Assembly: GCF_009937975.1 (NCBI RefSeq)
Contig: NZ_AP018441.1
Span: forward strand, 6,076,001 to 6,140,000
Origin: Undibacterium sp. YM2
Lineage (GTDB): Bacteria; Pseudomonadota; Gammaproteobacteria; Burkholderiales; Burkholderiaceae_D
Reading direction: 5' to 3'
DNA: 64,000 bases
Part shown: positions 1-64,000 of the stretch, in pieces
How the letters are laid out: each line of letters opens with the position of its first letter
How positions within the stretch are numbered: position 1 is the stretch's first letter
Made by a program: the position numbers and the translations under genes
Notes under the pieces: model-generated
Told to the model about the DNA's origin: nothing
The model's input: only the letters and a program-made list of their open reading frames with translations
The model's database searches: none

Positions 1-3000
1 TCCCGTGCTGTAAGAACGGCCTACCAGGAACAGGGCGAGTTTTTCCTGGGTGCTGTAGTAACGGTGTTTCTCCATCTCGTTGGCGATGACACCGATCAGG
101 TTATCGCGGCCATCCAGCTTGATCTGGTGCCTGTCCAGCAAGGCATACGACAGGGCTGCATCACGCAGGTTGCTGCCGTAGTCATACCACCAGTAACCAT
201 TGTCACGGCCTTTCTTGACACCTTCGGCCAGAGCGACATCGCTGCGCGCCTTGTCGCCCATTTGCTTCAAGGCGATGCCCAGTTGTATCAGCGCAAGGCC
301 GGATTGTGCATTGCCACGCGCATCATGCATCTGGCGCAAGGTGGCCAGTGGTGCCTTGTTCTGGCGTGACAGCACATAAGCACCTGCTGCCAGTACACCG
401 AAATGGCTATTGTCACGCACGCGGTTTTCTTCCCACAGGTTGCTGGTGCCAGTAGTGGAGGCTGCTACCGGTTTGGGGCTCGCTGGCATGCGTGCCACCC
501 CGTCCTGCAAACCGCGCAGGAGGAAGTCCAATGCCTTGTTATACATCGCATCCGGCACACCAAAGCCCTGCTCACGTGCATCTACCAAAAAGCCGGTGAC
601 ATAGGCAGACAACCAGTACTCATACTCCGACACATTACCCCACAGGCTGAAGCCGCCATTCGGTGCCTGCATGGTGGCCAGGCGGGCGATGGCCTTGTCC
701 AGCATCTCTACCCTTTGCTCGCGTGTATAGGGCTTGAGTCCAAAGCGTTTGGCGGCTTCTTCATCAATGAATACATGCGGGTAAGCGGTACTGGTGGTTT
801 GCTCGGCGCAGCCGTAGGGGTAAGTTAGCAAGCCCTGGATGGCAGCGCGGATATCGATCGGTGCCTTGTTCGATACCACCATGTGTGCCAGCAACGATGC
901 CTTGTGCAAGCCTGCCAGGTCAGCTTCCTTGATATCCAGCGATTCACCGGCTTTCACCGTAAAGCGTTTGGTGATCTGGGTCTGTGGTGTAGGAGCTTGC
1001 ACGGTAAGCGCAAAACTTCTTTCCATCTTGATGCCAGAGCCGCTGATATTAACAGTAATGGTATGCAAACCCGGCACTGGCTTGGCTTCGATAGGGAAGC
1101 GCAGGGTTTGTTTTTGCTGGTCTTTCAGGCTCACGCTGCGTTCGGTTTCTGTCAGTTTCAGGGCTTCGCCACCATTGATGCTGACTTTCAGGTTTTGTCC
1201 TGCACCCGAGAGATTATGCAAATCCAGTGCGACGATGGCAGTGTCACCAAAAGACAGGAAGCGTGGCGTTGCCAGCTCGGCTATCAGCGGTGCGGCCACC
1301 GTCATCTCGGCATCCTTGGCACCAAAGCGCTCGCCACCGGCCACCACTGCCATCAGGCGCAAAGTGCCGTTAAAGTCGGGGATGACCAGCGGTATTTCGG
1401 CCTCACCTTGTTCATTCAGTTGCACAGGGCCGCTGAAGATGTCGATGAGTTTGACCTTCTTCGGCAAGCTCTTGGTGGCTTTGGGCGTGTTGTCACCACC
1501 AAATTTCAGCTTGCCTTTCTGGCCCTGCATTTTTTCTATGAGGCGGCCATAGATATCATGCTGGTCCGGGCCATAACGCAATTTGGCAAAGAAGAAAGCA
1601 TGAGGATCAGGCGAGACAAATTTGGTGATATTCAAAATGCCCACATCCACTGCCGACAGGGTCACCATGGTTTTTTGGCCCTTGGCTTCCGGCACCTTGA
1701 TTTTTACCTTGACGGTGCTGTCAGGCAGCACTTTGACTGGTGCTTCCATGGTCACGGCAAATTTGCGGTCTGCCCTGTCCAGCGGGATATGCGCGATACC
1801 CAGTGCACGCGCCGGTGTCACCTTGTCACCTTCATTGCCTGGGCGCAGAACCACGGCAGAGACATACAGGTCGTGGCGTTTCCAGTCCTTGTTGAGCGGG
1901 ATATCGATGGTCGTTGCATCTGCACCTACAGACATGCGTTTTATCCACAGGGTCTTGTCACCTTCTACCGTGATCAGGGCTTCACCCTTGTGTGGCGGGG
2001 TGAACGTCAGGCGTGCTGTGTCTCCATCCTTGTAGACGGGTTTATCCAGCTTCATGGCGACCTTGTCAGGACGTACGCCCTGGCTTTCATCACTGCGGGC
2101 GCTCCAGCCTACATAGAAGCGATACACAGCTTGCATCTTGGTGTCAGGGTCCAGCACTTCGAGGCGGTAGCGGCCATAGCGCACTGGCAGGCGCAATTTT
2201 CCACGGCCATTGGCGGGCACGGCAACGGCACTGGTTTCAACCAGTTCATCGGTTTCGGTAAAGCCAGACTGCCAGCCGCGCTGGTCTTCAAAGCGCCAGT
2301 AGTAATTGCGGTCTTCGCGGAACAGGCGTACCGGCAAGGTTGGTGATGCCTGCAATTTGCCATCCTTGTCAGCACGTATGACTTCAAATTCCACCGGGCT
2401 GCCTTCAGGCGCATATTCACCGGTGAACATGGGGCGCAGGCCTACCAACACAGGGGCTGGCCAGACTGTGCGTTCCATGCTGCGCACGACTGGGCGGCCA
2501 CCGCTTTCCAGCAGGCTCAGGGTAGTGCGTACTGTGAAGGGGGAGCGGCGTTTGGCGATAGGTGAAAGATCGACATCGACGGATGCCTTGCCTTCATCAT
2601 CGAGCTTGCTTTCCTCGAGTTCAGTACGGGTCTTGGCTTCATTTTCGGTGACATCACCAAATTCAAAACCTGGGTATTGCTTGGCCAGCGGATTCTTATT
2701 GCGTTCAAACTGGGCCACGCCCAGCAGGCGGTTACCTGCTGCCGGTGCACCGTACAGGTAGCTACCGACTACATCGACGCTATAGTCACTGTCAGCCGCC
2801 AAATTCGCCAGTTTGCTGGACAGATCCAGCTTCATGCGTTCTGGCAGGAATTCTTCTACACCGAAGCGGAATACCGTGCCCGGCACCTTGTCAGCCGGGT
2901 CGGCACGCAATTCCAGGGTCCAGAAACCGGTAGGAGCATCGGCTGGTAATTCCAGGCGCTTGACGAGGTAACCACCAAAGCGCTGGTCTGGCCGCCATGT

Positions 3001-4496
3001 TGCAGTGAACTGGTCCTTGCCATCCGGGCGTTTCAGTTTGGCCTGTATGGCCTTGGCAGGCACGGCGCGGCCATCGGCATCACGTGCCAGCACAGACACA
3101 TCGAATTGCTCGCCGGGGCGATACAGATTACGACCGGAATACGCAAAAAGGCGCGTCGCCTTGTAAGGCGAGCCAGTGATATCGTATTCAGACAAATCAA
3201 GCGCAGGTTCCTTCAGCGCCAGTACAGAAATCTGCTCACCCTTGCGTGCCATCAAGACCTTGGCAGTTTTTGGTTGTTCGGCAAAAACCACATGACCATC
3301 ACCATCGGTATCGGCCTTGGCCAGTACTTTGCCCGCTTCATCCATCCATGAAACTTCAACACCGGCAACGGCTTTGCCATCAGTCAGCGAGCTGACAAAG
3401 GCATCGGCAGATTTGTCATACAGATGCGTATGCAGGCCCAGGTCGGACACATAGAAATACGTGGTCTGGTATTCATAACGGAAGCGGCCAGGCTGGCTCA
3501 TGACGGCGACATACACGCCGGGTTCCTTGAGTTCCTTGATGTCTTCCACCGAGATATAGGTGACGCTGCGCTTATTGGCTTTTTGCTCGGTCATGAAACG
3601 GCCAAGATAGACGCTTTCAGACATATTGCGCAAATCATCGAGCTGGTAAACCTGGACCGCACCTTTCAGGCTGCTGCGCTTCCAGTCATAGTTGTAGTCC
3701 TCCCCGCCTTCGCCTTCTTCACCTTCGGTTTTTGCGGCATCGGCTTTTTTCGGTTTGCCATTGATGACGCGGTCCAGGAAGCGAGGCAACTGGTCATTTT
3801 TGACACGCAGGAATTGCACATCGACTTCCGGCACGTTCACAGTAACAACAGGCAAGCCGCCATTCTGTTTGGCAGGCAAGACCATGCCATTGCTGGCGAA
3901 GTAATACGAAGGGGAAACCGGTGCAGAGACTATCGAATAACGTGCTTCACTACCCAGGGTCTTGCCATTGCGCGCAGGCAGGCCCAGCTGCACCTGGACG
4001 ACATAACGGGTCTGTGGCTTGATATGCGGGAAGTACAAGAGGCGCGGGTTTTCACCAACGACCCAGGCACCGGCTACCGGTTTGCCGCCTTTGCTGTCGG
4101 TGTCTTCTGCCTTGGTACTTACGGTGCTTACCTTGCCTTTTTTGGGCTGGCCATCATCGTCATAGCCATTGTCTTCATCATTATTACTGGTCTCGGCTTT
4201 TTTCAGGTCCGCTGCCGAGGGGGCATCTCGAATACCTGCAAATACTTTTCATAAGTCTTGCTGCTGTCGAGAGGAATGCTGAAGGTCAGAGCCAGTGCTG
4301 GCGCACCATCAAGGCCACGGTCTGCCGCATCGACCAGAGTAAGAGGGGCATTCGGATCATCCTTGATTTCCAGTGCACCAACAGCATCAGATGCCCCAGA
4401 CCCACCTGGGCTTTTGTTCTTGTACCAGTATGCGCCGCCTATGATGGCAATGAATAAGGCGAACAACATCGCCATTTTGAACGATTTGCTTTGCAT
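1..4496 (-). CDS. Alpha-2-macroglobulin family protease trap, 3' end outside window, one apparent frameshift
   Basis: Large bacterial alpha-2-macroglobulin (YfhM-like), an envelope protein thought to trap proteases that reach the periplasm. The start at 4496 follows an AGGGAAG ribosome site and encodes an N-terminal membrane anchor (MAMLFALFIAIIGG). The reading frame from about 4222 down to 1 is open and encodes repeated macroglobulin beta domains, then the thioester motif YPYGCAEQTTS, with Cys-Ala-Glu-Gln at 799-810 (about residue 1229). The N-terminal frame, however, ends at a TGA at 4203-4205. The two frames join cleanly if one C is added to the C5 run on the minus strand near 4217-4221, giving EMPPSAADL. 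An acidic, lysine-rich linker follows the junction. Related genes are about 1500-1900 codons and often precede pbpC, which would lie beyond position 1. Family call is firm; whether the frameshift is real is open. Confidence 0.93.
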
Positions 4497-4530
4497 GTGG
4501 CTTCCCTGAAGTATCGGTGCAGTTTGCACG

Positions 4531-4542
4531 TTTGTGCACAAA
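4531..4542. promoter_or_regulatory. 12-bp perfect palindrome upstream of the alpha-2-macroglobulin gene
   Basis: TTTGTGCACAAA is a perfect palindrome ending 35 bases upstream of the start codon at 4496, with a further TTTGCACA next to it. It is placed where an operator would overlap a promoter or leader. No regulator is identified; the operator role is inference. Confidence 0.35.
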
Positions 4543-4587
4543 TTTTGCACAATGATTATGACATGGGCATTGTCAATAATTTCACTT

Positions 4588-4621
4588 GTTACGATATCTT
4601 CCGGTGTTACGATTTCTTCCG
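4588..4621. repeat. Tandem direct repeat, two 16-bp copies at 18-bp spacing
   Basis: GTTACGATATCTTCCG (4588-4603) and GTTACGATTTCTTCCG (4606-4621) differ at one base. The pair lies in the 190-bp gap between the phosphatase-like gene and the alpha-2-macroglobulin gene, about 92-125 bases upstream of the latter's start. Tandem sites at near two-turn spacing suit an activator, but that is inference. Confidence 0.5.
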
Positions 4622-4686
4622 TGGGGGTAAAAGCAACACACGATTAAGGGGAAAATTGAGGCAGCATGAAATGCTACAGCTAGTTG

Positions 4687-5301
4687 TCAGTAAGGTTCAA
4701 AATTGATCTTGTGCTTTTGCAAGACATCCAGCATCAGTTGCTTCCAGGGCCCGCTCGGTGTCCAGACCTTGCTGACTGATTCATAGGCTATGGACGGGTC
4801 TTCCTTGCCGACCACCACGCGGTACAAAAAGAGCATGGTGGATGCACGCATGTTCACCTGGCAGTGCACCAACACCTTTTTATTTCCCAGGCTTTGCAGG
4901 ATGGCAGCAAAGGTTTCGTAGTCGCTGACGGCTGGCTTGTTGAAAACTATCGGGATATTCACAAACAACATGTTCTGGCGGCCGACGATGATGTTCTCTT
5001 CACGCACGGCATCAGAGACATGCGGCGGGGCCAGGTAGATGACAGCTTCATAGCCTTGCGCAGACAAGCTTTCCAGCGCCTTGGCAGTGGGCTGGCCTGA
5101 GCTGGTCAGTTTCGCGGTGATGGGGACAACATTGGGTGCATCAATGTTTTGTGTGTTTTGTGCATGGGCACCTGTGGATAAGCCTGTACATAAGACTGTG
5201 GACAAGCCCAGAAAAGCGGTGCATAAGTATGTAGATAAGCTTGTGGACATGCCTGTGAATATCCTGTGGAGCAATGTGTTAACAGGCTTGCTCATACTCA
5301 T
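4687..5301 (-). CDS. Exported cysteine phosphatase-like protein (DUF442 / DSP-like)
   Basis: 204 residues. An N-terminal export signal ends near AHA (about residue 47), then comes a compact domain with the phosphatase signature HCQVNMRAS (His-Cys-x5-Arg), as in the DUF442/dual-specificity phosphatase-like family. The opening NVVPITAKLTSSGQPT also fits this family (start of domain, SGQP). The substrate is unknown. The ATG overlaps the stop of the SnoaL-like gene upstream (ATGA at 5298-5301), so the two are translationally coupled. The signal region is unusual: it consists of a 4-residue repeat of the form L-S/C-T-x, encoded by 12-bp DNA repeats. Family assignment comes from the active-site motif; function in the cell is not known. 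Confidence 0.75.
   Translation of the reverse strand: MSMSKPVNTLLHRIFTGMSTSLSTYLCTAFLGLSTVLCTGLSTGAHAQNTQNIDAPNVVPITAKLTSSGQPTAKALESLSAQGYEAVIYLAPPHVSDAVREENIIVGRQNMLFVNIPIVFNKPAVSDYETFAAILQSLGNKKVLVHCQVNMRASTMLFLYRVVVGKEDPSIAYESVSKVWTPSGPWKQLMLDVLQKHKINFEPY
5173..5274. repeat. 12-bp period repeats resembling DnaA boxes inside a signal-peptide coding region
   Basis: On the plus strand TGTGGATAA (5173), TGTACATAA (5185), TGTGGACAA (5197), TGTAGATAA (5230), TGTGGACAT (5242) and TGTGAATAT (5254) mostly recur every 12 bases. The first is the reverse complement of the consensus DnaA box TTATCCACA. The repeats encode the L-S/C-T-x repeat in the signal region of the phosphatase-like protein. Confidence 0.6.
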
Positions 5302-5732
5302 GCTCCAGACTCATTCCGGGTTTCCAGCGTCAGCAAATTCGCGTCACGGCTGATACGCCATTTGCCATCTGCCTGCAAGCGCCAGATACTCAGCACATTC
5401 CCGGCACGCTTCATGTGCTGGCCCGCCTGCTTGGGGATGATCTCGACTTGCAGGTAAGACCAGGCATAGGCAAGATTAGCCTGCACGACAATTTCCTGTA
5501 TCTGGGAGCTGGAAGCGATGTGATGTGTCTGCAAGATGTTGCGCAGGTTCTGGGCAAATAGTTCACGGCCCTTCATCGGCGGATGGCCTGCCACCAGGAA
5601 TACCACTTCTTCATCCATCAAATCGAGCAACTTATCCACATCCCCGGCAGCGGTAGCATCCTGCCATAACCGGATATTGTTCAATATGCTCGTGGCTGCT
5701 GCGCTGGCTTGCTCGGTTCCTTCATTGTGCAT
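5298..5732 (-). CDS. SnoaL/DUF4440-like NTF2-fold protein
   Basis: 144 residues with the layout of the SgcJ/EcaC-DUF4440 group: a leading helix (LWQDATAAGDVDKLLDLM), then DEEVVFLVAGHPPMKGRELF, and a C-terminal strand ending in GKWRISRDANLL. Members are small cone-shaped proteins, some isomerases or hydrolases and many of unknown role. No signal peptide, so probably cytoplasmic. It is the first gene of a two-gene unit with the phosphatase-like gene, with 4-bp stop/start overlap. The substrate cannot be told from sequence. Confidence 0.75.
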   Translation of the reverse strand: MHNEGTEQASAAATSILNNIRLWQDATAAGDVDKLLDLMDEEVVFLVAGHPPMKGRELFAQNLRNILQTHHIASSSQIQEIVVQANLAYAWSYLQVEIIPKQAGQHMKRAGNVLSIWRLQADGKWRISRDANLLTLETRNESGA

Positions 5733-5778
5733 GGCTGTCCTTTATTGTGTTGAGGGCTGAAGCAAGCGCAGATCAGGC

Positions 5779-6486
5779 TTATTTGGGCGGTGGCACCTGG
5801 GCTTGCAGGATTTGCCCGAGGTCCTTGCCTTGTTGCGCCAGCAGGCTTTCCAGTGCCGGCATCAGCGGCCCCAGGGTTTCTGCCAGCATGCTGCGTACTG
5901 TATCGACCACGACTTGGGTGGTTCGTTCAATTTCTATGTTCAGGCTGGCCCCGGTTTTTTTCTCGGCAAAGACGGTCATGCGCAGGGTCTCGGGGATCAG
6001 CCAGACTTCAAACCAGCCTTCCTGGCGGTTGACTTCGGCTATCGTCAGGCTGGCACCATTGATGGCGATATAGCCCTTGGCGAAGATATAGCGCAGCCAT
6101 TCTGGTGGCACGGCGATGCGTATCACGTAATTGTTTTCCAGCTCGCGTATCTGGGCGATATGGGCTTTGAAGTCGATATGGCCAGACAAGGGGTGGCCAC
6201 CAATCTCGGCGCCATCCTTGGCGGCGCGTTCTACATTGACGCGGCCATCCTGGGCATATTCACCGAGCGTGGTAATCGCCAGGCTTTGCTGCATGACATC
6301 AAATTCTGCGGCGTTGTCGCCATGCAGGGCGGTCACGGTCAGGCAAACGCCGTCAACGGCGACACTGGCACCGATTTCCAGGTCCTTGCAAAAACCATCG
6401 GGAAATTCCAGCTGATAAGTGCGCAAGCCGGTCTTGTCATTCAGTGTTGCGATGCGGGCTATGCCCTGTACTATGCCTGTAAACAT
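5779..6486 (-). CDS. ribC: Riboflavin synthase, alpha subunit
   Basis: Catalyses dismutation of two 6,7-dimethyl-8-ribityllumazines to riboflavin, the last step of vitamin B2 synthesis, in the cytoplasm. The 235-residue protein starts with the family hallmark MFTGIVQG and has two lumazine-binding barrel repeats: the first carries VDGVCLTVTAL, the second GYIAINGASLTIAEV. GHPLSGHID lies at the junction. A C-terminal stretch of about 25 residues after the usual end (QGKDLGQILQAQVPPPK) makes it slightly longer than the common 200-215 residues. It stands apart from any other rib gene here. The symbol follows E. coli usage (also called ribE elsewhere). Confidence 0.92.
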   Translation of the reverse strand: MFTGIVQGIARIATLNDKTGLRTYQLEFPDGFCKDLEIGASVAVDGVCLTVTALHGDNAAEFDVMQQSLAITTLGEYAQDGRVNVERAAKDGAEIGGHPLSGHIDFKAHIAQIRELENNYVIRIAVPPEWLRYIFAKGYIAINGASLTIAEVNRQEGWFEVWLIPETLRMTVFAEKKTGASLNIEIERTTQVVVDTVRSMLAETLGPLMPALESLLAQQGKDLGQILQAQVPPPK

Positions 6487-6551
6487 GTTTTATCTTGTTG
6501 GGATACTTGGAATGTCTGTGATTGTAAGCCATTCATGCATTGGCGATATGT

Positions 6552-8561
6552 TTATGCCGCCAGCGGCAATTCCACCATGAAGTTGCAACCCTGCCCGGCC
6601 ACGCTTTCGCAATCGACCTTGCCGCCGCAGGCTTCACTGAGCTTCTTGACGATGGACAGGCCCAGGCCGCTGGAATGTTCACCGGCTGTTGGCAGACTCG
6701 ACAATTTGGTGAATTTTTCAAACAGGTGTTGCTGGTCTGCTGCAGACAAGCCCGGCCCTTCATCCCTGACCTGGAACACACCGAACTCCGGGGTGCTGCT
6801 TACGTTGAGCCAGATACGCTTGCCCAGCGGTGAATATTTGACGGCGTTCGACAACAGGTTATCAATGATCTGTACACAGGCATCAAAGTCTGCCCTGACC
6901 ATGACGCCTTCCTGTATATCCAGTATGACCTGCAAGTCCTTGGCCTTGAGCATCTCGGTATATTGCTGGGCCACGTCCTGCAATATCCTCGACAAGTCCA
7001 GGCTTTGCAGCTTCAGGTGCAGGTGGCCAGAATCGAGGGCATTTACATCCAGCAAATTGCTGATGATGCGCATCATGCGCTGGCCGCTGTTGCTGATGCG
7101 CTCCAGATAATGCTGGCGCTGCTCTTCCGGCATGTTTTGCTGCAGTTTGCGCAGCAAGTCGCTCATGCCTATGATGCTGGTCAAGGGGTTTTTTAAATCA
7201 TGGGCGGCAATGCCCAGGAAATCATTCTTGTCCTTGTCGAGTTTTTGCAGGCTGGCAACCGCCTCGTCGAGTTCGGCAGTGCGTTGTCTGACCTTGGCGT
7301 CAAGCTCTTGTTCAGTACGTTGTGATATCTCCAGCAGCTTTGCCTGGGTCTGGGCGTGTTCTTTCTTCATCAGGCTGATGTGATAGGCCTGGGCCAGGGC
7401 CAGCAAAATGGCTTCTATGGCTGAACCTAACTGGAAACCATATTCAGTCGCCCAGTTAGGTTCCAGCAAGCCCATATTGCGCAAGGCCACCAGCGACAGG
7501 CCGGTGATCCAGGTGGCTGACGCCAGCAAGACGATGTAGCCAGGACGGTAACCACGCAAACCCACCAGCAGGCACACGGGCAGGATCACCATCATCAGGG
7601 CAAAGCCAGTTATTTGCATCAGTGGAGCGACCAACTGGTAATAACCGGCCAGCACTGCCAGCGACACGGCTACGCAGATAATCTGGGTGAAGATGAACAG
7701 GCTATTAATACGCGGCATTTTTTCATGCAGGCGCAAAAAGCTGGAGATAAACATGGTGGAACTCATGACCACCAGTGGTGACAGAAAGCTCGGCAATATA
7801 TCTGCCAGTTCCGGCCAGTCAGGCAGGATGTACATCGCAACATGGCCGTTCAGGCTCATGCCTGCCAGCAAGGACATGCAAGATAAAAACAGGTAATAGC
7901 GCAGCGCTACATCACGGTAAGAAATGGCCAGCAGCAGGTTATATACGATCATGGCCAGCAGCACGCCATAGTAAATGCCCATGAACATAGCAACCTGGCT
8001 GGAGTGCTCGACAAAGGCATGTGATTCCCACAGGCTGGCGCGCAGGAACACCGCGCTGCTGCTTTGCAGGCGCAGATACAGATGTTGTACTTGTGTATCC
8101 GGCAATTGTAGCTGGAACAGCGGGTAATGGTGTTTGAGTTCCAGGCTGGAAAAAGGCAGGCGGTCACCGGCACGGTGTACGGTTGTGCTGCCATCCGGGT
8201 GGACCTGGTAGAGACGGATATCATCGAGGATAACTGGTGACAACTCCATCAGCCATTGCCTGGCCAGTGCTGCCTGGCTGGCTTGTATGTCGAGCTTCAG
8301 CCAGAATACGGATTTGGAAAACGATACATTCAAATTGCCGCGCAGGGGCCGGAACTCTGCATTACTGGATGGTTTGAGCAGGTCGGCGATTTCCAGTCTG
8401 GCGCTTTTATCTTCATAAACCTGGAAGGCAGAGCGCAAGGGGATTTCATTTTTAGCATCGTCGAGCCTGAGGATGGCCGCGTGTGCAGCCGTCGCGCAAC
8501 AGCCCAGACAAACTGCGAGCAGTAACAGGAAGCGTAAGCAAGTATTGCGGACTGCGGTCAT
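6552..8561 (-). CDS. 7TMR-DISM membrane sensor histidine kinase
   Basis: 669 residues. Order: signal peptide (cleavage near AAHA, residue 28), extracellular DISMED2-type beta domain (about 35-180), seven transmembrane helices (about 190-390), a coiled coil (about 395-440), HisKA with the phosphoacceptor histidine in AAHDLKNPLTSI (about residue 453), and HATPase_c with N box (NLLSNAVKYSP), DEGPGL and GLGLSIVKKL motifs. It should autophosphorylate in response to an external ligand and pass phosphate to a regulator. No response regulator is encoded next to it, so the partner is elsewhere (orphan kinase). ATG start at 8561. The ligand is unknown. Confidence 0.9.
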   Translation of the reverse strand: MTAVRNTCLRFLLLLAVCLGCCATAAHAAILRLDDAKNEIPLRSAFQVYEDKSARLEIADLLKPSSNAEFRPLRGNLNVSFSKSVFWLKLDIQASQAALARQWLMELSPVILDDIRLYQVHPDGSTTVHRAGDRLPFSSLELKHHYPLFQLQLPDTQVQHLYLRLQSSSAVFLRASLWESHAFVEHSSQVAMFMGIYYGVLLAMIVYNLLLAISYRDVALRYYLFLSCMSLLAGMSLNGHVAMYILPDWPELADILPSFLSPLVVMSSTMFISSFLRLHEKMPRINSLFIFTQIICVAVSLAVLAGYYQLVAPLMQITGFALMMVILPVCLLVGLRGYRPGYIVLLASATWITGLSLVALRNMGLLEPNWATEYGFQLGSAIEAILLALAQAYHISLMKKEHAQTQAKLLEISQRTEQELDAKVRQRTAELDEAVASLQKLDKDKNDFLGIAAHDLKNPLTSIIGMSDLLRKLQQNMPEEQRQHYLERISNSGQRMMRIISNLLDVNALDSGHLHLKLQSLDLSRILQDVAQQYTEMLKAKDLQVILDIQEGVMVRADFDACVQIIDNLLSNAVKYSPLGKRIWLNVSSTPEFGVFQVRDEGPGLSAADQQHLFEKFTKLSSLPTAGEHSSGLGLSIVKKLSEACGGKVDCESVAGQGCNFMVELPLAA

Positions 8562-8725
8562 ATTGATAGCTTAAATCTCATGCACATCATGCCGCCTGAC
8601 GCCGGGCCAGCCGGTTTCAGGCAGAGAATTGGTAGCCGCGTGTGCTGGCTGCCACAATAGTAAGCAAATTCCTGTTCTTCTTCCATCCTTGCTTATTGAT
8701 AATGCTGTTTTATCTGAATCTGGTC

Positions 8726-9700
8726 TCAGGTGTCGAGTTTTATTTCATGTTCCAGCTCGGTAATCAGGTTCGAGTGCGTCATATCAACCAGATTGCCGCG
8801 TATCCACTGGTGCGCAGGGTTGCGGCTATCGCGTTCATGCCACAGCATATCGACGTGCACATCCGGCATGGCGAAAGGCAGTTCTTTCCAGACCAGCCCC
8901 CCTGTCATGCCGGTTGCGGCAACCAGATGGCGTGGCAATACCGTCAGCAGATCCGAATTGGATACGACACGTCCACTGGTAAAGAATTGATTGACTGTTA
9001 ATACTATGCGTCTTTCCCGCCCCATCTGGGCCAGGGCTTCATCGACCAGACCGTGGGCGCGGCCAGAAAAACTGACCAGCAAATGCCTGGCATTGCAATA
9101 ATCATCGAGCGTCAGTTTTTTATTCGCGAGTGGATGGCCACGCCGCATGACGACCACATAATGGCCGGAATACAGCCTCTCATGCCGGATCGCGCTATTT
9201 GCCGCCCCTTGCCCGCCTGTGAGCTGGGCCACCACGCCAGGAAAGAAACCGATGGCAATATCAATATCACCACGCATGAGCATGGGGCGCGGTTCACGCG
9301 TGGTCAGCGGCACCATGCGCACATTGACGCGCGGTGCTTCTTTTTCCAGCACATTGACGAGGGTAGGCATCCACAGCGCCGCAGTCGCATCCGACATCGC
9401 CATCCTGAAGGTGGTTTGTGCCTGCGATACATCAAAGCTGGTCGGTGCAATCGCACTTTCCAGGGCAGACAGGGCCTGGCGTATCGCTGGCCACAGGATT
9501 TCAGCACGCGGGGTAGGCTTGACGCCATAGGCGGTACGTATCAATAACTCATCACCGAGCGAATGACGCAGGCGTTTCAGTGCATTCGAGACGGCGGGCT
9601 GGGTCATGGCCAGCTTGTCTGCGGCACGGGTCAGGTTCTGCTCGATCATGACAGCATCAAACACACGCAAAAGATTCAAATCCAGTGTCAGAAAATTCAC
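8726..9700 (-). CDS. LysR-family transcriptional regulator (NodD-like branch)
   Basis: 324 residues. The N-terminal winged helix-turn-helix reads LNLLRVFDAV...LTRAADKLAMTQPAVSNALKRLR, typical of LysR regulators, and is followed by a periplasmic-binding-like effector domain from about residue 90. The wording LDLNLLRVFDAVMIEQN resembles the NodD/LinR/NahR branch that senses aromatic compounds, a weak hint only. The start is GTG at 9700 with GGAG about ten bases upstream. It is transcribed away from the small membrane genes at 9849 and 10212; the 148-bp gap probably holds the shared control region. Confidence 0.9.
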   Translation of the reverse strand: MNFLTLDLNLLRVFDAVMIEQNLTRAADKLAMTQPAVSNALKRLRHSLGDELLIRTAYGVKPTPRAEILWPAIRQALSALESAIAPTSFDVSQAQTTFRMAMSDATAALWMPTLVNVLEKEAPRVNVRMVPLTTREPRPMLMRGDIDIAIGFFPGVVAQLTGGQGAANSAIRHERLYSGHYVVVMRRGHPLANKKLTLDDYCNARHLLVSFSGRAHGLVDEALAQMGRERRIVLTVNQFFTSGRVVSNSDLLTVLPRHLVAATGMTGGLVWKELPFAMPDVHVDMLWHERDSRNPAHQWIRGNLVDMTHSNLITELEHEIKLDT

Positions 9701-9848
9701 GTTATTTGCTCCGGTTAGTCAATCATCAATATTTACTGACAATTATTCATGAACAGCATAATTGATATGGTAAATCAAAATTAGATTTATATGATGCACT
9801 GCAATATCATGCACTCATCACAAAATGTTTAAAAAAGTGGAGTAAATC

Positions 9849-10166
9849 ATGACTTTCCTGAATATCGCCTTCCCAGTTGCCAGTGCACTGCCAGTTTCCC
9901 AAATCGCTATCAGCGCCGTTGTTGCTTCCGCCCGTCCATTGCTGGGCCTGGGCATATTGGCCACCATGCTGATCGTGTTCAAACCTATGCTGATGGGCAT
10001 GTTGCGCGCAGCTTTGCTGGTGATCAGCCCAAAACAGTCCCGTGAAGAAAAAACAGCTTCACGCAACCTGCGCAATATGCTGACTATCCGCCGTATCGCC
10101 AATGACCTGGACCGCAGCTCGCCTAACATGGCTGCTGAATTGCGTGCCCTGGCCGCACGTGGCTGA
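9849..10166 (+). CDS. Small membrane protein of unknown function
   Basis: 105 residues with two hydrophobic segments (about 15-35 and 36-60, the latter LLGLGILATMLIVF), followed by a basic, soluble tail rich in Arg (SRNLRNMLTIRRIANDLDRSS). I do not recognise the family. It lies 45 bp upstream of the DUF2798-like gene in the same direction and 148 bp from the divergent LysR gene, suggesting a LysR-controlled two-gene unit that ends at the terminator near 10694. Codon use resembles its neighbours and the ATG start is clean. Confidence 0.65.
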   Translation: MTFLNIAFPVASALPVSQIAISAVVASARPLLGLGILATMLIVFKPMLMGMLRAALLVISPKQSREEKTASRNLRNMLTIRRIANDLDRSSPNMAAELRALAARG

Positions 10167-10211
10167 GCGCCCCTGGCTAAACATAGCACGATTAAATAAG
10201 TAATTGGTATT

Positions 10212-10643
10212 ATGCAACATTCATCTGCTTATTCTTTAGCTGGCGCGACGGCCCAGAGCACCGTCGTGACACAAGCTCAGGTGCGCCAGGCACGTCAGCC
10301 TCGTGCAGTAGCTGGTTCCCGCAGTCTGGCTTCGATGTTGCCGACCATGCTGACAACAGGTCTGGTGAGCTTGGTAGCAACCGCAGTCCTGCGTCTGATG
10401 TGGATGGGCTACGGGCATGATTTCATGGCTGCCTGGATGGAAGCATGGCTGACAGTATGGCCTATCGCTTTTCCGGCTGCCTATATCAGCAAGCCTCTGG
10501 TCAACAAGCTGGCGCGCATGTTGAGCAAGCCAGTCAGCAGCGAATCTGCACTGAGTGCCAGTGGCATCATGCAGGCTTCTGACGAGGCTACGGCAAAAAG
10601 TGGCTTGAAACGCAAGCCTGCATTATTGCCAGTGCATCGTTGA
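10212..10643 (+). CDS. DUF2798-like two-helix membrane protein
   Basis: 143 residues. A soluble N-terminal region of about 45 residues precedes two transmembrane helices: MLPTMLTTGLVSLVATAVLR and a second one containing the pattern W-x3-WLTVWPIAFPAAY, which matches DUF2798 proteins in which W-I/P-I-A-F-P is typical. The C-terminal 40 residues are polar and basic. Function of the family is unknown. Likely cotranscribed with the 105-residue membrane protein just upstream and divergent from the LysR regulator. Confidence 0.7.
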   Translation: MQHSSAYSLAGATAQSTVVTQAQVRQARQPRAVAGSRSLASMLPTMLTTGLVSLVATAVLRLMWMGYGHDFMAAWMEAWLTVWPIAFPAAYISKPLVNKLARMLSKPVSSESALSASGIMQASDEATAKSGLKRKPALLPVHR

Positions 10644-10693
10644 TTGTACTGCTTGCCTTTAAGTAAGGCGTTGCACGAGATAGAAGATTGAAG

Positions 10694-10718
10694 AGCCGCA
10701 GGTAATCAACCTGCGGCT
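10694..10718 (+). terminator. Rho-independent terminator after the DUF2798-like gene
   Basis: AGCCGCAGG / CCTGCGGCT form a perfect 9-bp stem with a 7-base loop, followed on the plus strand by TTTTTGTTTTT. It serves the plus-strand pair 9849-10643. The stop codon of the convergent binding-protein gene (10706-10708) lies in the loop, so the hairpin also encodes the end of that protein on the other strand. Confidence 0.9.
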
Positions 10719-11479
10719 TTTTTGTTTTTGGCATCAGTCAGGCCTGTGCATTGCTCCATATACTCTTGCATGGTCTCTTCCTGTATCTTCCTGATGCTGC
10801 CGTCTTTTTCCATATTGCGTAAAACAGCTTCTACCGCAGGAACCAGTTGCTGGTGCCTGACATGCAGGAAGTGATAACCCAGGCGTTTTTCCAGCGAGGG
10901 TTCCAGTATGCGGATATCGCGTAAGCCAAGCTTGCGTACCACGCAGAAGCTGAAGCGGGAATCAACAGCGACATCGGTGCGTCCTGCTTCGAGTTTGCGG
11001 AACAGTGATTCCAGGCTGGGTGCAGTTTCTTTTTGCGCCACATTCTTTAGCCTGTCTTCAAGATAGGGAATTCCGCTGACATAGCCGACCACATAGGGTT
11101 TCAGACTATCGAAACCATCGACGTTGAGGTTCTTTTTTGCTGCGAATACGACGGCTTCTTCATAGACGATGGGTATCTCCACTTTGATGGAATCTGGCAA
11201 GCCTGAATCTATGACCTTGGCGGAAATCCCATCCAGCCTGCCAGCATTCCACATACTGATTGCCCGTGCTGCCGGAGTAGAGATGAAATTAAGCTTGATA
11301 CCCAGTTGCTCATAAGCCTTGCTCAAGACTTTTTGAGAGATAAGCGTACTCGGGCGATTGATATCCGAAAGCGAGATATCCAGCCTGCGTTCTTCGCGGC
11401 TTTGTGCTTGCACCTGGGCCGGTGACAGCAGCATGCTGCCTGTGAGCATTAGCAACAGCCAGATGGTGGATAGGCGCAT
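10706..11479 (-). CDS. Periplasmic amino-acid-type solute-binding protein (SBP_bac_3)
   Basis: 257 residues from the ATG at 11479. This start is preferred over upstream ones because it begins a clear signal peptide (MRLSTIWLLLMLTGSMLL...AQVQAQ); an earlier in-frame start would run back through the pckG terminator. The mature part has the two-lobe family-3 binding-protein layout with VGYVSGIPYLED and a lobe-crossing segment LEAGRTDVAVDSRF. Such stand-alone proteins, without permease genes nearby, are common in betaproteobacteria and may feed a distant transporter or sense a ligand. A similar protein is encoded at 60715-61563. Ligand unknown. Confidence 0.8.
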   Translation of the reverse strand: MRLSTIWLLLMLTGSMLLSPAQVQAQSREERRLDISLSDINRPSTLISQKVLSKAYEQLGIKLNFISTPAARAISMWNAGRLDGISAKVIDSGLPDSIKVEIPIVYEEAVVFAAKKNLNVDGFDSLKPYVVGYVSGIPYLEDRLKNVAQKETAPSLESLFRKLEAGRTDVAVDSRFSFCVVRKLGLRDIRILEPSLEKRLGYHFLHVRHQQLVPAVEAVLRNMEKDGSIRKIQEETMQEYMEQCTGLTDAKNKKAAG

Positions 11480-11571
11480 GCGGTTCCCGGGAGAATAAGC
11501 ATCGTGGAGTAATAGCGGCTGACGATATTTATACACCCCTTGCGCCCGTATTTCCAGCTTGTGCAAAAAAC

Positions 11572-11595
11572 AAAACGCGGCCTTAGCCGCGTTTT
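11572..11595. terminator. Bidirectional rho-independent terminator after pckG
   Basis: AAAACGCGGC and GCCGCGTTTT form a perfect 10-bp stem around a 4-base loop CTTA. A and T tracts flank it on either side, so it can act on both strands. It lies 24 bases beyond the pckG stop and separates pckG from the downstream binding-protein gene. Confidence 0.9.
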
Positions 11596-11618
11596 TGTCA
11601 TTGCCAGAAAACGATGGC

Positions 11619-13469
<1,851 letters not shown>

Positions 13470-13853
13470 GATACTACCTCCAATGCCATTTCAATAAAAA
13501 AACCGGTGTAGCGGCACGGCAGGATCGTCGTTAGATTGTGGCGATGCGATCGCAGGAGCGCTCAAGCAAGGCGAACACCATAGCGGCGGTTCTGTCGGAT
13601 AATACGAAGACAAGAGGGTGTCTTGGCTCCTGGCTTGCGCCCGGCAGGATGGCGCGGGGCGGAAGAATCTAAAAGCTACGTAGGCGGACATTGTACACGC
13701 GAGTCTGGCCGGAAGCGAATTTTGCCTCAGTTTCATTATCATTGTTTTACGTTTTATGAAAGTGAAGATTTTTCAACCCAGACTTGAATAAAACCCGGAA
13801 TAAAGATTTTCCCTTGTTTTAAGCTCAATTAATAATAATTAAGGATAAAGCCC
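13470..13853. other. 384-bp gap between pckG and the divergent hydroxyacid dehydrogenase gene
   Basis: Presumed control region for both divergent genes. It contains the pckG ribosome site (GGAGG on the minus strand, near 13477-13481) and an AT-rich half (13730-13850) ahead of the plus-strand gene. A 83-codon minus-strand frame (13491-13742) crosses it, but its composition (many Cys, Arg, Ser, Pro) looks non-coding. No RNA gene or repeat recognised. Confidence 0.6.
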
Positions 13854-14807
13854 ATGAAGATAGCCATACTTGATGATTACCAGGATGTAGTCCGGCAATT
13901 AGCCTGTTTCGAATTGTTGAAGGACCATGAAGTCAAGGTCTTCAACAATACTGCCGTGGGTACTGGCCAGTTGGCGATACGCCTGCAGGCTTTTGACGCT
14001 GTCGTGCTGATACGTGAACGCACCCGCCTGACACGCGCCCTTCTGCAAAAGTTGCCGAACCTCAAATTGATTTCACAGACAGGCAAGGTAGCAGGCAATA
14101 TTGATATGGAAGCTGCGGCTGAGCTCGGCATCACCGTGCTGGAAGGCATAGGTGACCCGACCGCGCCGGCCGAGCTGACCTGGACACTGATCATGGCAGC
14201 ATCGCGCCGCCTGACCAATTATGTACAGCTCTTGCAGGAGGGGGCCTGGCAAACCTCCTCCCTGAATCCTGCGCATAACCAGCTGGGGCGGGTCCTGAAG
14301 AAACGCACCCTGGGTATCTGGGGTTACGGCAAGATAGGCAAGATGATCGCAGGCTACGCCCAGGCTTTTGGCATGCAAGTCATGGTCTGGGGGCGTGAAC
14401 CCAGCCGCGCGCAGGCTGCCGCAGACGGTTTGCTGGTGGCCGCATCGAAGGAAGAATTTTTTGCCGGGTGCGACATCATCAGCATGCACTTGCGCCTCAA
14501 TGACGAGACCCGTGGCATCGTCAGCCAGGCTGACCTGGCGCTGATGAAGCCTGACGCCTTGTTCGTCAATACCAGTCGTGCCGAACTCGTGCAGGCCGGT
14601 GCGCTGGAAGCCGCGCTCGATGCAGGCTGCCCCGGTTTTGCGGCGATTGATGTTTTCGAGAGTGAACCTGTCGCTGCTGATCATCCACTTTTACATCGCG
14701 AAAATGTATTGGCCACACCGCATCTGGGATACGTGGAGCAAAGCAGCTACGAGTTGTATTTCCGTATTGCCTTCCAGAACATCCTTGATCATATTGCCAG
14801 CGCCTGA
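13854..14807 (+). CDS. D-2-hydroxyacid dehydrogenase family protein
   Basis: 317 residues. NAD(P)-dependent dehydrogenase of the D-isomer-specific 2-hydroxyacid family. The N-terminal substrate lobe carries VVLIRERTRL and the GKVAGNIDMEAA segment. The inserted Rossmann domain has the glycine motif LGIWGYGKIGKMIA (about residues 155-168). Catalytic residues are visible as Arg in NTSRAELVQAGAL, Glu in DVFESEP and His in TPHLGYV. In close relatives the substrate may be phosphoglycerate or another hydroxyacid; it cannot be fixed here. AAGGATAAAG precedes the ATG. A hairpin about 65 bases downstream may end the transcript. The next gene is 486 bp away, so it is probably monocistronic. Confidence 0.9.
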   Translation: MKIAILDDYQDVVRQLACFELLKDHEVKVFNNTAVGTGQLAIRLQAFDAVVLIRERTRLTRALLQKLPNLKLISQTGKVAGNIDMEAAAELGITVLEGIGDPTAPAELTWTLIMAASRRLTNYVQLLQEGAWQTSSLNPAHNQLGRVLKKRTLGIWGYGKIGKMIAGYAQAFGMQVMVWGREPSRAQAAADGLLVAASKEEFFAGCDIISMHLRLNDETRGIVSQADLALMKPDALFVNTSRAELVQAGALEAALDAGCPGFAAIDVFESEPVAADHPLLHRENVLATPHLGYVEQSSYELYFRIAFQNILDHIASA

Positions 14808-14872
14808 GTCAGCCGTTTGTAAATGAGCCGCTTGTATAAAGCGGGTGGCAAAGACCTCTTTGTCTTCAAAAT

Positions 14873-14896
14873 GGGCAGGCAGCTTGCTGTCTGCCC
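14873..14896 (+). terminator. Hairpin downstream of the hydroxyacid dehydrogenase, weak terminator
   Basis: GGGCAGGCAGC and GCTGTCTGCCC form an 11-bp stem with one G-U pair and a 2-base apex, followed by CATGTTTCGTTTTG. The T tract is interrupted, so termination is plausible but not certain. Confidence 0.5.
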
Positions 14897-15293
14897 CATG
14901 TTTCGTTTTGTAGCCCTCTCCTTGCCGAAAACCTGGCAAAGTCCCCCATTTGCCCCGTAATCCCGCATTTGCCTGCATTGCTGTTTGTATATTTTCTTGA
15001 TGAAGAAATGACAGCTTGTTGTCATTTGTAATCTGCAGTAACAGCAAGGATGTAGCCAGAAAATCAAGACTAAAATCAGCCTCGCATTGGGCTACAAAGT
15101 AAAAATAAACGCATCTGCCCGCTGATACATGCGATGCATGTCAGCAAAAAAAATGACTGTAAAAATCCTGGCCGGGACAGCCATCCACAGTGCATGTATT
15201 TTGCCTTGAATCCCCTTGTTTTTATTGAAGTCGAACAGCAGAAAAACGATTTATCCAGTTCAACACTGTCAAAAAAATTACAGGGAGTATTTC
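14897..15293. other. Rest of a 486-bp gap before the secreted hydrolase gene
   Basis: No gene recognised. It holds one near-palindrome at 15121-15145 (GCTGATACATGC / GCATGTCAGC with a single bulged base), followed by an A8 run. The last 40 bases lead to the AGGGAG ribosome site of the hydrolase. The palindrome could be a regulator site or an mRNA leader hairpin; nothing decides between them. Confidence 0.5.
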
Positions 15294-16553
15294 ATGAAGT
15301 CTTTCTACAAACTAGCCGTACAGGCCGCATTCTGTTGCCTGTCGTTCGCTGCGGCTGCCGCCCATGCACAGGGTGCAGCATTGCCTGCGCCAGATTGCCA
15401 GGGCAAACTGCCAGCCGCCAAAAGTCATACTGTTGCCTACCTCGATTACCAGAATCATTCCGGGCAAATTACATTCTGGGAAAGCGACAATTACTGCTAT
15501 GCCGACAAGGCAGTCTGGTGGGAGCCGGGTTCCGGCGCCTACCTGACCCAGCGCGCCTCGGTTTACAGCCCGCTTGATCCTGCCAAAGACCCGCAGGGGA
15601 CCAAGCGGCCAGTGGTCATCTTCACCCATCCCAACGGGCAGACAGAAAAATTCATGTACAAGGAAAGCAGCACGCCCAGCGACAATCCCTATGCGACATC
15701 AACCCTGTTCCAGAGTGTGCTGGTGCAGGCACTGAATGCAGGCTACACCGTCATCACGCTGGAATTCCGGCACCCGGTCGCATCCTACGACGCCAAACTG
15801 AACGCTGCTCCGGGGAATACCGATATCCGTGACGGCATACAATTCATGCGCTATAACGCCGGACAACTGCATATCGATCCTGAAAATCTCTTCCTGATCG
15901 GGCAGTCACGCGGTTCTCTCAATATGCTGTGGGGTATCAAGGACGATGCGGCTGCCATTGAGGTACAGCGCCCCTGGCGCTCAGCATCTTCCAAGGCCAA
16001 TGCGATCTGGGATTACCAGGCCCAGACTTGCTATGACCGCAGCACGGTAGAAAGCAGTTTCATCTTGCCGTCTTCCTATGCAGTTTTTGAAGCCGATCCA
16101 AAATTCCCGCAACCGCCAGGCTACAAGGCTGGCTGTTCACTGGGAGCGGTAGGGAATTCATCTTCCATCCCGCCCATGGTGCTGATGTACGATGAAGCAC
16201 TAGCGAATATCAGTGCCGTTAGCTTGCAGAATTATTGTTCTACCGACTGGTCCAGTCAGTATTGCTGGAAAAAACTGAAATGGCATGATGCCGACAATAT
16301 CTGGAACACCTGGTTTGATGAACATGACGCCAACTTCGGCGTTGCGATGAATCTGGCTTATGGCAATGCCGGTGCCGGCAGCAAGTTACAGGTCTGCTAT
16401 GGTGTTGCCATTACTTACGATGATCCTTCCGGCACCTGGAATGGCTATCGCGGCTTCCTCAATTTCTTTAATCAATACCGGACCCTGCCTGCCGTGAATG
16501 CCGTTGCGCCATTTCAGTGTCCGCAGGTAAAACACACACCACCACCAACCTGA
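15294..16553 (+). CDS. Secreted alpha/beta-hydrolase family protein
   Basis: 419 residues from the ATG at 15294, chosen because AGGGAG precedes it and it opens a signal peptide (MKSFYKLAVQAAFCCLS...AHAQG). An upstream in-frame ATG at 15216 would bury the signal. The nucleophile elbow is LFLIGQSRGSLNML (Gly-x-Ser-x-Gly) after a strand YTVITLEFRHP, as in esterases and peptidases of the alpha/beta fold. The oxyanion strand is VVIFTHPNGQT. Several Cys residues (e.g. NYCSTDWSSQYCWKKL) could form disulfides in an exported protein. The substrate is unknown; a polyester or ester hydrolase is possible. Upstream and downstream gaps are both large, so it is probably transcribed alone. Confidence 0.8.
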   Translation: MKSFYKLAVQAAFCCLSFAAAAAHAQGAALPAPDCQGKLPAAKSHTVAYLDYQNHSGQITFWESDNYCYADKAVWWEPGSGAYLTQRASVYSPLDPAKDPQGTKRPVVIFTHPNGQTEKFMYKESSTPSDNPYATSTLFQSVLVQALNAGYTVITLEFRHPVASYDAKLNAAPGNTDIRDGIQFMRYNAGQLHIDPENLFLIGQSRGSLNMLWGIKDDAAAIEVQRPWRSASSKANAIWDYQAQTCYDRSTVESSFILPSSYAVFEADPKFPQPPGYKAGCSLGAVGNSSSIPPMVLMYDEALANISAVSLQNYCSTDWSSQYCWKKLKWHDADNIWNTWFDEHDANFGVAMNLAYGNAGAGSKLQVCYGVAITYDDPSGTWNGYRGFLNFFNQYRTLPAVNAVAPFQCPQVKHTPPPT

Positions 16554-16582
16554 CACTGGGTGCTGTGCGCTGGACGTGCATC

Positions 16583-16614
16583 CATGCGAAACGCTGCGCA
16601 TGCCGTTTCGCATG
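16583..16614 (+). terminator. Perfect 11-bp hairpin after the hydrolase gene
   Basis: CATGCGAAACG and CGTTTCGCATG pair perfectly around a 10-base loop, 30 bases after the hydrolase stop. No T tract follows, so it may be an mRNA 3'-end stabiliser or a rho-linked site rather than an intrinsic terminator. Confidence 0.45.
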
Positions 16615-16942
16615 ATCCGCCTTTCCTGACCATGCTCCTGGCATTTTCCCCCCGCCAGATCAGCGCGGCTTGCCTGCTGCCAGCATGACTTGGCGATTTT
16701 CCAACACAGGGGAAAATATTTCAAAAATAGCATTGCAAATACTTTAACTTTGTAAAAAATGCACTAAACTCTACATCAAAGCCAGTGATCAGGGGCTAAT
16801 TCTTGCCATTGATCAATTTCTGTCATCCGGGATACTTTTCATGATTGCTGCTGACCAATAAATCCTGTCGCTGGCTCTTAGCTCTGTACCTCCACGAACC
16901 TTGAGCTTTGTCCTTATCCACTGATGTCGGGAGAGCCTTGCG
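16615..16942. other. Gap before the GGDEF-EAL gene, presumed promoter region
   Basis: About 330 bp without a recognisable gene. It becomes AT-rich around 16720-16780 and carries GGGAGAG just before the ATG at 16943. No repeat or RNA gene recognised. Confidence 0.5.
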
Positions 16943-18885
16943 ATGAGACTATTGATGCCACATACAGGAATAGTAAAGGGCGTGCTTGGCATGCTGGCCC
17001 GGCATGAGCTTGGTGCCCATCAACGCAAACCCCATGTCAGACAGCTTGTGTATGTGGCCCTGCCATGCGCGCTGTTATTGGCTTTGGCTAATTACCTGCA
17101 GTCCGGTTATCCCCTGCCCGGCATCATCGTTGCCCTTACTGCCGTGCTCATGCTGGGTGCTGCTTTTTTTATGTCCAGCCATGAAAAATTGCTGGCCATG
17201 GCTGAATCCCTGCTTTTGCTGTTTGCCCTGCTGGCCAGTGTTGCCCTGGGTTTGCTGGGTGGTATTGCTGGCAGCGGCATCTTGTGGATTTATGCTTTTC
17301 CCTTCCTGGCCTTATGGCTCAAGGGGCAGCGTCAGGGCGCACAATGGAGCCTGGTGTGGCTGCTTGCCATGGCGTTCAGCATGCTGGCGGGCAGCAGCAT
17401 TTTTCCCTTTGCCTATGCCTACGATGAAAAATTCATATTGCAGGCCAGTGTAGCGCTGTTGTTTTATTCCGCGATTGCGCTTGCCTATAATTTCAGCCGC
17501 AGCCAGCTCGAAGAAAAACTGTATGTCAGTGAACAGGGCATGCAGGCCAAGACCCGTGATTATGTCAGCAAGCTGGAACTGGCAGCCTACCAGGACGGCG
17601 TCACCGGCCTGCCGAACCGCCTGCGCCTGCTGGATATCCTGAGTAGGGAAATCGCCAACGCCCAGGAGCGTGGCCACACCCTGCTGGTGGCACATATACG
17701 TCTGAAAAAAATGTTCGAGACAGCCAATCTCATAGGGCCAGATGCCAGCGACAAACTGATGCGCTATATCGCCGCGACCATGACGGCTACGGTAGGTTCG
17801 CGGGTATTTTTGCCCGCGTCAGACGCGATGAATTTGTCTGTATCTACCGCAAGCATACTGAAGACATCAATGCCAGCGAGATCATCCGGGACGTACTGGC
17901 CTTTCGCCTCGAATACAAGATCAATAACTACGCGGTCCATATCGATCACACCACAGGTGTTGCCAGTTTTCCCAGTCACGCAGGTGATGCAGAAACCCTG
18001 TTACGAAAGGCGGCCCAGGCCATGTTGCAGGCGCAATTCGCCAACCAGGGTCTGGCTTTTTATGATGAAAGCATGGAGCTTCAATTCAACCGGCAGCAAC
18101 TGCTCTTTGTACAACTGCATGAGGCCCTGCACAAAAACGGGCTCAGCCTGCATTATCAGGGCCTGATAGATTTGCAAACCGGTGCCGTCATTGGTGCCGA
18201 AGCCCTGGCCAGATGGATAGACCCGGTATCCGGGCCCATCGCCCCCGCAGAATTCATACCCATCGCAGAAAAATCTGGCCTCATCAAAGCCTTTACTTTG
18301 TGGACCATGCGCGAGGCCTTTGGCCAGCTTGCCAGGTGGCGTGCCGAAGGCCTGGACTTGTTTGTCTCGATCAACCTTTCATCGCGCTGCATACTCGACC
18401 ATCAACTGATCGATGATGCGCATGGCCTGCTCAAAGAATACAATATACCTGCCGAAGCCATCGTCCTTGAACTGCGCGAAGCCAGCTTTGCCGATACCCC
18501 CGAGACCGCACTGCAAAACATGCTGAGCCTGCACAAGCTGGGCTTTCGCCTGTCCATAGACGATTTCGGCACCGCGCATACTTCCCTGGCCAGCCTCAAG
18601 GACCTGAAGATAGATGAACTCAAGATAGACCAGAGCTTCATGCGCAGCATGGCAACCGATGCCAACAGCCGTGCCATTGTGCTATCGACGATACAACTTG
18701 CACATAACCTCAATCTCAGGGTGGTTGCCGAGGGCGTAGAAAGTGCCAGGGCAGAACAGCAACTGAAGGACATGGGTTGTGACATCGCCCAGGGCTATCA
18801 TTATTGCAAGCCCATGCCTGCTGATGTCTTCAACCAATGGGCGCGCTCCTGGCAAATTAACCGCAGGGCAGTGTTGTCTGCCTGA
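16943..18885 (+). CDS. Membrane GGDEF-EAL protein (c-di-GMP phosphodiesterase), frameshifted
   Basis: Two overlapping frames make one protein of about 647 residues. The first frame gives an N-terminal membrane region with about six helices (to about residue 185) and the first half of a GGDEF domain (DGVTGLPNRLRLLD...SDKLMRYIA). It loses homology after SRVF. The second frame resumes with ARVRRDEFVCIYR and continues through an EAL domain. Adding one T to the T5 run at 17807-17811 joins them with perfect GGDEF spacing. The GGDEF signature is RRDEF, so cyclase activity is probably lost. The EAL domain keeps its catalytic set: AEALARW, SINLSSR, ELREAS, SIDDFGT, KIDELKID and AEGVES. A c-di-GMP-degrading enzyme is inferred. 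Without the extra T the protein would be truncated before EAL. Confidence 0.88.
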
Positions 18886-18955
18886 GTGCATCTTTTTGCA
18901 ATCCCCTGTGAAAAGGCTTAGCATGCGGGTTCGTCTTTATTAATCCCTAGCTTCC

Positions 18956-19543
18956 ATGCCTTATTCACTGCAAAAGAAAATCAAACAATTCAGCCTGGGT
19001 TTGCTGATCTGCCTCCTGTTCATGGCTGCAGCCATTTCTACCCTGGGTTTGCGTGATCAGATCGTGATGGCAGACTTGGTCGTCGTCCCGGGCAATACGG
19101 TTAACCCTGATGGCAAACCATCTGAGCGCTTGCGTGGCCGTCTTGATGTTGCGATGCATTTATTTGCAGCACAAAAATGCAAAGCCATCCTGGTCAGTGG
19201 CGGCATGGGCGAAGAAGGCCACGATGAAGCTGCCGTCATGAAAAAATACCTGGTTGATCATGGTGTGCCAGATGCGGCTGTGTTTACCGACAACCAGGGT
19301 ATCACCACGTTTGCCACGGCAAAAAATACCGCCGCCCTGATGCGGGAGAAAAACTGGAAAACCACGATGCTGGCCAGCCAGTTTTTTCACATTGCACGCT
19401 TCCAGCTGGCGATGAAAAAATACGGTGTTGAGACTGTAGGACATGTACATTCCACGCATTACGAAGTGCGTGATGCCTATTCGCTGGCACGCGAGGTGGT
19501 TGCATATTTTGAGTATACGTTCAGTAATCCACAGACGCAGTGA
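18956..19543 (+). CDS. YdcF/ElyC-like DUF218 membrane-anchored protein
   Basis: 195 residues. One N-terminal transmembrane helix (FSLGLLICLLFMAAAISTLGL) is followed by a DUF218 domain: ADLVVVPGNTV, the RLRGRLDVAMHLF helix, ILVSGGMGEEGHDEAAVMKKYL, and TFATAKNTAALM. E. coli relatives (ElyC/SanA/YdcF) act in envelope integrity or bind nucleotides; the exact activity is unsettled. The domain probably sits on the periplasmic side. It is 70 bp downstream of the GGDEF-EAL gene, which could allow cotranscription. Confidence 0.88.
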   Translation: MPYSLQKKIKQFSLGLLICLLFMAAAISTLGLRDQIVMADLVVVPGNTVNPDGKPSERLRGRLDVAMHLFAAQKCKAILVSGGMGEEGHDEAAVMKKYLVDHGVPDAAVFTDNQGITTFATAKNTAALMREKNWKTTMLASQFFHIARFQLAMKKYGVETVGHVHSTHYEVRDAYSLAREVVAYFEYTFSNPQTQ

Positions 19544-19704
19544 GCCTGTTTTGTGCGGATCAGCAAAGTACTGCATTGACAATGAAACTTTCACATTGGC
19601 TGTCTTGAAATAATTTCTGTAAGCAGATGGACCAAGGCGGCGACTAATTTATATCTGTCGTATTATTCACGTATAAGCACATACCTTTATAGAAAGTCCC
19701 TATC

Positions 19705-20220
19705 GTGAACAAAACAAAATTACTCAGCGTTCTTACTGCAGCCACGCTGGCTGTGGCCAGTTTTTCTGTGTCCGCACAGGCAGGCAAAGATAGCCAGCAG
19801 ATGAGTTTTCAAGGGGCTGAGCTGAATGGCAAGAAGCTTGCCATCAGTGATTACGCAGGCAAGACCCTGCTGGTCAGTTTTTTTACGGCGGGTTGCAATC
19901 TCTGCGCACGCGACTTGAAGCTCATGCGTGAGTTTTATGTTGGCAATATGAAACGCAATTTTGTCTTGCTGGCGATCAATATTGATGCAGACAAGAAAGA
20001 TTTTGACTCTTATGTACAACTGATCAATCTGGCCGTGCCTGCAGAACAACGTTTCCCCATCATCTGGCGCAATACACCAGGGTATAAGGATAATTTTGGC
20101 ACTATCGTCAGCCAGCCTACGCATTTTGTGATTAATCCCAAAGGCCAGCTGGTCTTAAAGCGCGAAGGCAGTTTCCAGCCGAATGACTGGGATAATTTGT
20201 GGGAATCGCTGGGTTCCTGA
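19705..20220 (+). CDS. Exported thioredoxin-fold (TlpA/AhpC-TSA-like) protein
   Basis: 171 residues with a signal peptide (cleavage near SAQA, residue 26). The thioredoxin-like domain has the strand TLLVSFFTAGCNLCARDLKLM with a redox CxxC (Cys-Asn-Leu-Cys) and the cis-proline region VSQPTHFVINPKGQLVLK. It should be a periplasmic thiol-disulfide reductase or a cytochrome-maturation type protein, fitting TlpA/ResA relatives. It overlaps the following GNAT frame only if a far upstream start is used; with the preferred start the gap is 23 bp, so the two are probably cotranscribed. Confidence 0.85.
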   Translation: MNKTKLLSVLTAATLAVASFSVSAQAGKDSQQMSFQGAELNGKKLAISDYAGKTLLVSFFTAGCNLCARDLKLMREFYVGNMKRNFVLLAINIDADKKDFDSYVQLINLAVPAEQRFPIIWRNTPGYKDNFGTIVSQPTHFVINPKGQLVLKREGSFQPNDWDNLWESLGS

Positions 20221-20243
20221 TTCTTGGCCAGAGGGGGAAAGGC

Positions 20244-20684
20244 ATGGACATGAAATACGAAGTGAGCATAGTTGATACCAGCCAGGTAGAAAACCTGCGT
20301 CAGTGCTACACCGTATTTAGCTACTTGCGGCCCCACCTGGATGAAGAGGAGTTTATCAGCCGGGTGCAAACCCAGGTCGCTGAAGGCTATACCATTGCCT
20401 GCATCTGCATCGATGGTGAGGTGGTCGCTGCTGCCGGTTATCGCGTGCAGCATTACCTGGCCTGGGGCAAGATACTCTATCTCGATGACTTGATCACCCA
20501 CCCGCAAAAGAAAAATGCCGGTTTGGGCTCAGCCTTGATGGAATGGGTAAAACATCAGGCAAAGATATTGAATTGCAGTGAGTTGCATCTCGATACTGGT
20601 TACCAAAGGCATGATGCACACAGGCTATACCTGAATAATGGTTTCGACCTGAGTTGTCACCATCTTTCCAGAAAAATAATCTGA
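20244..20684 (+). CDS. GNAT-family N-acetyltransferase
   Basis: About 146 residues from the ATG at 20244, preferred because GAGGGGG precedes it by about six bases; earlier starts would overlap the previous gene. GNAT fold features: ILYLDDLITHPQKKNAGLGSALMEWV with the acetyl-CoA binding motif A (xxGxGxxL-type, KNAGLGSAL), then helix and the motif B strand ELHLDTGYQRHDAHRLYLNNGFDL. Acetyl acceptor unknown. Follows the thioredoxin-like gene by 23 bp. Confidence 0.85.
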   Translation: MDMKYEVSIVDTSQVENLRQCYTVFSYLRPHLDEEEFISRVQTQVAEGYTIACICIDGEVVAAAGYRVQHYLAWGKILYLDDLITHPQKKNAGLGSALMEWVKHQAKILNCSELHLDTGYQRHDAHRLYLNNGFDLSCHHLSRKII

Positions 20685-20705
20685 GCTTATCGCCTGCATT
20701 CAAAC

Positions 20706-21482
20706 TCAAAATTCCAGCGGCAAACTCCAACTGGTAGGTATGACATCATGCCTGACCACGGCGCGCTGTTGCTGGCGGCGTTGCAGGCTGTCGGGACTCC
20801 AAGTTTTTTCCCAGCCAGGTGGATAAGCCAGACCTTCACCTTGCCAGTCAGGCAGACGCTGGCGTACAGCGATCACGGGCAGGTGCAATGGCAAGGGCTG
20901 CTCTGGGCTATCTGCCCCCAGGCTATAGGCATAATTCGGCAGCAAGGCATCGCAAACCGCCGCAAACCAGGCAGTGTGATCTTCATCCTGACCCAGTGCA
21001 TTCGCCAGGCCAGCCGGATCAAAGCGCGCCAGGGTCTCTATCAGTTCAGCCGTACTGGCACCGGGTGCATCGCCCCAGCCCATGACAGGGTTGAAATTGT
21101 AATCAGCACCTGAACCATACCAGCCTTCACGCCAGGGTCTTTGCATCCAGTTGCGCGGGCCTGTGAATAACTGCCAGCGCCAGTGCAGGCCAGACGCCTT
21201 GGGCCAGCTATACAGATAGAGTTTTTGATATCCAGCAGCATGCAAGTCCCTGACCATGGCCATCAAACGCGCATGCGGCATGCGTTCTGGCGGGGTACGG
21301 CGAAACAGTATGGGTTCGCCATCGGCATGCTGGACTTCATCTGTCGACAAGTTCAAATCCAGGGTACGTTTTTCATCACCAAAACGCGCTGCCACCCAGC
21401 CACTCAGCAAGTTGACGGCAGTCAGCACGCCATAGCCACGATGGCGGTGAAAAATAACGGTTCCGGGGGCAATCGGTTTCAT
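20706..21482 (-). CDS. Conserved-looking protein of unknown function with SH3-like N-terminus
   Basis: 258 residues, no signal peptide or membrane segment. The first 50 residues (GTVIFHRHRGYGVLTAVN...ARFGDEKRTLDL) resemble the small beta-barrel found in CarD-like and other nucleic-acid associated proteins, where HRGYGVxT is typical; this is a pattern impression only. The rest is rich in Trp (HWRWQLFTGPRNWMQRPWREGW) and unassigned. It is convergent with the GNAT gene (21 bp apart) and divergent from the asparaginase-like gene. Codon use is like its neighbours. Confidence 0.65.
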   Translation of the reverse strand: MKPIAPGTVIFHRHRGYGVLTAVNLLSGWVAARFGDEKRTLDLNLSTDEVQHADGEPILFRRTPPERMPHARLMAMVRDLHAAGYQKLYLYSWPKASGLHWRWQLFTGPRNWMQRPWREGWYGSGADYNFNPVMGWGDAPGASTAELIETLARFDPAGLANALGQDEDHTAWFAAVCDALLPNYAYSLGADSPEQPLPLHLPVIAVRQRLPDWQGEGLAYPPGWEKTWSPDSLQRRQQQRAVVRHDVIPTSWSLPLEF

Positions 21483-21632
21483 ATATCTCTGGTGTATCTG
21501 GGATGTATCAACAAGCTGTATGCGATGAAATGCAACAGCTTAGTGTAGCAGTTTTCACTGGCCCCCTATGCGCGTTACAATGTGCCTAATCTAAAAAAAT
21601 TTTTCAAATTCTTCATCTACAGAGACAAGACC

Positions 21633-22118
21633 ATGACATTGCGCATCATCGCCACTGGCGGCACTTTTGATAAACATTATGATGAACTGGCCGGCAAGCT
21701 CAGCTTTGCTGACAGCCACCTGCCCGAAGTGCTGAAACGTGCACGTCTGACGATACCAGTAGAGCTGGAAGTCTGCATGCTGGTGGATTCGCTGGACATG
21801 AATGACAGCCACCGCAATACCGTCTTGCAGGCTTGCCAGCAATCGGCAGAAAAGGCGATTGTCATCATTCATGGTACCGACACCATGCGTGAAACGGCAG
21901 AAGTTTTGGGTGCTGCCAATCTGGGCAAGACCATCGTGTTTACCGGCGCCATGATCCCTTACGAAATCGCCAATTCCGATGCCTTCTTCAATCTGGGCTT
22001 TGCCTGCAGCGCAGCGCAACTCTTGCCAGCTGGTGTGCACGTCGCCATGAATGGCAAGGTCTTCCCCTGGAATGATGTACAAAAAAACCGTGAAGCTGGC
22101 GTATTCGTGAATAAGTAA
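21633..22118 (+). CDS. Single-domain asparaginase-like protein
   Basis: 161 residues from the ATG at 21633. It corresponds to the N-terminal domain of type I/II L-asparaginases: the first catalytic threonine motif IIATGGTFDKHYDE and the second HGTDTMRETAEVL are both present, followed by KTIVFTGAMIPY. The C-terminal domain of about 150 residues in classical enzymes is absent, and the end (NREAGVFVNK) looks natural. Stand-alone versions are known in proteobacteria as asparaginase-domain proteins of uncertain activity. The start was chosen over an upstream in-frame ATG at 21582, which would add a Lys/Phe-rich stretch of poor coding character. Confidence 0.85.
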   Translation: MTLRIIATGGTFDKHYDELAGKLSFADSHLPEVLKRARLTIPVELEVCMLVDSLDMNDSHRNTVLQACQQSAEKAIVIIHGTDTMRETAEVLGAANLGKTIVFTGAMIPYEIANSDAFFNLGFACSAAQLLPAGVHVAMNGKVFPWNDVQKNREAGVFVNK

Positions 22119-22176
22119 ACCCGAAGTAAAATCCGCTAAGACTGGGTAAGGCTAATAGAGACGAATTGAGACCACC

Positions 22177-22670
22177 ATGAAACTGCTGCTGGCGACATTA
22201 TTGCTGTGTTTTTCCACCCTGACGCAGGCAGCAGAAACGCGTTTTGATTCTGTCTATTTTTTCCAGTCGCAAGCCGAGCTGGAAAAAAAAGGCATCAATG
22301 TCGATACTTTCGGCCGTTATACACGTGCCTTGCAAACACAGATTTACAAGGCCCTCAAAAAAGCCAAGATGCCTGAGAGCGCAGGTTACCTGGTCGTGGC
22401 TGTACGCTCAGACGGTGAAGTCACCTGCTGGCTCGACATGACCCCCGCAGTGCATGAATATTACGACAACCAGATTTATGAAATCGTCAAAAAAATCCCG
22501 CCAGTCGATGTACAAAGTGGCATCCTGGTATTTGGCATGAAGATGGCGATAGACACTGCCGTGCATACCAAAAAACCGTACCCGCCCCTGCCGACTGGGC
22601 AGAGGCTAAAAAGAAACTGAATGACCCGAATAATATAGAAGAGCTGGTGTTATCCAGATGGCCTGAGTGA
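22177..22670 (+). CDS. Small exported protein of unknown function, apparent frameshift near the 3' end
   Basis: Signal peptide (MKLLLATLLLCFSTLTQA) and a mature domain with alternating helix and strand (YLVVAVRSDGEVTCWLDM, then SGILVFGMKM). As read, it stops at 22618-22620 after KRN, 147 residues. The next frame continues without stop as DWAEAKKKLNDPNNIEELV and ends at 22668-22670, a natural coding sequence. Adding one base to the A6 run (22570-22575) or the C4 run (22585-22588) joins the two, giving about 164 residues. It converges on hisC with 7 bp between stops. Family not recognised. Confidence 0.7.
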
Positions 22671-22677
22671 GCACTTT

Positions 22678-23742
22678 TCAGCCTTGTTTTACCAATAGTT
22701 TTAAGGCCGCAAGCAGCGCAGTACTTTCATCATCTGTACCTATGGAAATGCGCAAAAATTCATTGATGCGCGGCAGTTTGAAATGGCGCACGATGATGCC
22801 GGACTGGCGCAAACCCAGGGCGATTTCTTCTGCCGCAAAACGAGGGTGACGGGCGAAAATAAAATTCGTCGCTGATGGCAAGACTTCAAAACCCAAATCC
22901 CGCATAGCTGCCGCCAGCCTTTCGCGCGTCGCCATCACTGCCTGGCAAGTTTGCAAAAAATAATCCTGGTCTTCAAATGCCGCAATCGCGCCGGCTACTG
23001 CCAGCCTGTCCAGCGGGTAAGCATTGAAACTGTTTTTGACGCGGTTCAAACCTGCAATCAAATCTGCATGCCCTGCCGCGAAACCTACCCGCAAACCAGC
23101 CAGGGAGCGGGATTTTGACAGGGTGTGAACGACCAGCAAATTGGGGTAGCGCTTAATCAGCGCAATCGCTGTCTCGCCACCAAAATCCACATAAGCTTCA
23201 TCAATGACGACTACCGTATCGCGATTGTGTTGCAGCAGGAATTCGATTTTTTCCAGCGGCACGACGCAGCCAGTGGGGGCGTTAGGATTGGCAAAAATAA
23301 TCCCGCCATTTTCTTGCAGATAATCTTCCACATTCAGTTGAAATTCTGCATCCAGTGGCACGCTGCTGTAGGCTATTTCATACAGGCCACAATAAACAGG
23401 ATAAAAGCTGTAGCTGATATCGGGGAAAAGCAAAGGCCGCTGATGCTTGAGCAGGGCCTGGAACACATGGGCCAGCACTTCATCCGAGCTATTGCCGACA
23501 AAAACCTGGTCTGCCTGCAGGCCATGATAATTGGCGATCACGCTACGCAAATGATCTGAACCGGGATCAGGATAGAGACGCAAATCAGCATTGGTGGCTT
23601 GCTGTATCGCCGCCAGAACACGGGGTGAAGGCGGGTAAGGGTTTTCGTTGGTATTGAGTTTGATGAGCCTGGCCATCTTTGGTTGCTCACCAGGGGTATA
23701 AGGATTCAGCTTGTGGACAACTTCACTCCAGTATTTACTCAT
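22678..23742 (-). CDS. hisC: Histidinol-phosphate aminotransferase
   Basis: 354 residues, normal length. PLP-dependent class I/II aminotransferase converting imidazole-acetol phosphate and glutamate to histidinol phosphate in histidine synthesis. Motifs: [12 protein letters not shown] near the start, [17 protein letters not shown], and the PLP lysine in [15 protein letters not shown]. The C-terminal arginine segment [14 protein letters not shown] is typical of HisC. It is away from any other his gene here, as is common for a second hisC copy in this group, so a role in another aminotransfer is possible. MarR gene follows upstream, same strand, 32 bp away. Confidence 0.92.
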
Positions 23743-23774
23743 GATCTGACAATTCTGCTTTAAGGAAAAAATCT

Positions 23775-24245
23775 TTAAGATCCGGTGTTCAGATTAACTT
23801 GAACTCTTCGCAAGAGTTGCAATAACTCTTGCTGCTCATTGCTGGCCATATCTTTCAATGCCAGGGTATTCAGACGTTTGGCCTGTTGGCGTAATGTTGT
23901 CAATACGCTTTGCCCATCTATAGTCAAAGTCAGCCTGACATTGCGCTTGTCTGCTTCATCGGCAACGGCATCAAGCAAGCCCTGGTCACGCAAGCCCTTG
24001 ATGAGTCTTGCCAGTTGCGCCTTGTCGCGGCCACTATGCTTGGCCAGCTCACTCTGGGTAGCACCGGGATGATGGCCAAAAAAACTCAATACCTTGCCTT
24101 CCATGTGGGTGATGTCATGCGGGCCATCGCGCAGGGCCTGGTATTGCTTGGAGCGGTATTGATGCATGACCGTATGGATAAGGTCCAGCACCCCATCCTC
24201 ATTATTTTCTTGAGAATGGTTGACATTGTCATTTGTTTTGCGCAT
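23775..24245 (-). CDS. MarR-family transcriptional regulator
   Basis: 156 residues from the ATG at 24245; an in-frame TTG at 24263 would lie inside the putative operator and is less likely. Winged helix-turn-helix: [45 protein letters not shown], wing [13 protein letters not shown], then C-terminal dimer helix. Divergent from the siderophore-interacting protein gene with only about 38 bp between starts and a 19-bp imperfect palindrome in that gap, so it probably represses both. Possible signals are iron state or an aromatic ligand. hisC downstream may be read through. Confidence 0.88.
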
Positions 24246-24247
24246 TA

Positions 24248-24266
24248 TAGTAGATATTGTCAACTA
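24248..24266. promoter_or_regulatory. Putative MarR operator between the divergent MarR and SIP genes
   Basis: TAGTAGATATTGTCAACTA is an imperfect 19-bp palindrome of the pattern TAGTnGAnAnTnTCnACTA. Its size and position, immediately upstream of the MarR start and 18 bases before the SIP start, suit a MarR dimer site controlling both genes. Binding is inferred. Confidence 0.6.
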
Positions 24267-24283
24267 ATTTGATGGGTGAATAA

Positions 24284-25021
24284 ATGAGTATAGCCTCTGA
24301 AACCAGCCGCGTACAACGCATACGCCATGAAATCAAACGCCGTAATCTGCAAGTTGTCCGTGTTGAAAGCCCGACCCCGCACTTCCGCCGCATCACTCTC
24401 AGTGGTGCTGACCTGCCGGGTTTTATCAGTGCCTCCTTTGATGATCATCTTAAACTGATACTGGGTGCTGACAGTGACAATGTTGTCATGCGTGATTACA
24501 CACCCAGGCATTACGATGCCGCCAAAGGCGAGCTGGTGCTGGAATTTTCCATACACGGTGATGGCCCCGCTGCCGCCTGGGCCAGCCAGGCAGATGTTGG
24601 CCATGGAGTCACTGTCGCCGGGCCGCGTGGTTCTTTAGTCATTCCCACCGACTATGAATGGCATTTGCTGGCCGGTGATGAAACCGCCTTACCAGCGATA
24701 TCGCGACGTCTGGAAGAATTGCCAGCCGGGGTGCGCGTCATCGTCATCCTGCAAGTGCCACCAGCCGAGCGCCGTGAATTAAGCAGTGCGGCAGATATCA
24801 GTATAGTCTGGGTAGATAGCGCACAAGAGTTTCTGGATACCCTGCGCGCGCTGCCTTTGCCAGCGGGCGATGGCTATGCCTGGTGCGCCGGTGAAGCTGC
24901 CACCATGGCTGCAACACGCCGCATACTGGCAGAAGAAAAAGGCCATGCTGGTACTGCCATGAGGGTGGCGGCTTACTGGAAGCGGGGTTTGATTGCGCAT
25001 CATGAAAACCTGGAAAGCTGA
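24284..25021 (+). CDS. Siderophore-interacting protein (ViuB/SIP ferric-siderophore reductase)
   Basis: 245 residues. FAD-binding domain with the flavin motif VMRDYTPRHYD (Arg-x-Tyr-Thr) and the phosphate-binding GPRGSLVI; the C-terminal NAD(P)H-binding part has LLAGDETALPAISRRLEEL and WCAGEAATM, as in ViuB and YqjH. Reduces ferric siderophores in the cytoplasm and releases Fe(II). The neighbouring divergent MarR regulator shares its promoter region. No siderophore synthesis or receptor gene is seen in the window, so it may serve xenosiderophores. Confidence 0.93.
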   Translation: MSIASETSRVQRIRHEIKRRNLQVVRVESPTPHFRRITLSGADLPGFISASFDDHLKLILGADSDNVVMRDYTPRHYDAAKGELVLEFSIHGDGPAAAWASQADVGHGVTVAGPRGSLVIPTDYEWHLLAGDETALPAISRRLEELPAGVRVIVILQVPPAERRELSSAADISIVWVDSAQEFLDTLRALPLPAGDGYAWCAGEAATMAATRRILAEEKGHAGTAMRVAAYWKRGLIAHHENLES

Positions 25022-25052
25022 TCAATGACGAAATCCGGCTACCACCGGATTC

Positions 25053-25943
25053 TCATTTGAACTCTTCCACCAAAAAATCAATCAATGCCCTGACCCTGGC
25101 AGGTTGCTGGCGGCGGCTCAGGTAATACACATACAGGTCAGCCGCTGGCAAGGTATAGGCGGGTAAGACTATCTGTAGCCTGCCACTCTCCAGGTATTTA
25201 TTCAAATCCCATTCCGAGCGCACCAGTATGCCGTGGCCATCGAGTGCCCAGTTCAGCACCACGTCCCCATCATTGCTGGACACCGCGCCGCGCACCTTGA
25301 CCAGTTCTTCCTTGCGTCCTTTTTCCAGTCGCCAGGTGCCATACACATCATCATTTTGCCTGTGCAGGATGCAGCGGTGACGATGCAGATCTGCCGGTGT
25401 CTGCGGATGCCCGGCCTGTTTCAGATAGGCGGGTGAGGCGCATAAAAAGCGCCGGTTGCTCATGAGCTTGCGGGCACCCAGGCGCGAATCCGGCAATTCG
25501 CCAAAGCGTATCGCCAGGTCATAGGCTGCTTCCACCAGGTCTATCGGACGGTCAGTCAGTTGCAATTGCACTTCGACTTCTGCATGCAGATGGGCAAAGC
25601 GTGACACCAGCGGTGCGATGTGAGTACGGCCAAAGCCTGGCGTGGCATTTACCCGCAGCAAGCCCTTGGGTATGCCGCGGCTGCTGGATACCGACTCTTC
25701 CATGTCGCGGATACTGTCCAGAATATGTCTGGCTTGCACCAGATAGGACTCACCTTCACTGGTCAGGCTGAGGCGGCGTGTGGTGCGGTTAACCAGACGC
25801 ACGCCCAGGCGTTGTTCCATCAGCATCAGGCGCTTGGTCACCGCAGGCGGGGTGATACCCAGTTCGCGCGCCGTCGCCGACAAACTGCCCAGCTTGGCCA
25901 GCAGCACGAAAAAAGTCAGTTCAGGGGCAATATCAATATTCAC
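25053..25943 (-). CDS. LysR-family regulator, probable activator of the tartrate dehydratase gene
   Basis: 296 residues. N-terminal helix-turn-helix GSLSATARELGITPPAVTKRLMLMEQRLGVRLVNRTTRRLSLT, then an effector domain with the CrgA-like PATPGFGRTHIAPLVSRF equivalents. The start is GTG at 25943 with no clear ribosome site, so it is tentative, but the helix-turn-helix needs nearly the whole N-terminus. It is divergent from the D-tartrate dehydratase gene, 105 bp between starts, the usual arrangement for a regulator and its target. Confidence 0.9.
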   Translation of the reverse strand: MNIDIAPELTFFVLLAKLGSLSATARELGITPPAVTKRLMLMEQRLGVRLVNRTTRRLSLTSEGESYLVQARHILDSIRDMEESVSSSRGIPKGLLRVNATPGFGRTHIAPLVSRFAHLHAEVEVQLQLTDRPIDLVEAAYDLAIRFGELPDSRLGARKLMSNRRFLCASPAYLKQAGHPQTPADLHRHRCILHRQNDDVYGTWRLEKGRKEELVKVRGAVSSNDGDVVLNWALDGHGILVRSEWDLNKYLESGRLQIVLPAYTLPAADLYVYYLSRRQQPARVRALIDFLVEEFK

Positions 25944-26048
25944 TTGAAGTAAATAATGGTTTCAATATGAGTGAATTATATCTCTTAAAATGAAGAGTAA
26001 GCTTTGGACCATACAGCTTCCCTTTTACACCTGTCAGGACAAAGCCAA

Positions 26049-27215
26049 ATGAAAATCGTAGAAATCCGCGAACAAACCGTTCCCATCAGTTCACCCATAC
26101 GCAATGCCTATATTGATTTCAGCAAGATGACGCTGAGCCTGGTCGCTGTCGTGACGGATGTGGTCAGAGATGGCAAGCGCGTCATCGGTTACGGTTTCAA
26201 TTCCAATGGCCGCTATGGTCAAGGCAAGCTCATGCGCGAACGCTTCATCCCACGTGTGCTGGAAGCTGAACCAGAAAGCCTCATCAATGAGGCAGGCGAC
26301 AACCTCGACCCGCACAAGATATGGAACTGCATGTTCACCAATGAAAAACCCGGTGGTCATGGTGAACGCTCGGTGGCTATCGGTACTATCGATATGGCAG
26401 TCTGGGATGCTGTCGCCAAGATAGAGGGCAAGCCGCTATTCCAGTTACTGGCAGAGCGCTATGGCAACGGTACGCCAGACCGCAATATCTTTGTCTACGC
26501 AGCAGGTGGTTATTACTACCCCGGCCAGAACCACGACAAACTCAAGGATGAAATGCGCAGCTATATTGACCGTGGTTACACCGTGGTCAAGAAAAAGATA
26601 GGTGGCGCCTCGCTCGATGAAGACTTGCGCCGCATTGACTCCATCCTCAGCGTACTCGGCGATGGTCAGAAGCTGGCGGTGGATGCGAATGGTCGTTTCG
26701 ATCTCGACACTGCTATACAGTATGCCAAGGCGCTGTCGCAATACGACCTGTTCTGGTATGAGGAACCGGGTGACCCGCTGGATTTTGAATTGCAGGCCAC
26801 GCTGCGCAATTACTACCCCAATCCCATGGCGACGGGAGAAGACCTGTTCTCCATGCAGGATGCCCGCAATCTCATACGCTATGGTGGCATGCGTGCTGAC
26901 CGCGACTGGCTGCAATTCGATTGCGCCCTCAGCTACGGTCTTGTCGAATATCTGCGCACGCTGGACATGTTGCGCGAACATGGTTGGTCAGCCAAACGCT
27001 GCATCCCCCACGGCGGCCACCAGATGTCGCTGAATATCGCCGCAGGCCTTGGCCTGGGTGGCAATGAATCCTACCCTGACTTGTTCCAGCCCTATGGCGG
27101 TTTCCCGGATGGTGTCAAGGTTGTCAACGGCCACATCATGCTGCCAGAATTGCCTGGCATAGGCTTTGAAGGTAAGACAGATTTGTATGCAGAGATGCGC
27201 AAGCTGGCAGAGTAG
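26049..27215 (+). CDS. D(-)-tartrate dehydratase (enolase superfamily)
   Basis: 388 residues from the ATG at 26049. Dehydrates D-tartrate to oxaloacetate. The sequence agrees closely, from memory, with the characterised Bradyrhizobium enzyme TarD: PISSPIRNAYIDFSKMT, KPGGHGERSVAIGTIDMAVWDA, and CIPHGGHQMSLNIAAGLG. Catalytic features: the Lys-x-Lys acid/base motif VVKKKIGG, metal ligands in VDANGRF (Asp), FWYEEPGD (Glu) and ATGEDL (Glu), and His in IPHGGH. No membrane segment; cytoplasmic. The oxaloacetate formed can enter PEP through PckG, also in this window. The LysR gene divergent from it is its likely regulator. No transporter lies next to it. Confidence 0.94.
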   Translation: MKIVEIREQTVPISSPIRNAYIDFSKMTLSLVAVVTDVVRDGKRVIGYGFNSNGRYGQGKLMRERFIPRVLEAEPESLINEAGDNLDPHKIWNCMFTNEKPGGHGERSVAIGTIDMAVWDAVAKIEGKPLFQLLAERYGNGTPDRNIFVYAAGGYYYPGQNHDKLKDEMRSYIDRGYTVVKKKIGGASLDEDLRRIDSILSVLGDGQKLAVDANGRFDLDTAIQYAKALSQYDLFWYEEPGDPLDFELQATLRNYYPNPMATGEDLFSMQDARNLIRYGGMRADRDWLQFDCALSYGLVEYLRTLDMLREHGWSAKRCIPHGGHQMSLNIAAGLGLGGNESYPDLFQPYGGFPDGVKVVNGHIMLPELPGIGFEGKTDLYAEMRKLAE

Positions 27216-27296
27216 TGGGTTGAGGCGGGCGACACAAATTTAACGACTGGGTTCTGTTGCTGTATAGTGGCGCACCGCATTTTATTTGGCTTCAGC

Positions 27297-28163
27297 ATGT
27301 ACAAATCCAAGCTTTTTTCACCCGCAGGAAGCAGGCGATTGCTCACTCTATTAGTGTTGCCCTTACTCCCAGCTTCTGTTTTCGCAGGCGACATCCTCAG
27401 CTGCAAAGATGAAAATGGCAAAACCATCTACACAGACAGCGCGGCGAAGTGCGAAGGGCAGGTGCAAAAATTTCAGGGACATGATTCTGCCACTTCGGGC
27501 AAGGCAAATTTTAGCTCGCCCCGCCGCAGCTACCAAACCATCGCTGGCGACTGGAAGATACTGGTCGAGCAGGATATGGCCGCCGCTGATCCCAAGCTCA
27601 CTACTGCTGCAAGCAACAAATTACAGCAAGCACTGACTGAGATTCTGGGCAAATTGCCCACAGCATCACACCAGCATGTCAAGTCGCTTAATTTTTACCT
27701 GATGTGGGGTGAAAAATCTCCTAAAGGAGGAGAGAAATCAGGTATGCGTGCCGTAAAGCGGGTCGATCCTCTTAGGTTGCCTTTGTACGATCCTGCCTGG
27801 AAGGATGCAGTGATCATTTACAGCGCAACAAATCTGATGTCACTGGATGAGCTGTGGACTAAAAAAGCCCTGACCCACGAGATAAGTCATTCCTGGCATT
27901 TGCGCGACTGGCCAGCCAAACATCCGGAAATCACCGATATCTGGGAAGCGGCAAAACGTGCCAGTTTGTATAAGAATGTGGAAACCTATAAAGGCAAGAC
28001 GCTGGCCACTGCTTACGCACTCACCAATGAGCGTGAGTATTTTGCCGAATTGAGTGCGATGTATTTTGTCGGTGGTGACTACCAACCCTATGACAAGGCT
28101 GGCTTGAAAAATTATGACCCTCTGGGTTACAGGATGGTAGAACAGTATTGGGGTCTACGCTGA
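27297..28163 (+). CDS. Exported DUF4124-zinc metalloprotease-like fusion
   Basis: 288 residues from the ATG at 27297. Signal peptide to about VFAG, then a DUF4124 module (ILSCKDENGKTIYTDSAAKCEG) with its usual Cys pair, a linker, and a C-terminal metalloprotease-like domain. That domain has a HExxH zinc site, ALTHEISHSWHLRDW, and a downstream glutamate in NEREYFAELSAMYFVGG that could be the third ligand (gluzincin style). The bridging region is unassigned. The protein is predicted to act in the periplasm. Substrate unknown. It ends 16 bp before the convergent SUKH-like gene. Confidence 0.75.
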   Translation: MYKSKLFSPAGSRRLLTLLVLPLLPASVFAGDILSCKDENGKTIYTDSAAKCEGQVQKFQGHDSATSGKANFSSPRRSYQTIAGDWKILVEQDMAAADPKLTTAASNKLQQALTEILGKLPTASHQHVKSLNFYLMWGEKSPKGGEKSGMRAVKRVDPLRLPLYDPAWKDAVIIYSATNLMSLDELWTKKALTHEISHSWHLRDWPAKHPEITDIWEAAKRASLYKNVETYKGKTLATAYALTNEREYFAELSAMYFVGGDYQPYDKAGLKNYDPLGYRMVEQYWGLR

Positions 28164-28178
28164 GATTTATCTGGCAGC

Positions 28179-28757
28179 TCAGCAATACCAGCGCCAGGCT
28201 GCCAACATCTGACGGGCGTCTGCACTGCCAGCCAGTAGCTTATCCAGGTCACGAGTGACTTGCTCACGTGCGGCGGCTGTCAATTCATAGGTGTCATCAA
28301 AAGCCTGCTCATCCAGTTCTCGCATGGTATTTGCGACGCAGGCGATGGCGGCAAAGGCTGTCAGCAAGTCCGGTGCAAACAACTGAAAGTCAGGTTTGCC
28401 ACCGGCCAGGGCAAAATACACTTGCCCTGATATGGTATCAAGCATGAAGGGATTGCTGCCTTCGGTCGCTATCACCAGCCAATGCTCTTGCCACTCAGGC
28501 AAACGCTCGCCAGTATTGCCATGCCAGCGATAGCAAGCCTGGCGGGACCAGAGGTTTTTGAGTATCGGTATATCAACAGGATTACCGCCAGCACTCAGTG
28601 ATAGACCAGTAGGCCCGACTTTTTCGTGGACTATTTCACCCCAGGGACCCAGCTGTTCATAGAAGCTGGCAAGAACCGCTGGCAGGGCTATTTCGCCCTG
28701 CCAGTCACTTGCTGCTTGCGGGCGCAATTCTCCCCAGGGTGACAGCAAGTCACGCAA
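28179..28757 (-). CDS. SMI1/KNR4 (SUKH)-like protein, possible immunity protein
   Basis: 192 residues. LPAVLASFYEQLGPWGEI and WLVIATEGSNPFMLDTISGQVYFALAGG match the pattern of the SUKH fold (LP..l..fY...G; W..iA..G..p..lD...G.V). Many SUKH proteins neutralise secreted toxins; others are housekeeping. No toxin gene lies nearby. The start is uncertain: no ATG or GTG is in a good position, and TTG at 28757 lacks a ribosome site, so translation may be coupled to alaC, whose stop is 21 bp upstream. Assignment is by pattern only. Confidence 0.5.
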   Translation of the reverse strand: MRDLLSPWGELRPQAASDWQGEIALPAVLASFYEQLGPWGEIVHEKVGPTGLSLSAGGNPVDIPILKNLWSRQACYRWHGNTGERLPEWQEHWLVIATEGSNPFMLDTISGQVYFALAGGKPDFQLFAPDLLTAFAAIACVANTMRELDEQAFDDTYELTAAAREQVTRDLDKLLAGSADARQMLAAWRWYC

Positions 28758-28777
28758 GACAGCAATAGTGATCGTGC

Positions 28778-30034
28778 TTATTTTGTCACCCCATCTTCCT
28801 TGAACATGGTTTTCAAACCACGCAAGGCCTGGCGTATGCGCGACTCATTTTCAATTAAGGCAAAGCGCACATATTCATCGCCATATTCACCAAAGCCTAT
28901 GCCGGGTGAAACGCAGAGCTTGGCTTTTTCCAGCACCTGTTTGGAAAATTCCAGCGAACCCAAATGGCGATAATGCTCAGGGATGTGTGCCCAGATATAC
29001 ATCGAGGCCTTTGGTTTTTCCACCATCCAGCCCAGTTCATGCAAGCCTTTGACAAGCACATCACGACGGCGCTGGTACTGGTCACGGATTTCATTGACAC
29101 AGCTCTGGTCACCTTCCAGTGCGGCAATCGCCGCCACCTGCACAGGTGTGAAGCTGCCATAGTCGTGGTAACTCTTGATACGGGCGAGTGCTGCGACCAG
29201 TTCCTTGTTACCGACCATGAAGCCTATGCGCCAGCCGGCCATGTTGTAACTCTTGGACATCGTGAAAAACTCGACGGCAACATCGCGCGCCCCAGGCACC
29301 TGCATGATGGACGGGGCTTTCCAGCCATCATAGGTGATGTCGGCATAGGCCAGATCATGCACCACCAGGATATTGTGTTCCTTGGCCAGCTTGACTACCC
29401 GCTCGAAAAATTCCAGTTCCACACATTGCGCGGTGGGGTTGGATGGGAAGCCAAAGATCATCATCTTCGGCTTGGGATAAGTTTCGCGTATCGCTCTTTC
29501 GAGTTCGGCAAAAAAATCCACGCCCGGGCTCATGCGTATGGAGCGTATATCGGCACCGGCGATCACTGCGCCATAGATGTGGATGGGGTAGCTGGGATTC
29601 GGCACCAGCACCGTGTCGCCCTTGTCCAGCGTCGCCAGCATCAAATGCGCCAGACCTTCTTTCGAACCTATGGTGACGATGGCTTCGCTGTCAGGATTAA
29701 TATCGACTTCGTAACGGGTCTTGTACCAGTGCGCAATCGCGCGGCGCAAACGTGGAATGCCCTTGGAGGCAGAATAACCGTGGGTGTCAGGGCGTTGTGC
29801 CACTTCGACCAGTTTTTCTACGATGTGCGCAGGAGTTGCACCATCGGGATTACCCATGGACATATCAATGATATCTTCGCCACGACGGCGCGCGGCCATC
29901 TTCAGCTCGGCAGTGATATTGAATACGTAAGGGGGAAGGCGGTTGATACGAGCGAAAGAGAACTTTGTTGCAGGCGTAGAAGAGCCTTCAACAGCAGAAC
30001 CCCGGCCCGGCGGAGTAGTTGTATTTGTCATCAT
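28778..30034 (-). CDS. alaC: Alanine/glutamate aminotransferase (AlaC-type)
   Basis: 418 residues from the ATG at 30034. An in-frame start further up (30157) would add a basic, Cys-rich stretch without coding character. PLP class I aminotransferase: [14 protein letters not shown] near the start, [47 protein letters not shown] (PLP aspartate/tyrosine region), and the PLP lysine in [16 protein letters not shown]. In this family YfdZ/AlaC makes alanine from pyruvate and glutamate. In many betaproteobacteria it precedes hom and thrC; here hom is not adjacent, and the SUKH-like gene follows. Confidence 0.88.
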
Positions 30035-30276
30035 CTGAATTGTACGTAGCCCTTGTAGTCCATACAGACTGCAAGAACGGGCGCCCGGAACCGTCCGAGC
30101 GACGTTGAAGCGATTTGCTTCGCGTTTGATTGTAGCGAGCAATCTCAAAAATAACAAGCTGCGGTGTTGCAGGATTCCAGCGATACTTCAATATAATACG
30201 ATTTGAAAAAATCCGGCACCGCGACGGCACTTTTTGTCGAATCGCATCTTTGCCGGAATCAGAAATATCGCTGCCC

Positions 30277-30846
30277 ATGCTTATACAAACAAGAAATCTG
30301 GTTTTGCGTGACTTCTCCGCGAAAGATATGGCACCGTATACGGCATTGCGCAGCCATCCAGAATTTCAGCGTTATTACAGCGAAGCAGATGTCACTACCG
30401 AAAAATCGGTTTTCCTGCTTGAACTTTTTATTCGGCAAAGCCAGGAAATCCCAAGGAAAAAATTCCAACTTGCTATTTGCAGCAAGGAAGAGGTACTCAT
30501 GGGTTCTTGCGGCATCAGGCTGGAGGCACCAGGGTTGGCATCCCTGGGCTTTGAATTGGGCGTGGCATGGCAGGGTAAGGGCATGGCCAGAGAGGCAGCG
30601 CAGGCCATGCTGGAATTTGCTTTTCGTAAATTGCAGGTACAAAGAGTGTATGCCGAAACCCTGCTTGAAAATCAGGGAGCAACTACTTTGTGCAAATCGC
30701 TCGGTATGCGTGTTTCTGAAGCAGAAATCGGAAGGACATATTTCAAGGGCCGCAATTGGCAAACTGTAGTTTTTGAAATTTATGCGCAAGACTTTATTTC
30801 AAACGCGTCTCATCCCCGTGATGGAACGCGTTCTGGCAAGCAATGA
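30277..30846 (+). CDS. GNAT-family N-acetyltransferase (RimJ/RimL-like)
   Basis: 189 residues from the ATG at 30277 (a TTG at 30250 is possible). RimJ/RimL pattern: LIQTRNLVLRDFSAKDMAPY at the N-terminus, then the acetyl-CoA pocket LGVAWQGKGMAREAAQAML (motif A, Gln-x-x-Gly-x-Gly/Ala), and VYAETLLENQGATTLCKSLGM. Substrate may be a protein or small molecule. Its divergent neighbour alaC is 243 bp away and the Dyp peroxidase follows after 26 bp, so it may lead a two-gene unit. Confidence 0.85.
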   Translation: MLIQTRNLVLRDFSAKDMAPYTALRSHPEFQRYYSEADVTTEKSVFLLELFIRQSQEIPRKKFQLAICSKEEVLMGSCGIRLEAPGLASLGFELGVAWQGKGMAREAAQAMLEFAFRKLQVQRVYAETLLENQGATTLCKSLGMRVSEAEIGRTYFKGRNWQTVVFEIYAQDFISNASHPRDGTRSGKQ

Positions 30847-30872
30847 TAGCTTTAATTAATCGGGAGCAGTAC

Positions 30873-31766
30873 ATGAACTTATTCCAGGAAGGCATATTGC
30901 AGGCAGTCCCTGCCCATGCCGTTTATCTCAGTCTGAATATTAAGGCAGGTGCTAATGCCGTAACTGTCAGGAAGGTAGTACACGATCTTGCAGACAAGAC
31001 TGATGGTCAGAATCTGGTCATCGGTTTCGGTGCCAGCCTCTTGCAGTTATTGGGCAGTGAGATCACAGGCATGAAAGAATTCCATGGCATAGAGGGTAGC
31101 CGCATGCGCCTGCCTGCGACACCTGCCGCATTGTGGTGCTGGTTGCGTCAGCATGAACGCGGTGATCTGGTGCGCCAGTTACACCAACTTCTGTCTTTGC
31201 TGGCACCGGCATTTGAAGTACAACAGCAGGTCGATGCCTTCAAATACAAGGAAGGCCGAGACCTCAGCGGTTATGAAGATGGTACCGAGAATCCGCATGA
31301 CGATGCCGCCATCGCTGCTGCTTTTGTGGCGGGTGATACGCCTGGTTTGGCAGGTTCGAGTTTTGTCGCCATCCAGCAATGGGCACACAAATTTGATCGC
31401 TTTGATGCCATGGCAACAGCAGACCAGGACAATGCCATAGGCCGCCGCCGCAGTGATAATGAAGAACTCGAAGATGCGCCAGAATCAGCCCACGTCAAAC
31501 GTACTGCGCAGGAAGATTTCACGCCTGAGGCCTTCATGCTCAGGCGTTCCATGCCCTGGTCTGCGCAGGACAAGGCTGGCTTGTATTTTGTCGCCTTTGC
31601 CAATTCCTTCTACCCGTTTGAAGTGCAGTTGAAACGCATGTCGGGTGCTGAAGATGGTGTCACTGATGCCCTGTTCCAGTTCACTGTGCCGCAGACGGGC
31701 AGCTATTTCTGGTGCCCGCCCATGCAGGATGGCAAGCCCGATCTGCGCTTATTGAACCTGGTCTGA
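30873..31766 (+). CDS. Dye-decolorising (Dyp-type) heme peroxidase
   Basis: 297 residues from the ATG at 30873 (GGGAGCAG upstream); an in-frame ATG at 30843 is less likely. Family signature GYEDGTENP contains the distal aspartate (GxxDG). A later AHVKRTAQEDF carries the proximal heme histidine. No Tat or Sec signal, so cytoplasmic, possibly encapsulin-free B-type. Uses peroxide to oxidise phenols or dyes. It converges with the MASE1-GGDEF-EAL gene and overlaps its stop end by 18 bp. Confidence 0.92.
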   Translation: MNLFQEGILQAVPAHAVYLSLNIKAGANAVTVRKVVHDLADKTDGQNLVIGFGASLLQLLGSEITGMKEFHGIEGSRMRLPATPAALWCWLRQHERGDLVRQLHQLLSLLAPAFEVQQQVDAFKYKEGRDLSGYEDGTENPHDDAAIAAAFVAGDTPGLAGSSFVAIQQWAHKFDRFDAMATADQDNAIGRRRSDNEELEDAPESAHVKRTAQEDFTPEAFMLRRSMPWSAQDKAGLYFVAFANSFYPFEVQLKRMSGAEDGVTDALFQFTVPQTGSYFWCPPMQDGKPDLRLLNLV

Positions 31767-34721
31767 CTCCGGCGCTTTTAACAAGGCGAGGAAGCCTTCC
31801 AGTGGCAAGGGTTTGGAGAAGTAATAACCCTGGAAGGCATAGCAATTATGCGCAATCAAAAATGCCCGCTGGGCACTGGTTTCCACCCCTTCGGCAATCA
31901 CATTCAAACCCAGGTTAACGCCCAATGAAATAATCGCGCGGACGATGGTCGCATCGTTTTCATCGTGGCTGAGATCGCGCACAAAAGACTGGTCTATCTT
32001 CAACTGGTTCAGCGGCAGGCGTTGCAAATAGGCCAGTGAAGAATAGCCAGTGCCAAAATCATCCATGGAAAAAGCAATACCGAGTTTTTTCAATTCATGC
32101 ATTTTTTCGGTCGTGGCATCGACATTGTCGAGCACGGTACTCTCCGTCAATTCTATTTTCAGGCGGGTTGGGTCTATCTTGTGACGCCGGATGATTTCAC
32201 TGAGGGTATCAACAAAATCGACTTGCTGGAATTGCTTGGCGCTGACATTCACCGCCAGGGTCAGGTGACGGGTTTCCTTGCTGCCTTCCCATTGCTTGAT
32301 CTGGGCGCAAGCAGTTTCCAGTACCCATAAACCTATGGGTATAATCAGGCCGGTTTCTTCAGCCAGCGGGATGAAATCTGCCGGTGAAATAAAACCACGG
32401 TCAGGATGTATCCAGCGCAGCAGGGCTTCTGCACCGATGAGCTTGCCTTCGGAATTGACTTGCACCTGGTAGTACAACTGGAATTGATTATTCGCCAGTG
32501 CCACGCGCAAATTCGATTCCAGCAGCATGCGCACTACGAGTATGGCTTGCATGGCCGGGTCAAAAAAGCGCACCGCATTGCGGCCTGCGGTCTTGGCTTC
32601 ATACATGGCCGTATCGGCGCGCTTGAACAAATCCTTGACCGTGATATCACCCCCCTGGAACAGGCAGACACCTATACTGCTAGACCCATGATGTTCAAAG
32701 TCGGTGATCTGATAGGGCTCGCTCAGCAACTTGCGTATTTTTTCGGCAATGCGGTCAGCCTGGCGCAGAGCATCTTCTTTTTCTACACTCAGTTCTTCGA
32801 GCACCACGACAAATTCATCGCCACCGAGGCGTGCCACGGTGTCACTGTCGCGTACACAGGTTTGCAGGCGGCTGGCAGTTTCTATCAAGAGCAGATCGCC
32901 AGCATCATGACCACGGGTATCGTTGAGGGTCTTGAAATTATCAAGGTCAATGAAAAGGATGGCGCTATGATTGTCCTTGCGGTTGCTGACCGAGATCAGG
33001 TGTTGCAACCTGTCCATCAGCAAACGGCGGTTCGGTAATTGCGTCAGCGGATCATAAAAAGCCAGATTGCGTATCTCGGCTTCATAACCTTTGTGGCGGC
33101 TGATGTCATTGAAAGAACCTATGTAATTGCTGACTTCGCCACGGCTATCGGTGATCGCTGTCAGAGTCACCATTTGCGGATAAATTTCCCCATTCTTGCG
33201 GCGGCTCCATAGTTCGCCATGCCAGTAGCGGTGTTCTGCCAGTGAGAGATTGATCTGCTCAAAAAAATCCCTGTCCTGTTGCTTGGTCTTGTGCAGGGGC
33301 GGGCGCCTGCCTACCAGGTCTGCTGTCGTATAGCCAGAAATACGGGTGAAAGCCTGGTTCAGTCTCAGCATGATCCAGTTGGCATCCGTGACGAAAATAC
33401 CTTCCTGTGACTCAAAGGTACAGGCAGCAATGCGCAAATCCTGTTCGGCCTGTTTGCGGTCGGTGATGTCGGTGATAAAGCAATGCCATAACATCGAACC
33501 GCCGGGCTCGGGCTCAGGCAAGCCATCGAGATACAGCCAGCGTACCGTACCATCCTTGCGATGCATGCGGAATTCGCTTTGCCATGGTGCCAGGTTGCGC
33601 ATGGCTTCACGTATCAGTTCAGTGCCCTTTTCTATATCCTGCGGGTCTATGCGATTAAACAAATGCAGGGCATCGTCCCTGACTTCTTCATGCGTGACTT
33701 CAAACATCTGCACGATGGCATCGCTGGCAAAAGGGATGCTCGCACTATGGTCAGGCCGTATGCGGTATTGCATGACCAGGCCAGGCAGGCGCGAAGCGAC
33801 TTTATTGATACGTTGATAAGCTTCCTGTATCTGACGGGTGGCGTCTATGCTTTCTGACTGCAGGGCAGTGATGATCAGGGTGATCAGCACCATGGTCGTC
33901 ATATAGGCCCACAATATCAGCAGGTTGGCCTGGCCACCGTCATAAAACGGCCCCATGCTGTGCGATGTTGCCCAGGCCGAGAACAAAGACGTGATCAGCA
34001 CTGCGCAAGAGGCACCGGTAATGCCAAAGCGCATGGCTGCCCAGATCATGATGCCCACCATGATGAAGGTCAGGTGCAGGTGGCTGTAAGGGGACGCAAA
34101 GATCAGCCAGTTGGCCAGTGCAAACAAGAGCAGAAAGCCAAAGATTTCCTTCCTGCGTCTGGAAAAGCCAGACAAGGATTTCAGTGAAAAAGACAACAAC
34201 AGTGGTGCTGCCAGCAAGGCACCTACAGTGTCCCCTGCCCACCAGGTCAGCCAGACCGCCGCCGGATCAACGTTCAGGCCATGCAGCCACAGCGTGAGCG
34301 TACCACCGGTCGCCGAGATGCACATGCCCAGCATGACAGCCACGCCAAAGCCGATAACGTCACGCCGTCTTGAAAAATCACGCCTGAAACCCTGTTTGCG
34401 CAATAACCATTTACTCAGCACAGGCCCCAACGTATTCCCTATCGCCAGACTGCCAGCCACCAGCACACTGAAACCTGCCGACATTTCCAGCAGCCAGGCC
34501 GCGATGAACACCGCTGCCGAGGCCAGCTTGCCATAGCGCAGCAAGCCAGTGATGGCAATGCCGGTTGGCAGCCAGATCAGGCTGACATTCGGGTTGACGT
34601 AGGGAATGGACAAACCTATGCGACCGGCACCAAAGTAGGCCAGCATGATCAATAGAAAATGCCCCAGCCTTAGTTCCTGGCGAAAGTTTCTTGTATTGGC
34701 AAATTGCTCTGATTTATGCAT
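31749..34721 (-). CDS. MASE1-PAS-PAS-GGDEF-EAL c-di-GMP signalling protein
   Basis: 990 residues. N-terminal MASE1 domain of about eight membrane helices (to about residue 290; early NVSLIWLPTGIAI pattern), two PAS domains (about 310-425 and 430-545, the second with a PAC ending SFNDISRHK), a GGDEF domain (about 555-715) with an intact VARLGGDEFVVV, and an EAL domain (about 735-985) with AEALLRW, AVNVSAKQF, ELTES, SMDDFGTGYSSL, LKIDQSF and VIAEGVET. Both catalytic motifs are complete, so it may make or degrade c-di-GMP depending on signal. Membrane sensor with cytoplasmic output. Single gene, upstream region 285 bp from the kdp leader. Confidence 0.95.
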   Translation of the reverse strand: MHKSEQFANTRNFRQELRLGHFLLIMLAYFGAGRIGLSIPYVNPNVSLIWLPTGIAITGLLRYGKLASAAVFIAAWLLEMSAGFSVLVAGSLAIGNTLGPVLSKWLLRKQGFRRDFSRRRDVIGFGVAVMLGMCISATGGTLTLWLHGLNVDPAAVWLTWWAGDTVGALLAAPLLLSFSLKSLSGFSRRRKEIFGFLLLFALANWLIFASPYSHLHLTFIMVGIMIWAAMRFGITGASCAVLITSLFSAWATSHSMGPFYDGGQANLLILWAYMTTMVLITLIITALQSESIDATRQIQEAYQRINKVASRLPGLVMQYRIRPDHSASIPFASDAIVQMFEVTHEEVRDDALHLFNRIDPQDIEKGTELIREAMRNLAPWQSEFRMHRKDGTVRWLYLDGLPEPEPGGSMLWHCFITDITDRKQAEQDLRIAACTFESQEGIFVTDANWIMLRLNQAFTRISGYTTADLVGRRPPLHKTKQQDRDFFEQINLSLAEHRYWHGELWSRRKNGEIYPQMVTLTAITDSRGEVSNYIGSFNDISRHKGYEAEIRNLAFYDPLTQLPNRRLLMDRLQHLISVSNRKDNHSAILFIDLDNFKTLNDTRGHDAGDLLLIETASRLQTCVRDSDTVARLGGDEFVVVLEELSVEKEDALRQADRIAEKIRKLLSEPYQITDFEHHGSSSIGVCLFQGGDITVKDLFKRADTAMYEAKTAGRNAVRFFDPAMQAILVVRMLLESNLRVALANNQFQLYYQVQVNSEGKLIGAEALLRWIHPDRGFISPADFIPLAEETGLIIPIGLWVLETACAQIKQWEGSKETRHLTLAVNVSAKQFQQVDFVDTLSEIIRRHKIDPTRLKIELTESTVLDNVDATTEKMHELKKLGIAFSMDDFGTGYSSLAYLQRLPLNQLKIDQSFVRDLSHDENDATIVRAIISLGVNLGLNVIAEGVETSAQRAFLIAHNCYAFQGYYFSKPLPLEGFLALLKAPESDQVQ

Positions 34722-35006
34722 GGATGAGGACTATAAATGGCTTGAGCAATTATGCGGCAAAGGCAGGGACGCATTGGTTAACTTTTGATAAGTCAACATT
34801 CCATATCAAAAAGTCGCGGGCTGGCAAAACCCCATGCAGCAGCCTTTGCTTAACTTTAGATCAATATCCATCGTTCTTCCAGGCTGAGATGGAAAACGCC
34901 CACCCTGGCAAATTTTTACATCTTGTTTACGCCGCCCATTTAAGTCTTTACGAAGTTTTTACATGCTTCTGGCTATGCTTCAACGTGTAAAAACGAGGAG
35001 CGAAGC
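34722..35006. other. Kdp leader and promoter region
   Basis: 285 bp between the divergent MASE1 gene and the kdp small ORF. AT-rich, with repeats described separately. Likely carries the kdp promoter and the KdpE site. No other gene recognised. Confidence 0.6.
34913..34994 (+). promoter_or_regulatory. Repeat cluster in the kdp leader, candidate KdpE site
   Basis: TTTTTACAT occurs at 34913-34921 and again at 34956-34964, with further TTTAC (34926) and TTTACG (34947) copies. GTTTTTACA (34955-34963) and TGTAAAAAC (34986-34994) make a perfect 9-bp inverted repeat. The run TTTACGCCGCCC (34926-34937) resembles the E. coli KdpE target, known to contain TTTACA followed by CCGCCC. Binding is inferred from this similarity and position. 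Confidence 0.45.
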
Positions 35007-35111
35007 ATGGAATATCTGATGGAATTTTTATATCTCGCAGGCATGGGAATGTTCTTCCTGCTGATCTGGGCTTTGGTGCTGGCCTGCGACACTTTGGGAG
35101 CAAAAGCATGA
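35007..35111 (+). CDS. 34-residue membrane protein preceding kdpF
   Basis: A clean frame MEYLMEFLYLAGMGMFFLLIW... ending LACDTLGAKA and TGA, one transmembrane helix. GAGGAG lies six bases upstream of its ATG. The stop overlaps the kdpF start (ATGA), and kdpF in turn overlaps kdpA, so the three are translationally coupled. I do not know a named family; it may stabilise the Kdp complex as KdpF does. Too small for most gene finders. Confidence 0.7.
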   Translation: MEYLMEFLYLAGMGMFFLLIWALVLACDTLGAKA

Positions 35112-35197
35112 ATCCCTTCTACATCCTGGGCACGGTGGTGGCTGCCGCCCTGTTCGTCTATCTGATCGCAGCCTTGTTGAATGCCGAGGAGCTGTGA
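35108..35197 (+). CDS. kdpF: KdpF, small subunit of the potassium-transporting ATPase
   Basis: 29 residues, MNPFYILGTVVAAALFVYL then AALLNAEEL. One transmembrane helix, the normal KdpF layout with a polar acidic end. KdpF is a lipid-like stabilising peptide of the KdpFABC complex in the inner membrane. Stop and kdpA start overlap as TGATG (35195-35199). Confidence 0.9.
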   Translation: MNPFYILGTVVAAALFVYLIAALLNAEEL

Positions 35198-37005
35198 TGA
35201 CTACGCAAGCAATTGTTTTATTGGTATTGTTCCTGGCCGTATTATTGATACTTTCTTATCCTTTAGGCCGTTATATCTCCAGGATAGCCGATGACAAGGC
35301 GAATGTACCCGGCATGGGCTGCTTGCGCTGGCTGGAAAAAGGCCTGTACCGTGTCGCAGGTGTTAAAGCAGAAACCGGCATGGGTTGGAAGCAATATGCG
35401 ATAGCCCTGCTGATCTTTAATACCCTGGGTGCGTTGCTGGTGTATGCAGTGCAGCGCCTGCAAGTCTGGCTGCCTTTGAATCCGCAAAACATGGCGAATG
35501 TCAGCATGGATTCTTCCTTTAATACGGCGGTCAGCTTTGTCGCCAATACCAACTGGCAAGGCTATACCGGTGAAGCCACCATGAGTTACCTGACCCAGAT
35601 GCTGGTGCTGGCCGGGCAAAACTTCTTTTCCGCAGCGACCGGCATAGCAGTCGTGTTTGCGCTGATACGCGGGTTCAGCCGTCATTCAGCCACATCCATA
35701 GGCAATTTCTGGACTGATATCACTCGTTCTACCCTGTATTTGCTGTTGCCATTGTCGGTAATATTCGCAGTCTTCCTCATGGGCCAGGGCGTGCTCCAGA
35801 ATTTCTCTGGCTATAAAGATGTGCAACTGATCGACCCTGTGACTTATAGCCAGCCCAAGCTCGGTCCTGATGCGCAGCCTTTGAAGGATGACAAGGGTGC
35901 ACCCATCATGGAAACCCTGACGGCAACTACCCAAACCCTGCCCATGGGCCCGGTGGCTTCGCAAGAGGCGATCAAGATGCTGGGTACCAATGGTGGTGGC
36001 TTTTTCAATGCCAACTCGGCACATCCTTATGAAAACCCCAGCTACCTGAGCAATTTCATGCAGATGATCGCCATCTTCCTGATCCCTGCTGCGCTGTGCT
36101 TTGCCTTTGGTCACATGGTCGGTGATATGCGCCAGGGCTGGGCAGTCTTGACGGCAATGACAGTCTTGTTCGTGGCCATGACGCTGACGGTGATGTTGTC
36201 TGAACAGCAGACCCATCCTGTGCTGGCCAGCATGAATATCGACCAGGCCACTTCAGCCCTGCAAGCCGGTGGCAATATGGAAGGCAAGGAAACCCGCTTC
36301 GGTATCAGCGCCTCCAGCCTGTTTGTGGCTGTGACTACCGCAGCATCTTGCGGTGCGGTGAATGCCATGCATGATTCCCTCATGCCTATTGGCGGTCTGG
36401 TACCTATCGTACTCATGCAGTTTGGTGAAGTGGTGTTTGGTGGCGTAGGCAGTGGTCTGTACGGCATGTTGATCTTCGCGATACTGGCCGTGTTTATCGC
36501 TGGCCTGATGATAGGCCGCACACCAGAATACCTGGGCAAGAAAATCCAGGCGTATGAAATGAAGATGACTTCCATCGCCATCCTGGTGACACCGGTCCTG
36601 GTGCTGGCAGGCACGGCCATTGCAGTGATGTCAGAAGCAGGCAAGGCTGGCATCCTTAACCCCGGCGCCCATGGTTTTTCTGAAGTGCTGTATGCCTTTA
36701 CTTCAGCCGCCAACAACAATGGCAGTGCCTTTGCTGGCCTGAGTGCGAATACACCTTTCTACAACATCATGCTGGCAATCGCCATGTGGTTTGGTCGCTT
36801 TGCCATGATCGTGCCTGTGCTGGCGATAGCCGGTTCACTGGCAGGCAAGAAAAGGCTGGAAGCCAATGCTGGCACCATGCCCACCCATGGCCCCATGTTC
36901 ATCGCCTTGCTGGTGGGTACGGTGGTGCTGATCAGTGTGCTCAATTATGTGCCTGCCCTGGCCCTGGGCCCGGTGGTTGAACATCTGCAACTGATAGCGA
37001 AATAA
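35197..37005 (+). CDS. kdpA: KdpA, potassium-binding channel-like subunit
   Basis: 602 residues, ATG overlapping the kdpF stop. Membrane protein with about ten helices, belonging to the superfamily of K+ transporters and forming the ion-binding and selectivity part of KdpFABC. Four P-loop-like repeats are visible, such as VSFVANTNWQGYTGE, LGTNGGGFFNANSAHP, AASCGAVNAMHDSLMP and TSAANNNGSAFAGL. Binds and passes K+ at high affinity during potassium limitation. Next gene kdpB after 87 bp. Confidence 0.98.
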   Translation: MTTQAIVLLVLFLAVLLILSYPLGRYISRIADDKANVPGMGCLRWLEKGLYRVAGVKAETGMGWKQYAIALLIFNTLGALLVYAVQRLQVWLPLNPQNMANVSMDSSFNTAVSFVANTNWQGYTGEATMSYLTQMLVLAGQNFFSAATGIAVVFALIRGFSRHSATSIGNFWTDITRSTLYLLLPLSVIFAVFLMGQGVLQNFSGYKDVQLIDPVTYSQPKLGPDAQPLKDDKGAPIMETLTATTQTLPMGPVASQEAIKMLGTNGGGFFNANSAHPYENPSYLSNFMQMIAIFLIPAALCFAFGHMVGDMRQGWAVLTAMTVLFVAMTLTVMLSEQQTHPVLASMNIDQATSALQAGGNMEGKETRFGISASSLFVAVTTAASCGAVNAMHDSLMPIGGLVPIVLMQFGEVVFGGVGSGLYGMLIFAILAVFIAGLMIGRTPEYLGKKIQAYEMKMTSIAILVTPVLVLAGTAIAVMSEAGKAGILNPGAHGFSEVLYAFTSAANNNGSAFAGLSANTPFYNIMLAIAMWFGRFAMIVPVLAIAGSLAGKKRLEANAGTMPTHGPMFIALLVGTVVLISVLNYVPALALGPVVEHLQLIAK

Positions 37006-37092
37006 CGCACGAAATAATTTGGGAAACTTGAATGAGGCCATGCCTGATGGCGCATGCTCATTCAGACCCACTCGTAGTTTAAGGGGATTAAC

Positions 37093-39261
37093 ATGTCTAG
37101 TACCAGTATACAAAAGTCGATAGACAGCAAAGTCAATACAGCCGCCAAACCTGGCGCTGGACAAGCTGGCGACTCCATATCAGGCAGCAAGCCACGCTTG
37201 TCGCTGTTTGACAGCAGCCTGATCATGCCTGCCGTCATCGATTCATTCAAAAAACTCAGCCCACGCACGCAATTGCGTAGCCCGGTGATGTTTGTCGTGT
37301 ATGTAGGCAGCATCATCACCAGCATGCTGTTCGTGCAATCCCTGATGGGTCAGGGTGAAGCCAGCCCTGGCTTTATCCTGGCGATTTCCATCTGGTTATG
37401 GTTCACCGTCCTGTTTGCCAATTTTGCCGAAGCGCTGGCAGAAGGCCGCAGCAAGGCCCAGGCCGCTTCCCTGCGCGCATTGAAGCAAACCGTGATGGCC
37501 AAAAAACTGACCATACCAAAACATGGCACGACCTGGCTGCCAGCCCAGGCCAATGACTTGCGCAAGGGCGATGTGGTACTGGTGGAAGCCAATGATGTTA
37601 TCCCTATCGATGGCGAAGTCATAGAAGGCGTGGCGACGGTGGACGAAAGCGCCATCACCGGTGAATCAGCACCCGTGATACGTGAATCTGGCGGTGACTT
37701 TTCTGCCGTCACCGGCGGTACCCGCGTCTTGTCTGACTGGCTGGTGATGCGTGTGACATCCAACCCAGGTGAAGCCTTCATCGACCGCATGATCGCCATG
37801 GTAGAAGGCGCGAAACGCCAGAAGACCCCGAATGAAGTCGCCCTGACCATTTTGCTGGTGGCCCTGACCATCATCTTCCTGGTAGTGACTGTGACCTTGT
37901 TGCCGTTCTCCCTGTTCAGCGTTGATGCCGCCAAGGCTGCGGGTTTTGCTTCTGCGCCTATCTCTATCACGGTGCTGATCGCCTTGCTGGTTTGCCTGAT
38001 CCCCACCACCATAGGCGGCTTGTTGTCTGCCATTGGTGTAGCTGGCATGAGCCGCATGATGCAGGCGAATGTCATCGCCACGTCTGGCCGTGCGGTGGAA
38101 GCTGCGGGTGACGTTGATGTATTGATGCTTGATAAAACCGGCACTATCACCCTGGGTAACCGCCAGGCATCTGACTTTTTCCCTGCACCTGGTGTGAGCC
38201 TGCCACAACTGGCTGACTCTGCCCAACTGGCTTCCCTCGCAGATGAAACACCAGAAGGCCGCAGCATCGTTATCTTTGCCAAGCAAAAATATAATTTGCG
38301 TGAACGTGAGATGGCCAGCCTGAACGCGACTTTCGTACAATTCACCGCACAAACCCGCATGAGTGGTGTCGATATCGGCAATCGCCAGATACGCAAGGGC
38401 GCTGCAGATTCCGTCAAGAAGTTCGTGGAATCGCTCGGTCGCCCCTTCCCTGCTGAACTCAGTAAAACCGTGGATGATATTTCACGCCGCGGCAGCACGC
38501 CATTGGTCGTCGTCGATGATGGCAAGGTCATGGGTGCGATAGAGCTCAAAGATATCGTCAAGGGCGGCATCAAGGAAAGGTTTGCCGAGCTGCGCCGCAT
38601 GGGCATCAAAACCATCATGATCACCGGTGATAACCGCCTGACTGCCGCAGCGATTGCCGCCGAGGCCGGTGTCGATGACTTTCTGGCAGAAGCCACGCCA
38701 GAAGATAAACTCAAGCTGATACGCAGCCATCAGGCTGAAGGCCGCCTGGTTGCCATGACGGGTGACGGCACCAATGATGCACCGGCACTGGCACAGGCTG
38801 ACGTGGCAGTCGCCATGGCATCCGGCACACAGGCGGCAAAAGAGGCAGGCAATATGGTGGACCTGGATTCCAACCCTACCAAACTGCTGGAAATCGTCGA
38901 GATAGGCAAACAGATGCTGATGACACGCGGTTCGCTGACGACGTTCTCGATTGCGAATGATATCGCCAAGTATTTTGCGATTATCCCGGCAGCCTTTGTC
39001 GCCACTTATCCACAGCTCAAGGCGCTGGACATCATGCACCTGACCAGTCCTTCATCGGCCATCATGTCTGCGGTGATCTTTAATGCCCTGATCATCGTTT
39101 TCCTGATCCCGCTGGCTTTGAAGGGCGTCAAATATCGCGCCATTGGTGCATCGCTGCTGTTGCGCCGTAATTTGCTGATCTATGGCCTGGGTGGCATCGT
39201 CCTGCCTTTTGTTGGCATCAAGCTCATTGATGTCATCCTGGCCGTGTTGCATCTTGCCTGA
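37093..39261 (+). CDS. kdpB: KdpB, P-type ATPase subunit
   Basis: 722 residues. Catalytic P-type ATPase. Actuator domain TGES ([17 protein letters not shown]), phosphorylation motif [13 protein letters not shown] with the phosphorylated aspartate (about residue 347), and [21 protein letters not shown] hinge motif split as MITGDN and GDGTNDAP. An N-terminal extension of about 35 residues (Ser/Lys-rich) precedes the first helix, slightly longer than usual. Couples ATP hydrolysis to K+ import through KdpA. Confidence 0.98.
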
Positions 39262-39288
39262 ATTTATATCGCTCAATAAGGAATCATC

Positions 39289-39891
39289 ATGAGTACTATT
39301 ACAAACAATGATACGGGCAATTCTATCTTCCGCCCTGCCATCGTCCTGCTCGCCGGGCTGACACTGGTGGTTGGGGTCTTCTATCCCTATGCCATGACAG
39401 GCGTTGGCAAGGTGCTTTTTAGCGATCAGGCAGAAGGCAGCTTGATTACGCAGAATGGCAAGACCGTTGGTTCTTCCCTGATAGGTCAGGCTTTCACGTC
39501 ACCCAAGTATTTTTGGGGCAGGCCATCTGCGACTGGCCCCATGCCAAATAACGCTGGTGCGTCCAGTGGTTCTAACTTCGGTCCGACTAACGCGGCGCAA
39601 ATAGATGCCATCAAGGGCAGGGTCGAGGCACTGAAGGCGGCTGACCCTGGCAATACGGCAAAAATCCCTGTCGATCTGGTGACAGCATCAGCCAGTGGGC
39701 TTGATCCTGAAATCAGCCTGGCGGCTGCCAATTACCAGTTGGCCAGGGTGGCACGCGAACGCAAGCTGCAAGAGTCGCAAGTCAAGGCTATCATAGACCA
39801 GTTGGCGCAACATCCTGCCCTGGGTTTGCTGGGTGAGGCCAGGGTCAATGTGCTGGCTTTGAATCTGGCACTGGACAAGCTCGGCAAGTAG
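39289..39891 (+). CDS. kdpC: KdpC, assembly subunit of the Kdp ATPase
   Basis: 200 residues. One N-terminal transmembrane helix (FRPAIVLLAGLTLVVGVFYPYAMTG), then a periplasmic domain with SLIGQAFTSPKYFWGRPSAT and VTASASGLDPEISLAAANYQ, typical of KdpC. It stabilises the KdpA-KdpB complex and may help bind ATP or K+. 27 bp after kdpB, 18 bp before kdpD. Confidence 0.97.
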   Translation: MSTITNNDTGNSIFRPAIVLLAGLTLVVGVFYPYAMTGVGKVLFSDQAEGSLITQNGKTVGSSLIGQAFTSPKYFWGRPSATGPMPNNAGASSGSNFGPTNAAQIDAIKGRVEALKAADPGNTAKIPVDLVTASASGLDPEISLAAANYQLARVARERKLQESQVKAIIDQLAQHPALGLLGEARVNVLALNLALDKLGK

Positions 39892-39909
39892 TTTAAAAAT
39901 AAGATCAAT

Positions 39910-42624
39910 ATGGCCACTAATAGCGAACAACGCCCTGACCCTGATGTCTTGCTTGCCCATGTGCAGGAGCAAGAACGCCGGGCCACGCGTGGCAAGCTGC
40001 GTATCTATTTTGGTGCATCCGCTGGCGTAGGCAAGACCTACGCCATGCTGACTGCCGCACGCAAGCTGGTGGCCGAAGGCCAGCAAGTGTTAGTTGGCGT
40101 TATAGAAACCCATGGCCGTGATGAAACCGCCGCCCTGGTCGATGGTCTCGAAGTCTTGCCACCCAAGGCCATTGCTTACCGCGACAAGACCCTCAGTGAA
40201 TTCGACATAGACACAGCGCTGGAGCGCCATCCACCCTTGATACTGATGGATGAACTGGCGCATTCCAATGCTGCCGGTTCACGCCACCCCAAGCGCTGGC
40301 AAGACGTCGATGAATTGCTGAGTGCCGGTATCGATGTTTACACTACCGTCAATGTCCAACATCTGGAAAGCCTGAATGACGTAGTTGGTGGCATTACCGG
40401 CATACGCGTCAATGAAACCCTGCCAGACAAGGTGTTTGATGAGGCTGATGAAGTTGTGCTGGTGGATATTCCGGCTGACGAATTGCTGGCCAGGCTCAAA
40501 TCTGGCCGGGTTTATAAAGTACAGCAGGCAGAACGGGCTGCCAAGAATTTTTTCCGCAAAGGTAATCTGATCGCTTTGCGCGAACTGGCCCTGCGCCGCA
40601 CCGCCGACAGGGTCGAAGATGATGTACAGGCCTATCGCATAGAAAAGTCCATAGGCACGATCTGGAAGACTGATGCCGCCCTGCTGGCCTGCATAGGCCC
40701 ACATGGTGATGCCGACCACCTGGTACGCAGCGCTGCCCGCCTGGCCAGCCAGATGAATTCTGAATGGCATGCCGTGTATGTAGAGACGCCGCAATTGCAA
40801 AGGCTGCCATCGGCGCAGCGCGAACGCATTTTAAAAACCCTGAAGCTGGCGCAAGACCTGGGTGCAACCACGGCTGTGCTGACTGGTAAGGATATTGCGC
40901 TGGCGATAGTTGATTATGCGCACAGCCATAATTTTTCGCGCGTGGTGCTGGGGCGGAGTAAGGCAAGCAAATGGCGACTTGCCTGGTATCAAACGACACA
41001 TCTGAAAGACATAGGGAGCTATGCACCTGATCTGGACGTGATCGAGGTTGGACAAAGCCGCTCCGGTGCTGCAGAGAATGAGAATAGAAAAAACGCGTCT
41101 GATGGCACAGCTGACTTGCCCAGTCCACGAGTACCAGCACGGCATTGGCGATATTTTTATGCGCTACTGGCCAGTATAGCCACCGGCCTGATAGCTACAC
41201 CTCTCTTTGAGATATTCAATCTCGTCAATATTGCCATGCTGTTTTTATTGACGGTGGTGCTGGTGGCGGTCAAATTTGGGCGCGGCCCTTCGGTGCTATC
41301 TACCATCGTTGGTATTGCCGTATTCGATTTCTTCTTTGTACCACCGCGTTTTTCGTTTGCGGTCAGCGATTTGCAGTATTTGCTGACCTTTGCCGTCATG
41401 CTTTTGGTGGGGCTGATCACCGGTCATCTGACTGCTGATCTGCGGTATCAGGCCAGGGTGGCATCGCACAGGGAATCGCGGGCGCGTGCCTTGTATGAAT
41501 TCGCCCGTGACTTATCCGGTGTTTTATTGGCCGAACAGATTTCAGAAACCACTCAGCTCATCATACAAAGGGCTTTCCGCGCCCAGGCAACCCTGTTATT
41601 ACCGGATGATAACGGCCGTTTGCAACCACCTGCCGCTGCAGTAAGCGGCCTGGACATGGGCATTGCGCAATGGGCTTTCGACAAGGTAGAAGCCGCAGGC
41701 ATAGGCACCGATACCCTGCCCGCCAGTAACTTCTTTTACCTGCCGCTGGTGGCACCCATGCGCACCCGTGGCTTGCTGGCGATACAGCCAGAGAGCAAGC
41801 GCTGGATCATGATCCCTGAGCAAAGGCAGCAACTCGATACCTTTGCCGCCCTGGCAGCGATAGCATTGGAGCGTGTGCACTATATCGAAGTCGCACAAGA
41901 TGCCCTGATCCACATGGAATCTGAACGCCTGCGTAACTCCCTGCTGGCTGCGCTGTCACATGACTTGCGCACGCCGCTGACTTCGCTGGTAGGCATCTCG
42001 GAATCCCTGGCTATGTCCAGACCCGCACTGGCAGATGCGCAACTGCACATGGCGCAGGCCCTGCGTGACGAGACCCTGCGCCTGTCTGCCCTGGTGACCA
42101 ACCTGCTCGACATGGCGAGGATAGAAAGTGGTGAAGTCAAACTGAATCTCCAATGGCAAACTTTTGAAGAAGTGGTCGGCACTTCCCTGCGCATCTGCAG
42201 CGCGCAACTGCAAACACATCAAGTGGAAACCAGGCTGGAAGCTGCTTTGCCTCTCATCAATTTTGATGCCGTACTGATAGAGCGGGTGCTGTGCAACCTG
42301 CTGGAAAATGCCTGCAAATACACGCCAGAAAATTCACTCATCACGATCTCGGCAGAACTCAATGGCAGCATGCTGGAAGCCAAGGTCTACGACAATGGGC
42401 CGGGTTTGCCAGCCGGGCGTGAAGAAGCCATATTTGAAAAATTTACCCGGGGTGAACGTGAATCTGCCCTGCCCGGCGTTGGCCTGGGGCTGGCAATTTG
42501 CCGTGCCATTATCACGGCCCACAAGGGCAGCATGCATGCAGCGCAGTCGCCCAATGGTGGAGCCTGCTTTGTATTTACCCTGCCTTTAGGCACGCCACCG
42601 GCGATGCCTGATCTTGAAGAATAA
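39910..42624 (+). CDS. kdpD: KdpD, potassium/turgor sensor histidine kinase
   Basis: 904 residues. N-terminal KdpD domain with a Walker A motif FGASAGVGKTYAML and the DELAHSNAAGSRHPKRW segment, a USP-like domain (about 250-370), four transmembrane helices (about 415-510), a GAF-like region, then HisKA with ALSHDLRTPLTSLVGI and HATPase (NLLENACKYTP, DNGPGLP, GVGLGLAICRAI). Senses K+ limitation or ionic strength and phosphorylates KdpE. Ends 7 bp before the kdpE start. Confidence 0.97.
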   Translation: MATNSEQRPDPDVLLAHVQEQERRATRGKLRIYFGASAGVGKTYAMLTAARKLVAEGQQVLVGVIETHGRDETAALVDGLEVLPPKAIAYRDKTLSEFDIDTALERHPPLILMDELAHSNAAGSRHPKRWQDVDELLSAGIDVYTTVNVQHLESLNDVVGGITGIRVNETLPDKVFDEADEVVLVDIPADELLARLKSGRVYKVQQAERAAKNFFRKGNLIALRELALRRTADRVEDDVQAYRIEKSIGTIWKTDAALLACIGPHGDADHLVRSAARLASQMNSEWHAVYVETPQLQRLPSAQRERILKTLKLAQDLGATTAVLTGKDIALAIVDYAHSHNFSRVVLGRSKASKWRLAWYQTTHLKDIGSYAPDLDVIEVGQSRSGAAENENRKNASDGTADLPSPRVPARHWRYFYALLASIATGLIATPLFEIFNLVNIAMLFLLTVVLVAVKFGRGPSVLSTIVGIAVFDFFFVPPRFSFAVSDLQYLLTFAVMLLVGLITGHLTADLRYQARVASHRESRARALYEFARDLSGVLLAEQISETTQLIIQRAFRAQATLLLPDDNGRLQPPAAAVSGLDMGIAQWAFDKVEAAGIGTDTLPASNFFYLPLVAPMRTRGLLAIQPESKRWIMIPEQRQQLDTFAALAAIALERVHYIEVAQDALIHMESERLRNSLLAALSHDLRTPLTSLVGISESLAMSRPALADAQLHMAQALRDETLRLSALVTNLLDMARIESGEVKLNLQWQTFEEVVGTSLRICSAQLQTHQVETRLEAALPLINFDAVLIERVLCNLLENACKYTPENSLITISAELNGSMLEAKVYDNGPGLPAGREEAIFEKFTRGERESALPGVGLGLAICRAIITAHKGSMHAAQSPNGGACFVFTLPLGTPPAMPDLEE

Positions 42625-42631
42625 GCACACG

Positions 42632-43339
42632 ATGACTACTGCTACTCAAACAACACCAGTCGCCTTGCTGGTTGAAGATGAACCACAGATACGCCGCTTC
42701 GTGCGCAATGCGCTTGAAGAAGAGCAATGGCAAGTCCATGAATCAGTCAACTTGCAACGTGGTCTCGTCGATGCCGGTACACGCCAGCCTGACCTCATCA
42801 TCCTTGACCTGGGTCTGCCAGATGGCGACGGCATCGATTTCATCCTCGATGTACGCAAATGGTCTAACGTACCCATCATCGTCTTGTCTGCCCGCGTCAG
42901 TGAACAGGACAAGATCAGGGCGCTGGATGCCGGAGCAGATGATTACCTCAGCAAGCCTTTTGGTGTCGGCGAATTGCTGGCACGCGTACGCGCGACCTTC
43001 CGGCGTCAGCGCCAGCCTGGTGTCAATCTGGATGGCATAGTCCAGTTCGGTGATGTCAAGGTCGATATGAAAGCCCGCCTGGTGACCAAGGCCGGGGCGA
43101 TGGTGAAGCTGACACCGACAGAATTCCGGCTGCTGATGGTGCTGGTCACCAATGTTGGCAGGGTCGTCACCAACCCGCAATTACTGCGTGAAGTCTGGGG
43201 CCCCAGCCACTCCGAAAGCGGCCATTACCTGCGCATCTACATGGGGCATTTGCGACAGAAACTCGAAGATGACCCGGCACAGCCGCGTTATCTCTTGACG
43301 GAAACAGCGATAGGCTACCGCCTCTTGCTCCCAACTTAA
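42632..43339 (+). CDS. kdpE: KdpE, OmpR-type response regulator
   Basis: 235 residues from the ATG at 42632; a TTG at 42614 overlapping kdpD is also in frame. Receiver domain with acidic pocket (LLVEDEPQIRR), phosphoacceptor Asp in IILDLGLPDGDG, Lys in DYLSKPFGVGELL; winged-helix DNA-binding domain with TPTEFRLLMVLVTNVGRVV and SGHYLRIYMGHLRQKLE. Activates the kdp operon, probably from the leader at 34.9 kb. Confidence 0.96.
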   Translation: MTTATQTTPVALLVEDEPQIRRFVRNALEEEQWQVHESVNLQRGLVDAGTRQPDLIILDLGLPDGDGIDFILDVRKWSNVPIIVLSARVSEQDKIRALDAGADDYLSKPFGVGELLARVRATFRRQRQPGVNLDGIVQFGDVKVDMKARLVTKAGAMVKLTPTEFRLLMVLVTNVGRVVTNPQLLREVWGPSHSESGHYLRIYMGHLRQKLEDDPAQPRYLLTETAIGYRLLLPT

Positions 43340-43435
43340 AACCACGTAGCAATATGAATAACCGGCAGCTTCCTGGCTCGCCGGTGGGACTTTTGCATCC
43401 TTAAATTTTGCAAATACTTTTTTGAGAGGACTCAA

Positions 43436-44170
43436 ATGAAAAAACTCATCATGGCAGCAGCCATCAGCACTGTCTTTTTTGCCACATACGCCAGCGCAGA
43501 AGATGCCAAACCTGAACATGAAGTCAGCTTCAATGCAGCAGTGACTTCTGACTATCGTTATCGCGGCATTTCGCAAACACGTCTGCAAGCTGCATTGCAG
43601 GGTGGGGCTGACTATACCCATAACCCCAGCGGCTTTTACGCTGGCACCTGGGCATCCACCATCAAATGGACCAAGGATGCCGGTGGTGGTGGCGATGTGG
43701 AAATTGATCTGTACGCAGGCAAGCGTGGCGAGCTCAGCAAGGACATCAGTTATGATGTTGGCGTACTCAGCTACGTTTATCCGTCGAATGGCCTGGCTGT
43801 GAGCGCCAACACTACAGAGATTTATGGCCAGCTTTCCTACGGCCCGGCCTATGCCAAATATTCACACTCTGTCACCAACCTGTTCGGTTTTGCTGACAGT
43901 AAAAACAGTGGTTACCTGGACCTGGGCGCGAATGTGGAAATGGCCGCTGGCCTGACACTGAACCTGCATGCCGGTCACCAGCAAGTCAAGAACAATGGCG
44001 CTTACAGTTATACAGACTGGAAGCTGGGTCTGACAAAAGACTTTGGTATCGTTACAGGTGCTGTGGCCGTCATCGGCACCAATGCCGGTGAAGTGGCTTA
44101 TGCATCGCCAGCCAATGGCAAGTTCCTGGGCAAGACAGCACTGGTCGTCACGGTTAGCAAGACATTCTGA
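43436..44170 (+). CDS. TorF-like putative porin
   Basis: 244 residues. Signal peptide to ASAE, then a beta-rich protein beginning VSFNAAVTSDYRYRGISQT, the hallmark of the TorF/TIGR02001 family (usually SNVTLTSDYRFRGISQS). Ends with an outer-membrane-type phenylalanine (VTVSKTF). Predicted outer-membrane barrel. It lies 96 bp after kdpE with its own ribosome site GAGAGGA, so regulation may be separate. The family's transport role is not established. Confidence 0.9.
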   Translation: MKKLIMAAAISTVFFATYASAEDAKPEHEVSFNAAVTSDYRYRGISQTRLQAALQGGADYTHNPSGFYAGTWASTIKWTKDAGGGGDVEIDLYAGKRGELSKDISYDVGVLSYVYPSNGLAVSANTTEIYGQLSYGPAYAKYSHSVTNLFGFADSKNSGYLDLGANVEMAAGLTLNLHAGHQQVKNNGAYSYTDWKLGLTKDFGIVTGAVAVIGTNAGEVAYASPANGKFLGKTALVVTVSKTF

Positions 44171-44189
44171 ATAAGTCCTGATTAGCATC

Positions 44190-44214
44190 GTAGGGTACGC
44201 ATGGCGCACCCTAC
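44190..44214 (+). terminator. Hairpin after the TorF-like gene
   Basis: GTAGGGT and ACCCTAC pair, extended by CGC/GCG with one mismatch, around an ATG loop; CTCTTTTTTT lies about 16 bases further on. This resembles a widespread intergenic hairpin (GTAGGGTGCGC type) in related genomes, recalled rather than checked. It may act as a terminator between the convergent operons. Confidence 0.55.
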
Positions 44215-44268
44215 AAAACTCAGATCTCTTTTTTTACTAGGTTTATTTTTGAATATGGAACAAGGCAA

Positions 44269-44850
44269 TCACGGCAAATAGATTGCCCTGTAAAGCTGTG
44301 TCATCGGCATATCATTTGCTGCATCGAGGTAAATAAATTTGATATGCGAAAGTTGCTGCGACAACTGGCTGACAAATTTCTGGCTCTGCATACAAGCGAT
44401 TCTATCTATTGTGATCAGCACTGGTAAATCCTTATTTTTACTGCGTGCCAATCTGATGCATTTATAGAGTTTCGCCTGTTTTTCTTTATCCCATGTCTCC
44501 AGTTCTGTATGGCATATCAGCAAATCACAGCAAGATAAAGCAGTGGCTGCATTTGCATAAAATGGTTTCGGAATATCCATCACAATATCGTGAAAATCTG
44601 TATGTTCAGACACCAGCTCTTTGGTCATGGCATCGGTGGAAAGTAAACTGGATATGGCACCCGCTTTTATCTCCAGGCGTGACCAGGCAATATTTTCAGC
44701 TTCATTCCGGTATTGGTTCGCCTGCTTTCTCTCGCAATTTTGTTTGAGCAGCAAGACGTTCCTGCCTGAATGTGCCCGGCGTTCAGCCAGCCTGGTTGCA
44801 GTGCTAGAAGTTGCTGCTGCAAAGTCTGCAGTCACTATTGCGACTATCAT
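44269..44850 (-). CDS. ParA/MinD-like protein with missing Walker A motif
   Basis: 193 residues from the ATG at 44850, which overlaps the stop of the membrane gene (ATGA at 44847-44850). A longer in-frame start would run through that gene and is rejected. The opening strand MIVAIVTADFAAATSSTATRL occupies the place of the MIVVxxxKGGVGKST segment in ParA-type ATPases, but the lysines and glycines are gone. The next strand GRNVLLLKQN replaces the VLLVDxD segment. The middle FHDIVMDIPKPFYANAATALSCCDLLICHTEL follows the DxxxxD/P (Walker A') layout. It is probably a non-hydrolysing paralogue. Family by pattern only; role unknown. Confidence 0.6.
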   Translation of the reverse strand: MIVAIVTADFAAATSSTATRLAERRAHSGRNVLLLKQNCERKQANQYRNEAENIAWSRLEIKAGAISSLLSTDAMTKELVSEHTDFHDIVMDIPKPFYANAATALSCCDLLICHTELETWDKEKQAKLYKCIRLARSKNKDLPVLITIDRIACMQSQKFVSQLSQQLSHIKFIYLDAANDMPMTQLYRAIYLP

Positions 44851-45317
44851 GGCAAGTGCACTCCTGAAGAAAAATGCACATGCATGCCAGTCAGCAGTTC
44901 CTGTGTTGCCAGCATGATTATTATCAGGGCCAATAATTTTTGAAAACTGATGAGTAGCAGCGCGTAATTGTTTTGACGGGGTCGCTGCTGACCCGGGAGT
45001 GCCACCACTATCTGTATGAAACTGGTAAAGACAAGCATCAGCATAGCTTCTATCAACCAGCTCTCGGTATTCGTTTGATACATTGCGATTGAAGACAGAG
45101 ATGCTGTGGCCACCAAGCAAATTGAGATGCCAAAACCCTGCTCAGTTTCTTTATTCTTTTGCTTGATCCCCATGAAGATGCAGATAGCAGTTGCGAGCAG
45201 TATCAATCCAGCAATTATCTGTAATCTCAGGTCTTGTATCTGTAAATAGGCAAGCACTGCAAAGCCAGACAAAGTCATGCTGCTGTATGCAGCCAGCGCA
45301 ATAAGCAGGCGTTTCAT
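44847..45317 (-). CDS. Five-helix membrane protein of unknown function
   Basis: 156 residues, about five transmembrane helices (near 5-25, 33-52, 63-82, 88-108, 118-142). Between helices are short charged loops (KQKNKETEQ, PGQQRPRQNN). No family recognised. Same strand as its neighbours, 17 bp after the MinD-like gene and overlapping the next one by 4 bp, so all three are in one operon. A membrane partner for the two ATPase-like proteins is a reasonable inference. Confidence 0.7.
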   Translation of the reverse strand: MKRLLIALAAYSSMTLSGFAVLAYLQIQDLRLQIIAGLILLATAICIFMGIKQKNKETEQGFGISICLVATASLSSIAMYQTNTESWLIEAMLMLVFTSFIQIVVALPGQQRPRQNNYALLLISFQKLLALIIIMLATQELLTGMHVHFSSGVHLP

Positions 45318-45334
45318 TACGTGCGGTATATATC

Positions 45335-45982
45335 TCAGTGATTGGCAAAAACCTCGCTGGATAATGCCTGCATGGCCTTGATCGTCATGGGATGGGCAGC
45401 AGGGTATTCACAGACTGACAAGCCATGCTGATAGGCCTGATGGAAACTGCCACCGCAGAATAAGGGATAGGGAAATAACTCAGCAGCGTCCAGCTTGCTG
45501 ACAAAATCCTTTACCCTGTTCACTTTATCGGCGGTAGCCTGTACGTCACTGCAACTCATGACGACCAGGGTGCGCATGCGCGGGTTTTCTGCCTGTGCAA
45601 ACTGTATGCGCATACTCAGTTCCTGCTCTTGTAATTGCGCGAGTTGATCAAGGTCAATCACCAGTATCGTGACATGAGCCGCTTGCAGGGCGCTGCGGCT
45701 GCCCATGCAGTCGCGTGCTTCTGCATCGATGACGATATCCTGGTAATGAAAACCGAGGTTTTCCAGTTCTGCCTGCATGCCCTTGCCGCTGACCCTGCGT
45801 ACCGTGACTGGTGTGCAATCCATACTGCGGCGGCGGGCGCGGCTCCAGTCCAGTGATGAATGACGGGCATCGTTATCGAGCAAGATAAGTTTGCTGCCTG
45901 ATAGTGTACGCAAGGTAGCGAGATTGTCGGCCACGATGGATTTGGCGCAATCTCCCGCGCCATGTGCAATGGTGATGATCAT
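45335..45982 (-). CDS. MinD/ParA-like ATPase with deviant Walker A
   Basis: 215 residues. Begins MIITIAHGAGDCAKSIVADN, where ParA/MinD has KGGxGKST: one lysine in place (AKS), first glycine and signature lysine altered. The next strand GSKLILLDNDARHSSLDWSRAR is close to VLLVDxDxQxSxxxW of the VirC1/ParA type. FHYQDIVIDAEARDCMGSRSALQAAHVTILVIDLD and the tail LFPYPLFCGGSFHQAYQHGLSVCEY also fit. ATP binding is possible, hydrolysis uncertain. First of the three tightly spaced genes; 21 bp after dapA. No parB or plasmid genes are near, so partitioning of DNA is unlikely. Confidence 0.65.
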   Translation of the reverse strand: MIITIAHGAGDCAKSIVADNLATLRTLSGSKLILLDNDARHSSLDWSRARRRSMDCTPVTVRRVSGKGMQAELENLGFHYQDIVIDAEARDCMGSRSALQAAHVTILVIDLDQLAQLQEQELSMRIQFAQAENPRMRTLVVMSCSDVQATADKVNRVKDFVSKLDAAELFPYPLFCGGSFHQAYQHGLSVCEYPAAHPMTIKAMQALSSEVFANH

Positions 45983-46003
45983 GTTGTATATTGATGAGAG
46001 TAT

Positions 46004-46948
46004 TCAGCGCACCATGCGCAGGGTACGGACATTGTGGATGACAGGAGCAGGCAAGCTCCTGGCTTTGACAGGCAGGGGCAAGTCTGCCAGTCTCTCCAGC
46101 TCTTGTGCGAGTTTGATTTTCCCTGCAAGCGACATGGCTGTCATGGGCAGGCGCATTTCTTCCTGTATCAGACCCTGCATTGCCAGGGCTGCCTTGACGG
46201 GTGCCGGATTGGATTCAGAAAACAGCAGGCGTACGAGATTTTGCATTTCGGCAAACAGAGCCTGTGCTTCAGGAAAATAATCGGCGCGCATGAGTTCATA
46301 CAATTGCACGAACAGATCAGGCCGCACATGCGCCGCCGCAGAAATAGCACCCTGGCCACCCATGCTCAAGGTATCCATCAACATGGCATCATCACCGCAT
46401 AAAACCTTCAGGTGGCTGCAATTTACCAGACCCATCATTTGCGTCAGATTGCCACTGCTCTCTTTGATAGCGACGATATTCTTTTGCTTTTCCAGTGCAA
46501 TGACGGTGCTCAGGTCTATATTGACGCCGGTTCTGGCTGGCACGTTATACAGGACGATATCTTTCTCAGTCGCCCTGGCGATAGTCTCTAAATGCAGGCG
46601 CACACCTTCTTGTGAAGGACGCAGATAAGATGGTGCGCTGACCAGAAAACCTTGCAGATGCTGGTCATCATAAGCTTGTACTTTTTCTGCCAGCGAACGT
46701 GTATCGCTACCGCTGATACCCATCAGTACAGGACAAGAATTTTTCGTCACTTCCAGCACGGCAGCCAGCAACTGTTTTTGCTCATGCTCAGTCAGTATCG
46801 CCGCTTCCCCAGTCGTGCCACAGACCACCAGGCCATGTATGCCTGCTGCCATCAATTGCGTAGCAAGTTGCTGTATTTTATCGAGCTCAGGTTTGCCATT
46901 CTTAAATGGCGTGACAAGCGGAACCCAGATGCCTTCATAGATAGACAT
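46004..46948 (-). CDS. dapA: 4-hydroxy-tetrahydrodipicolinate synthase family protein
   Basis: 314 residues, about 20 longer than standard DapA. TIM-barrel aldolase family: GLVVCGTTGEAAILTEHE, APSYLRPSQEG, VLYNVPARTGVN with the active-site tyrosine and arginine, and the Schiff-base lysine in IVAIKESSGNLTQ. Tyr, Thr-Thr and Arg positions agree with true DHDPS, which makes the first lysine-pathway intermediate from pyruvate and aspartate semialdehyde. The C-terminal extension (KARSLPAPVIHNVRTLRMVR) is unusual. It lies in an operon with ParA-like proteins rather than lysine genes, so this could be a paralogue of another specificity. Confidence 0.88.
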   Translation of the reverse strand: MSIYEGIWVPLVTPFKNGKPELDKIQQLATQLMAAGIHGLVVCGTTGEAAILTEHEQKQLLAAVLEVTKNSCPVLMGISGSDTRSLAEKVQAYDDQHLQGFLVSAPSYLRPSQEGVRLHLETIARATEKDIVLYNVPARTGVNIDLSTVIALEKQKNIVAIKESSGNLTQMMGLVNCSHLKVLCGDDAMLMDTLSMGGQGAISAAAHVRPDLFVQLYELMRADYFPEAQALFAEMQNLVRLLFSESNPAPVKAALAMQGLIQEEMRLPMTAMSLAGKIKLAQELERLADLPLPVKARSLPAPVIHNVRTLRMVR

Positions 46949-46993
46949 AGTGTGATCTCTCTTTAAAAATGGGAGTGAATGTGGTGTTGTAAA

Positions 46994-47311
46994 TCAGACC
47001 GCCAGCAGTGGTGTGATTTTCCCGAATTCAGCTTGCGGCAAGGCGCGCATGATGTGACTGATGACAGTATCGACTGAGGACTTACTCAGACACAGCCATA
47101 CCTTCATTTTACTCGCATGGTCTATCGGTTTGACGCGCATGACGAAATCATTTTGTACTAATTTCGCTGGCGTCTTATAGATAACCAGGGGTTGCTGTAG
47201 CGCATAGGCGCTTTTGCGTTGACGATGATTTTCAAATAAAAATTTCTCGCGTTTGCAGGACTTTAATACGTCTGAATAATTTTCAGAGCTGTGGCCGGGA
47301 TGATGATTCAT
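46994..47311 (-). CDS. Small protein of unknown function at the head of the dapA/ParA-like cluster
   Basis: 105 residues from the ATG at 47311 (a longer start at 47341 exists). No signal or membrane segment. N-terminal half basic (KREKFLFENHRQRKSAY); C-terminal half may fold as strand-helix (MKVWLCLSKSSVDTVISHIM). Same strand as dapA, 45 bp upstream of it. No family recognised; a small regulatory or adaptor protein is possible. Coding character moderate. Confidence 0.5.
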   Translation of the reverse strand: MNHHPGHSSENYSDVLKSCKREKFLFENHRQRKSAYALQQPLVIYKTPAKLVQNDFVMRVKPIDHASKMKVWLCLSKSSVDTVISHIMRALPQAEFGKITPLLAV

Positions 47312-47436
47312 CGTAATCTCGTGTTGTTTGACACAAAACAAGATTAGCAGCCACGGCGTAAAGATTCTCTAAAAAATGAGGGTGAAAATCGTAAACAGCA
47401 TGTAAATTCTTTGCATCCCTATCTTATTAATTATTC

Positions 47437-48867
47437 TTACTCTTTCGTCTCGCTCAGTAATTGTTTGAGGTTCAGATGCAGGTTTTCTGCCTGTATGGGT
47501 TTGTGCATCAAGGTCAGCGCTGCCGTCTTGGCAGCTTCTGACAACTGTGGAGAGATATTGCCGGTGATGAGTATGGCGGGTATCTGCAGATTGAATTCTT
47601 CACGCAGCTTGGCAACCAGGTCTATGCCGTTTTCATTGGAACCGAGGCGGTAATCACAGATCAGCAAATCAGGAATCTTGATTTCTTCACTGCACAGTGC
47701 CATCGCCTCTTTGCCGGACGTGGCGGTAATGACGCGGGCGTCCCAGAGTTCCAGCAAGGCACGCATGGCCGTTAATATGCTCTCGTCATCATCGATGACG
47801 ACAATCAGGGCTTGCAGCAGGGAGGCGCTGTTGCTGGCCTTGCTGCGGCCATGTTTGTCTGTTACATCCTGGCTGGCAGCCAGGGGCAGACTGATTGCAA
47901 ATGTCGAGCCCTGGCCAGGCTGTGATTGCAATTTGATGGGGATGTTTAAAAGTCGCACCAGTCTTTGTACGATGGCCAGGCCCAGCCCCATGCCTGCGGT
48001 GCTGTGTCGGGATTCAGATGCTGACCCTACCTGGAAAAATTCTTCAAAGATGGTTTCCTGGTCATGTTTCGAAATACCTATGCCGGTATCTTCCACGGCG
48101 ATATGCAACTGCTGGTCAAACTCCAGGCACTTGACCACGACCTGGCCTTTTGGGGTGTAACGCAGGGCATTGGCAATCAGGTTGCGCAGTATCTGTTCGA
48201 CCAGGTCGGCGTCGCTATTGACGATGGCCATGCTGTGGTGGATTTCAAAATGCAGACCCTTGGCGATTGCCTGGGGTGTGAATTCCACATCGAGTTTTCC
48301 CAGCACTTCGGCAATCGCAAATTCCTGCAATTGCGGTTCGACGATTTGCGCATCCAGGCGTGACAGGTCGAGCAGATTTGCAAACATGTCATCCATGGTA
48401 CGTGCGCAGTTTCTGAGATTGTTCACGACAGGGCGCACAGCGGCTGGCAGTTCAAAACTGAACAGTGCACCGAGATAGAGATTCAGCGCATGCATGGGCT
48501 GGCGCAGATCATGGCTGGCAACGGCCAGAAAGCGTGTCAGTTCGCTTTGTTGCGCTTCTTGCCGTTTATTCACTTTCAGCAAGGTCTGGTTGATTTTTTC
48601 GAGTTCTTCTTTTTGCGCCTGTATTTCCGCAGTCCTGAGCCTGATTTCAGTTTCCAGTGCCCGCTTCTGCCGTTTCAGAGCGCGCACGTGCCAGGTATAA
48701 GCCGCAGTAATGATAGCCAGTGCCACCAGGGTCAGGGTCAGCCAGAACCAGATGTCTTGCCCGTGGGGTGATGTCAGGTCAGCGGCAGGCGCGGCTGCTC
48801 CGGCCACTTGCCAGGGATAAGCCAGCATGGCAAAAACTGTCAGCAGGCAGTTGCGGAAATTAAACAT
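47437..48867 (-). CDS. Hybrid sensor histidine kinase with C-terminal receiver
   Basis: 476 residues from the ATG at 48867, picked because it opens a signal peptide (MFNFRNCLLTVFAMLAYP...AGAAA); the longer frame upstream runs through the ABC operon's terminator. A short periplasmic stretch, one transmembrane helix (about 40-60), a coiled coil (KRQKRALETEIRLRTAEIQ and on), HisKA (AVASHDLRQPMHALNLYL), HATPase (NLIANALRYTP, DTGIGI, GMGLGLAIVQRL), then a REC domain with VVIDDDES and CDYRLG (phosphoacceptor). The HDLRQP motif is typical of the branch with very small sensor parts. Signal unknown. Upstream of the dapA/ParA-like cluster on the same strand, 125 bp apart. Confidence 0.93.
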   Translation of the reverse strand: MFNFRNCLLTVFAMLAYPWQVAGAAAPAADLTSPHGQDIWFWLTLTLVALAIITAAYTWHVRALKRQKRALETEIRLRTAEIQAQKEELEKINQTLLKVNKRQEAQQSELTRFLAVASHDLRQPMHALNLYLGALFSFELPAAVRPVVNNLRNCARTMDDMFANLLDLSRLDAQIVEPQLQEFAIAEVLGKLDVEFTPQAIAKGLHFEIHHSMAIVNSDADLVEQILRNLIANALRYTPKGQVVVKCLEFDQQLHIAVEDTGIGISKHDQETIFEEFFQVGSASESRHSTAGMGLGLAIVQRLVRLLNIPIKLQSQPGQGSTFAISLPLAASQDVTDKHGRSKASNSASLLQALIVVIDDDESILTAMRALLELWDARVITATSGKEAMALCSEEIKIPDLLICDYRLGSNENGIDLVAKLREEFNLQIPAILITGNISPQLSEAAKTAALTLMHKPIQAENLHLNLKQLLSETKE

Positions 48868-48943
48868 CTTGAGGGCATGCGAGGCAAATAAGATGAAATA
48901 AGGCTTCAGTATACAGCCTGGAGCAAAATTCCTGCCTTGAATG

Positions 48944-48978
48944 CAAAAAAGCCCCACATTGTTGTCCAATGCGGGGCT
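48944..48978 (-). terminator. Rho-independent terminator of the iron-type ABC operon
   Basis: AGCCCCACATTG and CAATGCGGGGCT form a 12-bp stem with one mismatch and a 5-base loop (48950-48978). On the minus strand the stem is followed by six U (48944-48949). It lies 22 bp after the ATPase stop. Confidence 0.92.
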
Positions 48979-48999
48979 GTCTTCGGCTATGAACGGTTT

Positions 49000-50064
49000 T
49001 TAATACAGCCAGAGCTTGTCGGCATCAAGTTGCAAATAATACTCACCCGGATTCAGCTTGAATGGAGAGTATGCACGCAAGCCATCTTCGGCGTGACCGA
49101 ACAGGCATTCCCAGCGGTCACCAAGATACATGCAGGTCGTCAGCGGCAGTTTGATGGCGTTGTCGCTCTGGCTGTCAGTGATCTTGACTTTTTCCAGACG
49201 GATGATGGCAGTCGCTTCTTCACCGACATTCTTGCCACGCACAGTCGCTTTCAATTGCGCGCCATTGACACTGATGGTTGCGGTGTCGCCATTGCGCTGG
49301 ACTACCTTGCCTTTGAGCTTGTTATTGCTGCCCATGAATTCAGCTGTGAACAAGGTGTCCGGCGTTTCATACATGCTTTGTGGTGTGCCCTGCTGTTCTA
49401 TGACACCGTTGTTCAATAACAGGATACGGTCAGAGATTGCCATCGCCTCACCCTGGTCATGCGTGACCATCAGAGCCGACAGATTCAACCTGACGATCAG
49501 TTCACGCAAGAAGGCACGTGCTTCTTCACGCAGCTTGGCATCGAGATTGGACAGCGGTTCATCCAGCAGGATGACCGGCGGGTTATATACCAGTGCCCGC
49601 GCAATCGCCACGCGCTGTTGCTGGCCACCTGACAGTTGATGCGGGAAACGCTCACCCAGATGACCCAGCCCCAACTGGCCCAATACATCCTTGACCTTGT
49701 CACTGATTTCGCTGCTGCCCAGCTTGCGCAACTTCAGGCCGTAGGCGACATTGTCGAATACGGTCTTGTGTGGCCACAGGGCATAGGACTGGAATACCAG
49801 ACCCAGGTTGCGCTGTTCTGCAGGTACTTCCAGGCCTTTGCTGCCATCAAAAATGGCGCGTTCACCCAGGGTGATGGTGCCGGTCTTCGGTGATTCCAGC
49901 CCAGCTACGGCGCGCAGCAGTGTGGTTTTGCCGCTACCCGAAGGGCCCAGCAGGGCGACCACTTCGCCACGCTGCAAATTCATCGACACCCCTTTGAGGA
50001 TGGGGTTGGCAGTCGCACCGGAACCGTATTCCAGGGTCAGATCTTTTACGCTTAATTCAGACAT
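49000..50064 (-). CDS. ABC importer ATPase (FbpC/PotA-like)
   Basis: 354 residues. ATP-binding cassette with Walker A LLGPSGSGKTTLLRAVAG, Q-loop VFQSYALWPHKTV, signature LSGGQQQRVAIARAL, Walker B VILLDEPLSNLD, and H-loop MVTHDQGEAM. The C-terminal TOBE-type domain (from about 250) is that of iron/spermidine/sulfate importers. Last gene of a three-gene operon with the fused permease and binding protein. Energises uptake of Fe3+ or a similar ligand. Confidence 0.93.
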   Translation of the reverse strand: MSELSVKDLTLEYGSGATANPILKGVSMNLQRGEVVALLGPSGSGKTTLLRAVAGLESPKTGTITLGERAIFDGSKGLEVPAEQRNLGLVFQSYALWPHKTVFDNVAYGLKLRKLGSSEISDKVKDVLGQLGLGHLGERFPHQLSGGQQQRVAIARALVYNPPVILLDEPLSNLDAKLREEARAFLRELIVRLNLSALMVTHDQGEAMAISDRILLLNNGVIEQQGTPQSMYETPDTLFTAEFMGSNNKLKGKVVQRNGDTATISVNGAQLKATVRGKNVGEEATAIIRLEKVKITDSQSDNAIKLPLTTCMYLGDRWECLFGHAEDGLRAYSPFKLNPGEYYLQLDADKLWLY

Positions 50065-50145
50065 AGTGTGCTCTCGTATAATTTTTTAGGGCTATGTAAT
50101 GTTTTTGTTCTTGCCGCGCTATCAATGGCTGGTTTAGTGGCTGGC

Positions 50146-51924
50146 TCAGTGACTCAGTTTCACGCCAAAGCGCAGGGCCAGACCCAGACCTATGGCAACC
50201 AGGGTGATATTGATGAAGGACAACGCCGCCACCAGATCGACAGAACCACCCGCCCACAACGAAACGATAAGCGCACCTATGACCTCAGTACCCGGTGACA
50301 GCAGATACACGCCAGTTGAATATTCACGCTCAAAAATCAGGAAGACCATGAGCCAGGCACCGAGCAAACCAAACTTGACGAGGGGCAGGGTTACGTCCCG
50401 TGTGACCTGGCCACGGCTGGCACCAACAGCACGCGCCGCTTCTTCGAGTTCAGGGCCAACTTGCAGCAAAGCGGTGGAAATCAAGCGCAAGCCATAGGCC
50501 ATCCATACGACGGAATAGGCTATCCATACCGAGAAGATGGTCGAACGCAGAGCGCGCATTTGCGGGATGACATTTTCTATGAGCCAGACGCAGAAGGCAT
50601 TATCGAATCCCTTAAGACCACCTTCGAGCCAGCTGGGCACGAACAGGAACACCCACAGGAAAGAAAGACCAGCCAGCAGACCGGGGACTGCGCGTGGTAC
50701 CAGCACGCTGTAATCGAGTAGACGGGTAATGCCGTCCGGTTTGCGGTGCATGGCCAGGGCGATACCGGCATAGCAGATCACGGCCAGCGCACCACCGATA
50801 ATGCCGATCAGCACAGTATTGAAGATACCGCGCATCAGCGAAGGCTGCTCCAGGATGTCCCTGAAATGCTGCAGCGTGATCACGTCAGCCAGTTTGACAC
50901 CTTCCCCCCAGTAAGAGACAAAGGCACGCAGGACGATGCCGGACAAGGGCAGCACGATAGTAAAGATCAGCCAGGCAGCCAATACAGCAAAGGCCAGCCA
51001 TTTCCATTTACCCAGCGGCAGCGGTTTTTGGCGCGAGCCCTTGCCCTTGATCGATACATATTTATTTGCTGACTTCAACAACCAGCGCTGCACCATCACC
51101 AGCGGCATGGTCACCGCCACCAGGCAGACAGCCGCTGCCGCCATCAGGTGATACGAGGGTGTGCCCAGTTTATTAGTCAGCTTGTACAAATAAGTCGCCA
51201 GCACCAGATGGCCTTCAGGATCACCGAGCACCAGCACCAGGCCGAATACTTCAAAACCAAGGAAGAACACCAGCACGGCAGCAAAGGCCAGCGCAGGCAT
51301 GATCATCGGCAGGGACACATGCATGGCTACCTGGAAAGGTGATGCACCTGCGACACGCGCCGCTTCTTCCACATCCGAGCCCAGGCTCTTCAGCGCAGCA
51401 GATGAATACAGATATACGTGTGGCACGTGAGTCAGGCCAGCGATCAGGACGATGCTGAAGAAGGAATAAATATTCCAGGGTTCAACTCCTGTCAATTGCT
51501 TGACCCACAGGGTATAAAAGCCGACTGGCCCCATAGCCACGACATAGCCAAAGCCCATGACCATGGGTGAGACAAAGATAGGCACCAGCAGCATCGGCTC
51601 TATCCAGCTACGGCCTGGCAAGTCAGTGCGTATCATCAGAAATGCCAGCAAGCCACCGAGAGGAACGGCGATGCCAGCGAGACCGGAGGCGAGGATAAGG
51701 CCATTCCAGAAAGCCTGACGGAAGTCAGGGTCGTCAAAAATAAAGCGATACGAATCCAGTCCCAGTTCTTTTACCGGAGAAAAGAAGGGAGCGTTCAGAA
51801 AACTCTGGAACAGTATCAGTGATAGCGGCGTAAAAATCGCCAGCAGCGTCAGTATCACAACCAGATAGCGTGGCCAGTTGAATTGTGACAATTTGCCGCG
51901 CGCAGGAAGACTCAAGGTGCTCAT
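50146..51924 (-). CDS. Fused double-domain ABC permease (FbpB-like)
   Basis: 592 residues from the ATG at 51924. Twelve transmembrane helices in two halves, each with the EAA loop: AARVAGASPFQVAMHVSLPMI (first half) and AARAVGASRGQVTRDVTLPLV (second), preceded by DVEEA and LEEA. This duplicated arrangement is typical of Fe3+ permeases of the FbpB/SfuB group. Inner membrane; forms the channel with two ATPase subunits. Same operon as its neighbours (81 bp to the ATPase gene, 101 bp from the binding-protein gene). Confidence 0.93.
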   Translation of the reverse strand: MSTLSLPARGKLSQFNWPRYLVVILTLLAIFTPLSLILFQSFLNAPFFSPVKELGLDSYRFIFDDPDFRQAFWNGLILASGLAGIAVPLGGLLAFLMIRTDLPGRSWIEPMLLVPIFVSPMVMGFGYVVAMGPVGFYTLWVKQLTGVEPWNIYSFFSIVLIAGLTHVPHVYLYSSAALKSLGSDVEEAARVAGASPFQVAMHVSLPMIMPALAFAAVLVFFLGFEVFGLVLVLGDPEGHLVLATYLYKLTNKLGTPSYHLMAAAAVCLVAVTMPLVMVQRWLLKSANKYVSIKGKGSRQKPLPLGKWKWLAFAVLAAWLIFTIVLPLSGIVLRAFVSYWGEGVKLADVITLQHFRDILEQPSLMRGIFNTVLIGIIGGALAVICYAGIALAMHRKPDGITRLLDYSVLVPRAVPGLLAGLSFLWVFLFVPSWLEGGLKGFDNAFCVWLIENVIPQMRALRSTIFSVWIAYSVVWMAYGLRLISTALLQVGPELEEAARAVGASRGQVTRDVTLPLVKFGLLGAWLMVFLIFEREYSTGVYLLSPGTEVIGALIVSLWAGGSVDLVAALSFINITLVAIGLGLALRFGVKLSH

Positions 51925-52025
51925 GCCAGGCCCATTAAAATATTGAAATGCGGTCAGGGTGGAGAAAAGTCCCACCGGGGAAAAAGCGGCAGCCCGGGCA
52001 ATCAGCCCCGGCTACCGCATCATGC

Positions 52026-53141
52026 TTATTTTTTACCTGCAGTTTCTTTCCATTGTTTCAGGAAAGCGAGGCGTTTGTTTTGATCAAGATATTGCAACAA
52101 CATCGGGTTGACTGGCAAAGGTTTGAGGCCGATACCGATGAGTTTTGCCAGATCGGAATAAGTGGTTTCACCCTTGACGTCGGCACGTATGGCATACAGC
52201 TTGGCTTCATTCGCAATCATGGTCTGGCCGCGTTTGGACAGGGTGTAATCCAGCCACAGCTTGGCCGCATTCGGGTGTTTGGCTGCCTTGCTGATGAACA
52301 TCACGCGTGACAGAACCAGGGTGTAATCTTTAGGGATTTGCACGCCTATCGACGGGTCCTTGGCAGCACGTACCAGGGCGTAAGAGCCGAGGATGTTATA
52401 ACCGAGCAGGTTCTCGCCGGAAGACAGGCGTTCCAGCATGGTGCCGGTAGAAGACTGTACACGCACGCTGGCATTGCCAAAGGCTTTCGCCAGGTCCCAG
52501 AACTCCTTGTTCTCACGGCTGTCCTGGGTGATGAACATGAAGCCTACGCCGGATTTTTCTATGTCGTAAGTGGTGACCTTGTTCTTGAATTTATCCAGTT
52601 TGCTGTTAATGAGCTTGGCAAATTCGGCATGGGTTTTTGGTACTTCATCTGCTGTTACCAGGCGCTTGTTATAGACGAAGACCGCTGGTTCAAAAGTTGT
52701 GCCGTAAGCGGAATTGTTCCAGATCGCCCATTGTGGTATGCCGCTGATTTCTGGTGATGCATATTGCAGGCCATAACCGTCAGATACCAGCTTGGTCTGC
52801 AAATCCATGGCAGATGACCACATCAGGTCGGCGCTATTGCCACCAGCAGCCATTTCCGAGATATAGCGGTTATACACTTCGGTGGAATTCATGTCATTGT
52901 ATTCAACCTGCACGTCCGGGTACATGCTGCGGAAATCCTTGATCAGCGGTTCCACGGCCTTGGTGTCGGTCGCGCTATAGATGACCAGTTTGCCTTCTTT
53001 CTTGGCACCGTCGATGATCTTGCTGTAGTCAGCGGGGTAACCGGCTGGTGCCTGCGCTTGGACCGAATCCTGGGCCATCAGCATGACGCTGCCAGTTGCC
53101 AGTGCCAGCATGCTCTTGACGAAAATTCTTTTTGTTTGCAT
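52026..53141 (-). CDS. Periplasmic ABC binding protein, iron(III)-type
   Basis: 371 residues. Signal peptide to about VQAQ. Family 1/6/8 extracellular solute-binding protein: GKLVIYSATDTKAVEPLIKDFRSMYPDVQVEYND, and YNKRLVTADEVPKTHAEF in the second lobe; C-terminal ANEAKLYAIRADVK contains the Tyr-x-Ile/Tyr-x-R region associated with ligand binding. The ligand may be Fe3+, but related proteins bind phosphonates or spermidine, so it is not fixed. AGGAGA ribosome site. First gene of the operon. Confidence 0.9.
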   Translation of the reverse strand: MQTKRIFVKSMLALATGSVMLMAQDSVQAQAPAGYPADYSKIIDGAKKEGKLVIYSATDTKAVEPLIKDFRSMYPDVQVEYNDMNSTEVYNRYISEMAAGGNSADLMWSSAMDLQTKLVSDGYGLQYASPEISGIPQWAIWNNSAYGTTFEPAVFVYNKRLVTADEVPKTHAEFAKLINSKLDKFKNKVTTYDIEKSGVGFMFITQDSRENKEFWDLAKAFGNASVRVQSSTGTMLERLSSGENLLGYNILGSYALVRAAKDPSIGVQIPKDYTLVLSRVMFISKAAKHPNAAKLWLDYTLSKRGQTMIANEAKLYAIRADVKGETTYSDLAKLIGIGLKPLPVNPMLLQYLDQNKRLAFLKQWKETAGKK

Positions 53142-53223
53142 TTGTCTTCTCCTGTTATTGTTTGTACTCTAGTACCAAGTGATGAGGGTTATAGGATTTA
53201 TACGGTTTACTCATGACAGGGCA

Positions 53224-54204
53224 CTAACGCACCATGCCAAATTCTTTTGCCTGCAGACGGTAATTATTGACGGCTTTCTGTATGTAATCGGTCAGTTCCT
53301 TGCCTGTCATGGCAAAGGGAAACAGGCCGTGGATTTTTCTTTGTTCATCAAAGGCTGGGGTATTCATGGCTTGCTGGAAGTAATTGACCCACTTTTGATA
53401 ATCCTTGTCACTGACCTGCGGGCCCATATAGACGCCGCGTATGATGGGCCAGGTCACATCGAAACCCTGTTCGCGCGCGGTAGGCACATTCGCCAAAGGG
53501 CCGGGCAGGCGGGCATCGGACAGCACAGCCAGCACACGTATCTTGTCATCCCGCGCATGCAGGCTGGCTTCTGATGCATCACCGGACACTGCCTGTACAT
53601 GGTCTGCCAGCAGGGCGGTGAAAGATTCGCCACCGCCTTCAAAGGCCACCAGGCGCATGCTCTTGGGGTCTATGCCTGCCTGTTTGCCGACCTGGGCCAT
53701 TTTCAGCCAGTCCTGGCTGCCAACAGTACCACCAGCACCGATGGCGATATTCGCGGGCTTGCTCTTGATCGCATCCATTAGTTCGCGCAGGTTCTTGTAG
53801 GGTGAATCCTTGCGCACCGCGATCATGCCGTAATCAGTACCGATGGCTGCGACCCAGCGTACATGGCTGGCATCGGATTTGCCAAACTTGCCTTCTGCCA
53901 GGTTCAGCAGCGAGCCGCCGGAATAGGCAACCAGGGTATTTGCCTCGGCTTTTCTTTGGGTAATGATGGTGGTCCAGGCAATCGCGCCGACGCCGCCAGG
54001 CAGGTAATTGATCTGCATGGGCTGGCTCACGGTTGCCTGCTGTGCCAGCTTGCAGGTCAGGTCCATGCCTCCACCGGGTTTGGCCGGGACTATGCAGGTG
54101 GCTGCTTCATGCTTTTCTGCTGCTTCCGGCCTGGCGGCAAACGCCTGCAGGCTGGCGAGCAGGCTGCAGAGCAGGAAAGTCAGTTGGGCAGGCCGGATAT
54201 GCAT
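53224..54204 (-). CDS. Bug-family (TctC-like) tripartite tricarboxylate binding protein
   Basis: 326 residues. Signal peptide to about AFAA. Contains VPAKPGGGMDLTCKL (Bug signature region, usually FPPGGxxDxxAR) and GTDYGMIAVRKDSPYKNL and ANIAIGAGGTVGSQDW. Bug proteins bind carboxylates for TctAB permeases or act as sensors. No tctA or tctB is in the window, but a TctD/TctE-like regulator pair is encoded at 58.2-60.3 kb. Here the signature is altered (KPGGGMDLTC), so the ligand may differ. Confidence 0.9.
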   Translation of the reverse strand: MHIRPAQLTFLLCSLLASLQAFAARPEAAEKHEAATCIVPAKPGGGMDLTCKLAQQATVSQPMQINYLPGGVGAIAWTTIITQRKAEANTLVAYSGGSLLNLAEGKFGKSDASHVRWVAAIGTDYGMIAVRKDSPYKNLRELMDAIKSKPANIAIGAGGTVGSQDWLKMAQVGKQAGIDPKSMRLVAFEGGGESFTALLADHVQAVSGDASEASLHARDDKIRVLAVLSDARLPGPLANVPTAREQGFDVTWPIIRGVYMGPQVSDKDYQKWVNYFQQAMNTPAFDEQRKIHGLFPFAMTGKELTDYIQKAVNNYRLQAKEFGMVR

Positions 54205-54284
54205 GTTAAGACCATAGGCTAAGGGTTACATGGATCATACCGAAGTGAAACTTTCAGTAGGCTTTCACGAAATACTGGTATAGC

Positions 54285-55400
54285 TTATCTTAATATGATG
54301 CCATTTTTACCAACAATGGTCAGCTCTACAAAATGTGAGCCATCATGGTCCTTGGGACCATAGCTGACTTCTACCCCGCCCAGATCGACATTGCGCATGC
54401 TCTCCAGCGCCTGCAGCAGCTTTTTGGAATCTGGATTATTGCCAGCCCGGCGCAAGGCTTCTGCCATTAATTTTGCAGCAACATAACCCTCCAGTACAGC
54501 ATAGGACAAAGGCGGAGGATTTTTGACCGATTTCAGTACTTTTTGCAGTTCCCTGACCACAGGTATACCTATGTCACGCGGATAAGGCATAACCTGCATG
54601 ACGCCTATGCCACGTCCTTCTGCCCCCAGGGATTTGAAGAAATCATCAGAATTGACGTTCGACAGCATCAAAAATTGCGGTCTTTGCCCCAGTTTCTGCA
54701 TTTGCCGTATGAAGTCGGCGCAGGCGGCTGGGGTACAGGCCATTAATACTGCCTGCGGCGATGCGGCCGCGATACTGGCAACGGCAGCATCGACTTTCAT
54801 TTCTTTCCTGTCATATTTGGCGATGACGGCGGCACGCATGCTGCGTTTTTCCAGGTTGCTGACAAAACCGTTCAGGCCATCTTTACCAAAGCTGTCATCC
54901 TGGTGCAGGATGGCCAGTTTGCTGAGCTTGAGTTCCGCCAGCGAAGCCACCATCCTGGCAGCCTCATCCTGATAGCTGGCACGCAGGTTGAATACCTGGG
55001 CATGCAGCGGCTGGTGCAGGCTTTGCGCACCGGAGAAAGGCGCAATCAGCGGTATCGCATGCTTTTCCAGCAGCGGCAGTATGGCTTCTATGGTCGGCGT
55101 GCTGCGGTAGCCAAACAGGGCAATCGCATGGTCTTCATTGATGAGTTTCAGGGTATTTTCTTTGGTCAGCGCTGGATCGCGTTTGTCGTCATAGCTGATG
55201 AATTCTATGCTTTTTCCATGAATGCCACCCTGGCGGTTTAGCGCATCAAAATACAGTTGCGCCCCTTCGCGGTTCTCTTTTCCGGTGGCCTGGCCGGATA
55301 ATTCTACCGACTGGCCGATGACGATTTTACCGTCTGCACTGGCGAGGGTGGGGCAGATCAAACAGGCGAGCAGGAAGAAACTGAGGCGTAAGGGCATCAT
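54285..55400 (-). CDS. Leu/Ile/Val-type ABC binding protein (Peripla_BP_6)
   Basis: 371 residues, with two ATGs in tandem at the start (55400 and 55397) after GGAG. Signal peptide ending near TLASA. GKIVIGQSVELSGQATGKENREGAQLYFDALNRQGG and IALFGYRSTPTIEAILPLLEKHAIPLIAPFSG are typical of LivJ-like and amide-binding proteins. Ends in a beta strand VGKNGIILR. No permease genes adjacent, so either an orphan or a sensor. Ligand unknown. Confidence 0.9.
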   Translation of the reverse strand: MMPLRLSFFLLACLICPTLASADGKIVIGQSVELSGQATGKENREGAQLYFDALNRQGGIHGKSIEFISYDDKRDPALTKENTLKLINEDHAIALFGYRSTPTIEAILPLLEKHAIPLIAPFSGAQSLHQPLHAQVFNLRASYQDEAARMVASLAELKLSKLAILHQDDSFGKDGLNGFVSNLEKRSMRAAVIAKYDRKEMKVDAAVASIAAASPQAVLMACTPAACADFIRQMQKLGQRPQFLMLSNVNSDDFFKSLGAEGRGIGVMQVMPYPRDIGIPVVRELQKVLKSVKNPPPLSYAVLEGYVAAKLMAEALRRAGNNPDSKKLLQALESMRNVDLGGVEVSYGPKDHDGSHFVELTIVGKNGIILR

Positions 55401-55546
55401 GATGGTAGTCTCCGGAATTTTTTTTGTAAGGGAGCATAGAACCGGGGAGCTTTCAGTTTGCTTGCAATGCTTGGGCTTTTGGGAGATTTGTGATGTTTGG
55501 CTATTTGAATGTATGTGCGTATATAAGGGGCATTCTTGTTAACGTC

Positions 55547-55571
55547 ATTCCTGCATGCTTTTGGCAGGAAT
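55547..55571. repeat. Hairpin of the intergenic CATTCC...GGAATCCAG type
   Basis: ATTCCTGC and GCAGGAAT pair perfectly around a 9-base loop, followed by CCAGCGGCG. It resembles the short GTCATTCCxGCxxxxGCxGGAATCCAG repeats common between proteobacterial genes (recalled, not checked). Confidence 0.6.
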
Positions 55572-55650
55572 CCAGCGGCGTTCTTAGCATGCCATGCAAC
55601 GTATTACATTTATATTTTTAAATACTTTCATACGTAATTTACGAATGCAG

Positions 55651-55746
55651 GCCGGTGGTAGACCGGCAGCTACTCCCTTTTCTTGTCTCGCCAAGAAAAG
55701 GAAGCAAAAGAAGGCGACCCAGGCGTCGTCGCCCCCCTGAAGGGGG
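55651..55746. repeat. Run of four consecutive hairpins
   Basis: GCCGGT/ACCGGC (55651-55667), CTTTTCTTG/CAAGAAAAG (55677-55700), GGCGAC/GTCGCC (55713-55733) and CCCCC/GGGGG (55733-55746). Each stem is perfect, with short loops. Four in a row within 100 bp suggests a folded RNA or an extended palindromic element. Confidence 0.7.
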
Positions 55747-55750
55747 TTCC

Positions 55751-55922
55751 CGTTTGTGCGGTACAAAAAATGGGAAGGTCCGGAACTCGCCTGCGGCCTT
55801 GCCCTAAGGAACATGCGCTTGCAAGCGCATGCCGTTACGCAGGCGGACAGCATGCTGTCCGAAACCCCTGCTACACCTCAAACAGCGGCCCCTCTTTTTC
55901 CATTTTCTGTACCGCACAAACG
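55751..55922. repeat. Inverted-repeat-bounded element with two internal 18-bp palindromes
   Basis: CGTTTGTGCGGTACA (55751-55765) is the exact reverse complement of TGTACCGCACAAACG (55908-55922); the match extends inward to about 23 bp with one mismatch. Inside, CGCCTGCG (55788) pairs with CGCAGGCG (55838), enclosing the palindrome ATGCGCTTGCAAGCGCAT (55813-55830), and CGGACAGCATGCTGTCCG (55844-55861) follows. Likely a miniature mobile element or structured RNA. Confidence 0.7.
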
Positions 55923-56013
55923 GCGTCGACACATGGGAACTGCAAAGTTCAAAAGCAACGTCAATACAAGCTTTACGCATATTTGCTTATGTGCAGTTGT
56001 TCAACATGTTAAA

Positions 56014-56035
56014 AAGGGACGCTTGCGCGTCCCTT
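56014..56035 (-). terminator. Rho-independent terminator of the chemoreceptor gene
   Basis: AAGGGACGC and GCGTCCCTT form a perfect 9-bp stem with a 4-base loop. The minus strand continues into a U-rich stretch (TTTAACATG). It lies 24 bp after the chemoreceptor stop. Confidence 0.85.
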
Positions 56036-56059
56036 GGTTACTTGCAAAGTACCGCTTTC

Positions 56060-57988
56060 CTACAACTTAAACACACTCACCGTCTGCACCAGTGCCTGCG
56101 ATTGCTCCTGCAAGCCTTCGGCAGCGGCAGCGGCCTGTTCTACCAGCGCAGCGTTTTGCTGGGTCATTTCATCCATCTGGGTGATCGCGTGGTCGATTTG
56201 TTCTATGCCTGTGCTTTGCTCTGCCGTGGCGGTGACGATTTCTGACATGATGCCGGTGATGCGTTTGACGCTGGCGACGATGTCGTTCATGGCCTTGCCT
56301 GCGTGACTTGCCAGCTCATTACCGGCATCGACCTGTTCCACGCTGCTGCCTATCAGGTCCTTGATTTCGCGGGCGGCGAGAGCGCTGCGCTGGGCCAGGT
56401 TGCGGACTTCGGCAGCGACGACGGCAAAGCCACGGCCCTGTTCACCGGCACGGGCGGCTTCGACGGCGGCGTTCAGGGCCAGGATATTGGTCTGGAAGGC
56501 GATGCCGTCAATGACACCGATAATCTCTGAAATCTTGCGCGAGCTGTCATTGATGGCTTCCATAGTATGAATGACCTGGCTGACGATGCCACCGCCATCA
56601 GTGGCGGCCTTGCTGGCATCATTGACGAGCTGGTTGGCCTGCCTGGCGCTATCGGAATTCTGTTTGACGGTACCTGTCATCTGTTCCATCGATGAAGCGG
56701 TTTCTTCGAGGCTGGATGCCTGGGTTTCCGTACGGGCTGACAAATCCACATTACCCTTGGCGATATCGTGCGTACCATTATTGATGTTTTCTATGCTGTC
56801 CCTGACATCGCCGACTATGCCTATCAGGCTCACGCGCATATCCTCCAGTGCCTGCAGCAGGCGTCCGGTTTCATTCTGGCCGCTGACATCGGCCGGGAAA
56901 CGTAAGTCACCGCTGGCGATATGCTGGGCGATTTCTATCGCATGTTCCAGCGGCACACTGACCGAGCGTGCAATCGCCCTGGCAAACAGGCCAGCCACGC
57001 AGATCAGCGCCAGCATGGAAATAATCATGGTCCACCGGAGCTTGTAGAAATCACTGATGCGCTGGTCAAGTATGCTGTGCAATTCCTTGCTGGCGTCAGC
57101 ATTGAGCTGGAACTGGGTGTCTATCGCACGGGTGGTCACCTGTACGTATTCGACGGATGAAAATTCCAGGGTCTCGGCCTTGGCGATTTTTTCGGTTGCC
57201 AGCTTCATCGCATCCATGGCCTGTACGGTCGCTTCTTTCATGACGGCACCGAGTTTTTTCTCTATGTCAGGATTGCTGAGCACCGCCTTGTTGAAGGAAT
57301 TGTTCATTTGCAGGGTGCGGTCATTCGATCTTGCGATCAGGTCCGAGACGACCATCTTGTCTTCCAGTGTCGCTTCTTTCTTTGCCAGCAGACCAGCTCC
57401 CTTGGCACGCATGCGTCCCAGTTCTTCGGTCAGGTAAGGCTGGACATAGTACATGGCCTGTATCAACTGGTAACTGTCTATATTCGGGTCCAGGCTCAGG
57501 CCGTAGTAGTCACCAATCAGGTCATTCACCAGCAGCAGCTTGGGTACCAGCGCACTATGGGCCTTATAGCTGTCAGGTACGCTGATGGTGGCTTTCGAGA
57601 CTTGTTCGCGCAGGGTGTTCCAGTCAGCCTCAGCCTTTTTCCAGGCATCGGTGATGGCTTTGTCATTGATGCTTTTGACCATGGCAGTCATGCTGGCATA
57701 AGAGGTATCGGCTTCTTTCTGTTTGGTATCCCGTTTGTCTTTTTCACTGGCGACACCGCCCAGTACCAATGCAGAAAGGCCACGGTGCTGTTGTGTCAGC
57801 TGCACGGTCTTGAGTATCTGTGTCATGACAGGCAAGCCCTGTTTCTCTGCCAGGGCTGCATCAAGATTCTTGGATGATTCCAGGTGGTACAGGACTGCGG
57901 GAATACCCGCCAAAACCAGAGCAATGGCGCTCAATAAAACAAATTTTTGCCAAAGTAGCAATCTCGCTAGGACGGATGTCATGTTCAT
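56060..57988 (-). CDS. Methyl-accepting chemotaxis protein
   Basis: 642 residues. One transmembrane helix at about 12-32, a large helical periplasmic sensor region (about 35-325, no PAS or Cache fold visible; NIT-like helical bundle is possible), a second helix (about 320-340), HAMP (about 345-395), and the signalling domain with the conserved tip EIIGVIDGIAFQTNILALNAA. Methylation-type Gln/Glu pairs lie around TQASSLEETASSMEQM. Transmits ligand signals to CheA. It lacks a C-terminal NWETF CheR tether; ends in SVFKL. GGGAGGG ribosome site. Confidence 0.95.
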   Translation of the reverse strand: MNMTSVLARLLLWQKFVLLSAIALVLAGIPAVLYHLESSKNLDAALAEKQGLPVMTQILKTVQLTQQHRGLSALVLGGVASEKDKRDTKQKEADTSYASMTAMVKSINDKAITDAWKKAEADWNTLREQVSKATISVPDSYKAHSALVPKLLLVNDLIGDYYGLSLDPNIDSYQLIQAMYYVQPYLTEELGRMRAKGAGLLAKKEATLEDKMVVSDLIARSNDRTLQMNNSFNKAVLSNPDIEKKLGAVMKEATVQAMDAMKLATEKIAKAETLEFSSVEYVQVTTRAIDTQFQLNADASKELHSILDQRISDFYKLRWTMIISMLALICVAGLFARAIARSVSVPLEHAIEIAQHIASGDLRFPADVSGQNETGRLLQALEDMRVSLIGIVGDVRDSIENINNGTHDIAKGNVDLSARTETQASSLEETASSMEQMTGTVKQNSDSARQANQLVNDASKAATDGGGIVSQVIHTMEAINDSSRKISEIIGVIDGIAFQTNILALNAAVEAARAGEQGRGFAVVAAEVRNLAQRSALAAREIKDLIGSSVEQVDAGNELASHAGKAMNDIVASVKRITGIMSEIVTATAEQSTGIEQIDHAITQMDEMTQQNAALVEQAAAAAEGLQEQSQALVQTVSVFKL

Positions 57989-58189
57989 TCTACCCTCCCT
58001 GTTGTTGAATGCACAAAACTCTCTTGGTTTATGGCAAGCTCATGGATTTATCTTAGGTCAAGCTGATCAGGAATGCGATGTGCTTAAGTGAAAAACAGAC
58101 AGATTTCATGTGAGAAATAGTTACAGAAATAGTGACGCCTTTGAGTCAGGCTGGTAGCCTAGCGTGTATCCGGAGCAAACAGGCTGTGT

Positions 58190-58864
58190 ATGCGCATACT
58201 ATTAGTTGAAGACCATATCGAGTTGTCCCATTGGCTGGCCAAGGCTTTGCGGGATGCCCACCTGACCGTGGAAACCGCGATGAACGGGGCAGATGCCGAT
58301 GCGCTCCTGCATACTCAGGAATATGCGCTGGTCATCCTGGACCTTAGTTTGCCAAAAATGGATGGCATGGAGGTGTTGAAGCGCATGCGTGCGCGTGGCA
58401 GCAAGACGCCAGTACTCATTTTGACGGCCCGAGGCGGCCTCAATGACAGGGTGCAAGGTTTGAATTCCGGTGCCGATGATTATCTGCCCAAACCTTTTGA
58501 GCTGGCTGAACTCGAAGCGCGTGTCAAAGCCCTGTTGCGCCGTGCCCAGGGTAATGAAGCGGTCACCCTGACTTGTGGTGCCTTGAGTTTTGACACCGTC
58601 ATACGGCAGTTTCATTATGAAGGCCAGCCCCTGTCACTGACGCCGCGTGAATACGCGGTGCTGGAAACCCTGATCAGCCGCCCTGGTCAGGCAGTATCCA
58701 AGGATAAGCTGTTCGATGAAGTGTTTGCCCTCGATGATGATGCCAATCTCGATGCCATAGAAATCTATATCCACCGCCTGCGCAAAAAACTGGATACCGT
58801 CAGCACCGGCAAGGTTGTCATCGTTACCCTGCGTGGCATAGGTTATCTGCTGGAAGCACGCTGA
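58190..58864 (+). CDS. OmpR-type response regulator, TctD/QseB-like
   Basis: 224 residues. Receiver domain with RILLVEDHIELS (acidic pocket), phosphoacceptor Asp in VILDLSLPKMDGME, Thr-Ala in LILTARGG, and Lys in DYLPKPFELAEL; winged-helix domain LTPREYAVLETLISRPGQAV...EIYIHRLRKKL. Its ATG/stop overlap with the following kinase (58864) shows coupling. The pair resembles TctDE that controls tricarboxylate uptake. Confidence 0.9.
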   Translation: MRILLVEDHIELSHWLAKALRDAHLTVETAMNGADADALLHTQEYALVILDLSLPKMDGMEVLKRMRARGSKTPVLILTARGGLNDRVQGLNSGADDYLPKPFELAELEARVKALLRRAQGNEAVTLTCGALSFDTVIRQFHYEGQPLSLTPREYAVLETLISRPGQAVSKDKLFDEVFALDDDANLDAIEIYIHRLRKKLDTVSTGKVVIVTLRGIGYLLEAR

Positions 58865-60297
58865 TGGAGCGGCCTTACCGACTGGGGAGTTTGCGCGGCC
58901 AGTTCTTGCGCTGGTTGTTGATACCCCTGGTCCTGCTGGTAGCCCTGAATGCATTTTCGGTTTACCGCAATGCCCTGGATGCGGCTGACCTGGCTTACGA
59001 CCGCTCCTTGCTGTCGTCGGCCAGGGCGCTGGCAGAAAGAGTACAGATCGTTGATGGCAAGGTGGTGGCGAATGTGCCCTATGTTGCCTTAGACAGTTTT
59101 GAAACCGATACCCTGGGGCGTTTGTATTACAAGGTCACCGGCGTCAATGGCGAGTTTGTTTCTGGCTATGAAGACTTACCGGATTTACCGAAGAATGTAC
59201 CACGTTCAGAAATCTACCCTGCCCTCGTGCATTTCTTCCATGCCGATTACCAGGACCAGCCTGTGCGCATCGCTGCCCTGCACCAGCCTGTGTATGACGA
59301 CCAGATGCGTGGTATTGCCCTGATAGAGGTCGGTGAAACCCTGGATGCGCGGCGCGGCCTGTCGCGCAAAATCCTCATTGATACACTGCTACGCCAGGCC
59401 GCACTGGTGCTGGCGGTGGCACTCATGGTCTGGGTGGCTTTGCGCTTTGTACTGGCCCCCATCATGCAATTGCGCGCTGATGTAGAGGCACGTGAGCCGA
59501 CTGATTTATCCGGCTTTGACCCGAATGTCGTGCACAAGGAAATACGCCCGCTGGTGAACGCCATGAATGCCTATATGGAAAGGCTGCAGACCCTGATCAA
59601 CGGGCAAAAACGCTTCATCGCCGATGCCTCGCACCAGTTGCGCACGCCATTGACAGTATTGAAGACCCAGGCCGAGCTGGCGCTGCGTGAAAACGATGTA
59701 GCCGCCATGCGCCAGATCGTCACCAGCATTGCCCAGACTACCGATGCCACCGTCCATCTGGCAAACCGCCTGCTGACACTGGCGCGTACTGGCCATGGTG
59801 CGGCAGCGGCAGAGCTGGATGACATCTTGCTCAACCAGCTCGCGCAAGAGGTTTGCCTGGAATTGGCCATGCCAGCCGTGCGCAAGCAACTGGATCTGGC
59901 GCTGGAGGCAGATCAGGCTGTGCCCTACCGTGGCAACACGCTGCTGCTGCATGAAATGCTCAGCAACCTGCTCGACAATGCCATACGCTATACGCCAGAA
60001 GGTGGCCGCATCGTGCTGCATGTATACCAGCAGGATGGTCAGGCGCATATTGATATCCAGGATACCGGGCCGGGCATCACAGAGGCCGAGCGTGAAAAAG
60101 TATTCGAACCCTTTTACCGCGCCTCTGCCAGCTCGGTTGCCAATCCCGGCGGCACCGGCCTGGGGCTGTGCATAGTGCATGACATCGTCAAGCTGCATGG
60201 CGGCGAGATCAGCCTCGACGATGCCAGCCTGAATACACTAGCCACATCTGAAGCACCGGGCCTGCGTGTGCATATCCGTTTCCCGCTGCCAGCCTGA
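58864..60297 (+). CDS. Sensor histidine kinase, TctE/QseC-like
   Basis: 477 residues. Two transmembrane helices (about 15-35 and 170-190) flanking a 2CSK_N-type periplasmic domain (YDRSLLSSARALAERV). HAMP-like linker, HisKA (FIADASHQLRTPLTVLKTQAE), HATPase (NLLDNAIRYTP, DTGPGIT, GTGLGLCIVHDI). The 2CSK_N domain and overall layout suit TctE, which detects tricarboxylates such as citrate. Bug-family protein at 53.2 kb is a plausible functional partner. Confidence 0.92.
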   Translation: MERPYRLGSLRGQFLRWLLIPLVLLVALNAFSVYRNALDAADLAYDRSLLSSARALAERVQIVDGKVVANVPYVALDSFETDTLGRLYYKVTGVNGEFVSGYEDLPDLPKNVPRSEIYPALVHFFHADYQDQPVRIAALHQPVYDDQMRGIALIEVGETLDARRGLSRKILIDTLLRQAALVLAVALMVWVALRFVLAPIMQLRADVEAREPTDLSGFDPNVVHKEIRPLVNAMNAYMERLQTLINGQKRFIADASHQLRTPLTVLKTQAELALRENDVAAMRQIVTSIAQTTDATVHLANRLLTLARTGHGAAAAELDDILLNQLAQEVCLELAMPAVRKQLDLALEADQAVPYRGNTLLLHEMLSNLLDNAIRYTPEGGRIVLHVYQQDGQAHIDIQDTGPGITEAEREKVFEPFYRASASSVANPGGTGLGLCIVHDIVKLHGGEISLDDASLNTLATSEAPGLRVHIRFPLPA

Positions 60298-60371
60298 CTG
60301 GTGTAGCATACTCGGTAGTAGTATAAGAAGAATACGCAGAGACTTCATCAACATCGCGAAGGAGCATTTTC

Positions 60372-60686
60372 ATGGCAGATACTCCCCCACTGAAGATAGT
60401 GCAAGGCACGGCTTTGAACGATCAGCAGAAAAAAGACCTGCTACACCGTCTGGCCAGGGTGGAAGGGCAATTACGCGGCGTGCAAAAACTCATCGCCAAG
60501 GCAGCCGTACCGGCTGATTGCGAGGCAGTAGCGCAACAGATGTCCGCCGCCCGCAAGGCACTCGACCGTTCTTTCGTGACCTTGCTGACCAGTGCGGTTG
60601 TCACCCATGCAGAAAAGGCCGAGACGACGGAAGAAGCTGTCGCCAGCACGCGGCGCCTGGCGTCCTTGCTGGAAAAATTCGCCTGA
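60372..60686 (+). CDS. CsoR/FrmR-family repressor with altered metal-ligand positions
   Basis: 104 residues, DUF156 fold: LLHRLARVEGQLRGVQKLI, then ADCEAVAQQMSAARKALDRSFVTLL. The first ligand Cys is present; 25 residues later, where CsoR has His and FrmR has His, there is Ala; 29 residues later, where CsoR has Cys, there is His. The canonical copper site is thus incomplete. It could sense formaldehyde, sulfane sulfur, another metal, or nothing. GAAGGAG precedes the ATG. No copper or formaldehyde gene is adjacent. Confidence 0.88.
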   Translation: MADTPPLKIVQGTALNDQQKKDLLHRLARVEGQLRGVQKLIAKAAVPADCEAVAQQMSAARKALDRSFVTLLTSAVVTHAEKAETTEEAVASTRRLASLLEKFA

Positions 60687-60714
60687 TGCCGGATTAAACG
60701 CAAACAGGTGCCAC

Positions 60715-61563
60715 ATGGCCATCCTGGCAAAAACAGTAGCAAGCAAGTATATGCGCAGACTCTGGCAGCCTGTGCGGCTGGGTGTGCGCTTGCTGCTCCT
60801 GTCCTCGGCCCTGTTGATTGCCACTCCCGGTTCAGCGACAGAAGCAGCAAAGCAGGACAAACTAGTCTTGCTGATACGTGAGTTGCGTAATGAAGCTGGT
60901 GACATCGTTCCGATACGCGATGAAATCCGGCAGTTGCTGAATTATTTTGAGCATCACCTGCAAATCAAATTTGAAATTCGCCGCTATCCGTGGACACGCC
61001 TGCTGGTGAATGCCAAAAACGGCGAGGGCATTATCTTTGGTCTTTCAAAAAACCGTGAACGTTTGCAGACCTACCAGTTCTCTGAAGCCATCTATGCAAA
61101 CTATGTCTGGCTGGTCACGCGCAGTGATTCCAGCTTTAGCTATAACAGCATGCTGGACCTGAAAGGCAAGACCGTCGGTGTCATACGCGGCACCAGCTAC
61201 GGTGATGAATTTGACAGCCAGCGCAATGTCTTGTTCCAGGTTGAAGAAGATGTAGGTTCACATGGCGCGCGCCTCAAAAAACTCATTAATAAAAGAATGG
61301 ATGTCATGATCTTCGGTGACCGCCGCGCCCAGACAGACGAGATCGAAAAATTATTGATACGCATACTGCGCAAAGAATCCAATAGCAGCGACAAGGCCCT
61401 GGAACAGGCCTTCAAGGTTTTGCCCAAGCCCATGCTGGTCGATGAATTACATTTCGCGGCGGCTGGTGCGCAGTATGAAGAATGGATACGCAAGCTCAAT
61501 GCCGCGATACTGGCGGGCAGAAAATCAGGCGAGATCAGCCGTATACTGATCAGTGACAAATGA
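60715..61563 (+). CDS. Periplasmic amino-acid-type solute-binding protein (SBP_bac_3)
   Basis: 282 residues from the ATG at 60715. Basic N-terminus and signal-like helix (VRLGVRLLLLSSALLIATPGSA), then two-lobe binding domain (LLIRELRNEAGDIVPIRDE, ERLQTYQFSEAIYANYVWLV, LKGKTVGVIRGTSYGDEF). Ligand unknown. Same general class as the protein at 10706-11479 but distant in sequence. Only 28 bp after the CsoR-like gene, suggesting cotranscription. Confidence 0.8.
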   Translation: MAILAKTVASKYMRRLWQPVRLGVRLLLLSSALLIATPGSATEAAKQDKLVLLIRELRNEAGDIVPIRDEIRQLLNYFEHHLQIKFEIRRYPWTRLLVNAKNGEGIIFGLSKNRERLQTYQFSEAIYANYVWLVTRSDSSFSYNSMLDLKGKTVGVIRGTSYGDEFDSQRNVLFQVEEDVGSHGARLKKLINKRMDVMIFGDRRAQTDEIEKLLIRILRKESNSSDKALEQAFKVLPKPMLVDELHFAAAGAQYEEWIRKLNAAILAGRKSGEISRILISDK

Positions 61564-61584
61564 GCGCATGCAAGCACCTGCAAA

Positions 61585-62007
61585 ATGCCGAATACAAATG
61601 CCAACTACAGGGAAGACGCCACATTAGTCATGTTTGAAAATATCTCTCGCAACCTGCCAGGCAATCCGCATTGGGAGGGCAGTTTTTATGAGCAGCTCAC
61701 CGAGTACGGCATATGGGACAAGAAAGAGTTTTGCTTGCTGCACCGCGACCTGATCCTGGCCGCCAATCAATTCAAAGACAGTGCAGCTATAGATAAGCAA
61801 GTCGCATGCGCAATTGTCAGGCTACAGTCAAATGTCAACAGATTATTTGCTGCACATTTTAATGAGAATGATGTTTTCAACATCCTCGATTTGAGCAATG
61901 ATGAATTGCACGCCTGCAAGGAAAGACTGGATGCGGCAGTAGTCAGTGTTTTCTCTGGCGAACTTCTTACAGAAGACGCATTTGAGCTGGCCGATCCATT
62001 ACGCTAG
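61585..62007 (+). CDS. Imm41-like small protein, possible orphan immunity
   Basis: 140 residues from 61585, or 125 from an internal ATG at 61630. The core NISRNLPGNPHWEGSFYEQL followed by GIWDKKEF and LHRDLI resembles the Immunity-41 family (N...P....SF...L.e.giwd.eey..L); this is a pattern recollection. The rest is helical and acidic. No toxin gene is present nearby. It lies 21 bp after the SBP_bac_3 gene, probably same transcript. Confidence 0.5.
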   Translation: MPNTNANYREDATLVMFENISRNLPGNPHWEGSFYEQLTEYGIWDKKEFCLLHRDLILAANQFKDSAAIDKQVACAIVRLQSNVNRLFAAHFNENDVFNILDLSNDELHACKERLDAAVVSVFSGELLTEDAFELADPLR

Positions 62008-62053
62008 CCGCTACAGCGAGTACTGACCAGTAGTGCTTTGGCAGAATTACGCA

Positions 62054-63607
62054 TCAAGCCGCCAGATGCCGTGCCTGCCTTTGTGGCAAAGCCTTTGCCA
62101 CTACTTCCCTGGCAGCTTCTTTCCTGGTCTGTCTTTGTGGTGCAGATGGGTCAGCTTTGTTGCCTTGCCTGTGCATGGCCAGACCGGCATAGTCCTGCGA
62201 AGCCGCAGCTTGCACTGCTTCGCTGCTTACGCCATGGACTTCCAGCAGCCACTTGTTGACGAGTGCGGCCAGCTTGTCGAGGGCGATGCGGTGCGTTGCA
62301 TCGGTATTGGCAAACAGCCAGTCTGACAAGGTCATGAAGTTTTCAAAAGCGGCATCTGCCAGTATCAGCGGCAGGCTGTGAGGGAAGCGTCCTGAATTGG
62401 CAATCAGGTCCCAGTAACGGGCGAAGCGTATCAACCTTTGCATGTCACCAAAGGCAATGTCCTTGTTCGCCAGGATGGTGTAAGGTGGTTGCGGATCAAA
62501 AGCCAACTGGTAGGCTTCTGTGTGGCGGATAATCGGTGTGCCGCGCAGGCGTTTCAAGATGCCGAACTGTATCTCATGCGGGCCCAGGGCCACCAGTTTG
62601 TTAAAGCCTGCGGCAAAACTCTGCATGGTTTCACCCGGCAAGCCAGCGATCAAGTCCACATGCAAATGCGCATGCGAATGTTCACACAGCCAGCGTATGT
62701 TCTCGGCTGCTTTGTCATTGTTTTGTTTGCGGCTGATGAGAGCCTGCACGTCGGTATTAAAACTTTGTATGCCTATCTCAAATTGCAGGCTGCCTTCAGG
62801 GAATTTTTGTATGCCTTCTTTCAAGGCATCTGGCAAATGATCTGGCACCACCTCAAAATGGGCGAATACCGGGTCATGCGGTGCTGCTTCGAGTTTATCG
62901 AGAAAGAACTGCATGATCTTCAAGCTGGTTTTGATATTCAGGTTGAACGTACGATCGACAAACTTGAACAGGCGGGCGCCGCGCTGGTACAGCACTTCCA
63001 TCTCTTGCAGGAACTGGTCTATGTCAAACGGCCAGGCCGTCTTGTCGAGTGCAGACAGGCAGAATTCGCATTTAAAGGGGCAGCCGCGTGAAGCCTCCAC
63101 ATACAGGGTGCGGTGACGGATGTCCTGGTCGCTATACAGATGGTAAGGCAATTGTATGTCGGCCATAGCTGGTTGCAGGCCCGCATGCACTTTCATCAGT
63201 GGTTGCGGACCGTGCAGGATTTGCTGGCACAGCGCAGGGAAGCTGACATCACCCCAGCCGGTAATCACATAGTCAGCCAGGCGTATGATTTCCTGGTCGC
63301 CGGTTTCGTGCGACACCTCGGGGCCGCCTAATATTACGATGACATCAGGTGCGACGCGTTTTAGCACAGCGACGATCTGCGTGGTTTCAACGACGTTCCA
63401 GATATACACACCAAAGCCGACGATGAATTTTTCACCAGGCTGGCGTAATGCCAAAATTCTTTCGACAATATCGGTACTGCGCGCACCGGTGACAAATTCC
63501 TGTATCCGCGTGACTGGCTGCAGCTCCCCCATATTTGCAAGCAAATAACGCAGCCCCAGCGAAGCATGGGTATAGCGGGCGTTCAGGGTGGTCAGCAGGA
63601 TGGTCAT
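62054..63607 (-). CDS. B12-binding-domain radical SAM protein
   Basis: 517 residues. N-terminal B12-binding-like Rossmann domain (about 1-140: FGVYIWNVVETTQIV, VIVILGGPEVSHETGD), then the radical SAM core with the Cys-x3-Cys-x2-Cys cluster motif EASRGCPFKCEFCLSAL (about residue 179-186), GIQSFNTDVQALISRK, VDLIAGLPGETMQSF. A C-terminal DUF4080-type tail. A 4Fe-4S/S-adenosylmethionine enzyme of unknown substrate, of the same class as RNA/natural-product methyltransferases. Transcribed alone, convergent with the Imm41-like gene. Confidence 0.93.
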   Translation of the reverse strand: MTILLTTLNARYTHASLGLRYLLANMGELQPVTRIQEFVTGARSTDIVERILALRQPGEKFIVGFGVYIWNVVETTQIVAVLKRVAPDVIVILGGPEVSHETGDQEIIRLADYVITGWGDVSFPALCQQILHGPQPLMKVHAGLQPAMADIQLPYHLYSDQDIRHRTLYVEASRGCPFKCEFCLSALDKTAWPFDIDQFLQEMEVLYQRGARLFKFVDRTFNLNIKTSLKIMQFFLDKLEAAPHDPVFAHFEVVPDHLPDALKEGIQKFPEGSLQFEIGIQSFNTDVQALISRKQNNDKAAENIRWLCEHSHAHLHVDLIAGLPGETMQSFAAGFNKLVALGPHEIQFGILKRLRGTPIIRHTEAYQLAFDPQPPYTILANKDIAFGDMQRLIRFARYWDLIANSGRFPHSLPLILADAAFENFMTLSDWLFANTDATHRIALDKLAALVNKWLLEVHGVSSEAVQAAASQDYAGLAMHRQGNKADPSAPQRQTRKEAAREVVAKALPQRQARHLAA

Positions 63608-63849
63608 GGTGCGAAAAGGCGGGAGCAGCTAAAAGTAGCTATTGTACGCCTCAACTGCAGGCATCCTGCCATGATTACTGTGCATCGCCGCGCGACGCCA
63701 GACGGTCGCGCATATGCTGGTGAAGAAACTTACTTATCTGGCACTGTATGCCTCAGACCTGATTCAGCTATAAATTCGGTCTGTAAATTCAGCCCGTATA
63801 GATACTACTTGTGTGCAATTACTAATTACTACTGATGACAGCATCAGAC

Positions 63850-63921
63850 TCAGTCAGTCAGGGCAGCAGTCAACATCACGATAGTTGCCAGTATTTGAGC
63901 AAAAACGATAGCGGTGATCAT
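63850..63921 (-). CDS. 23-residue single-helix membrane peptide
   Basis: MITAIVFAQILATIVMLTAA then LTD and TGA, almost entirely one transmembrane helix. AAGGAA lies six bases upstream of the ATG (63921), a good ribosome site. Such tiny hydrophobic proteins include toxins of type I systems and small regulators; nothing decides here. It is flanked by 240 bp and the window edge without other genes. Coding status rests on the ribosome site and hydrophobic pattern. Confidence 0.5.
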   Translation of the reverse strand: MITAIVFAQILATIVMLTAALTD

Positions 63922-64000
63922 GTTTATTTCCTTGGTTGATTAAAAACAAGTTCATGATACTGGCTGGAAACTTGTTAATCCAATCACATGATCAGATGTC

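Follow-up and report, generated by a model that had tools for sequence, protein, structure and literature searches.

ParA/MinD proteins are ATP-driven positioners, while in ArsA, which serves below as an analogy for a transport-coupled pair, two halves act on ArsB. IlvN is the regulatory subunit of acetohydroxyacid synthase, and its gene lies beside that of a pyruvate-using biosynthetic enzyme. The NAAT family of membrane proteins includes MarC and YchE, according to the source passage used here. In ParA dimers, the signature lysine touches the ATP of the opposite subunit, as stated in the cited section of PMC5393062. For DapA (DHDPS), the relevant passage of PMC5109050 gives His or Glu at position 56 as marks of lysine inhibition and Lys or Arg as marks of insensitivity, Gln falling outside that passage, and positions 53, 80, 84, and 106 are named as lysine contacts in the part of PMC11201819 referred to here. 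The locus described below resembles each of these systems in part, and we recognised no description of its five-gene set in the open-licence PMC literature, the scope of the search.

The locus is situated on the main contig (NZ_AP018441.1) of the 6.66 Mb genome of Undibacterium sp. YM2, in a window of 64,000 nucleotides (bases 6076001–6140000) from whose first letter all positions are counted. Five minus-strand ORFs, coding for a small protein, DapA, ParA1, a membrane protein, and ParA2, occupy 44269–47311 (Table 1), and are separated by 45, 21, 17, and –4 bp, the last value being a 4-bp overlap of the ParA2 start with the membrane gene. This arrangement, as well as the five helices of the membrane protein, had been given in a preliminary description of the DNA, and both the ORFs with their translations and the hydropathy profile agree with it. 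HMM searches identified the five neighbours between 39910 and 50064 as a porin, KdpD, a response regulator, a histidine kinase, and an ABC ATPase, with no partition or division gene and no cellulose-synthesis partner gene (BcsQ-type) among them; for these five proteins the earlier statement on the absence of such genes nearby holds. A TorF-type porin gene adjoins small genes in other families as well. A lysine riboswitch or another known RNA was considered and discarded, as nine related loci gave no match at the gathering score, and the sole match to RNA families between 43000 and 50100 of the window was snoRNA sR23 (E 0.73, 17.4 bits vs. 45). Promoter and terminator scans returned about as many hits as shuffled sequences (7 vs. 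5.6 and 3 vs. 3.6, respectively).

Table 1. Features of the locus and its surroundings, with positions counted within the window
Feature	Position	Strand	Evidence
KdpD sensor kinase, kdp region	39910..42624	+	PF02702
putative porin (TorF family), convergent to the operon	43436..44170	+	PF09694, TIGR02001
ParA2, 193 aa	44269..44850	-	profile match to ParA1, E 5e-10; model and fold matches
membrane protein, 156 aa, shortened MarC/NAAT relative	44847..45317	-	NF008010 E 0.0014, under cut-off; hydropathy
ParA1, 215 aa	45335..45982	-	NF041546 E 9.2e-17 (under cut-off); profile match to 3cwq ParA, 5.8e-8
DapA (DHDPS) paralogue, 314 aa	46004..46948	-	DHDPS 211 bits; TIGR00674 249 bits vs. cut-off 206
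small protein gene, 105 aa	46994..47311	-	translation; alignment to the DNA of three relatives; G208 model (intact copy)

Two ParA/MinD-fold proteins had been proposed, and the fold is supported by a model for ParA2 and by the profile match to 3cwq for ParA1. With ParF/ParA (NF041546; ParF of TP228) they share the fold, a length of about 200 aa, the place of the P-loop, and the DxD and DIVID strands, but they differ from it in the missing signature lysine, in scores of 61 bits (ParA1) and 19 bits (ParA2) against a curated cut-off of 180, in having no DNA-binding partner among the five neighbours, and in that ParA2 has no nucleotide site. BcsQ, FleN/FlhG, MinD, MipZ, and McdA share the ParA/MinD fold class with ParA2, and several of them appear among its structural matches; in contrast, their partner genes are absent among the five neighbours, and the MinD model TIGR01968 gave 17.4 bits for ParA1 (cut-off 212.9) and no match for ParA2. 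The HMM comparison suggested in the preliminary description thus ended with no cut-off being reached by either protein.

Both P-loops had been called degenerate, and the segments read as reported, HGAGDCAKS in ParA1 and TADFAAATSS in ParA2, but ParA1 retains the P-loop Lys (K14) and Ser together with the Walker A' and Walker B Asp. It lacks mainly the signature lysine and glycines, including the P-loop glycine before K. In an alignment of homologues, the signature lysine was present in none of 29 ParA1 and none of 14 ParA2 proteins, as opposed to all nine canonical ParAs, while 24 of the 29 ParA1 sequences kept the P-loop Lys and 28 the Walker A' Asp. Without that residue, patterning driven by ATP as in ParA/MinD systems is unlikely; the membrane-associated positioning proposed earlier found no support. 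The loss is larger in ParA2, in which no P-loop feature is left; it lacks the Walker A' Asp as well and, judged by motif, cannot bind nucleotide, yet models as a ParA/MinD fold. Within its own genome, the single ParA1 sequence found one match at E ≤ 0.001 and the ParA1 profile one additional weak match elsewhere. Among the canonical ParAs closest in sequence is L144, which by our reading lies beside type I restriction-modification-like genes. Two DapA-linked proteins from a different genus, g40 (G089 and G144), clustered with the Undibacterium ParA2 proteins in a tree (98/97; midpoint root, with a warning for long branches), and an origin of ParA2 within Undibacterium alone is, with the same caveats, not favoured.

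The window DapA is a putative DHDPS by its TIGR00674 score and by its intact catalytic residues (Thr44, Tyr107, Tyr133, Arg138, and Lys161; residues after PMC5109050), but it differs from the classical enzyme in being a paralogue, with a likely housekeeping dapA elsewhere in the genome, and in its lysine pocket, an allosteric site that is not universal in DapA and whose positions 53, 56, 80, 84, and 106 read E, Q, S, S, and S. With these contact residues replaced, lysine feedback via the classical pocket was rejected for this enzyme. Four further DapA-family matches occur in the genome; one of them (33% identical, 375 bits) has an NlpB/DapX lipoprotein gene directly behind it, and by this score and neighbour it is likely the housekeeping DapA. 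Residues were counted in 18 small-linked or small-near DapAs (two of them, from g40, near and not directly behind a small gene; g6 G048 was left out). The six catalytic positions were complete in 16, the exceptions being f4 G361 (Ser at 44) and g40 G144 (Ser at 44 and Asp at 133), and position 56 was Gln in 15, Lys in two, and Arg in one, with no His or Glu. The DapAs of f31 and f4 retain Tyr106. An unlinked paralogue of the same genome (44%) also carries Gln56, but has kept Asn80 and Tyr106, so that losing this marker of lysine inhibition does not set the small-linked DapAs apart.

What had been listed as a small unknown protein is indeed encoded next to DapA, but the window copy is shortened by an 81-bp in-frame deletion relative to three relatives (DNA alignment), which takes most of β1, α1, and the start of β2, and the family is ACT/PII-like in its predicted fold. 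The intact protein of a sister species (G208) models as β-α-β-β-α-β; S6 and EF2 domains and PII score alike against this model, the ACT/PII fold being a common one. It resembles IlvN, stand-alone ACT subunits, and PII in predicted fold and in the location of its gene beside that of a pyruvate-using enzyme, but it differs in that the partner is DapA-type and in that no ACT HMM matched the window copy, the G209 copy, or (NCBIfam) five family members.

The membrane protein is, by its sequence, probably a worn-down MarC/NAAT relative. Its orthologues match models of MarC/YhgN/YchE (NAAT): six of the seven copies tested (of 12) matched NCBIfam MarC/NAAT models at E ≤ 0.0014, all under the cut-offs, and the G207 orthologue exceeded the Pfam MarC cut-off (41.0 vs. 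23.9). The window copy, in contrast, has five hydrophobic segments against six in G209, lacks the first helix (its NF008010 match covers profile positions 42–195), scores below every MarC cut-off (18.6 vs. 215 for NF008010), and gave no match to Pfam MarC at E ≤ 1. In G226 the gene codes for 109 aa (own gene calling).

Conservation of the neighbourhood, which the preliminary description had put forward as a check, was evident within the genus. Among 43 Undibacterium genomes, the ParA2 profile had matches in 12, and the ParA1 profile found these 12 again (E ≤ 5.8e-50), with all other matches at 6.5e-23 or weaker and many of them short. Of these genomes, 11 (window included) have all five genes in the order small-DapA-ParA1-membrane protein-ParA2; in the twelfth, G207, ParA1, membrane protein, and ParA2 are present and the contig stops just upstream of ParA1. 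Named loci are those of U. pigrum DSM 19792, Undibacterium sp. TS12, U. umbellatum NL8W, and one Burkholderiales MAG. The gene order hence recurs more than chance would allow (11 of 11 evaluable loci), and it is kept while ParA1 identity ranges from 43 to 100%. Genes of relatives were called with our own scripts, and none of the five frames is interrupted in the evaluable loci. Values of dN/dS lie well under 1 for all five genes: 0.05–0.16 for ParA1 (15 pairs), a constraint equal to that of DapA, and highest for ParA2 (0.13–0.34 in 11 of 15 pairs, the other four having saturated dS) and the membrane protein (0.17–0.49, six pairs). As judged from these ratios, the five genes are under purifying selection.

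Beyond the genus, the small protein was found in 48 of 195 Oxalobacteraceae genomes (52 loci), and DapA lies directly downstream of the small gene in 33 of these loci. DapA itself was located at 58 places (E ≤ 1e-55), 38 of which are close relatives (E ≤ 5.8e-92); a small gene occurs within 3.5 kb of 37 of the latter (exception G188) vs. one of the 20 weaker ones. A ParA directly follows DapA in at least 16 loci and the small gene in at least nine, both counts being lower bounds, since 36 of 61 ParA places, from a single-sequence search, were entered together with all 52 small and 58 DapA places. No adjacent ParA was seen in 19 of 38 small-DapA loci, the ParA search being of limited sensitivity, which argues that the core does not need ParA. 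In g29, eight of nine small-DapA loci had no ParA nearby and the ninth (G130) a weak one, while in g40 the units are arranged differently: G144 has small-ParA1 and DapA-ParA2 as two converging units, with both ParA types and no membrane protein, and G089 has DapA-ParA2 plus a separate small gene. An order-wide search, in which up to 10 candidates per genome were scored, placed the small gene in at least seven of 399 genomes. Five loci from other Burkholderiales families comprise three with small-DapA, without an adjacent ParA, and two in which the small gene sits between kdpC and a porin gene with no DapA (kdp, porin, and lipoprotein names are HMM-confirmed for some proteins and otherwise given by resemblance). 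The widest association is thus that of small and DapA, with kdp and a TorF-type porin as frequent neighbours, and as this pairing occurs in Oxalobacteraceae and in other families, the backbone of the operon is small plus DapA and not the ParA pair. The distribution suggests that the ParA proteins joined small-DapA later. The small-DapA core, the ACT/PII-like fold, the MarC-like membrane protein, and the g40 relatives of ParA2 all go beyond the preliminary description.

We tentatively favour, at somewhat less than even odds, a chromosomal amino-acid-metabolism module that has adopted ATPase-dead ParA-fold proteins as a scaffold or switch. By analogy with IlvN and acetohydroxyacid synthase, the small protein would serve the DapA paralogue as a separate subunit that senses a ligand. 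ParA1 is perhaps nucleotide-bound without the usual hydrolysis, and together with ParA2 it may form a static pair holding the enzyme and/or the regulator at the MarC-like protein, or alternatively a nucleotide-state switch. The ParA pair is unlikely to be a partitioning motor, and the locus suggests a former DNA-segregation protein recruited into amino-acid metabolism. Several observations count against such a module: ParA is absent from many small-DapA loci, Gln56 occurs in the unlinked paralogue and Tyr106 in f31 and f4, the ACT/PII fold is common while ACT HMM matches are absent, the window small gene is partly lost, ParA2 and the membrane gene evolve more loosely, and the membrane gene of G226 is short.

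The strongest rival, which we regard as rather unlikely, is decay: the ParAs and the MarC-like protein would be function-losing remnants of genes once inserted next to small-DapA, their order reflecting inheritance only. It is strengthened by the 81-bp deletion in the window genome, and it would accommodate the P-loop losses increasing from ParA1 to ParA2, the missing first helix and the truncated G226 membrane gene, a g6 ParA1 shortened to about 180 aa, the dN/dS values of ParA2 and the membrane gene, and the restriction-modification-like surroundings of L144. It is harder to reconcile with five open frames and dN/dS well under 1 throughout, with a ParA1 as constrained as DapA, and with an order that outlasts ParA1 divergence to 43% identity. 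We judge it improbable that a captured partition ATPase became a two-subunit pseudo-ATPase (one subunit nucleotide-binding, one dead) coupling a MarC-type permease to ACT-DapA as a membrane-tied metabolic switch. Very doubtful is a transport-coupled pair, in which ParA1 and ParA2 would gate or assemble a MarC-like amino-acid permease whose substrate would be supplied or sensed by DapA and the small protein. Two paralogous ParA-fold proteins flanking one NAAT-type membrane protein, with the 4-bp overlap to ParA2, recall ArsA-ArsB as a working analogy (two related ParA-class domains and one membrane protein), and the membrane gene lies between the ParAs in five divergent Undibacterium loci (G154, G187, G209, G217, and G225) as well as in G207; however, ParA2 lacks ATPase motifs and, by motif, nucleotide binding, the permease family is another one, the window membrane protein is short of a helix, and g40 G144 has both ParA types without it. 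There is equally little to recommend ParA1 as a ParA/MinD-type cargo positioner with a non-standard active site and the small protein or ParA2 as its partner: the P-loop Lys and Walker A' Asp are mostly retained, and ParA/MinD genes often adjoin cargo genes with very diverse partners (in the cited part of PMC10241942), but the NCBIfam scores are far under cut-offs, and the lysine missing from all 29 ParA1 proteins is the one that contacts the other subunit's ATP (same section of PMC5393062). In view of the lost signature lysine, the HMM scores, and the five neighbours identified, DNA partitioning and Min function, already doubted in the preliminary description, are unlikely.

New here is the view of small plus DapA as the backbone, with the ParA pair secondary. 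A constrained ParA lineage that lacks the signature lysine and is linked to a metabolic enzyme and an ACT-like protein would reveal a role of this fold without its motor, and the ACT-like/DapA pair would add a paralogue of DHDPS with its control perhaps residing in a separate subunit, replacing the lysine pocket.

In the window copy of the small gene, which codes for a member of a family with an ACT/PII-like predicted fold, 81 bp have been lost in frame between two TCATGCG repeats. A DNA alignment with three relatives located this deletion in the window copy and in none of the others (0/3), and it may represent either a recent event or an assembly error. The operon is adjoined by a hybrid histidine kinase gene, the counterparts of which in the related loci L072 and L074 lie within longer open reading frames.

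Coordinates of the small gene, the adjoining kinase gene and its counterparts
Feature	Sequence	Position	Length (aa)
Small gene	window	46994-47311	105
Hybrid histidine kinase	window	47437-48969	510
ORF containing kinase counterpart	L072	3615-7331	1238
ORF containing kinase counterpart	L074	3401-7162	1253

ParA1, a ParA-fold protein devoid of the signature lysine, is only ~180 aa long in genus g6 (L007-L018), where it lacks the C-terminal part and retains a core that extends from the P-loop as far as GSRSAL. In genus g40 (L147 and L095) its P-loops read GVGVAKP and GSCNAKL, and the place of DapA before ParA1 is taken by other genes, presumably MoxR-like and VWA-domain-like.

Three small-protein loci, some with and some without DapA, were found on separate contigs (C393, C236, and C226) of a single incomplete assembly from genus g37 (genome G087, with locus L092; 68% completeness, 3% contamination). 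Finally, kdpC and a TorF-type porin gene flank the small gene in L138 and L139 (family f34), where DapA is absent, an arrangement that hints at a link between the small gene and the kdp region independent of DapA.
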